Part shown: one piece after another, positions 1 to 40,381 of the stretch
How the letters are laid out: each line of letters starts with the position of its first letter
Numbering within the stretch: position 1 is the first letter of the stretch
From: an uncultured Porphyromonadaceae bacterium
GTDB taxonomy: Bacteria > Bacteroidota > Bacteroidia > Bacteroidales > Muribaculaceae
Direction: 5' to 3'
Assembly: GCA_947178175.1 (NCBI GenBank)
Contig: CAMWXI010000005.1
Coordinates: 1 to 40,381, forward strand
DNA: 40,381 bases
The notes under the pieces: model-generated
Told to the model about the DNA's origin: nothing
Seen by the model: the letters and a program-made list of their open reading frames with translations, nothing else
Database searches by the model: none
Made by a program: the position numbers and the translations under genes

Positions 1-2
1 AT

Positions 3-158
3 ATGGTGGTGATGGGTGCGCTTCTCGAAGCAATGCCTTATAAATTGCCGATGGAGAATGTCATCAAGGGCTTGAAGAAATCTCTTCCCGAACGCCACCA
101 CAAACTCATTCCTCTGAATGAGCAGGCAATCGAAAAGGGACGTTCCTTGCTTAAATAA
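3..158 (+). CDS. 2-oxoacid:ferredoxin oxidoreductase gamma subunit, C-terminal fragment (5' end outside window)
   Basis: Open frame from the window edge to TAA at 156-158: ...MVVMGALLEAMPYKLPMENVIKGLKKSLPERHHKLIPLNEQAIEKGRSLLK. Resembles the C-terminus of KorC/VorC-type gamma subunits. Confidence 0.6.
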   Translation: MVVMGALLEAMPYKLPMENVIKGLKKSLPERHHKLIPLNEQAIEKGRSLLK

Positions 159-172
159 GAATATCCTGATAT

Positions 173-222
173 AATTTAAAGGGGATATGTCGGAATTCAA
201 TCTGACATATCCCCTTTAAATT
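173..222. terminator. Bidirectional-looking intrinsic terminator, 19-bp perfect inverted repeat
   Basis: AATTTAAAGGGGATATGTC (173-191) / GACATATCCCCTTTAAATT (204-222) with a 12-nt loop, immediately after the stop at 158. Confidence 0.8.
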
Positions 223-325
223 CAATATTTCTTCACTACTTGCGTTTAACAAATATATTCTTAACTCAGACCCCTCACCATAAATGTGTCAATTCCGGGG
301 TCTCGGTCATCACCGGCAATCATAA

Positions 326-3313
326 ATGAATCGAAGCAGTAGTAGGGGGAAGGAAAGCAATAAGATGGCAGGTGGCATCCGCAGAGGGGTGTTGCTTCAA
401 TCGGTCATGCTCATTATGGCGGCCATGGTGTTGCTCAGTGCCTGTTCCACAAAGAAGAATACCCCGATGTCGCGTCAATGGCAGGCTTTTACTACCCGCT
501 ACAACGTATATTATAATGGTTCGGAACATTTTAAGGAGACACTTAAGAGTATGGAGGATGGATATGAGGATGACTATTCCCGCACACTCCTGACACATCC
601 GGCTGATGCAAGGGCCGACAGCAAATATCCCCAGCCATCCGGCGACTTCAAGCGTACGATAGAGAAGATGCAGAAAGCGATTCAGCTTCATTCCATCAAG
701 AAGAAACCAGCCAAGAAGTCCGGTTCGGCAAAAGAGAAGGCATTTCGTGCAAGAGAGGAATTCAATCCATTTCTCCATAATGCGTGGATGACCATGGGGA
801 AGGCCCAGTATTTTAATGGAGACTTTTTAGGAGCAGCATCAACATTTTTCTACATCTCAAAGCATTTCAAGTGGTTGCCGGAGACAGTCACGGAAGCTCA
901 GCTATGGCAGGCACGTTCTTATTGTGCATTGGATTGGGATAATGAGGCGGAGAATGTGTTGCGCTTAGTTAAACCGGCCCAGCTCAAGACATCTGCCCTG
1001 ACGAATCTGTATAATCTTGTACAGGCTTCTTTTCTTGTCCGTACGGATAAATATAAAGAGGCGATACCATATCTTAAGGAGAGTGCCGCAAAGGCCAAAG
1101 GTAGCCAGAAAAACCGGTTGTATTTTCTTCTGGGCCAGATGTATGAAAAGACCGGGAATAAGACTTTGGCCTATGAAGCGTTTAAAAAAGCAGGGAGTGG
1201 CGTCTCAACCGCATACCGTACCAAGTTTAACGCACGAATAAAACGGAGCGAGGTCTTCACCGGGAAGAATATTAAAGGAGAGGTCAACTCGTTGCGTTCT
1301 CTGACCCGCTACGAACGAAACAAGGAATTCCTTGACCAGATATATTATGCAATCGGAAATCTCTATATGAGTCGTAAAGACACCACAGAGGCATTGAAGA
1401 ATTATCTGCTTGCCGTAGAGAAGTCCACGCGTAACGGCATAGACAAGGCAATGGCACAGTTGGCCTTGGGAAATATATATTTCACACGTCGGGAATATGT
1501 TAAGGCGCAGCCGTGTTATTCAGAAGCTGTGCCACAACTGAATAATAGCTTTCCAAATTATGATATGCTTAAGAAGCGCAGTGATGTGCTTGATGAGCTT
1601 GCGACGTATGCCGGAAATGTTGAGCTTCAGGACTCATTGCTTCAGCTTTCCGTCCTTCCGGAAGAGGAGCGTCTTAAGGTGTGTGAGCGTCTGGCCGCGG
1701 AGTTCATAAAAAAAGAGAAAGAAGAAGAGAAGGAGCGGCAGCTTCAGGAGGCATTGGCAAATCGCGAGGAGACAGCCTCTCCTATGGATAGTCAGAGTGG
1801 CCCCACAGGATTTCAGGCAAACTCCGACAAGTCATGGTATTTTTATAATACTATGACCAAGAACACCGGCAAGTCAGAATTCCAGCGTCGTTGGGGAGCA
1901 AGAAAACTTGAAGATGACTGGCGCCGCCGCAATAAGAGTTCTTATTCATTAGAGGAACCGGAGACTGAGGAAAACAGTGAATCAGATGAAAATCAGAATG
2001 TAGCGGCCACTGATTCGCTGACAACCGAACAGGCAGAGGCACAAAAGAAGGAGCAGGATCCGCACTATGCGGAGTATTATTTGCGTCAAATTCCGGCTAC
2101 TCCCGAGCAGATACAGACTGCTAACGAGGTGATAGAGGAGGGCCTTTATAATATGGGCTTGATTCTCAAGGATAAACTTGAGGATTTCCCTGCGGCGCGT
2201 GCAGAGTTTACAGAGCTTAATGAGCGTTATCCCGACAACACCTACAGGTTGGAGGTATATTACAATCTCTATTTGATGGCAGTGCGGGAGGATGACACGG
2301 TGGAAGCAGAGAAGTGGAAAAATAAGATTCTTGAAGATTTCCCTGAATCTCCATATGGAGTCGCGATGCAGGACCCTGACTATTTTAATAAATTAAGACG
2401 GATGCATCAACTTCAGGAGGCGATGTATCAGGAGGCATATGACGCATATCTCGCAAACGATAATACCGAGGTTCACCGCCTCACAAAAGAGATGGAGACA
2501 GACTATCCTCTCTCTGCCATTTTGCCGAAGTTTGTGTTTATAGATGCGTTGTCATATCTCACGGAGGGAGACAATGAGCAGTTCCGTGAGCGGCTTCAGG
2601 AATTGTTGCAGAAGTGGCCTGAAACGGATATGACGCCCATGGCCGGCAGTATTCTGCAGGGACTTAAGGATGGAAAAGTGCCACATCAGGGGGTTAGCAA
2701 TAACCGGGGATTGCTTTGGGACACACGACTGACCGGAAGCGGGGAAACTCCTGCCGGTTCAGACGGTCTCCCGGCCAACTTCGAGCGTGACCCTTCCAAG
2801 CCGCAGATATTTGTGTTGGCTTTCCCCAGGGATTCCGTCAGCTCCAACCAATTGCTATATGACGTGGCAAGATTTAATTTCTCCTCATTTGTGGTCAAGG
2901 ACTTCGATTTGGAGCAGATGAGCTTCGGGAATGTAGGTCTGATAATTATCCGGGGATTTGAAAATCTGGCTGCTCTTGAGCATTACCGCACTGTGATGGC
3001 ACGTTCCGACTTCCGGCTTCCGGAGGGGGTGCGCCCCATCATGATAAGCAAAGCCAACTTTGATCTGCTTCTCCGGGAGGGTCGTTCCTTTGAGGAATAT
3101 TTCCGTTTCCAGGAGCAGAGTGAAGTAGAGGCTACCGAACAGAAGGTGCTGGGAGAAGCGGCTGAATCCCCTGAGCAAAAAGAGCCGGAGGAGCCATCGG
3201 AGCCGGCAGACCCGGAAATGCAGTCTGAACTGGCAGAGCCGACTGAACTGACTGAACCGGCGGAGCTATCAGAGCCCGGAGTGCCTACAGAGGATGCGGA
3301 GGGCGCGGAATAA
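326..3313 (+). CDS. porW: PorW/SprE-like TPR lipoprotein (type IX secretion / gliding motility)
   Basis: 995-aa ORF; lipobox LLSAC; N-terminal 'STKKNTPMSRQWQAFTTRYNVYYNGSEHFKETLKSM' and TPR organisation typical of the SprE/PorW family; acidic E/P-rich C-terminal tail. Confidence 0.8.
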   Translation: MNRSSSRGKESNKMAGGIRRGVLLQSVMLIMAAMVLLSACSTKKNTPMSRQWQAFTTRYNVYYNGSEHFKETLKSMEDGYEDDYSRTLLTHPADARADSKYPQPSGDFKRTIEKMQKAIQLHSIKKKPAKKSGSAKEKAFRAREEFNPFLHNAWMTMGKAQYFNGDFLGAASTFFYISKHFKWLPETVTEAQLWQARSYCALDWDNEAENVLRLVKPAQLKTSALTNLYNLVQASFLVRTDKYKEAIPYLKESAAKAKGSQKNRLYFLLGQMYEKTGNKTLAYEAFKKAGSGVSTAYRTKFNARIKRSEVFTGKNIKGEVNSLRSLTRYERNKEFLDQIYYAIGNLYMSRKDTTEALKNYLLAVEKSTRNGIDKAMAQLALGNIYFTRREYVKAQPCYSEAVPQLNNSFPNYDMLKKRSDVLDELATYAGNVELQDSLLQLSVLPEEERLKVCERLAAEFIKKEKEEEKERQLQEALANREETASPMDSQSGPTGFQANSDKSWYFYNTMTKNTGKSEFQRRWGARKLEDDWRRRNKSSYSLEEPETEENSESDENQNVAATDSLTTEQAEAQKKEQDPHYAEYYLRQIPATPEQIQTANEVIEEGLYNMGLILKDKLEDFPAARAEFTELNERYPDNTYRLEVYYNLYLMAVREDDTVEAEKWKNKILEDFPESPYGVAMQDPDYFNKLRRMHQLQEAMYQEAYDAYLANDNTEVHRLTKEMETDYPLSAILPKFVFIDALSYLTEGDNEQFRERLQELLQKWPETDMTPMAGSILQGLKDGKVPHQGVSNNRGLLWDTRLTGSGETPAGSDGLPANFERDPSKPQIFVLAFPRDSVSSNQLLYDVARFNFSSFVVKDFDLEQMSFGNVGLIIIRGFENLAALEHYRTVMARSDFRLPEGVRPIMISKANFDLLLREGRSFEEYFRFQEQSEVEATEQKVLGEAAESPEQKEPEEPSEPADPEMQSELAEPTELTEPAELSEPGVPTEDAEGAE

Positions 3314-3390
3314 TCGGAAAATTTAGATTCAGAGAACAAAACCACTCCCCTCGCGGTTATTAATTGCGGAAAAGAATATAATTGAAGAAT

Positions 3391-4932
3391 ATGGAAAAAA
3401 TACTATGGGCTGATGATGAAATCGACCTGTTGAAACCACATATATTATTTCTCAAGCAAAAAGGGTATGAGGTGAAAACTGTCTCCAATGGTCAGGATGC
3501 ACTTGAAGCTTTGAATCATGAGCCGTTTTCACTTATTCTGCTGGATGAAAATATGCCCGGCATCTCAGGACTTGAAACACTGACGAGAATCAATCAGTCT
3601 CACCCGGAGATCCCGGTGATTATGATCACCAAGAGTGAGGAAGAGAATATCATGAATCAGGCTATCGGAAATAAGATTGCCGATTATCTCATCAAGCCGG
3701 TCAACCCCAGTCAGATTCTGTTGTCGATAAAGAAAAATCTACACAGCTCGGAATTGGTGGCGCAGCAGACAACGTCAGACTATCAGCAGGAATTTGCCAA
3801 GATATCCATGTTGATAAATTCCGCTGCTTCCATTGAGGACTGGATGCATGTTTACCGTCAGCTGGTATATTGGGAACTTAAGCTTTCCGACACTGATAAA
3901 GGGATGGACGAGCTGTTGCTGCTTCAGAAACGGGATGCTAATTCCAATTTCTGCAAATTCATAAAACGAAATTATGAAGAGTGGGTGTCATCGCCCGACA
4001 GCTATCAACCATTGATGAGCCATAAGGTGTTCAGAAGTAAGGTGTTCCCTTTGCTTGATGAAGGGAAAAAGGTATGCTTCGTGCTTATAGATAATTTCCG
4101 TCTTGACCAGTGGAAGGTGCTCCAGCCTTTATTGACGGATACATTTAACGTTGAGGAGCAGTTATACACCACCATCCTTCCTACATCCACACAGTATGCA
4201 CGGAACGCCATTTTTGCCGGACTTATGCCCCTTCAGATACAGGAGATGTTTCCGGAGCTATGGGTGGATGAAGATGAGGATGAAGGGCTCAACAGGCATG
4301 AGAGGGAGCTGATAGCGACACAGTTTGAGCGTTTCCGCCGGCCAACAAAGTTTGTGTACACCAAACTTAATGATACCACAGGAGGTGAGAAATTCCTTGC
4401 GAAATTCGATTCTATGAAGGATGCGCCTCTTCACGTTTTGGTGTTGAACTTCATAGATATGCTCTCACATGCGCGAACAGAGTCAAAAATGATTCGTGAG
4501 CTCGCTAATTCAGATGCTGCCTATCGTTCGCTGACGGAGTCATGGTTTCGCCATTCTTCAACAATAGAGATTTTCCGGAAGATGGCGGAGGAGGGCTACA
4601 CTATAATACTCACCACAGACCACGGCACAATCAGAGTTGACAATCCTATAAAGGTAGTTGGAGACAGAAACACCAATACCAACCTTCGTTATAAGGTAGG
4701 CAAGAATCTGAATTATAACCATAAGCAGGTGTATGAGATGACGAATCCGAAGAAATTCGGATTGCCGGCACCTAATCTGTCGAGCACCTTTATATATGCT
4801 TGCAATGAGGATTTCTTCTCCTATCCGAATAACTATAATTACTATGTCCAGTATTACACCGGCACCTTCCAACATGGAGGAATTTCCCTGCAGGAGATGT
4901 TGGTGCCGCTTGTGACTTTAACTCCGCGATGA
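3391..4932 (+). CDS. porX: PorX-type response regulator: REC domain plus PglZ/alkaline-phosphatase-superfamily effector domain
   Basis: MEKILWADDEIDLLKPHILFLKQKGYEV...LILLDENMPG...VIMITKS (REC); PglZ-type motifs DNFRLDQW, TTILPTSTQYAR, TTDHGT, QHGGISLQEMLVPLV. ATG at 3391 preferred over the TTG at 3382. Confidence 0.88.
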   Translation: MEKILWADDEIDLLKPHILFLKQKGYEVKTVSNGQDALEALNHEPFSLILLDENMPGISGLETLTRINQSHPEIPVIMITKSEEENIMNQAIGNKIADYLIKPVNPSQILLSIKKNLHSSELVAQQTTSDYQQEFAKISMLINSAASIEDWMHVYRQLVYWELKLSDTDKGMDELLLLQKRDANSNFCKFIKRNYEEWVSSPDSYQPLMSHKVFRSKVFPLLDEGKKVCFVLIDNFRLDQWKVLQPLLTDTFNVEEQLYTTILPTSTQYARNAIFAGLMPLQIQEMFPELWVDEDEDEGLNRHERELIATQFERFRRPTKFVYTKLNDTTGGEKFLAKFDSMKDAPLHVLVLNFIDMLSHARTESKMIRELANSDAAYRSLTESWFRHSSTIEIFRKMAEEGYTIILTTDHGTIRVDNPIKVVGDRNTNTNLRYKVGKNLNYNHKQVYEMTNPKKFGLPAPNLSSTFIYACNEDFFSYPNNYNYYVQYYTGTFQHGGISLQEMLVPLVTLTPR

Positions 4933-5996
4933 TGAGAAAAATATTACCGTTGCTCGTTCTGTCAGTTGTCGTATGGCTTTGTGCTTCAGCGCAGTTTAAA
5001 GGTTCGGTGGAAGCTAACTCTCCGCGTCCCGATGTGAGAGGGCCGTCGGCAAGTCTGGAAATAGTCAGCAATCGTCAGGCGTTGCGAAGTCTCGTGGAGC
5101 GCGCCGATTCCGGAGACATGGTTTCGATTTATCATCTTGCACGTCTGTATGACACGGGATATGACTCCATCCCTTGCGACACGATTGAAGCTATGCGCCT
5201 TTACCGGCGAGCCGCGGAGCTTAATTATCCTCCGGCTCAAAATCTATATGGTTTCCGACTTTATAATGGTATAGGAGGAGCGAAGGATATAAACGCCGGA
5301 CTGGAATGGATAGAGAAAGCGGCATTAAACGGTGACCCTACGGCCACCAATAATCTTGGTTGGCTCCTTTTGGAAGGGGAGGGAGTGGAGCATGATGCGG
5401 AGAAGGCTGCCTTTTGGCTCACACGCAGTGCCCAAAACGGAGTTCCTTCGGCTATGATACTGCTTGGCGACCTCTATAGAGAGGGCAAAGGAGTTGAAAA
5501 GGCGGATACGGCACACGCTTTATCCCTTTATAACCGTGCCCTTGAGAGAGGAATGAGAGATGTATGGCCACGCATTTATTCAATGAAACATCAGGAATGG
5601 AGTCTGCTTCCACCGGAGGAGAAGGTGGCGGTGGGGATGTATTATTATCCACGGCTCGCACCTGAAATCGGTGTGAGGATTTTTGAGGCTGCCGCCACAG
5701 AGGGGAATGTGAAAAGTATGGCTCTGCTGGGAGATGCCCTGAGCCGAGGTGTGGGGATTGCTTATGACCATGCCAAATCCACAGACTATCTTTTTCGGGC
5801 CGCTAAGGGTGGCGACCCATATGCAGCATTTGTAATTGCTGAAATGCTCGAAATGTTTCCGGATGCTCTGAACGGACTCACTGATGATAATGACCTTAAG
5901 GATGCGCAGTCCTGGTATGAGAAAGCAGCTCAGAAGGGGGTGAGAACGGCTGAGGAAGCTACCCGCAATCTGCTTAATCCGGGATATTCTAATTAA
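4929..5996 (+). CDS. Sel1-like repeat protein with N-terminal signal peptide
   Basis: Signal-like MMRKILPLLVLSVVVWLCASA; repeated Sel1 motifs (A..LYDTGYDSIPCDTIEAMRLYRRAAE; ANNLGWLLLEGEGVEHDAEKAAFWLTRSAQNG; AMILLGDLYREGKGVEKAD). Start overlaps the porX stop. Confidence 0.85.
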   Translation: MMRKILPLLVLSVVVWLCASAQFKGSVEANSPRPDVRGPSASLEIVSNRQALRSLVERADSGDMVSIYHLARLYDTGYDSIPCDTIEAMRLYRRAAELNYPPAQNLYGFRLYNGIGGAKDINAGLEWIEKAALNGDPTATNNLGWLLLEGEGVEHDAEKAAFWLTRSAQNGVPSAMILLGDLYREGKGVEKADTAHALSLYNRALERGMRDVWPRIYSMKHQEWSLLPPEEKVAVGMYYYPRLAPEIGVRIFEAAATEGNVKSMALLGDALSRGVGIAYDHAKSTDYLFRAAKGGDPYAAFVIAEMLEMFPDALNGLTDDNDLKDAQSWYEKAAQKGVRTAEEATRNLLNPGYSN

Positions 5997-6053
5997 CGTC
6001 GGTTTGCGGGAGGAAACTCCGGGTTTTACTTCGGAGGATTGCTGACGGGGTGT

Positions 6054-6084
6054 TTTGCAGATAGGAAGAAAAGAAGTAACTTTG
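6054..6084 (+). promoter_or_regulatory. Bacteroidetes sigma-ABfr-type promoter for dapB
   Basis: TTTG (6054-6057) - N19 - TAACTTTG (6077-6084), matching the published TTTG/N19-21/TAnnTTTG consensus, 16 bp upstream of the dapB ATG at 6100. Confidence 0.6.
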
Positions 6085-6099
6085 AAAAAATTTTATGGT

Positions 6100-6843
6100 A
6101 TGAAAGTCGCTTTAATAGGTCATGGACGTATGGGCCGGCTCATAGAAACGATTCTGAAGGAGCGGGGATTAAGTGTGTCATGCATTATTGATGAGCATGA
6201 TCAGGAGCTTTTTGACTCCCGTGAGTTTCGCGAGTCGGATGTTGCGATAGAATTCACCACTCCGGCAACAGCCGTGGATAATATACTGCATTGTTTTGCC
6301 GCTGGTGTGCCTGTGGTATGTGGCACTACAGGATGGACTGATTCCCTTCCCGAACTGAAGAAGATGTGTGAGGAGGGGAAAGGGACGCTTCTCTATGCCT
6401 CCAACTTCTCGGTCGGTGTCAACATCTTCCGTGCCGTCAACAGATATCTGGCACGGATAATGAATGATTTTGCAGAATATATCCCCTCTATGGAGGAGAC
6501 GCATCATATTCACAAGCTTGATCATCCTTCAGGGACTGCCATAACATTGGCGGAGGAGATTGTGGAGGCTTCCGAACGCCTTAACGGCTGGAAGGAGCCG
6601 ATTCCCGGTGAGAAACCTTTGGAGGATATGTTGGAGGTGGCACATGTGCGTCGCGGCGAAGTGCCGGGAATCCATGAGATTAAATGGGATAGTGATGCGG
6701 ATACCATCACTCTGGTTCATTCTGCAAAGTCAAGACGAGGATTTGCTTCGGGAGCTGTCATGGCCGCTGAATGGCTTGCCGGGAAAAAGGGCTTTTTCAC
6801 CATCTCCGATGTTCTCGCCTCCAAAACTCAAGGCCTATTCTGA
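6100..6843 (+). CDS. dapB: 4-hydroxy-tetrahydrodipicolinate reductase
   Basis: MKVALIGHGRMGRLIE...CGTTGWTDSLPELKK...ETHHIHKLDHPSGTAITLAEEI. The track start at 6055 (TTG) would lie within the promoter. Confidence 0.95.
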   Translation: MKVALIGHGRMGRLIETILKERGLSVSCIIDEHDQELFDSREFRESDVAIEFTTPATAVDNILHCFAAGVPVVCGTTGWTDSLPELKKMCEEGKGTLLYASNFSVGVNIFRAVNRYLARIMNDFAEYIPSMEETHHIHKLDHPSGTAITLAEEIVEASERLNGWKEPIPGEKPLEDMLEVAHVRRGEVPGIHEIKWDSDADTITLVHSAKSRRGFASGAVMAAEWLAGKKGFFTISDVLASKTQGLF

Positions 6844-6856
6844 TGTTTTCTGATAA

Positions 6857-8329
6857 TTGAGCAAAGTCATGTCTGTTTCTGAAAAAAAATATCACGACAA
6901 ATTTTTATATGAACTCACAACCCGTCTGGGAAAGGTGAAGGGAACACGATGGTTGAGATTCCTGACAGTCACACTTCTTTTTATACTATTTGTGATTTGG
7001 ATCGGAAATCCCTGGCTGCTACTCATATGGTTGTTGCTGTTTGACATCTATCTGACACAGTTTATCCCCTGGTCATGGTGGAAAAAGAAGAAGGGAGTCA
7101 CCCGCACGTTCATGGCGTGGGTGGATGCAATAGTCTATGCCTTGGTGCTGGTATATATTATCTTTGCCTTTATAGGACAGAACTATAAGATTCCTTCATC
7201 TTCTCTCGAAAAATCACTGCTTGTTGGAGACTATCTTTGGGTAAGCAAGGTTATCTATGGGCCGCGTGTGCCACAGACTCCTCTCCATTTCCCCCTTGCG
7301 CAACACACTCTCCCAATTCTCAACACTAAGAGTTATATTGATAATCCGCAACTCGCATATCACCGGTTGCCGGGTCTGAGATCAGTGGAGCGGGGCGACA
7401 TCGTGGTCTTCAATTTTCCTCAGGGCGACACGGTGCTGTCCGCCTTCCCTACAGAGGATTATTATATGATTCTGAATTCACTGACAGCTTCGGGTGTGAA
7501 AAATGCCAGAGAGTTTGTAAAGAATAATCCCGGGAAATTCGGAAATATAATAGTCAGACCGGTTGATCGTCGTGAGAACTATGTGAAACGTTGTGTAGGT
7601 CTGCCAGGGGAATTCATCTCCATGAGCAATGACACAATCTTTATTAACGGCAAGATGATTCCGGAGCCGGAGAATGTGCAGTATAATTATATCATTCCCG
7701 TCAAGGGAGCCATTTCCGCCGACAAATGGAAGGAATTAGGTGTCCGTCTTGAGGATGCCGGTCCCGAACCGTTGAAGAATGAATACACCGGTTTTCAATT
7801 TTATTCAGTGCCGTTGACTTCTAAAATGAAGAAGATTGTGGAAACATGGCCTGAGGTGACCGACAAACTTGTGAAGGAGACTGAAAGCGGTATGTTTATG
7901 ACCGGAGGTGTCTTCCCGTTGGGGAACGATTATGGTTGGTCTCGCTCAACTACCACACCTTTCTGGATTCCCAAGCGTGGCGCTACACTTCATCTGACCC
8001 TCAATAATCTCCCTGTCTATCGCCGTGCAATAGAAACATATGAGGGGAATGATGTGAAGGTTGACGGTAACGGAAAAATCTTCATCAACGGAAAGCAGAC
8101 TGATTATTATACCTTCAAGTTTGATTATTACTGGATGATGGGAGACAACCGTGATCGCTCGCTCGATTCCCGGTATTGGGGTTTTGTCCCGGAGGATCAG
8201 ATTGTAGGTTCACCGATGTTCGTAATCGCTTCGTTTGATGAGGAGCGTGCCCTTACAGAGAAGGGGAAAATCAGGACAGACAGAATTTTTATTAATGCCA
8301 ATCCGGATAAGGAGAAATTTAAAAAGTGA
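6857..8329 (+). CDS. lepB: Signal peptidase I (S26A), large Bacteroidetes form
   Basis: IPSSSLEKSLLVGDYLWVSK (catalytic Ser box), YVKRCVGLPGE (Lys box), GDNRDRSLDSRYWGFVPE box. Start may be TTG 6857 or ATG 6869. Confidence 0.92.
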   Translation: MSKVMSVSEKKYHDKFLYELTTRLGKVKGTRWLRFLTVTLLFILFVIWIGNPWLLLIWLLLFDIYLTQFIPWSWWKKKKGVTRTFMAWVDAIVYALVLVYIIFAFIGQNYKIPSSSLEKSLLVGDYLWVSKVIYGPRVPQTPLHFPLAQHTLPILNTKSYIDNPQLAYHRLPGLRSVERGDIVVFNFPQGDTVLSAFPTEDYYMILNSLTASGVKNAREFVKNNPGKFGNIIVRPVDRRENYVKRCVGLPGEFISMSNDTIFINGKMIPEPENVQYNYIIPVKGAISADKWKELGVRLEDAGPEPLKNEYTGFQFYSVPLTSKMKKIVETWPEVTDKLVKETESGMFMTGGVFPLGNDYGWSRSTTTPFWIPKRGATLHLTLNNLPVYRRAIETYEGNDVKVDGNGKIFINGKQTDYYTFKFDYYWMMGDNRDRSLDSRYWGFVPEDQIVGSPMFVIASFDEERALTEKGKIRTDRIFINANPDKEKFKK

Positions 8330-8901
8330 GTTTCCCGGCCTATCTCCCCTCTTTGCAGTCTGTGGTTTTAAGTGCCGACGCCCTTAAATCCAGTGAGCTT
8401 CCGCATCGGGAGCTGATGCGGACTCATATTGCGGTTGCGGGAGGTGTCCTCCCCTCTGAAGAGGATGGTGATTCATATTCAGGTATGAGGTTGAGTGTGC
8501 CTGTAGTAGGCGGCACTTCAGCCATTAAGCATACCTCTCCCCTTTCCTGGCAACTGTCAGACCATGGACGATGGGAGGAGGTCCATCTGCGGGGGATTGA
8601 GGCATCTTATGGAAAGACACCATATTTCGCTCATTTCTTTCCGCAACTGAAGGAGCTTATTCTCCATCATCCGTCATCTGCTATGGAGTTTAACGGAAAA
8701 TTGCTCAGATGGATAGATGACTCGGCTTCTCTGACACGCAATTATTCAGCGCTGAGGGAACTCCTGATGACTAATCCGGAATTGTCAAGGCAGAAGCGCG
8801 ACAGGCTTATTCGTCACACTTCTTGTTCTTTAAGCATCATAGACGCATTATTTCGCCTGGGCCCGGAACTGATATTTATCCTTCCGACGGCAGACCCTTA
8901 A
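8326..8901 (+). CDS. WbqC-like family protein
   Basis: 191 aa, 'SFPAYLPSLQSVVLSADALKSSELPHR'; position after dapB-lepB matches the conserved Bacteroidales neighbourhood; GTG start overlaps the lepB stop. Confidence 0.7.
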   Translation: MSFPAYLPSLQSVVLSADALKSSELPHRELMRTHIAVAGGVLPSEEDGDSYSGMRLSVPVVGGTSAIKHTSPLSWQLSDHGRWEEVHLRGIEASYGKTPYFAHFFPQLKELILHHPSSAMEFNGKLLRWIDDSASLTRNYSALRELLMTNPELSRQKRDRLIRHTSCSLSIIDALFRLGPELIFILPTADP

Positions 8902-8980
8902 AATATTTGAAGTTACTGTCCGTTTTATTTTTTAAGAACAAACACACTTCAAGCCTTATAACTTCTGACATTTCTTAAAG

Positions 8981-9676
8981 GTGACAATGACGAGTGACAA
9001 AATAAAGACTTTATCTCTCCGGAGAATATTGTTGGCTGTAATCATCATCGGATTCACGGCTGTATGTTGTCATGCCGAAAAGAAGAAAGGTCTTGCCAAG
9101 CTTGAGGGAGTCGGGAAGGAGACGGTTAAAACTCCGCAGGTGCCAATTAAAGCCTATACCGGTTTCTATCGTTTTGTGGACCAATATGGCGACACGTGCC
9201 GCATGACAATCATAAGGGATGTCTACGTCTATCCCCCCATGAAATTCAAGAACAAAAAGCAGGAGGAGTTCTATTGGCGCACGGTCAGGGATGTAAGGAA
9301 GACACTTCCCTATGCGAAATTGGCGTTTCAGGCGCTTAGTGAGACCTATGAGTATATCCAGACCATTCCTGACCCGAAAGTGCGGGAAAAGCACCTTAAA
9401 ACGCTTGAGAAGGACATTCTTAACCAATACAAACCGGTGATAATGAAATTCACGAAGGGTCAGGGGAAAGTATTGCTTAAACTCATCAACAGGGAGACCG
9501 ACCAATCTTCATACAATATAGTAAAGGCCTTTTTAGGGAGTTTCAGGGCATCTTTCTGGCAGACCTTCGGGAAATTTTTCGGCATGAATATGAAAGCCGG
9601 GTTTCATCCGGATAAAAATGATGAGGATGCCATCATTGACCGGGTTGCCAACCTCATAGAGCAAGGAGCCTTATGA
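8981..9676 (+). CDS. DUF4294 family exported protein
   Basis: Signal-like N-terminus then 'DQYGDTCRMTIIRDVYVYPPMKFKNKKQEEFYWRTVRDVRKTLPYAKLA', a Bacteroidetes DUF4294 pattern. Confidence 0.8.
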   Translation: MTMTSDKIKTLSLRRILLAVIIIGFTAVCCHAEKKKGLAKLEGVGKETVKTPQVPIKAYTGFYRFVDQYGDTCRMTIIRDVYVYPPMKFKNKKQEEFYWRTVRDVRKTLPYAKLAFQALSETYEYIQTIPDPKVREKHLKTLEKDILNQYKPVIMKFTKGQGKVLLKLINRETDQSSYNIVKAFLGSFRASFWQTFGKFFGMNMKAGFHPDKNDEDAIIDRVANLIEQGAL

Positions 9677-9765
9677 TCAAGGGGATTTATCAGTCCATGA
9701 CTGAATATGATTTGACGGCTCCGGTGTGTGGCAAATCGCGTAACCGCGGAGAGATACGGAGTTAG

Positions 9766-9787
9766 GATTTTAAAATCATTTAAAATC
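9766..9787 (+). repeat. 12-bp perfect palindrome plus overlapping 9-bp direct repeat upstream of yidD
   Basis: GATTTTAAAATC (9766-9777) and TTTAAAATC-A-TTTAAAATC (9769-9787). Confidence 0.6.
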
Positions 9788-9811
9788 TATTAGTCCCGAC
9801 GATATTATATT

Positions 9812-10045
9812 ATGCGTGGTGCATTAAAGAGAATAACAGTTTCGATATTGATATTGCCTATAAGATTTTATCAGATGGCGATCTCACCTCATTTCCCGGC
9901 TGCATGTCGTTACTCCCCTACATGCAGTCAATATGCTATTGAGGCATTGAGGAAGCACGGGCCGTTCAAAGGGGGATGGCTGGCGATCCGACGTATTCTA
10001 AGATGCCATCCATGGGGCGGAAGCGGATATGATCCGGTGCCTTAA
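9812..10045 (+). CDS. yidD: Membrane protein insertion efficiency factor YidD
   Basis: 77 aa, '[58 protein letters not shown]'. Confidence 0.97.
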
Positions 10046-10059
10046 ATTTTGACTTATTT

Positions 10060-10704
10060 ATGATATTAGACGTTCATACGCATCATCCCTCGCCGCAGCC
10101 TCAGGGGATAATTGCCCTGGATATCATGAATCCGGGTTCCGGAGAGCTGATAGCCGACGGTGAACAGTTATATTCTGCCGGGATTCATCCCTGGTCAACT
10201 GTCAGAGAGATTGAGGATGAGGAGTGGCGACATTTGGAGAAGACAGCGGCCGCTCCGAATGTTGTGATGATAGGAGAGACAGGAATAGACACGCTCAGAG
10301 GTGGTCCGCTATTCAGGCAGATGAACATATTCAGACGTCATGTGGAATTGTCGGAACGGTTGGGGAAACCCTTGATTCTGCATATTGTAAAGGCACACGA
10401 CCAGATTCTCGGACTGAGAAAAGAGTTAAGGGCAGAGATGCCTTGGATAGTGCATGGATTCAGAGGAAAACCGGGTATTGCCCGGAGATATGTAGATGCG
10501 GGTTTCTATCTTAGTTTCGGAGACTTATATAACGAAGATAGTCTGAGACAGACGCCTCAGGACAGAATACTTGCCGAGACAGATGAGTCTCCCAAAGACA
10601 TAGAGGATATAATAGCCCGGCTGAGCATCACACTTAATTCCCCTTCTCTCCGAAATCAGTTAGTAACCAACCTCTCCCACATTCTCCCTTCTCTATCCAC
10701 ATAG
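10060..10704 (+). CDS. TatD-family metal-dependent hydrolase
   Basis: MILDVHTHHP..., GIHPW, IGETGID, PLILHIVKA, WIVHGFRG, ETDESP motifs. Confidence 0.88.
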   Translation: MILDVHTHHPSPQPQGIIALDIMNPGSGELIADGEQLYSAGIHPWSTVREIEDEEWRHLEKTAAAPNVVMIGETGIDTLRGGPLFRQMNIFRRHVELSERLGKPLILHIVKAHDQILGLRKELRAEMPWIVHGFRGKPGIARRYVDAGFYLSFGDLYNEDSLRQTPQDRILAETDESPKDIEDIIARLSITLNSPSLRNQLVTNLSHILPSLST

Positions 10705-10766
10705 GCGCCGGGCCTGTCTGATTAAGCCTGTTCGGATAATGGAGAGTCGGCGGATTCCTCAGGGGG

Positions 10767-11120
10767 TTAGTTGATGTCGGCCCACGGAGCGTCGGAATTC
10801 AACTCTTCATTGGAAAGCCTGTCGCGGATTTCACGTGCCAGCAGCTTTTCGATATTGGCTACCGCTTCTTCGTCAAGAGGTGGATACTGTTCCCATCTTT
10901 CTCTGTGTTCGGGAGATATCTCCTCCACACGCGCACTGGTGTAGTAGGCTATCGGTTCGTCGGGAAACTCTTTCTTTAAATATTGATTCAATTGTTTTTC
11001 CAATTCTTCAAATGCGAGTGAATTATGCAGCGAATCGCTGTCTGCCGGTGCGTCAAATTCGTAACGATACTGTTTGCTGTCGGAGAAACTTACGATATAA
11101 AGATGCTTGCGTGTTTTCAT
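10767..11120 (-). CDS. Conserved hypothetical protein (117 aa)
   Basis: ORF with coding-like composition (MKTRKHLYIVSFSDSKQYRYEFDAPADSDSLHNSLAFEELEKQLNQYLKKEF...); no family recognised. Confidence 0.6.
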   Translation of the reverse strand: MKTRKHLYIVSFSDSKQYRYEFDAPADSDSLHNSLAFEELEKQLNQYLKKEFPDEPIAYYTSARVEEISPEHRERWEQYPPLDEEAVANIEKLLAREIRDRLSNEELNSDAPWADIN

Positions 11121-11167
11121 AATTTTTTCTTAAGATTTATATAAATTTCAATATTCTCGGAGGGCAA

Positions 11168-11226
11168 TTATCTCCGGACCCAATACACTTATGTGTCAAT
11201 GTTTTCCCGTGTTATTTATCTCCGGA
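11168..11226. repeat. 11-bp direct repeat TTATCTCCGGA, two copies, in the intergenic region upstream of the 117-aa ORF
   Basis: Copies at 11168-11178 and 11216-11226. Confidence 0.55.
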
Positions 11227-11241
11227 GTTTATGCTCTAAGT

Positions 11242-12387
11242 TTATAACGTTTCAGAGTCTGTTTCGTTCAGATTTCTTTTGAGCCCGTCAAGTCCGGTCC
11301 GCTTAACCGGACTTTTGCGGAAAAGCCGGCTGAAATCCTCTTTAGACATACTGCGGATAGACTCTCTTGTAATTCCCTTATACTCCGGACGTGGATAGAA
11401 TTCCGGCATGACCTCTCTTTTGTCTTTAAAAGTTTCATTTTTCCTATAGGTCTTGTATTTGTCATTATCGGAAGGATTTTCCATCCCCCCATCTGAATGA
11501 CAACTGTCTGAAATATATTCGGAATTCAGCGGACAGACTCTCAGGCAAATGTCACAGCCGAATAGTGTGGTGCGCCCGGCAGGAGTCTGCATCACCTTCT
11601 CCCCTTCAGGTTTCCACGCCCCCCTATGTTCTATTGTAAGATAAGATATACACAGACGGGCATCAATAAGACCATTATCCTTGATCGCTTTTCCCGGACA
11701 AGCATCAATACATTTTGTGCATCTGAGACAAGCTTCCGCCCAAGAGGTCTCCCCTCCCCCATTTTTTGTATTGACATCTTCATTACTCTCTATGCTATAC
11801 TGATCAATGAAATATTCCAATGGAATATCGGTGATTATCTCTGCGAGAAAGAAAGCCGACCCTAAGGAACCGGATGCAATCATGCCGTTACGACACCTTT
11901 TCCCTAAACCGGCTTTGAGGGCCCATAATCGTTCTCTGACAGGTGCTGAATCGATACAAATCCGGAATTCGCAAACGTAAGGAGACATATCAAAAGTCTT
12001 GCTGAGCCATTCCGAAAGGTTCTTACAGGCATTTCTGAGTCGTGTGCGTATGACATCATGATAGTCATCTCCAAGCGCGTAGGAGGCTATATTTGGATTT
12101 TTGCCGTTTGGAGGAAATAGCGGAAAGGGGAAAGCAATAGAAAAAAGGGAGCGGGCTTCTTCTGTCAGCAATAGGGAGGGTGACTGCCGAAGAGGGAGAT
12201 AGTTGGAAAGATACATCATTTCGCCATTCATCTCCCGGCTCAACCATCCGGTATAGTCCGCGATTTCTTCGGCCTTAAGGGGGGCCGGAGAAATGATACT
12301 GACATCGGACGCTCCGGCAGCAAGAATAATATCTCTTACTTCCTGCCGAAGTCTGCCGGTATTTCTCCCCATAATTCTGTTTGCCAT
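11242..12387 (-). CDS. queG: Epoxyqueuosine reductase
   Basis: Two 4Fe-4S motifs CLRCTKCIDACP and CDICLRVCPLN; GSAFFLAEIITDIPLEY; 381 aa. Confidence 0.93.
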   Translation of the reverse strand: MANRIMGRNTGRLRQEVRDIILAAGASDVSIISPAPLKAEEIADYTGWLSREMNGEMMYLSNYLPLRQSPSLLLTEEARSLFSIAFPFPLFPPNGKNPNIASYALGDDYHDVIRTRLRNACKNLSEWLSKTFDMSPYVCEFRICIDSAPVRERLWALKAGLGKRCRNGMIASGSLGSAFFLAEIITDIPLEYFIDQYSIESNEDVNTKNGGGETSWAEACLRCTKCIDACPGKAIKDNGLIDARLCISYLTIEHRGAWKPEGEKVMQTPAGRTTLFGCDICLRVCPLNSEYISDSCHSDGGMENPSDNDKYKTYRKNETFKDKREVMPEFYPRPEYKGITRESIRSMSKEDFSRLFRKSPVKRTGLDGLKRNLNETDSETL

Positions 12388-13052
12388 TTGAGAATCCTGG
12401 TAGAATAAACGTGGGTATCAAGCCATAGCATCGCACGTTTCATAACGTCGAAAAGTCTGGCATTGTCAGGAGTCTGCTGTAGGGTGGTTTTAATCCTGCG
12501 GTTTCTGACCCAGGCCATACCAGTGACAGAGTCGGAATATACGGTATGGTTCTCCCCTCTTTGTGCCATAAGGGCAAGAGCGTGAACTATAGCCAGAAAC
12601 TCGCCGATATTGTTTGTGGCATCCTTAAACGGGCCGACGCGGAATATCTCTTTGCCAGTCATCAGCTCCACACAGCGATATTCCATCACCCCGGGATTTC
12701 CCAGGCAGGATGCATCCACTGCCCATCCGTTAAGGTCAATTTCCGGAAAAGAGAAATAGTCAGGTTGTCGTCCTGACGGTAAGGGAGTGGAGTAATGGGT
12801 GTCGCCGGATGTTTTGGCGTAAGGGGAATCGGAGTCTGCTTTCGATAGAAGCGTGCCGATGTTGCGAATTTCTTCGCGGTTTACATATTTACGATACTCC
12901 TCAGCGGCGATTTCAGGCGATGGGAAGCTTTTAAATAAGGGATTCGGAAAGTTCCTGACCTGCTCCAGGGCATCTGTCCAGTCATCGTAGACACCGGGAT
13001 GATGACCACGCCACACAACATAATATTTTTTTTGAAAGCTATTAGAACTCAT
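12336..13052 (-). CDS. Ribonuclease H with N-terminal caulimovirus viroplasmin-like domain
   Basis: KKYYVVWRGHHPGVYDDWTDALEQVRNFPNPLFKSFPSPEIAAEEYRKY (viroplasmin-type), RNase H core WAVDASCLGNPGVMEYR...NNIGEFLAIVHAL...VYSDSVTGMAWV; C-terminal WGEIPADFGRK. Confidence 0.9.
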   Translation of the reverse strand: MSSNSFQKKYYVVWRGHHPGVYDDWTDALEQVRNFPNPLFKSFPSPEIAAEEYRKYVNREEIRNIGTLLSKADSDSPYAKTSGDTHYSTPLPSGRQPDYFSFPEIDLNGWAVDASCLGNPGVMEYRCVELMTGKEIFRVGPFKDATNNIGEFLAIVHALALMAQRGENHTVYSDSVTGMAWVRNRRIKTTLQQTPDNARLFDVMKRAMLWLDTHVYSTRILKWQTELWGEIPADFGRK

Positions 13053-14083
13053 AGGCCGGTTTCATTGCGTAGGGGATAAGTGTTACGTAGACGTTCAAAA
13101 TCTTCGGGAGATTTGCGGAGCTGAGCCATCTCCACTGCCGGGTTGTAGGAGTTGATGATGATTTGAGGTGTTAGAACGGTCGGAGGGGTATAGGGGCCTT
13201 CCAGACCGGATGTGTCCGGTGAGAATCCGAAATGGGAACCTAATGTTTCGAGAATCATCCGGGAGGCTCTCTGTTTCCCCTGCAGGGAATAGCCGGCGAT
13301 ATGAGGAGTGGCTATGAAAGCTTCCCTCAGGAGGTCAGGATTTAGTCCGCAGTGTCCGTTGATGCCGGTCTCATTCTCCCAGGTGTCAATGATGGCCGTT
13401 AGATTTTTGGAATGCATCGCTTTCAGAAGGGGTATTTCATCCACCACACCCCCACGCGCGGCATTAACAAGGATTGTTCCCGGTTTCAACAGATTTATAA
13501 TCTTCTCATCGGCGAGATGATAAGAGGGATGGGGACCGGAATGAGATAGCGGAGTGTGGAACGTGATGGCGTCTACCTTTTGTGCCAGTTCCTGAAGAGA
13601 GAGATAATCTTCATCTGAAAGACCTTTCTCCTTACGGGGAGGGTCGCAGACTAAGATGTTGGCACCGAGACGACGTCCCCATTCGACAACGATGCCGCCG
13701 ACATTCCCCTTTCCAACAACGCCGAGTGTGTGGCGTGCGGGATCGAATCCGGCACGCAGGAGGCATGACCATACATATTGAGCCACAGCCGGGGCATTGC
13801 ATCCAGGTGCGTTTGTATAATAGATATTGAGTTCGGTAAGCTCCGGGACATTGAAATGGTCCATTCCGATTGTTGCCGTGCCGACGTAAGAGACATCAGT
13901 GCCCTCCAGAAGGCTTTTATCACAGCGGGTGCGGGTGCGTACAATCAATGCTTTCGCATCTTTAAGGTCGGCACGTGTGATTTGCTCTCCCGGGAGATAA
14001 TCTACATTGAAAAACTGTTCCAGGCGTCCCTCCATCATAGGGACAGCATCATCACAGACAAGGCGCGGACGAATTTCAGACAT
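13049..14083 (-). CDS. pdxB: Erythronate-4-phosphate dehydrogenase
   Basis: D-2-hydroxyacid dehydrogenase fold: GVVGKGNVGGIV, CDPPRKEKG, TFHTPLSHSGPHPSYHLAD, LVNAARGGVVDE, TPHIAGYSLQGK. Confidence 0.93.
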   Translation of the reverse strand: MSEIRPRLVCDDAVPMMEGRLEQFFNVDYLPGEQITRADLKDAKALIVRTRTRCDKSLLEGTDVSYVGTATIGMDHFNVPELTELNIYYTNAPGCNAPAVAQYVWSCLLRAGFDPARHTLGVVGKGNVGGIVVEWGRRLGANILVCDPPRKEKGLSDEDYLSLQELAQKVDAITFHTPLSHSGPHPSYHLADEKIINLLKPGTILVNAARGGVVDEIPLLKAMHSKNLTAIIDTWENETGINGHCGLNPDLLREAFIATPHIAGYSLQGKQRASRMILETLGSHFGFSPDTSGLEGPYTPPTVLTPQIIINSYNPAVEMAQLRKSPEDFERLRNTYPLRNETGL

Positions 14084-14095
14084 GGCGGAAGTGTA

Positions 14096-15064
14096 TTAAT
14101 AGAATATCAGCAAGCCCCATTGGGCGCAATATATGAAACAAAGCACCCACGCCAGAAGACGAGGTCGGCTGATATGATTGAAATAGAAAAAGTTTGCGAA
14201 TTGAATGGCGCTCCAGAGATAGAAAGAGGCCAGATAGGCTGTAAAATTGTTGAAGTCAACAATCATACAGAGCGCGCATACATATCCCAGAACATTGAAA
14301 GCATTGTTGCATTTCCGTATTCTGGAATTGCCGGCGTAAAGACGCACTGCATTATTGAGAGACAGAAGAAACGAAACGAGGAGCACAATGCCTGTCCCAA
14401 TCATCATAATCAGAAGGTCCAGACGATTATCAGAGTCAGTGAAGATATTGACAAGCTGAGGCATTCTGAAGTCGGACAGCTGAATCAGACCGAGACCGAT
14501 TGCCACCCAGTAGGGAGCGATAATACCCATTCCGAAAGCCAGGAGTTCCTTAAATCTCATGGAGCCGAGAAAGAATCCGCCGATTATATATACCAATATC
14601 ATTGGCACAAAGGAATATTGTGTCATGGACCCTACGGAAAGGAGAGTTGCTATGAGAAAGAAATCCTGGGTGGCGTTATTATTCTGATATGTACTCAGAA
14701 GCACTGCCATTGAGATAAGATTGACAATCAGAAGGAGGGTAGAGGAGTTAAAGCCCAGGGATATGAAAGGATTTGCTCCGACGAGAATCAGATAAGCCAT
14801 CGGAAGCATCAGACCGTTCCCCTGCACCAGGATGAAGCGTTTGTTGAGGAGGATGAGGATAGGAGCGACCCCCATGAGAAGGAGAATATTGGCTATGTGA
14901 GAGAATAAGGGGGAAAGATTCCAGAGGGAAGGAGACGGAATGCAGATACCAAAGTTAGAATGAGGAGTGGGGTTGTGAAAAAGGATGATGGAAACGATGA
15001 TACATCCGAGTGCAACCACACCGGCTGTGAGGATATCCGAGGTTTTGAAGTCGTTACGGTTCAT
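14096..15064 (-). CDS. Multi-pass membrane protein, DUF6427-like
   Basis: 322 aa, many hydrophobic segments, 'LLLMGVAPILILLNKRFILV...GANPFISLGFNSSTLLLIVNLI'. Confidence 0.7.
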   Translation of the reverse strand: MNRNDFKTSDILTAGVVALGCIIVSIILFHNPTPHSNFGICIPSPSLWNLSPLFSHIANILLLMGVAPILILLNKRFILVQGNGLMLPMAYLILVGANPFISLGFNSSTLLLIVNLISMAVLLSTYQNNNATQDFFLIATLLSVGSMTQYSFVPMILVYIIGGFFLGSMRFKELLAFGMGIIAPYWVAIGLGLIQLSDFRMPQLVNIFTDSDNRLDLLIMMIGTGIVLLVSFLLSLNNAVRLYAGNSRIRKCNNAFNVLGYVCALCMIVDFNNFTAYLASFYLWSAIQFANFFYFNHISRPRLLAWVLCFIYCAQWGLLIFY

Positions 15065-15079
15065 TTTTCAGACAGAGCT

Positions 15080-16351
15080 TCATAGTCCGATATCCGAGCG
15101 ATTGTATTTCCCGTAGAAATCAATCAGATTTACTCCTTTATAAGCGAGATTACGGGCATCGGAAGGATTGTCGGAGAGTCCGACAACTGTGGCAATTCTC
15201 CCCCCGTCGGTGAGGATTGCTCCATCTTCCGGGTTGGTGGATACAGCGCCTGTGTACACGCTACAACCGAGGTTTCGTGCCTGCTGAATACCTGTGATTG
15301 TGTCGCCTTTGCGCGGATTGTCGGGATATCCTTCGGCAGTCAGCACCACTCCGACAGCATGAATAGGGGAGAGCTCCATTTGTTTGAGAGCGAGAGTGCG
15401 GTCTGCAATACCCTCGAAGATGTCAATTATATCAGATTTCATGCGAGGGATAAGCACCTGTGATTCAGGGTCACCAAGGCGAACATTATATTCAAGCATC
15501 ACGGGTTCGCCGTCAACCTCTTTGAGACCTAAATAGAGGAAACCACGGTAATCTATCCCTTCCTCTTTCAGTCCGCGGATTGTTGGGAGGAGTATTCTTT
15601 TCTCCACTTTTTCAATCAGTTCCGGATTCTTGTCAATGCAAAGGGCCGGAGAGACGGCACCTAATCCGGCGGTATTGGGTCCTTGGTCGCCATCTTCAAA
15701 TCGTTTATAGTCGAGGGCTGAGCCGAGATAGATATAATCTTCCCCGTCTATGGCATAAAACAGTGAACATTCAGGTCCCGGCACAAATTCCTCTACAATA
15801 ACGGTCTGAGAAGACTCACCGAAGAGACCGTCAATCATTGAAGTGAGAGTGGCTTTAGCCTGATCAAGGTCAGAGACAATCAGCACTCCCCTGCCGCCGG
15901 CAAGTCCGTCGGCTTTGATGACATAGGGAGGAGTCTGCGATTCAAGGAAGCTCAGACCTTCATCAAGAGTGTCAGAGGTCACTGACATAAAGCGGGGAGA
16001 GGGGATAGCATGGGAAATCATGAACTCCTTGGCGAATTCCTTGCTCCCTTCCAGGCGAGCCGCATCACTGTCGGGAGCTATCACCTTGACATCAAGTCCG
16101 CTGAGAGCATCATAAATCCCGGCAACTATGGAGGCTTCAGGGCCTGCAACGACAAGGTCAATCTCATAGTCTCCGACTATTTCTGCCACCCGGTCGAAGT
16201 CAAGAGAGGAACCGGGCAGATGATGACATCCCGGAAATTCACCCGGCATGGTGTAGAGTTTCCGGGTGCGCGGGCTCTTCAGAATTTTTTCAGCCAGCGC
16301 TCCCTCACGTCCGCCACGACCTAACAGGAGAATGTTTAGAAATTCCTTCAT
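15080..16351 (-). CDS. purD: Phosphoribosylamine-glycine ligase (divergent)
   Basis: ATP-grasp: VVAGPEASIVAGIYDAL, LEGSKEFAKEFM, VIKADGLAGGRGVLIV, GPNTAGLGAVSPA, LGDPESQVLIPRM. Confidence 0.92.
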   Translation of the reverse strand: MKEFLNILLLGRGGREGALAEKILKSPRTRKLYTMPGEFPGCHHLPGSSLDFDRVAEIVGDYEIDLVVAGPEASIVAGIYDALSGLDVKVIAPDSDAARLEGSKEFAKEFMISHAIPSPRFMSVTSDTLDEGLSFLESQTPPYVIKADGLAGGRGVLIVSDLDQAKATLTSMIDGLFGESSQTVIVEEFVPGPECSLFYAIDGEDYIYLGSALDYKRFEDGDQGPNTAGLGAVSPALCIDKNPELIEKVEKRILLPTIRGLKEEGIDYRGFLYLGLKEVDGEPVMLEYNVRLGDPESQVLIPRMKSDIIDIFEGIADRTLALKQMELSPIHAVGVVLTAEGYPDNPRKGDTITGIQQARNLGCSVYTGAVSTNPEDGAILTDGGRIATVVGLSDNPSDARNLAYKGVNLIDFYGKYNRSDIGL

Positions 16352-16365
16352 CTTTCAAATGCTTG

Positions 16366-17922
16366 TCACTCCTCCTTGTTCTTCCGCCATCCTTTTCTGG
16401 AGCGCATTTTATAGTCGGAGAATTTGTATTCGTTCTTTTCAGAGATGGTTGGTTTCCCATCATGAATCTGGCGGGCAGGAGAGGTCTTGAAATTTCGTTC
16501 GCCGTTCGTTCTGTTGCTGAACCTCTTGTCGTTACCCTTTTTGTCGGAGAATTTACGATCCCCCGTTTTTTTATCATTTGTTCTGCGTTCGTAACCTTTG
16601 CGATCGGTGAAGTCACGTGAGTCGTCAAACTCAGGGCGTTTCTTATTTTTTCTGAAATTCTCATTTCCCCCGTCGAATTTGCGACGCTCTTTAATCCATT
16701 CCCGGTCCGAGAGATGTTTTGTTTTTCCTGGTGCCACCTTTTCAAATTCGGTGTTGGCAACGCTTCCTCCATCAGCGCGGAAGGAGTCGTAGGTGCCGTC
16801 AAAGAGCACATATTCGCGCAGAGAACACTCGAGCGCTCCGTTTAGGATGGGGAATTTGACGGAAGGTTTAAGATGAATGGCATCGAAATGTTCCTCCTTA
16901 TATCCGAGAATCCAGGCATGCCACCCTTTGAAGTCGGTCTTCAGCCAGCGACCGATGTTGCGGTAGAGGGTTTCCATATCCTCCGGACGAAGACGTTCGC
17001 CGTAGGGAGGATTCATCACGAGAATCCCTTCTTCTCCGAGTTCGTGCCAATCACCCATAGAGCAGCAACGAATCTCAATAGCGTCATCAAGACGGGCGGA
17101 GCGTATGTTTTTGCGGGCGATTGCCACAGCTTCCGGGTCAATGTCGCCACCCTTGATTTTGAATGGCGCTTCACATTCTTCGGAATCATCATTATATATT
17201 TCGTCAAACAGCTGTGGGTCGAAGTCCGGCCATTTCTCAAAGGCGAAGGAGTCGCGATAAATGCCGGGATTAGTGTTAGTGGCAATCAAGGCAGCCTCGA
17301 TAAGGAAGGTGCCGGAACCACACATCGGGTCGATAAATTCGCAGTCGCCGCGCCACCCTGTTTTGAGGATAATGCCGGCGGCAAGAACCTCGTTGATAGG
17401 AGCGGCGGTCTGTTCCACGCGATAGCCACGTTTTGAGAGGGGTTCGCCGGAAGAGTCAAGAGAGATAGTGACCCTATCTTCGAAGATATGGACATTAAGC
17501 TGCACTTCTGCACCTTTCAGGCGTATAGAGGGGCGTTTCCCATAGCGGTCGGTGAAATGATCGGCAATCCCATCCTTTACACGATAGGTGACATATTTGG
17601 AATGATTGAAATCTGCACTGTTGACAGTTGAGTCAATAGAGAAAGTGGAGTCTGCCGACATATATTTTTCCCATTCGATGTCGCGCACGGCATCATAGAG
17701 TTCGTCAGGGTTGGAGGCAGAGAATTTTATGATGGGTTTCAGAATTCTCAGGGCAGTGCGGCAACAGAGATTGGCCTTATACATCATAGCGAGGTCGCCC
17801 TCGAAGGAGACCATTCTTCTGCCTATTTCTACGTTTTCTGCACCAAGCGACAGGAGTTCGTCGCGGAGCACATCTTCAAGACCCTGGAAGGTCTTAGCCA
17901 CCATTTGAAAAGTTGATGCCAT
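16366..17922 (-). CDS. THUMP-domain class I SAM-dependent 23S rRNA (RlmL/YcbY-like) methyltransferase with long basic C-terminal tail
   Basis: MASTFQMVAKTFQGLEDVLRDEL (ferredoxin-like/THUMP N-term), FIDPMCGSGTFLIEAALIA, VMNPPYGERL; C-terminal approximately 118 aa of K/R/D/N-rich repeats. Confidence 0.88.
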   Translation of the reverse strand: MASTFQMVAKTFQGLEDVLRDELLSLGAENVEIGRRMVSFEGDLAMMYKANLCCRTALRILKPIIKFSASNPDELYDAVRDIEWEKYMSADSTFSIDSTVNSADFNHSKYVTYRVKDGIADHFTDRYGKRPSIRLKGAEVQLNVHIFEDRVTISLDSSGEPLSKRGYRVEQTAAPINEVLAAGIILKTGWRGDCEFIDPMCGSGTFLIEAALIATNTNPGIYRDSFAFEKWPDFDPQLFDEIYNDDSEECEAPFKIKGGDIDPEAVAIARKNIRSARLDDAIEIRCCSMGDWHELGEEGILVMNPPYGERLRPEDMETLYRNIGRWLKTDFKGWHAWILGYKEEHFDAIHLKPSVKFPILNGALECSLREYVLFDGTYDSFRADGGSVANTEFEKVAPGKTKHLSDREWIKERRKFDGGNENFRKNKKRPEFDDSRDFTDRKGYERRTNDKKTGDRKFSDKKGNDKRFSNRTNGERNFKTSPARQIHDGKPTISEKNEYKFSDYKMRSRKGWRKNKEE

Positions 17923-17988
17923 AGTTGTTATTCAGATTTCGCCGGCGTGAATTTTGGGTTATTTTTTAATTTGGGGTTGGAGTTATTC

Positions 17989-19359
17989 TCAGAAAACAAT
18001 TTTTGGTTTGTCTGAGTCGGAGGAGGGAGATTGGTCGAGAGGCTGAACCTCCTGCTCACCGTCGGATATACGTTGAAGCAGATCGTTGAATCTCGGGTCG
18101 CGGTTATAGGCGGGAGTGCGTTCGATGAGAGCTATCACTTCGTGGTCATCAAACTGAGCGGGGGATAGCACGGCATATTTGTTGCGGGCAAGGTCACGCA
18201 TCTGTTCTGCGCGTTGCTCCACGCCATAAACTTCCTCGATGCGTGTCTTGTTCTTCTCCTCTTCTTCGGGAGTGGTAGGGGTTTTGTCAAAGATGTCGGT
18301 GTCTTTCCCGGCATCCATGACGATTCTGCCGTTATCCTCATCCTTCAGAGTCACGGCAAACCCTGAGGCCAGGACAGTCACCTTCACCTTATCCCCCATT
18401 TCAGGATTGTCGGCAATACCCCATTTAACATCAATGTTTGACGGGAGTTTGGCAGTGAATTGACGTATTTCATTGACTTCTTCAGCGAGCAAGGGGTGTT
18501 CGGCATCCTTAGCACAGGTGAATTTGAGCAGAAGGCGACGGGAAGTGCGAATATCATGAGTCTTGAGCAACGGAGAGTGGAGTGCGTTGAAAATAGCGTT
18601 GGAGACGCGATGCTCACCTTCTCCTATTGCCGTAGATATGATAGCCGTTCCGGCGTCTTTCAGAGTGGTCTTGACGTCCTGGAAGTCAACGTTGATATAG
18701 CATTTTTCAGAGATGATTTCAGAGATGCTCCGTGCTGCATTGGCAAGAGTGTCGTCAGCCTTGTCGAAGGCGTTGAAGAAGTTGAGATCTTTGTAAAGTT
18801 CGAGAAGGTTCTGATTGTTGATGACAAGGAGAGCATCCACATGTTTTTTCATCTCTTCAGCACCGTCAAGTGCCTTGACAATCTTTTTGTCTCCCTCGAA
18901 AAGGAATGGGACTGTGACGATACCGATAGTCAGCATCCCGGATTCTTTTGCCAGACGGGCCACTACCGGAGCTGCCCCGGTGCCGGTGCCACCACCCATC
19001 CCGGCAGTGATAAATACCATTTCTGTCTGGTCGTTGAAGAGTTCACGAATTTCATCTTCGCTGGCTTCGGCACATTGGCGTCCCACTTCAGGGTTGTTGC
19101 CGGCTCCCAGACCTTTGGTAATGCTATATCCCAGTACAACTTTGTTTTTCACCGGAGAGAGTTCCAGAGCTTGTTTGTCAGTGTTGCACACTACGAAATT
19201 CACGTCCGGAATGTTCTGTTGGAACATATAGTTGACGGCATTTCCTCCTCCACCACCAACGCCAATGACCTTGATGATGGCATTGTTGGAGGTAGATTCA
19301 TATTGTGAAGCATCGGCAATGTTGCCCGGAAATGTATTGAGCATGGAATTGGAATCCAT
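17989..19359 (-). CDS. ftsZ: Cell division protein FtsZ
   Basis: IKVIGVGGGGGNAVNYM, GMGGGTGTGAAPVVA tubulin signature. Confidence 0.98.
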   Translation of the reverse strand: MDSNSMLNTFPGNIADASQYESTSNNAIIKVIGVGGGGGNAVNYMFQQNIPDVNFVVCNTDKQALELSPVKNKVVLGYSITKGLGAGNNPEVGRQCAEASEDEIRELFNDQTEMVFITAGMGGGTGTGAAPVVARLAKESGMLTIGIVTVPFLFEGDKKIVKALDGAEEMKKHVDALLVINNQNLLELYKDLNFFNAFDKADDTLANAARSISEIISEKCYINVDFQDVKTTLKDAGTAIISTAIGEGEHRVSNAIFNALHSPLLKTHDIRTSRRLLLKFTCAKDAEHPLLAEEVNEIRQFTAKLPSNIDVKWGIADNPEMGDKVKVTVLASGFAVTLKDEDNGRIVMDAGKDTDIFDKTPTTPEEEEKNKTRIEEVYGVEQRAEQMRDLARNKYAVLSPAQFDDHEVIALIERTPAYNRDPRFNDLLQRISDGEQEVQPLDQSPSSDSDKPKIVF

Positions 19360-19395
19360 CGTTTAGCTGTTTAAGAGGTTTTGAGAGAGTAATAA

Positions 19396-20745
19396 TTAAT
19401 CTAAAATATCGTTTTCATCATCGTCATCAACCGGAGGAGCGAAGATTTTGGAGATTCTGTCGTTGAATCCGCGGAAGAGGCCACGCATTTTCTCGCGGCG
19501 TCTGTCTGAGCCGGACTCGCGGGATGCTTCCTTCTCGTTGATTGTGGCGATTACCTCAGGGGTCTGTCCGGTGTGGGGAATTTCCTCCTTTTCCGGTTCG
19601 CTGAGACACCGGGCATCGGAGAATGTTGCACCTTCATATAGGATGCAATCCACTTCCAGCATTTCATATCCCGGAGTGTGAAGTCCGGAAGTGTGGATAT
19701 AGTCGGGGAGGTGTCCGAGTCTGACATTCATACCGCTCTGACGAGCCAGCAGTTCGATCATGCCGTTGAGGTTGGCTGCGGCGCCGATGCATACTATACC
19801 TCCGGGAAGGTCTTTGGGTTTAATGTTCGCGTATGTGATTTGCTCAACGATGTTGGCCACGATTTCTTCCGTGCGGGCCACGATGTAATTGGAGATGTCG
19901 GAACGTCGTATGCCATGAATGTTGAGGGTGGAGGCGGATTCCTTTGCCAGGGCGTTGCCGTTGGTGATTTTTATCTCCTCCGCACGCTCTTCAAGGAGGG
20001 ATAGGGAGATAAGGTCACGGGTGATGTTGCGGCCGCCTAAGGGGAGAGTTACAAAATAGTTCAGACATCCGGATTTATAGATTGATACCTCAGTTGTCTC
20101 CGCTCCCATGTCTACAAGCATACATCCGAGACGTTTCTCTTCAGTGGAAAGAACGATATGTCCGGCAGCGAGAGGAGTGACGAAATATCCCTCGATATTG
20201 ATGCCTGCTTTATCCTGAATTGCTATTCTCAGATTTCTTTTGATTTCCGGGCGGCAGACAATAATGTCGTAGATAACGCTGATTTCCCGTCCTATCATTC
20301 CTTTAGGAGAAGACGTCTCATTTTTCCCGACAGTGTAAAGACGTGCCACGGCATCCACCACTTCAAGCGAGCTGTCAATGTCAGTTTTGAGAGCGTCATG
20401 ACGCAGTCGGGCTATGATTTCGTCGGTGATTTCCATCTCGTCCGGCAGGGTTATGGATACTTCGTTGGAGATGCTTCGCAGAGAAAGTCCGGAGAGACCG
20501 ACAAACAGACCTGTGATTTTTCGCGGCCGTATGTTGGGGTTGCGTTGTAGCTTGTCAAGGATGCGGGACACCTTCAGGGCAGTCTCCTCAAGGTTGCGGA
20601 CAATGCCATATCTGACAATATCCTTGCACTCCTCCTGCTCCACGGCGATGACGGATAGTTGACCCTGACCGTCATATCGGCCTACGGCACAAATTATTTT
20701 TGAGCTGCATATCTCAATTGCAGCAACTAATCTTTCCTGGTTCAT
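19396..20745 (-). CDS. ftsA: Cell division protein FtsA
   Basis: AIEICSSKIICAVGRY..., LVDMGAETTEVSIYKSG; C-terminal amphipathic segment; adjacent to ftsZ. Confidence 0.96.
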   Translation of the reverse strand: MNQERLVAAIEICSSKIICAVGRYDGQGQLSVIAVEQEECKDIVRYGIVRNLEETALKVSRILDKLQRNPNIRPRKITGLFVGLSGLSLRSISNEVSITLPDEMEITDEIIARLRHDALKTDIDSSLEVVDAVARLYTVGKNETSSPKGMIGREISVIYDIIVCRPEIKRNLRIAIQDKAGINIEGYFVTPLAAGHIVLSTEEKRLGCMLVDMGAETTEVSIYKSGCLNYFVTLPLGGRNITRDLISLSLLEERAEEIKITNGNALAKESASTLNIHGIRRSDISNYIVARTEEIVANIVEQITYANIKPKDLPGGIVCIGAAANLNGMIELLARQSGMNVRLGHLPDYIHTSGLHTPGYEMLEVDCILYEGATFSDARCLSEPEKEEIPHTGQTPEVIATINEKEASRESGSDRRREKMRGLFRGFNDRISKIFAPPVDDDDENDILD

Positions 20746-20792
20746 ATATATGTCTGTTCCCTGAGAATGGGATTTTGTCTGTTTAATTTCTA

Positions 20793-21632
20793 TCAGTTGT
20801 CGCGTTGAGTATGATTGATGTCCGGTTGTCCGGTAGGGAGCGCTCCCTCTTCGGGATCTGACGACTCATCCGGAATTATAACCGGATGCAGAGGACCCTT
20901 GTCGCGGCGTGAGGCAACAATCATGCCTTTAAACTTGACGGATATGGTGTCGTATGTGTTCCATCCCTTATAGGGGAGGATATTGCGGTAGGCCGTCAGC
21001 AAGGCAAGGCGTTTTTCCTCAAGACGTGAAGTGTCGCCGAAATTGATGACCTGACCGTCAAATCTGGGAATCAGCAGAATGTTGTCCTTGTCAATTACAC
21101 TGACCATCCCCACGAGCTGACGAAGCAGGGAATCGCGGATCACAAAGCGTGTCACGGGGAGAATATCAACCGGACGAAGGTGTTTCCCGAAATGGCCGCT
21201 GATCACCGGCACATCAGTGAAAAACTCGGCATTCGTGGCAATCTTCTTCCCGTCTTTATTGACGTAGTAGGACTTGTTGCCATCGAAAATCCTGACCTCC
21301 GGAATCATCGGCACCACATCCACCATCAATCTTCCCTGAGAGGTCATAAGACATTCCACATCTTCAAAATTGCTGAAACCCTTAAGATAGTTTTCAATGT
21401 CAAGAGTGTTGACGGTGTTGAAAGGTGCGCCGACAATCCGGTGCTTATATTTTTTCAGTTCCTCCATGACTCCTTGGCGAGTGATGGAGTCAACATGGGA
21501 AATGCCGCGTATATTGACGTCAATACCGGTGCATATATGCTTAGCCGCCTGGTGGTTTGCCCAGACGCTCATGCCGATGGCGTAGGCCAGCAGCAAAATG
21601 AGAACACACCATTTGGCTATCGTTTTTCCCAT
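20793..21632 (-). CDS. ftsQ: Cell division protein FtsQ/DivIB
   Basis: Single N-terminal TM followed by a POTRA-like region (CTGIDVNIRGISHVDSITRQGVMEEL); between murC and ftsA. Confidence 0.85.
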   Translation of the reverse strand: MGKTIAKWCVLILLLAYAIGMSVWANHQAAKHICTGIDVNIRGISHVDSITRQGVMEELKKYKHRIVGAPFNTVNTLDIENYLKGFSNFEDVECLMTSQGRLMVDVVPMIPEVRIFDGNKSYYVNKDGKKIATNAEFFTDVPVISGHFGKHLRPVDILPVTRFVIRDSLLRQLVGMVSVIDKDNILLIPRFDGQVINFGDTSRLEEKRLALLTAYRNILPYKGWNTYDTISVKFKGMIVASRRDKGPLHPVIIPDESSDPEEGALPTGQPDINHTQRDN

Positions 21633-21680
21633 AGGTTGTTGAATATAAATATAATCAGTTCTTCCGTGCGGATGTGGTCA

Positions 21681-23135
21681 TCAGTATCCGGCGGAAGGAA
21701 GGGCCTTTTGTTGCAAGAGATTCTTTATCTCCGGAAGCAGGAGATCAATGTCTGCAGCTCCCAAAGTCATTAGAATCTCAAAATTACGATTTTTTATCAG
21801 ATTCGGCAAATCTTTTCTTTCACAATATGTTTTTGATGTTGTGATCTCATCCAGAATTGTATAGGAAGAGATTCCTGGAATCGGGAGTTCCCGTGCGGGA
21901 TATATTTCCGGCATTATGACATCATCAGCTTTTGAGAGCGCTTGGGCAAACTGAGGTGCGAAGTCACGGGTGCGGGAGTAGAGATGAGGCTGGAAGATAA
22001 CGGTTAGTTTTTTCCCGGGATATAATTTTCTGACCGAGCGGATTGAGGCCTCCACTTCATTAGGGGAGTGGGCATAGTCGTCAATAAGTACTTGTCCGCC
22101 ATCTTCGGGAGCATCACCTCTCATCCAGATTTCAAAGCGGCGTCGCGCACCCCGGAAAGAAGATAGACCGGTTCTCACGGCTTCGTTGTCGGCACCGGCA
22201 AGGATAGCGGCGGCAGCCGCAGCCACAGCATTGTCAATATTGATTTCCACGGGCACACCAAGCTCGATATTCTCAATTCTCAGTCCATCTGGGCCGTTTA
22301 GTGTAAAGAATAGTCTTCCCGGCTGAAAAACCGTGTCAGAGGCCCACCAATCCCCTTTCATACGCTCTCCCTCCGGATTCCCTGCTGCAAGCAATTCCGC
22401 CGCTCTGTAGCCACTATAGGTGAAGTGGGTCACTCCCTCCTGCAATTGAGGGGAGAGCTGCACTCCGGTGTGTGACAGCAGATAGCCTCCGGGACGAATG
22501 AGAGAGGTGAAGATGGAGAAAGCTTCAAGATAATGTTCGGCATCGCCGTAGATGTCAAGATGGTCAGGATCCGTAGAGGTCACAACAGCGATAAAAGGGG
22601 AGAGCTGATGGAAAGAACGGTCATATTCGTCCGCTTCAATGACGGCATAGTCTGAGAGTGACGACACCATGAGATTGGAACAGGTGTTGCGCAGGATTCC
22701 GCCGAGAAAAGCGTTGCAGGCATTCCGGGTCTGTGCAAGAATCCAGGCCGTCATGCATGTGGTGGAGGTTTTTCCGTGTGAGCCGGCAACGCATATCCCT
22801 TTCAGGGAACGCGTGATTTCTCCAAGTAGTGCCGCACGTTTGATGACACGGAATCCGTTAGAGCGAAACCATGTCAGGATTTCTGAGGAATCAGGCACAG
22901 CAGGGGTGTAGACAACCAATGTTGTGTCCGGATTACGGAATGATTCCGGGATGAGCGATGCGACATCGTTAAAGAAGAGGTCGGCACCCTCGGCCCGCAG
23001 GGCTTCGGTGAGAGGGGAGGGGGTGCGGTCATATCCGGCAACGTTTCGGTTGCAGCTTATGAAATATCTTACCAAGTTGGCCATGCCTATGCCACCGGCA
23101 CCTACGAAAAATATATTTTCAGGAATATTATTCAT
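21681..23135 (-). CDS. murC: UDP-N-acetylmuramate-L-alanine ligase
   Basis: FVGAGGIGMANLVRYF, VAGSHGKTSTTCMTAWIL, DDYAHSPNEV, VIFQPHLYSRTRDF. Confidence 0.97.
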   Translation of the reverse strand: MNNIPENIFFVGAGGIGMANLVRYFISCNRNVAGYDRTPSPLTEALRAEGADLFFNDVASLIPESFRNPDTTLVVYTPAVPDSSEILTWFRSNGFRVIKRAALLGEITRSLKGICVAGSHGKTSTTCMTAWILAQTRNACNAFLGGILRNTCSNLMVSSLSDYAVIEADEYDRSFHQLSPFIAVVTSTDPDHLDIYGDAEHYLEAFSIFTSLIRPGGYLLSHTGVQLSPQLQEGVTHFTYSGYRAAELLAAGNPEGERMKGDWWASDTVFQPGRLFFTLNGPDGLRIENIELGVPVEINIDNAVAAAAAAILAGADNEAVRTGLSSFRGARRRFEIWMRGDAPEDGGQVLIDDYAHSPNEVEASIRSVRKLYPGKKLTVIFQPHLYSRTRDFAPQFAQALSKADDVIMPEIYPARELPIPGISSYTILDEITTSKTYCERKDLPNLIKNRNFEILMTLGAADIDLLLPEIKNLLQQKALPSAGY

Positions 23136-24235
23136 TAGTCACTGATAATTTTCAGGATTTCATCCACAATTTTTTCATCGCTTTTTTCGTATGCGAGAGC
23201 TTTTATGTTCTTCCCCATTTCCGAGAGTCTGTCGTTGTCGGAGGCGAGTCTTATAATTTCGTCAGCGAGACGGTCTGCCGCCTCTGCGTCAGGAATAAGT
23301 ATAGCGGCGCCCTTGTTGGCAAGAGCTTTGGCATTCTTTGTTTGATGGTCTTCCGCCACATTAGGTGATGGAACGAGGATAACGGGTTTCCCAAGAAGTT
23401 CCAGCTCGCTGATAGAGCCTGCTCCGGCTCTTGAGACGACTAAAGTTGCTGCCGAATAGGCAGATGCCATGTCAGACACAAAGGGAGTCACCACTACCCC
23501 TTTGAGACCTTTCACAGCCTCTTTGGCTTTGGGGAGGAATGATTTCCCGGTCTGCCAAATCACCTGCAATCCGGAAGCCGTAAGATCCCGGATACCTTTC
23601 TCAAGACTACGATTGACGGTGAGAGCTCCCAGGCTTCCTCCAATAACGAGTATTGTCTTGCGGTTCCCGTCAAGTCCGAAACTTTCGCGGGCTTCCTTCG
23701 GAGTACGCACGCCGCAGAGAAGATTTTTGCGAACGGGGTTTCCGGTCTCGACAATTCTGTCTGCCGGAAAGAACCGTTCCATTTCGGGATAGGCAACGCA
23801 TATTTTTTTCGCCTTTTTAGCCAGAAGTTTATTGGTCACTCCCGCGTAAGAATTTTGCTCCTGAAGGAGAGTGGGGACACCTGCTCGTTGTGCAGCCTTA
23901 AGAGTAGGACCCGAGCAATAGCCTCCTACACCGACGGCAATATCCGGCCTGAAGTCTTTGACAATTTTGCGTGCCATCTTCAGACTCTTACGCAACTTCA
24001 GCAGCACAGATATATTTTTCAGCAGATTCTTCCGGTTGAAACCTGCCACCGGGAGTCCGACTATCTTATATCCGGCATCCGGCACCCGCTCCATCTCCAT
24101 GCGGTTTTCTGCACCAACAAACAGGATGTCGCAGTCAATTCTTCCTTTAAGAGCATTTGCAATAGAGAGCGCAGGGAAGATGTGGCCACCTGTGCCGCCA
24201 CCACTGATGAGTATCTTATATTTTTTTCTGTTCAT
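23135..24235 (-). CDS. murG: Undecaprenyldiphospho-muramoylpentapeptide beta-N-acetylglucosaminyltransferase
   Basis: ISGGGTGGHIFPALSIAN, GGYCSGP, LLQEQNSYAGVTNK, VIGGSLGA, VSRAGAGSISEL. Confidence 0.97.
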   Translation of the reverse strand: MNRKKYKILISGGGTGGHIFPALSIANALKGRIDCDILFVGAENRMEMERVPDAGYKIVGLPVAGFNRKNLLKNISVLLKLRKSLKMARKIVKDFRPDIAVGVGGYCSGPTLKAAQRAGVPTLLQEQNSYAGVTNKLLAKKAKKICVAYPEMERFFPADRIVETGNPVRKNLLCGVRTPKEARESFGLDGNRKTILVIGGSLGALTVNRSLEKGIRDLTASGLQVIWQTGKSFLPKAKEAVKGLKGVVVTPFVSDMASAYSAATLVVSRAGAGSISELELLGKPVILVPSPNVAEDHQTKNAKALANKGAAILIPDAEAADRLADEIIRLASDNDRLSEMGKNIKALAYEKSDEKIVDEILKIISD

Positions 24236-24240
24236 GATTA

Positions 24241-25656
24241 TTATTCTATAACACTGACGTTCTGAGCCAACATATCGTCAGGGAGGATTTTGGCTTCCTC
24301 CCGGTTCTCCTTGCGGTCGGTAGTGGTGACCGCATAGCGGCTCACGGAGAGCATGATTCCTATGGCTGTAGACATCACCAGCACAGATGTTCCCCCCTTG
24401 GAAATGAGAGGGAGGGGTTGTCCGGACACCGGAGCCACACCGGTGACGATTGCCATGTGGACCAGCGCCTGAAACACGATAAGCACGGCACATCCCATAA
24501 TCAGGAAAGCCGGGAAGGCCCGTCGACATTTATAGGCTATGCGGCCGGCACGTGCCAGCAGAAACAGATAGAGCATCAGCAATCCCACGCCTCCGAGGAA
24601 TCCGATATCTTCAACTACGATGGAGAAGATATAGTCGGAGAAGGCGAGTGGGAGACGTGCGTTTTCGCGGGAATTGCCGGGGCCGTGTCCGATTAGTCCA
24701 CCATTGGCCTGGGCCATTGTGGCATAGAAGACCTGTCGGTTCTTGTCGGTGACGGTGTCAGTGGGTTTCACTCCTCTCATGAACTCCTTAAGACGATTCT
24801 CATGGGTTTCCATTCGTCCTATACTTCCCTTTCCTGCCGCAGCCGCCTCAGCAATGTTATCTCCATTGGAAACCATCTCAAATTGATTTGTCTTTTCCCG
24901 ACTTTCCTTAATCATGTAGAGCATACCGCCGCTGCATCCATAGATGAGAGCGACAATCAGCAGTTTACGCATCTGAATTCCACCGATAAGGAACATGGAG
25001 ACGCTAACACCCATAAGCAGGATTGTATTGGTCAGACCGTTCACCCAAAGGATGGCGGAGAATATGATGACCACTACAGCTACATAAATCACCCCTCCTG
25101 TTGATACTCCGCCTGGACGCTGAGTGCGTCCGAGTATGGTGGCAAGAAGTACTACTACCGTCAGTTTCACCATTTCCGCCGGTTGCAGGGAGAATCCGGG
25201 AAGGTTGATGGCACGTTGGGCGCCATTGATACTCGCCCCGAAGAAAGAACCGTAAATGAGCAGTATCAGTGAGCCGATGGCACACACCCATGCGAAGCGT
25301 GAGAAATATCCATAATGCACATTCTGAATCCATAATACGATTCCCAGTCCTATTGCAAGGTGGAGACAGTGACTGATGAGTGGGGCATAGACATTCCCAC
25401 CCCGAATTTCAGAGCTTGAGGCGGAGAATAGTTCCACAACCGAGATAATGAGCAGAGAGATATAGATTCCCCAGATGTAGGGGTCATGACGGGCTAATTT
25501 TTTAGGACTTTTTTTCCGGTTGCTAACGGTGTGGGCAGCTTTCCCTTCCTTGAAAGCACGTGAATTTTCTGCAGGACGGGGGGGCGCCACACTCTCATTG
25601 ACCGGCACTCCGTCAATGGTGTGGTTGAAAATGAGGCGTTCTTTTTGTTCAGGCAT
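24241..25656 (-). CDS. ftsW: Lipid II polymerase FtsW (SEDS family) with N-terminal extension
   Basis: SEDS motifs: FSLQPAEMVKLTVVV, GHGPGNSRENARLPLAFSDYIFSIVVEDIGFLGG, PLPLISKGGTSVL. Confidence 0.95.
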   Translation of the reverse strand: MPEQKERLIFNHTIDGVPVNESVAPPRPAENSRAFKEGKAAHTVSNRKKSPKKLARHDPYIWGIYISLLIISVVELFSASSSEIRGGNVYAPLISHCLHLAIGLGIVLWIQNVHYGYFSRFAWVCAIGSLILLIYGSFFGASINGAQRAINLPGFSLQPAEMVKLTVVVLLATILGRTQRPGGVSTGGVIYVAVVVIIFSAILWVNGLTNTILLMGVSVSMFLIGGIQMRKLLIVALIYGCSGGMLYMIKESREKTNQFEMVSNGDNIAEAAAAGKGSIGRMETHENRLKEFMRGVKPTDTVTDKNRQVFYATMAQANGGLIGHGPGNSRENARLPLAFSDYIFSIVVEDIGFLGGVGLLMLYLFLLARAGRIAYKCRRAFPAFLIMGCAVLIVFQALVHMAIVTGVAPVSGQPLPLISKGGTSVLVMSTAIGIMLSVSRYAVTTTDRKENREEAKILPDDMLAQNVSVIE

Positions 25657-25741
25657 TGATGTTTGAAATGTGTTTTGCTGTATATTAACTGATGTTTCAG
25701 ACGTGTTTTTCTATCAGTGAAAAGTTTTGAGGCAGACTGTT

Positions 25742-27112
25742 TTATCTGAGATTATTGACAGCATCTTTAAATTTTCTGCCGCGGTCTTCATAACTTTTGA
25801 AGAGGTCAAAACTTGCGCAGCAGGGAGAGAGCAGCACAGTGTCGCCCTCTTCTGCCAGCCGGGCACATGCATCCACAGCTTCTTCCAGAGAGTGCGTATC
25901 AACGATAGTTTTCACTTTAGAATTGAAGAAGTTAAGGATTTTACTATTGTCAACTCCCATGCAGACAATAGCTTTTACTTTTTCTTTTACAAATTTCTCA
26001 ATCTCGGAATAGTCATTTCCTTTGTCTTTACCCCCCAGGATGAGAATAGTCGGGGTATTCATGCTTTCGAGGGCATACCATGTGGAATTGACATTGGTGG
26101 CTTTAGAGTCGTTAATCCACTTCACACCGTTGAGGTTTCTGACAAATTCAAGGCGATGTTCCACAGCTTCGAAGTCTTTGAGTGCTTCCTTTATAGTGTC
26201 GTTCTGAATGTTCAGAAGAGAGGCGCAAAGGCCCGCAGCCATGGAGTTATAAAGATTGTGAAGGCCGGAGAGTGACAGATGGTCGCGGGGAATGTCCCAC
26301 ACGTCTCCGGGGAGGTCGAAGTGAACGATACCGTTTTCGAGCCATGCGGCAGCTCCCTCCGCCGGATGGTCGCTGAAAGGGAGGAGGCGTGCTTCTGTCT
26401 GCACTTTGGCTATCTGAGCTGAGATCAGAGGATCTCCGAGCCAATAGATGAAACTGTCGGATGCCGTCTGATTCTGCAATATGCGGAATTTGGCCGCGGC
26501 GTAGTTTTCCATTTTGTGGTCGTAGCGGTCAAGATGGTCGGGCGTGATGTTCAGAATCACAGCGATGTCTGCCTTAAACCGATACATGTTATCCAGCTGG
26601 AAACTGGAGAGTTCGATGACATAAAATTTTTTTGGGGATAGAGCTACCTGCATAGCCAGGCTCTTTCCTACATTTCCGGCCAATCCAACGTCAAATCCGT
26701 TTTTACGTAGAATATGGTAGGTCAAAAGGGTAGTGGTGGTCTTGCCGTTAGAGCCGGTGATGCAAATCATCTTGGCATCTGAAAAAGCTCCGGCAAATTC
26801 AATTTCCGAAACTACCGGCACTCCCCTCCTTATGAGCTCAGCCACCATAGGGGCAGTTTCCGGGATTCCGGGGCTTTTCACTGCGATATCCGCGTCAAGT
26901 ATCAGCTCCGGAGTGTGCTTCCCCTCTTCAAACGGTATATTATATTTCAGCAGATTATCTCTATGATTCCCGCGGATGGTGCCCATATCGGAAAGGAACA
27001 CTTTCATCCCTTTTTCCTGTCCGAGGACAGCGGCACCCACGCCGCTTTCTCCCCCACCGAGCACTACGAGTTTCTTTCCGTTAAAATTATTTATATCGCC
27101 TATAGCATACAT
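25742..27112 (-). CDS. murD: UDP-N-acetylmuramoylalanine-D-glutamate ligase
   Basis: VVLGGGESGVGAAVL, ITGSNGKTTTTLLTYHIL, INDSKATNVNSTWYALES, LLSPCCASFDLFKSYEDRG. Confidence 0.97.
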   Translation of the reverse strand: MYAIGDINNFNGKKLVVLGGGESGVGAAVLGQEKGMKVFLSDMGTIRGNHRDNLLKYNIPFEEGKHTPELILDADIAVKSPGIPETAPMVAELIRRGVPVVSEIEFAGAFSDAKMICITGSNGKTTTTLLTYHILRKNGFDVGLAGNVGKSLAMQVALSPKKFYVIELSSFQLDNMYRFKADIAVILNITPDHLDRYDHKMENYAAAKFRILQNQTASDSFIYWLGDPLISAQIAKVQTEARLLPFSDHPAEGAAAWLENGIVHFDLPGDVWDIPRDHLSLSGLHNLYNSMAAGLCASLLNIQNDTIKEALKDFEAVEHRLEFVRNLNGVKWINDSKATNVNSTWYALESMNTPTILILGGKDKGNDYSEIEKFVKEKVKAIVCMGVDNSKILNFFNSKVKTIVDTHSLEEAVDACARLAEEGDTVLLSPCCASFDLFKSYEDRGRKFKDAVNNLR

Positions 27113-27114
27113 GA

Positions 27115-28383
27115 TTATCTGATTTTAAGAGTTACAAAAGTTATGGCAGCCAGCAATATTCCCACAATCCAGAATCTCACTACGATTTTAGATTCAGGCA
27201 CGGGACGCCGCGGAAAGTTGAGCAATGAGGGGATAGAGGGGTCACCTGCCTTCTGAAAGTGATGATGAATAGGAGTCATCTTGAAAATTCTTACCGGAGT
27301 GCCCGTGCGTTTACGGGAATATTTATAGTATCCTACCTGCAGGATAACCGACAGGTCTTCGATAAAGAAGATGAGGCAAAGGAGAGGAATCAGGAGTTCC
27401 TTGCGTATCAGGATAGCAAACACGGCAATGATGCCACCGAGAGTGAGTGACCCTGTGTCACCCATAAACACCTGCGCCGGGAAAGCATTATACCATAAGA
27501 ACCCAACCAGGGCACCCATGAACGCGCCGGCATAGACAACCAACTCCTCCGAACCCGGAATATACATGATATTCAGATAGCTGGAATAGACAATGTTTCC
27601 ACCTAAATAGGCCATTACGGCGAGGGCGGTGCCAATTATGGCTGAAGTGCCGGCACAAAGTCCGTCAAGGCCGTCGGTGAGATTCGCACCGTTGCTCACT
27701 GCCGTCACGGCAATGATGACGACAAGCACAAATATCAGCCATCCTAAGGTATGAGCGGCGTTATCATCCGATATCCAGGAAGTGAGCCATTCATAGTTAA
27801 AGTTATTATTCTTGACAAAGGGGATGGTGGTCTGGGGAGTTTTTTCGAAAGAGGGGGAGTGTATGATTTCGATTTCATGACTGGAAAGGTTCATTACCTC
27901 AGTATTTTCGCTCATCACGATGTCCGGCGAAAGCCACATGGTGATTCCAACTAACAGACCGAGTCCTACCTGACCGATAACCTTATATTTCCCTTTCAGT
28001 CCATCCTTATTATGAAATTTCATTTTTCGATAGTCGTCAAGGAATCCGATCGAGCCCATCCAGATGGTTGCCACCAGCATCAGAATCATATAGACGTTGG
28101 AAAGATTTCCCAGCAACAGGCAAGGAATGAGGATTGAGAGAATGATTATGATTCCTCCCATTGTCGGGGTGCCGGTCTTTTTCATCTGACCTTCCAGGCC
28201 GAGGTCACGAATCACTTCTCCAACCTGGAGTTTCTGAAGTCGCCGGATGATTTTCGCACCGAACGTCATGGCAATCAGAAGACTCAGCGCAAAAGATATT
28301 CCTGCGCGGAAGGTGATGTAGTCCATCAGATTATGCCCCGGGAATCCGGTATGGTCAAAGGCCTGGAATAATGAATATATCAT
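27115..28383 (-). CDS. mraY: Phospho-N-acetylmuramoyl-pentapeptide-transferase
   Basis: KKTGTPTMGGIIII, GFLDDYRK, NLTDGLDGLCAGTSA, FMGDTGSLTLGG, RIFKMTPIHHHFQKAG. Confidence 0.98.
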   Translation of the reverse strand: MIYSLFQAFDHTGFPGHNLMDYITFRAGISFALSLLIAMTFGAKIIRRLQKLQVGEVIRDLGLEGQMKKTGTPTMGGIIIILSILIPCLLLGNLSNVYMILMLVATIWMGSIGFLDDYRKMKFHNKDGLKGKYKVIGQVGLGLLVGITMWLSPDIVMSENTEVMNLSSHEIEIIHSPSFEKTPQTTIPFVKNNNFNYEWLTSWISDDNAAHTLGWLIFVLVVIIAVTAVSNGANLTDGLDGLCAGTSAIIGTALAVMAYLGGNIVYSSYLNIMYIPGSEELVVYAGAFMGALVGFLWYNAFPAQVFMGDTGSLTLGGIIAVFAILIRKELLIPLLCLIFFIEDLSVILQVGYYKYSRKRTGTPVRIFKMTPIHHHFQKAGDPSIPSLLNFPRRPVPESKIVVRFWIVGILLAAITFVTLKIR

Positions 28384-28425
28384 AGTCTCAAAGGGTTTTT
28401 GTTAAGCAATTGTCGTATGTCATGA

Positions 28426-29886
28426 TTATAGGTCGCCAAAAGCAGCCGCCACTTCTTCCCGGTCGTCGAAATGATGTTTCACGCCTTTAATTTCCTGATA
28501 GTTTTCGTGTCCTTTCCCAGCAATGAGCACAACCGCGCCGGAGGGGGCTGTATGCAGTGCGGTGCGGATAGCCTCTCGCCGGTCGGTGATTGATATTGTA
28601 TGTTTCCTTTCCTCATTGTCAAGACCTGCTTTCATGTCAGCGATGATAGCGTCAGGCTCTTCATCGCGAGGATTGTCGGAGGTTAAGATGAGTCTGTCGG
28701 AGCGCAGAGCGGCTTCATGTGCCATCATCGGGCGTTTACCGTGGTCACGATTCCCACCACAACCTACAACGGTGATAATCTCACCGTTTTTGCCGACAAT
28801 GTCGCGGATAGTGTCAAGCACGTTGATAAGAGCATCCGGAGTGTGGGCATAGTCAATAATGGCTGTGGCTCCGTTCGGTCCGGAGATTGTCTGGAAACGG
28901 CCGGCTACCGGCACAAGACGGCTCATGTTGACAATCACTTCGTCGGGGGAGAATCCGGTAAGCACGGAAGCTCCATAGACAGCGGTAAGATTGTAGGCAT
29001 TGAAGCGACCTGTGAATGCTGTGGCTACTTCGCGTCCGTTAAGAGCCAGCAGAGTGCCGTCAAGATGCGTTTCCAGGATACGGCAGCGGAAGTCGGCATC
29101 GTTGCGCAGCGAGTACGTATATACGTGAGCGGAAGTGTTTTGCACCATGTATCGTCCGTCAGAATCGTCAATATTTATAAGGGCGAAGGCATCTTCCGGG
29201 AGCATGTCGAAGAAAGATTTCTTGGCATCCATATAGTTTCTGACTGTGCCGTGATAGTCGAGATGGTCGCGTGTAAGATTGGAGAAAATCCCACCCTTGA
29301 ATTTAAGACCGGCAATCCTATGCTGGGCGGCCGCGTGACTTGAAACCTCCATAAAGGCATATTCACATCCCTCGTCCACCATCTGTGCGAGCAGGGAATT
29401 GAGGGTAAGAGGGTCGGGAGTTGTGTGAGTGGTGGGAATGGCGCGGTCAACTATGTAGTTGCAGACAGTGGAGAGCAGTCCGGCTTTATACCCCATGAAT
29501 TTTGCCATTTCATAGAGAAGGGTGGCGGTTGTAGTCTTTCCATTAGTGCCGGTGACACCCACGAGCTTAAGTTTGGTTGAGGGATTTCCATACCAGGCGG
29601 ATGCTAATTTGCCGAGAGCTTCCGCACTGTTGGCAACTCGGATATATGTTATTCCCTTCTCGTATGAAGTCGGGATTTCCTCGCAAACAATAGCGGCGAC
29701 ATGTGCGCTTGCCACCATCGGAATGTAGCGATGGCCATCGGTCGTGACTCCTTTGACAGCCACAAACAGGCTGTCTTTCGCTACTTTGCGTGAGTCGCTT
29801 TCAAGGCTTATAATATTTTTGTCGGTCTCCCCTATTATTTCTATCGGGGTGATGGCCTCTATCAGTTGTGAGAGTTTCGTTGTCAT
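28426..29886 (-). CDS. murE: UDP-N-acetylmuramoyl-L-alanyl-D-glutamate-2,6-diaminopimelate ligase
   Basis: [46 protein letters not shown] (DNPR, meso-DAP specificity), AGKGHENYQ. Confidence 0.97.
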
Positions 29887-32024
29887 ATTTTGAGTGTGAG
29901 TTTAATCTTGGAACCTTTCTTAATCGGAGTGCCTGCCGGGAGAGACTGAGCCACCACTTTCCCTACGCCTTGGGCAGTAACATTCAGTCCGCGACTTTCC
30001 AACATTCTGACAGCCGTAGGTGCGTCATAACCTATCACGTCAGGTGTTTTGGATTTGTCGTGGTCTGACTTACGGGAGCTGAATGTCTTGATGTTGGAGA
30101 GCTTCAGGTTGGAAGCCAGTACGGAAATACTTGCCTTTTTTGTATTGACCATCAGGGGTGCGTCAGTGGCTTTGTTGCGAGTGAATGTAGAGACATTATC
30201 AAGCATTCCACGGGCGAACATTTTGAGAGCCATGTTCTTGACCACCTGTCCGGAGGTGCGGTTGGCACTTGTGCCAGCTCCGGCAAGAATCAGAGCCATA
30301 CAGCTGTATTTGGGATTGTCATAGGGGAAGAATCCGGCAAAAGCATAGCGGCGGCGGGAGGTGTCATAACCACCTCCGGAATCAGAACGCATAGGATAGG
30401 CCGTACCCGTTTTCCCGGCTATCATCACACGGTCATCCTGAACGGCACGTGCAGTGCCGTGAGAACCCCATACCGGCTCCTTAAGACATTCCTTCATCAT
30501 CCTGGCGGTCTTCTCGCTGCAGATTCGTTCCCTTACGTATTGTTGCGGAATCACTGAGTCGACGAGGTCATTTACATAACGGCGCATCACGTGAGGGCGT
30601 ACGAACTTTCCGTTGTTGGCGATAGCGTTATATATCGCCAGCGTGTAGATGGGGGGAATCGTAGTGTTGTAGCCGTATGCCTGACGTGCAAGGTCAAGAT
30701 GACGCTCGGTCATGGTGCGTCGCCGGCCATATTTGTCAATCTCGGTAAGGCGCCGCATATTGGGAGTCTCATTGTAAGTGATGCCGGCAACCAAAGGTTC
30801 AAAAAAGCCTATGGACTCCAGGCGGTCGTAGAATTTCTCCGGTTGTTTGGCATATCCCCTGAAGATGACACGTGCTATGCCTGTATTTGATGACATCTCA
30901 ATGACTTGCTTCATGCTCTTAGTGCCGGGAGCATGAGGGTCGGACGTGCGTTGAAACGGACTGCAGTCCACCATATCGTTGACAGATTTCACAAGTCCGT
31001 CTTCAAAAGCGATCATCAGAGAGATAGGTTTCATAACCGAACCCGGTTCAAAACCGCGATAAGCACGGTTCAGCGATTCGCCGTAGGTGCCGTCGCCCAT
31101 CTTCTGCACATTTGCAATAGCCTTGATTTCACCGGTGGCGACTTCCATGATTATGGCAGTGCCCCAGGTGGCGTTGGCATCAGTGCAGATATTGGTAAGT
31201 TCCTCTTCAAGCATATCCTGAAGGTCAATATCAAAGGTAGTGTAGACATCATAGCCTCTTATGGCAGGTTGAGCCACCCAGTTGGTCACACCGCTGGTGA
31301 GGGTGACTTTGCGTGCCAGACCGGTTTTCCCGAAAAGGAAGGAGTCGAGGTCGTGTTCCACACCGGAGAATCCGTGAATCTGGCCGTCCTCACGTTCGTT
31401 GACACGTCCGATGGAGCGACGTGCCATGCTGCCGTAGGGATAACAGCGCTGAGAATGAACCTCAGTGTACACGGGGTTATGATACCCCTTCTTTTTCTCA
31501 AAGCGGCAGAGAAAGGGGAAGGATTTAATGCGGGCAAAATCATCTAAGGTCTTCTTTTTAGCCACCATCAGACGTTTTGTCCGATCCTCCGGTTTCTTTC
31601 CAAGCTCATATTCCAGCTTCTTATGCCATGAATTTTCTTCAAATTCCTCCCCTTTAAGTTCATTAAGATTCTTACATAAGGGATAATACTTGTCAAGAGA
31701 GTCAGCTAACTGGTCAATCTCCTTCCAGGGAATACCTCCTTTGATGTTTTTTATGGCAGCATGGCTAAGGTCTATCTTTGTGTCGTAGACATTGATGTTG
31801 CATGCAAGAATATTTCCATTGTCGGATAATATCTTGCCGCGGGCAGGCATGATGATGTCCATGCGTGAAAGGTCTTTCTTTGCACGTTCGTTCCATCCCT
31901 GGGCTTCTACGATTGTGTTGGTGAACAGTTTAATAACAATCAGAGATGCGAGAAAGAGGAACATCAAAGTGATGATTCCGTAGCGAAAAAGTATTTTGTT
32001 TTTATTATTGCGCTTAGCTGCCAT
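29883..32024 (-). CDS. ftsI: Division-specific transpeptidase (FtsI/PBP3-like) with C-terminal PASTA domain
   Basis: N-terminal [11 protein letters not shown] (SxxK), SSNTG (SxN), AGKTGTA (KTG); C-terminal [25 protein letters not shown]...KIKLTLKI = PASTA. Confidence 0.95.
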
Positions 32025-32067
32025 TTTAAAGTTAGGGATGACTGTTTAGGAGTTAATGGATTGGGAA

Positions 32068-32451
32068 TTATTCTTTGATTTGAGGCACTGTATATGGTGG
32101 TTGGTCTTGAAATTGAAGCCCGAGACCTTTCTCGTTGACCAGTCGTTGCATTTCAGTTTCCCGAATCAGCGACATATATTCGGCTTTTTCACGCAGTTTT
32201 TCGCTCTCTGCCTCCCTGAGTTCCTTCTGGAGATGTTTAATCTCCGCCATTTTGGTCTTTGTCTTATATCTGAGACCCATCAGCGCAATCACAATAACGA
32301 GAAGCAGAATAAGCAACCATGCGTTTTTACGAAAGAAGTCTACCGACAGAGATCGTCCATAGCGGATGTCCGTCAGCCATACGGGAGTTTTCTTCTTCGG
32401 TTGGTCGGTTTTATCACCGACTTTATTTTTTTTGTCAGTCTGAGTTGCCAT
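32068..32451 (-). CDS. ftsL: FtsL-like cell division protein
   Basis: Short protein, one TM (AWLLILLLVIVIALMGL) followed by a coiled coil (MAEIKHLQKELREAESEKLREKAEYMSL); between rsmH and ftsI. ATG at 32451 preferred over the TTG at 32487. Confidence 0.85.
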   Translation of the reverse strand: MATQTDKKNKVGDKTDQPKKKTPVWLTDIRYGRSLSVDFFRKNAWLLILLLVIVIALMGLRYKTKTKMAEIKHLQKELREAESEKLREKAEYMSLIRETEMQRLVNEKGLGLQFQDQPPYTVPQIKE

Positions 32452-32470
32452 TTTTAAGAGAATATTGGAA

Positions 32471-33391
32471 TTAGTGATTAGGGCCAATATATTCGGCCAC
32501 TCTTAATTTGGCACTTCTCGCTCTCGGATTCCTTTCAATTTCATTTTCGGTAGGGGTAATTGGAGAACGTGTTATCATCTTCCACGGAGAAAGAGATTTT
32601 CCGAAGAAGTCTTTCTCCTCCTCGCCATTGACCGAGCCTGTTTTCATAAAGTTTTTGACTATTCTGTCTTCAATCGAATGATATGTGAGAATTGCAAGTC
32701 TTCCTCCCGGCTTGAGCATGGATGGTGTGGACTTAAGGAAAGACTTAAGTGCGTCCATTTCGCCATTGACTTCAATCCGAATAGCCTGGAACACCTGTGC
32801 CAGCTCTTTCTTGAGATTTTTAGGATTCAGAACGGGTTGAAGGATTTCTGTGAGTTGTCCGGTAGTATCTATCGTTTGGTTCTCTCTTGCTTTTACAATC
32901 CGCTGCGCAATCAATGCAGGACGTTTAAGGTCTGTGTAAAGTTTCAGTAGATTGGTGATTTCTTTATCCGACAGTTCGTTAAGCAGAATGCCGGCAGTGG
33001 TTTGTTGAGATTGATTCATTCTCATATCCAGTGGAGAATCACTTCTGAATGAAAAGCCACGGTTTTCGTCGTCAAAATGGTGGAAAGACACACCGAGGTC
33101 GGCAAGAATACCGTTGAAGTCTTCAATTCCATAGAATCTCATAAAATTCCGCATGAAGCGAAAGTTGGAATATACAAATGTAAATCGTGTGTCATCCGGT
33201 ACATTCTGACGTGCGTCGGCATCCCTGTCAAAACCGAAGAGCCTTCCGGAGGGACCAAGACAGGAGAGTATAGCGCGGCTATGTCCTCCGCCACCAAAGG
33301 TGGCGTCGGCGTAAGTGCCTGAAGGCTGAATGTTTAGTGCTGCTATGCTCTCTTCAAGAAGTGCCGGTATGTGGTAGACAATGTTTTCCAT
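32471..33391 (-). CDS. rsmH: 16S rRNA (cytosine1402-N4)-methyltransferase
   Basis: YHIPALLEESIAALNIQPSGTYADATFGGGGHSRAIL, GILADLGVSFHHFD, AILTYHSIEDRIVK. Confidence 0.97.
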   Translation of the reverse strand: MENIVYHIPALLEESIAALNIQPSGTYADATFGGGGHSRAILSCLGPSGRLFGFDRDADARQNVPDDTRFTFVYSNFRFMRNFMRFYGIEDFNGILADLGVSFHHFDDENRGFSFRSDSPLDMRMNQSQQTTAGILLNELSDKEITNLLKLYTDLKRPALIAQRIVKARENQTIDTTGQLTEILQPVLNPKNLKKELAQVFQAIRIEVNGEMDALKSFLKSTPSMLKPGGRLAILTYHSIEDRIVKNFMKTGSVNGEEEKDFFGKSLSPWKMITRSPITPTENEIERNPRARSAKLRVAEYIGPNH

Positions 33392-33415
33392 TTTTCTCTC
33401 ATGCGCTTTGGAATG

Positions 33416-33423
33416 TAAAGTTA
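33416..33423 (-). promoter_or_regulatory. Possible -7 element for the dcw operon (TAACTTTA, one mismatch to TAnnTTTG)
   Basis: 25 bp upstream of the rsmH ATG on the - strand; no convincing -33 TTTG at 19-21 bp. Confidence 0.3.
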
Positions 33424-33550
33424 GTGAATTTTGAAGATAATTTGCATATCCAAATTCTCTTTTTTATATTTTTTTCACAATCTCTACTCCATTGTCCATC
33501 AATTCCCTTTAATGCGTGTCTTTGTAGCGCATTCCTAAGGTTTTGTGTTT

Positions 33551-33562
33551 ACCTCCGGAGGT
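33551..33562. repeat. 12-bp perfect palindrome ACCTCCGGAGGT
   Basis: Read directly between the GT4 gene and rsmH. Confidence 0.7.
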
Positions 33563-33582
33563 GTTTATTATTATCTCGGACG

Positions 33583-33601
33583 AAGCTCTTTAAAAGAGCT
33601 T
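33583..33601. repeat. Palindrome AAGCTCTTT-A-AAAGAGCTT overlapping the GT4 stop codon
   Basis: 9-bp perfect arms around a single central base; GT4 stop (TAA, - strand) at 33590-33592. Confidence 0.7.
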
Positions 33602-34888
33602 GTCAGTGTCTAACACTTTTGCGTAAGTCTTCAGAATTGAGTCAGCCATGCGGTTGTTATCAAAGCGTTGGGCATGTTTCTTCCCTTTAGCGGCATATTC
33701 CTCTCTGTTCGTAGAATCCATGAAGAATCTTATGCTCTCAGCCATCTCACGCGGATTGGCGGGGTCTATATAAATGGCCCCTTCTCCTCCAGCCTCTTCC
33801 AGGCATGAGCCTTTGGCTGCAATAACCGGTGTGTTTCGTTCCAATGATTCCAGAATCGGAATTCCAAACCCTTCATAGAATGAAGGATAAAGCGAACAGT
33901 CGGCTAAAGAATAAAGCAGTGGTAAATCTCTGAAATCTACTTTATTCAGAAATTTCACTCTGTCACTTATTCCTAACTCCTGACTCAACTTTATCATCTC
34001 GCGCTTATATCCGTGATGGTCTGCACCAACTACTACCAGATTAATGCGGGGGAGTGAAGATAGTGCCCGCAGTGTCAGTTCAAGATTCTTACGTTTCTCG
34101 ATTGTTCCGACCTGAATAATGAAATTGTCGGGCAGGTCAAGCCGCCGGCGTATGTCTTCGAAGTCAACACGTTTGAATTCCTGACGGAATATGTCGCTGC
34201 ATCCCTGATAAACTACATCTATTTTCTCTTCAGGAATCCCATAGAATTCCATGATGTCGCGCTTGGTACATTCGCTCACGGCTATTATTCTATCCGCATT
34301 TTTGCAGGATTTGCCGTATTTGTAGTCATATATGATTCTGTCAGGAAGATGATAACAATAGGGTAGTCGGCGATAAATGATGTCGTGAATAGTGACAACT
34401 GATTTGACTTTGGCTCCGGCAATGTTTAAGGGGAGTTCATTGCTTAAACCATGATAGATATCACATTTATCTGCTACTATATTATTAGTAACACCAAATG
34501 TTCGCCAAAGTGCTCCCGAGAATCCTGCAGCGGGTGGGAATCTGAATTCAATGTTTTTAAGTCTGCGGATTGGTTCGAGACGAGGATTGTTGGTGAGCTT
34601 TTCTGTATAAACGAGTAGGGGGAGTGTATCTTCAGGGTCTTCTTTGGGAGTGGAAATATACATTCCGAAATCACGAGTGGATTTCGGATTATTTATTTTT
34701 CCTGTTTCCGGATTGATAGATGTATCTTGACTGAAGGAAAAATTTTTATTATCTGATGACGGAGCATTTTGCAAATTTGCATAATGCTGGAATTTCTTTC
34801 CGACTTCTTCAATGACGAGTCGTGAATAGTTGCCGAGTCCTGTCATATTGCTTACGGCTCTCTTCCCGTCGAAACCTATTCTAATCAT
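33590..34888 (-). CDS. GT4-family glycosyltransferase
   Basis: MIRIGFDGKRAVSNMTGLGNYSR..., VGTIEKRKNLELTLRAL, YPSFYEGFGIPILESLERNTPVIAAKGSCLEEAGG. ATG at 34888 preferred over 34915. Confidence 0.92.
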   Translation of the reverse strand: MIRIGFDGKRAVSNMTGLGNYSRLVIEEVGKKFQHYANLQNAPSSDNKNFSFSQDTSINPETGKINNPKSTRDFGMYISTPKEDPEDTLPLLVYTEKLTNNPRLEPIRRLKNIEFRFPPAAGFSGALWRTFGVTNNIVADKCDIYHGLSNELPLNIAGAKVKSVVTIHDIIYRRLPYCYHLPDRIIYDYKYGKSCKNADRIIAVSECTKRDIMEFYGIPEEKIDVVYQGCSDIFRQEFKRVDFEDIRRRLDLPDNFIIQVGTIEKRKNLELTLRALSSLPRINLVVVGADHHGYKREMIKLSQELGISDRVKFLNKVDFRDLPLLYSLADCSLYPSFYEGFGIPILESLERNTPVIAAKGSCLEEAGGEGAIYIDPANPREMAESIRFFMDSTNREEYAAKGKKHAQRFDNNRMADSILKTYAKVLDTDKLF

Positions 34889-34892
34889 ACCG

Positions 34893-34900
34893 CAAAAATA
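34893..34900 (-). promoter_or_regulatory. -7 promoter element TATTTTTG just upstream of the GT4 gene
   Basis: Matches TAnnTTTG on the - strand, 4 bp before the ATG; no clear -33. Confidence 0.35.
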
Positions 34901-35056
34901 TGAAAAATATTCCAATTAATTGCGTACAACTAATCAGATAGAATCAAATATTGGATTCTCGGTGCTTTATCTTCGGATGAAATGTAGATTAAGACATTGA
35001 AACATAATAAATAAATCGTTTTTTTAGTGGATCATATATTTGGTTTGAAATAGAGA

Positions 35057-35071
35057 ATTTCTTAAAGAAAT
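35057..35071. repeat. Palindrome ATTTCTT-A-AAGAAAT in the divergent intergenic region
   Basis: 7-bp perfect arms, read directly. Confidence 0.6.
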
Positions 35072-35080
35072 CCGATTATT

Positions 35081-35112
35081 TTTCATAGCATAGACAGAAT
35101 TTATTATATTTG
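35081..35112 (+). promoter_or_regulatory. Candidate promoter for ybeY-mnmG
   Basis: TTTC (35081-35084) - N20 - TATATTTG (35105-35112), close to TTTG/N19-21/TAnnTTTG; about 36 bp upstream of the ybeY ATG. Confidence 0.5.
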
Positions 35113-35148
35113 CTATTCTTTCCTTGCTAACAAAACTATTTTATAGTT

Positions 35149-35568
35149 ATGATAGATTTTCAGACTGAGAATGTGGAGATGCCGGTTCTGGATTTCCGCA
35201 AAGTAATGTTGTGGCTTCGTGAAGTAGCCGCCAACCATGGTTATAGAGTAGGAGATTTAGCCTACAGATTCTGTTCTGAAGAAGATATTCTCAGATATAA
35301 TAATCAATATTTGGGCCATGACTATTACACTGACATAATAACCTTCGACTATACTGAAGGTGATATTATCGGTGGTGATATTTTTATTTCAGTCGACACT
35401 ATCGCAAGCAATGCTGAGGATTTAAAACTTCCCTATCGTGATGAATTATTACGAGTCATAGTTCATGGCGTGCTTCACCTTTGTGGCATCAATGATCACG
35501 GACCGGGAGAGAGGGAGATAATGGAGCAGGAAGAGAATAAGGCCTTGTCGCTTTTTAATTCCTTATAA
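35149..35568 (+). CDS. ybeY: Endoribonuclease YbeY
   Basis: HGVLHLCGINDHGPGE = H-x3-H-x5-H zinc motif. Confidence 0.96.
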   Translation: MIDFQTENVEMPVLDFRKVMLWLREVAANHGYRVGDLAYRFCSEEDILRYNNQYLGHDYYTDIITFDYTEGDIIGGDIFISVDTIASNAEDLKLPYRDELLRVIVHGVLHLCGINDHGPGEREIMEQEENKALSLFNSL

Positions 35569-35593
35569 TGTAATTTAGATTTTAATTGATGAT

Positions 35594-37549
35594 ATGAGAT
35601 TCAGCTATGATGTAATAGTGATAGGTGGTGGACACGCGGGTTGTGAAGCAGCTTACGCTTCAGCACGCCTGGGAGCTGCAACGTTGCTTATAACTGCTGA
35701 TCTCAATAGAGTTGCACAGATGTCGTGCAACCCGGCAGTCGGTGGTATCGCCAAAGGACAAATTGTACGCGAAATTGATGCTATGGGGGGGATGAGCGGT
35801 ATCGTTGCAGATACTACTGCCGTTCAATTCCGAATGTTAAACAGGTCCAAAGGACCTGCCGTATGGTCACCCCGTGTCCAGTCCGACAGGACAAAATATA
35901 TTGAAGAATGGAGAAAGATTCTTGACTCGACACAGAATCTTTATCAGATGCAGGATATCGTCACATCCTTTCAATTTGAGAAATCAGATAACGGAACCTA
36001 TAAAATTATCGGAGTTGAAACAGCATTAGGTATTAAGTTAATAGCTAAAAAGGTCATATTGACAGCCGGCACTTTTCTTAATGGATTGATGCATTTCGGC
36101 CCTGTTAAAATTGAAGGAGGAAGAATTTCGGAATCATCGTCATACGGACTTACTTCTCAATTGAAGAAGATTGGGTTCGAGGTTGGACGTATGAAAACAG
36201 GCACTCCGGCAAGAGTAGACGGACATAGCATAGATTTTTCCAAATGTGAAATCCAATGGGGTGATGATGAAGTTTCTGCTGAAAACAATGCTGCGTATGA
36301 CGGAAATGCCGTCCCGGTTGTGAAACAAGATTTTCATAAGTTTTCCTTTCTTCCCAGCGTCAAACGACCATTGGTTTCAAGACCTTGTTTCATTACTCAT
36401 ACCAACTCAGAATCGCATAGGATACTTTCTGAGAATCTTAAAGATTCCCCCTTGTATAATGGTGACATACAAAGTATCGGGCCACGGTATTGTCCAAGTA
36501 TAGAAACAAAGATTGTTACTTTTGCCGATAAAGACAGTCATCAATTGTTTCTTGAGCCGGAGGGTGAGACTACAAGTGAATATTACATCAATGGATTTTC
36601 CAGTTCATTACCATGGAAAGTACAGCTTGACAGTCTTTCATCGATTGAGCCATTAAGCAATATTCAGTTCTTAAGGCCCGGATATGCAATAGAGTATGAC
36701 TATTTCCCTCCGATACAATTATATCACACTTTAGAGACAAAGATAGTTGATGGCTTATATATGGCCGGACAAGTTAATGGAACAACCGGTTATGAGGAGG
36801 CTGCTGCTCAAGGGATGATGGCAGGAATTAATGCCGCAAGACGAGTAAAAGGAGAGGAAGAAGTAATTTTAAGAAGAGACCAGGGTTATATTGGTGTTCT
36901 GATTGATGATTTAGTTACTAAGGGAGTTGATGAACCCTATAGAATGTTCACAAGCAGAGCTGAATACAGAATACTCCTTCGTCAGGATAATGCCGACTCA
37001 CGCCTAACTCCTTTAGGATACGAAATTGGTCTTGCGACAAAAGAGCGTTATGAACAGTTTAAGAAGAAGGAAAGGTTCGTTGCCGAGTTGGTTTCGTCAT
37101 CCGATAAAATCAAGATAAAAGCGGATGTTAGAACTAATGATTGGCTTCTTGGTAAAGGGACGACTGAACTAAAGACCGGGTGCAGAATTGTAGAGTTGAT
37201 AAGGAGGCCACAATTGAATATAAAAGTCTTACGAGAATTATCTTCAACATGGGATAAGTTGCTTAACAATATACCCTCGGATATTAGAGATGAAGTAACT
37301 GAAAGTGCGGAGATATTGATAAAATACGAAGGATATATAAAAAGGGAACAGGATTTGGCAGATAAGCAAAGAAGGCTTGAAGAAGTGCGGATTCCTGACT
37401 ACATTGATTATTTTTCGATGAAATCAATCTCAACAGAAGGGAGACAGAAATTAAACAAACATAAACCGCTTACAATAGGACAAGCAAGCAGAATATCCGG
37501 TGTGAGTCCTTCGGATATCAATGTTTTATTGCTAACCCTAAGAAATTGA
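35594..37549 (+). CDS. mnmG: tRNA uridine-5-carboxymethylaminomethyl modification enzyme MnmG (GidA)
   Basis: YDVIVIGGGHAGCEAAYASARLGA, CNPAVGGIAKG, GLYMAGQVNGTTGYEEAAAQG, MFTSRAEYRILLRQDNAD. Confidence 0.98.
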   Translation: MRFSYDVIVIGGGHAGCEAAYASARLGAATLLITADLNRVAQMSCNPAVGGIAKGQIVREIDAMGGMSGIVADTTAVQFRMLNRSKGPAVWSPRVQSDRTKYIEEWRKILDSTQNLYQMQDIVTSFQFEKSDNGTYKIIGVETALGIKLIAKKVILTAGTFLNGLMHFGPVKIEGGRISESSSYGLTSQLKKIGFEVGRMKTGTPARVDGHSIDFSKCEIQWGDDEVSAENNAAYDGNAVPVVKQDFHKFSFLPSVKRPLVSRPCFITHTNSESHRILSENLKDSPLYNGDIQSIGPRYCPSIETKIVTFADKDSHQLFLEPEGETTSEYYINGFSSSLPWKVQLDSLSSIEPLSNIQFLRPGYAIEYDYFPPIQLYHTLETKIVDGLYMAGQVNGTTGYEEAAAQGMMAGINAARRVKGEEEVILRRDQGYIGVLIDDLVTKGVDEPYRMFTSRAEYRILLRQDNADSRLTPLGYEIGLATKERYEQFKKKERFVAELVSSSDKIKIKADVRTNDWLLGKGTTELKTGCRIVELIRRPQLNIKVLRELSSTWDKLLNNIPSDIRDEVTESAEILIKYEGYIKREQDLADKQRRLEEVRIPDYIDYFSMKSISTEGRQKLNKHKPLTIGQASRISGVSPSDINVLLLTLRN

Positions 37550-37566
37550 TAAAACAGACAATATCT

Positions 37567-37574
37567 TAAATTTG
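37567..37574 (+). promoter_or_regulatory. Possible -7 element TAAATTTG for apt, overlapping parS
   Basis: Matches TAnnTTTG; weak -33 ATTG at 37545-37548 (N18). Confidence 0.35.
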
Positions 37575-37588
37575 TTTCACGTGGAACA
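37573..37588. other. parS: parS-like centromere site (predicted ParB/Spo0J binding site)
   Basis: TGTTTCACGTGGAACA; reverse complement TGTTCCACGTGAAACA equals the 16-bp B. subtilis parS consensus. No other full 16-mer noticed when scanning CACGTG occurrences in the window. Confidence 0.8.
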
Positions 37589-37648
37589 ATTTGATATTAC
37601 TTCCTTTTAATCGGAGAATTTTAAAAAAGATAGATAAAAATTACAATT

Positions 37649-38173
37649 ATGGAAATTGAAGAATTAAAAGCGACGATTCGTGATGTGCCTGATTTTCCCT
37701 CAAAGGGAATTATGTTTCGCGATTTAACCACTATGATTAAGAATGGGGAGGCTCTGCATTTGATGAGTAAGGAGATTGCAGATCTTTATCGGGATAAGGG
37801 TGTGACAAAAGTTGTCGGTATAGAATCCCGCGGTTTTATCGGTGGTTCTATTCTTGCCTACGAACTGGGATGTGGCTTTGTGCCTGCTCGCAAGCCGGGT
37901 AAACTTCCTTCGGTAACAATCAAGATGGCTTATGCCAAGGAATACGGTGTTGACACGATAGAACTCCATTCCGATGCTATCAATGAAAATGATGTTGTGG
38001 TGCTCCACGATGATTTGCTTGCAACAGGAGGAACAATGAATGCATGCTATAATCTGGTGAAGAGTATGAATCCTAAAAAGATCTACATCAACTTCATTGT
38101 GGAGTTAACGCAGTTGAACGGCCGTGAGAATCTTCCTAAAGATTGTGAGATTACCTCTCTTCTGAAATATTGA
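37649..38173 (+). CDS. apt: Adenine phosphoribosyltransferase
   Basis: RDVPDFPSKGIMFRDLTTM, GIESRGFIGG, VVLHDDLLATGGTM (PRPP motif). Confidence 0.97.
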   Translation: MEIEELKATIRDVPDFPSKGIMFRDLTTMIKNGEALHLMSKEIADLYRDKGVTKVVGIESRGFIGGSILAYELGCGFVPARKPGKLPSVTIKMAYAKEYGVDTIELHSDAINENDVVVLHDDLLATGGTMNACYNLVKSMNPKKIYINFIVELTQLNGRENLPKDCEITSLLKY

Positions 38174-38185
38174 TTCTGGTTTTTT

Positions 38186-38252
38186 TCAAACCTCGGACAG
38201 GTTTGATAATCATAAGGGGATACGTCAAAATTATATGATGACGTGTCCCTTT
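38186..38252 (+). terminator. Tandem hairpin terminator downstream of apt
   Basis: Hairpin 1: TCAAACCT-cggac-AGGTTTGA (38186-38206). Hairpin 2: AAGGGGATACGTCA (38214-38227) / TGACGTGTCCCTTT (38239-38252), 14-bp stem with two G-T pairs, followed by a short T run. Confidence 0.7.
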
Positions 38253-38322
38253 TGTCATACATTTTTTCCGATACGTTGCGTTATAGTAATTTTTGGCCCC
38301 GGATTTGCGTTTATAAAGTTGT

Positions 38323-40260
38323 ATGGAAGATTTGAAGAAATTGTTGGCTGATATAGGACGAAATATTGACGAAGCCGGTGGCTTTGGTCTGGAGATTACT
38401 CCGGATAGAACTCCACAGGATATTTTTGAGAATCGTCCGGGTAAGGCTCTTCGTGAGAAGATTCTGAATTTGCCCGATACTCCAGGTGTATATATGTATG
38501 TTGACAGAAACGGAAAGGTAATTTATGTCGGGAAGGCTAAAAGGCTTAAACGACGTGTCTCCTCATATTTCAATCGTCGGCATGACTCTGTCCGTACGAA
38601 TCTTCTCGTGCGTAATATTGTTGACATGCGTTTTATAGTGGTTGCAACCGAGGAAGATGCGCTCCATCTGGAAAACGCCATGATCAAGGAGTATCAACCG
38701 CGGTATAATGTAATGCTGAAGGATGATAAGTCTTATCCGTGGATTGTTGTGACAAATGAGCTTTATCCACGGGTTTTTATGACCCGTGAGAGGGGTCTGC
38801 AAGGAAGATATTTCGGCCCTTACAGCAATCAGCAGACAGCAAAAGTCGTGTTGCAATTAATCAGAGATGTTTATCCTCTGCGCAGTTGTCGTCATAATTT
38901 GGATGATTCATCCATTGCCCGCGGGAAATATAGGCTGTGTCTTGATTATCATATAAGAAAATGTGGCGGCGCGTGTTGCGGTTTGATTTCTCCGGAGAAA
39001 TACGGAGAATACATAAAGAAGGTCTGTCAGATATTAAACGGCGAGACAATAGAGCTCGAGAGACATCTTAAGGAGGAGATGGATCGTCTCAGCGGAGAGT
39101 GGAAGTTTGAAGAGGCACAGGAAGTGAAGGAGAAATATGAGGTTGTGAAGCGTTATAATGCTAAATCTGTAATAGCAAGCGCCGACAGGATGGACGCCGA
39201 TATTTTCTCTTACGTTGAGAATGCTACGACAGCGGTAGTCAATTTTATGCATCTTCACCATGGGGCTGTGGTGCAGAGTCTGAATCTGGAGTTTCGTCGT
39301 CGCATGGCTGAGACGAAAGAAGAGATTTTGTCTTTTGCCATAAGTGAAATTAAAAGCCGGTTCGGCAAGGAATATAAAGATGTCATTGTGCCGTTTCTTC
39401 CTGATGTGGATTTTGAGAGTGTCAACTTTATAGTGCCGCAGAGGGGAGATAAGAAAAAAGTGCTTGATGTGGGTCTTCGCAATGCCGAACAATATCTGAC
39501 GGATAAGGAAAAGCAGCTTGAGAAATTGAATCCTGAAAAAGGGATTGAGTCGTTGATGGAGCAGATGAAAAGCGATTTCCGACTTTCAGTTCAACCGCGG
39601 CATATAGAATGTTTTGACAATTCAAATATTCAGGGGACTAATCCTGTGGCGAGTTGTGTTGTCTTTAAGAATGGGAAGCCCTCAAAGAAGGATTATCGTC
39701 ATTTCATAATAAAGACGGTTGTCGGTGCAGATGATTTTGCATCAATGAAGGAAGTGCTTCATCGTCGTTACACCCGTATGCTTGCAGAGGGAGAGAAGTT
39801 GCCGGATCTGGTAGTCGTGGATGGAGGAAAGGGGCAGCTGAGCGCAGCTGTAGAAGCGTTTGAAGAGATGGGAATCCGGGGAGAGGTCACTCTGGTAGGT
39901 ATTGCGAAACGTCTTGAAGAGATATATTTTCCCGGCGACCAATTGCCGTTATATATTGACAAAAAGAGCCGCAGTCTGAGAGTTATCCAGGCTCTTCGTG
40001 ACGAGGCCCACAGATTTGGCATTACCCACCATCGCAATCGTCGGTCGAAGGGACAGACTGTCAGCGAGCTTGACACAATCAAGGGTGTAGGAGAGAAGAC
40101 GGCCCGGACCTTGATGCGGACTTTCAGAAGTGTAAAGAAATTGAAGGAAGCCTCTCGGGAGAAGATTGCCGAGAGTGTCGGAAAGAGCAAAGCTAAGTTG
40201 GTATATGCTCATTTTCATCCGGAGGATTTTTCTGATGCAGATGCTGTCAATTCTGATTAA
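38323..40260 (+). CDS. uvrC: Excinuclease ABC subunit C
   Basis: LPDTPGVYMYVDRNGKVIYVGKAKRLKRRVSSYF (GIY-YIG), ECFDNSNIQGTNPVASCVVF, LVVVDGGKGQLSAA, C-terminal HhH. Confidence 0.97.
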   Translation: MEDLKKLLADIGRNIDEAGGFGLEITPDRTPQDIFENRPGKALREKILNLPDTPGVYMYVDRNGKVIYVGKAKRLKRRVSSYFNRRHDSVRTNLLVRNIVDMRFIVVATEEDALHLENAMIKEYQPRYNVMLKDDKSYPWIVVTNELYPRVFMTRERGLQGRYFGPYSNQQTAKVVLQLIRDVYPLRSCRHNLDDSSIARGKYRLCLDYHIRKCGGACCGLISPEKYGEYIKKVCQILNGETIELERHLKEEMDRLSGEWKFEEAQEVKEKYEVVKRYNAKSVIASADRMDADIFSYVENATTAVVNFMHLHHGAVVQSLNLEFRRRMAETKEEILSFAISEIKSRFGKEYKDVIVPFLPDVDFESVNFIVPQRGDKKKVLDVGLRNAEQYLTDKEKQLEKLNPEKGIESLMEQMKSDFRLSVQPRHIECFDNSNIQGTNPVASCVVFKNGKPSKKDYRHFIIKTVVGADDFASMKEVLHRRYTRMLAEGEKLPDLVVVDGGKGQLSAAVEAFEEMGIRGEVTLVGIAKRLEEIYFPGDQLPLYIDKKSRSLRVIQALRDEAHRFGITHHRNRRSKGQTVSELDTIKGVGEKTARTLMRTFRSVKKLKEASREKIAESVGKSKAKLVYAHFHPEDFSDADAVNSD

Positions 40261-40381
40261 AATGCTTGACGAACAGAATGAAGATCGAACAAAACCACTA
40301 CTTCCAAATGTTATAACTTAAACTAAAAGAAAGAATGAAAGTAAATAATAAATTGCATATAAGAATGAAGTAATATAAAAT

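Follow-up and report, generated by a model that had tools for sequence, protein, structure and literature searches.

A predicted chromosomal parS site downstream of mnmG in a Bacteroidales genome and the association of parS with mnmG across Bacteroidota

The window, that is, the whole 40,381-nucleotide stretch of DNA analysed here, is contig C5 of a 1.9-Mb assembly (genome G000; 205 contigs, 84% complete). Judged by its gene content, the genome belongs to the family Muribaculaceae. On its + strand, the window has ybeY (TIGR00043, 89 bits), mnmG, apt and uvrC (TIGR00194, 529 bits; both NCBIfam models) in this order, and a 16-bp palindrome, the candidate parS site, lies in the 99 bp that separate the stop codon of mnmG from the apt start (Table 1). 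Upstream of this block, the dcw cluster on the - strand and ybeY-mnmG on the + strand are separated by about 1.8 kb (33391-35149), an interval at which G+C drops from about 0.49 to 0.40. The same two groups of genes are about 54 kb apart in the family member G115, where the predicted origin lies between them. The junction in the window is either a lineage-specific rearrangement of the origin region or the result of a contig joining two distant pieces.

Table 1. Coordinates of the candidate parS site and of the two genes that flank it
Feature	Position	Strand	Basis and remarks
mnmG (gidA)	35594..37549	+	TIGR00136, 786 bits vs cut-off 525; parS fixed beside mnmG across Bacteroidota
Predicted parS site, TGTTTCACGTGGAACA	37573..37588	none (palindromic)	Exact consensus match, unique in assembly; locus kept in genus, family and phylum
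apt, adenine phosphoribosyltransferase	37649..38173	+	NF002636, 207 bits; flanks parS on the side opposite mnmG

The sequence-only reading had described a near-perfect 16-bp palindrome carrying the parS consensus, intergenic beside mnmG and unlikely to match by chance, and each part of this description stood up. The 16-mer shows 0 mismatches to the consensus TGTTYCACGTGRAACA, and comparison with its reverse complement, TGTTCCACGTGAAACA, makes it palindromic at 7/8 base-pair positions. For a 16-mer with 4-fold degeneracy such as this consensus, and with equal base frequencies, simple arithmetic predicts about 4e-5 exact matches in 40 kb and about 0.002 in 1.9 Mb. When up to 3 mismatches to the consensus were allowed, the site was the sole match in the window (0.45 expected). 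Across the assembly it was again alone below 3 mismatches, the 25 other matches all having exactly 3; the resulting total of 26 is close to the background given by a reversed control pattern (21 matches). The genome scan thus returned one site and not the scattered matches that the earlier reading had named as the adverse outcome. The mismatch thresholds of one or two were chosen by us.

The same genome encodes a ParA-ParB pair that could read such a site, its adjacent parA and parB genes being located on contig C148 and not on that of the window. The ParB, which is the sole PF02195 protein of the genome, aligned to Caulobacter ParB (6t1f) over residues 4-240 (E 4e-53), and its GERRxRA and ENIQR motifs, which we take to be the CTP pocket motifs of the ParB family, are intact. 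At the four positions that distinguish parS from Noc specificity it has R, H, R and G, and so keeps R and G at the equivalents of Caulobacter R173 and G201; these two residues are absolutely conserved in ParB orthologs, the remaining two specificity positions being variable (PMC7383237). The R and G were likewise kept in 15 chromosomal-type ParBs of relatives, with F or Y followed by K or R between them. The Noc-binding sites (NBS) known from Firmicutes resemble parS in being 16-bp palindromes bound by a ParB paralogue, but have other bases at half-site positions 1 and 6 and a reader with Q173 and R201 (PMC7383237); they are described as scattered around the chromosome (PMC4331003). We rejected an NBS identity for the site, as it has the parS bases and the ParB has R and G, not Q173 and R201, and at 239 bits falls short of the Noc model's cut-off of 315. 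Most of the Bacteroidota ParBs seen (L183-L197) have K or R at the equivalent of Caulobacter A184, together with the parS-type R173 and G201; lysine at that position has been characterized as permissive for Noc-type specificity (PMC7383237).

We read the palindrome as parS, the centromere of the chromosome, in a Bacteroidales bacterium, with a probability of roughly 0.93 judged from sequence comparison, and predict that it is bound by ParB. The site is an ordinary parS, itself a known kind of element. By analogy with the known ParABS mechanism, for which loading, spreading and ParA movement have been described in general terms (PMC7333895), ParB dimers would bind the 16-mer and, closing as CTP-dependent clamps, slide onto the DNA of mnmG, apt and uvrC to form a partition complex, and ParA would then separate the two newly copied origin regions.

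Conservation among relatives, whose absence the sequence-only reading had named as refuting, was found in genus, family and phylum. In the genus (31 assemblies, including that of the window), parS lies 10-146 bp downstream of mnmG on the same contig in 31/31 mnmG copies, and the sole assembly without mnmG is also without parS. At the family level, where counts over 148 genomes were tallied by hand from the results table, the site was present at no more than one mismatch in 147/148 genomes, with exactly one site in about 120 and more than one in 27; the reversed pattern gave about 16 matches in all 148 genomes together. Among the family loci that were fetched, the site is at the mnmG 3' end in 29/30 and apt is on its far side in 28/29. 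The exceptions are L018, where the contig ends, and L046, where the site is beside or in uvrC and mnmG is out of view. Within these loci, which were selected by the pattern itself, the flanking sequence varies among relatives and the 16-mer is constant. The incompleteness of the assembly, with its 205 contigs, and the multiple sites in those 27 family genomes would fit a different view, namely that the site is a genuine parS by descent and the main centromere sites lie in the missing part. This seems very improbable, given that most of the near-complete genomes in the family carry a single site and that the mnmG-adjacent site is the constant one in the genus.

We extended the comparison to the phylum with mnmG as the anchor, because loci should not be selected by the parS pattern. 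The 129 mnmG-anchored loci comprised 80 named genome loci, 29 from a phylum-wide draw and 20 of the more diverged mnmG genes in that draw. A site within 300 bp of mnmG was exact in 84/129 loci and had at most one mismatch in 116/129, whereas 60 composition-matched shuffled palindromes reached at most 1 of the 129 loci. The side of mnmG depends on the lineage: the site is downstream in Bacteroidales, on both flanks in most Flavobacteriales, often as tandem arrays, and was seen upstream in Cytophagales. In the order-wide search, sites paired at a distance of about 1.9 kb represent the two flanks of mnmG. The gene beyond parS is not always apt in other lineages. Upstream of mnmG, Flavobacterium loci (L152, L133, L135 and others) have parS-like sites in tandem arrays of as many as 12, and in the array of L152 five sites, spaced by about 117 bp, have ACATGG as a variant core.

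These patterns bear on two further explanations of the palindrome. Operators with a CACGTG core are common, and the site is 60 bp upstream of apt, as one would expect if an ordinary transcription factor recognizing CACGTG regulated mnmG or apt from here; however, the full 16-bp parS consensus is present and not just the core, there is usually one 16-bp site per genome, and side and neighbouring gene vary by lineage while mnmG is constant, which leaves an operator with hardly any probability. An RNA hairpin or transcription terminator at the mnmG end, or a leader element of apt, is equally implausible. Although the short palindrome just past the stop codon could form a 7-bp stem as RNA, folding of the intergenic RNA is no more favourable than that of its shuffles (z -0.73), no terminator-like site was called in the mnmG-apt gap, and in other lineages the site occurs upstream of mnmG (Cytophagales) or on both sides and in tandem arrays (Flavobacteriales), with a far neighbour other than apt in some cases.

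For the predicted parS, we next consider the distance to the replication origin and to the genes of its presumed partners. The sequence-only reading had placed the right end of the window in an origin-proximal domain and had pointed out that mnmG is often near oriC and parAB in other phyla. GC skew is positive throughout the window and shows no switch, giving no origin position from the window, so that its origin proximity is drawn from relatives. In the complete chromosome of B. fragilis Q1F2, the mnmG-linked parS (4597 kb) is about 104 kb from the minimum of the cumulative GC skew (4493 kb), and a second parS site, with one mismatch, is at 4587 kb. In G115, the skew minimum (1184 kb) and parS (1152 kb) are 32 kb apart. 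Here, mnmG and the dcw cluster sit on opposite sides of the skew minimum, both directed away from it, and dapB-lepB lies about 50 kb from it; the marker genes of the window are therefore origin-proximal in G115. GC skew was uninformative in G130 and G093, which have no usable switch, and G290 has a coarse switch only. Origin proximity thus holds for parS in the two relatives, and the window itself lacks the skew switch that would mark it. An origin inside the window was also considered, the genes being divergent at about 35 kb, and was rejected, as the skew keeps its positive sign across this point and the DnaA-box matches are limited to three loose ones.

Vicinity to parAB did not hold here. 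The genes are on another contig in G000, and the distance between parB and parS is about 630 kb in G291, 650 kb in G130 and 780 kb in B. fragilis, and reaches 870 kb in G093. The dnaA gene, about 1 Mb away in both B. fragilis and G115, was rejected as an origin marker, in agreement with the report that oriC is far from dnaA in Bacteroidota (PMC4755523); likewise, the origin is not always at dnaA in gut Bacteroidota species (PMC10197239). In the relatives measured, parAB and dnaA are roughly 0.6-1 Mb from parS.

In searches for ScpA (PF02616), the protein was not found in G000 or in 12/13 relatives, and was present in 9/14 control genomes and in a distant member of the phylum (G450). As G000 is only 84% complete, the negative result rests on the near-complete relatives. 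None of the Bacteroidia genomes searched gave a ScpA match, and ParB is present in all those checked for it. A Hi-C study found no known condensin in Muribaculum intestinale or Bacteroides caecimuris (PMC10197239). Given this report and the ScpA searches, loading of Smc-ScpAB is unlikely to be the role of parS here. Most likely, parS works via ParA-ParB alone, or with an unidentified condensin.

Sites of this kind, their clustering near the origin and chromosomes with a single site were already known (PMC7333895, citing the main parS survey, Livny et al. 2007; PMC10197239 for gut species). The informative part is the position of parS, fixed beside mnmG throughout the phylum and far from parAB and dnaA. 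Compared with the ParABS systems of Bacillus subtilis, Caulobacter and Pseudomonas, the present one shares the same 16-bp palindrome, ParA, a ParB with parS-reading residues, and an origin-proximal site in two relatives; it differs in that mnmG and not parAB is what parS is fixed to, both parAB and dnaA being several hundred kb off in relatives, and in that ScpA was not found. Closer at hand are the parS sites reported in silico for M. intestinale and B. caecimuris, species of the same phylum for which no known condensin was found either, and where a parS cluster, GC skew and read coverage served to place the origin; the passages of that study considered here give no gene neighbourhood for the sites, and the mnmG linkage and its spread through the phylum are added here (PMC10197239). 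We found no report of an mnmG/gidA-parS linkage in Bacteroidota in the searchable papers, a set that leaves out most subscription journals, and we make no claim of priority.

Few studies have addressed chromosome segregation in Bacteroidota, and dnaA is no guide to the origin in this phylum (PMC4755523; PMC10197239). A parS fixed to mnmG provides a simple landmark of the origin region for draft genomes and gives ParB imaging or ChIP a defined target. It also offers a natural example in which ParABS acts at a single site remote from parAB, apparently without Smc-ScpAB. As a tentative scenario, which we consider somewhat less probable than its negation, the Bacteroidota centromere may have been beside mnmG since before the phylum diversified; parAB and dnaA would have come to lie hundreds of kb off, with ScpA missing from Bacteroidia, and the union of mnmG and parS would have been kept by something besides linkage to parAB, perhaps by ParB spreading over mnmG or by a function of the nearby origin. 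In B. subtilis, gidA is close to oriC and parAB, so the Bacteroidota linkage may be what is left of an ancient cluster of origin genes, parAB having since moved away.

At no more than one mismatch, parS was not found in 23/198 genomes of the order and in 1/148 of the family (G140). A clear ParB was missing in 3/24 parS-less genomes of the order vs 0/24 parS-bearing ones; the idea that loss of parS tracks loss of ParB in the order was therefore set aside as holding only weakly. Since most of the parS-less genomes tested keep ParB, variant sites may be used there. Three members of one genus (G148, G255 and G338) and others of the order combine a clear ParB with no parS at this threshold; these genomes possibly have a diverged parS consensus and would then offer a natural test of ParB-parS co-evolution. 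In a 1.2-Mb genome of the order (G228; L050), ParB was not found and the only parS-like match is away from mnmG, as if the ParB-parS system had been lost. Finally, parS-like sites inside coding sequence were observed at L112, L116 and L139 (within the mnmG match) and at L046 (uvrC match).
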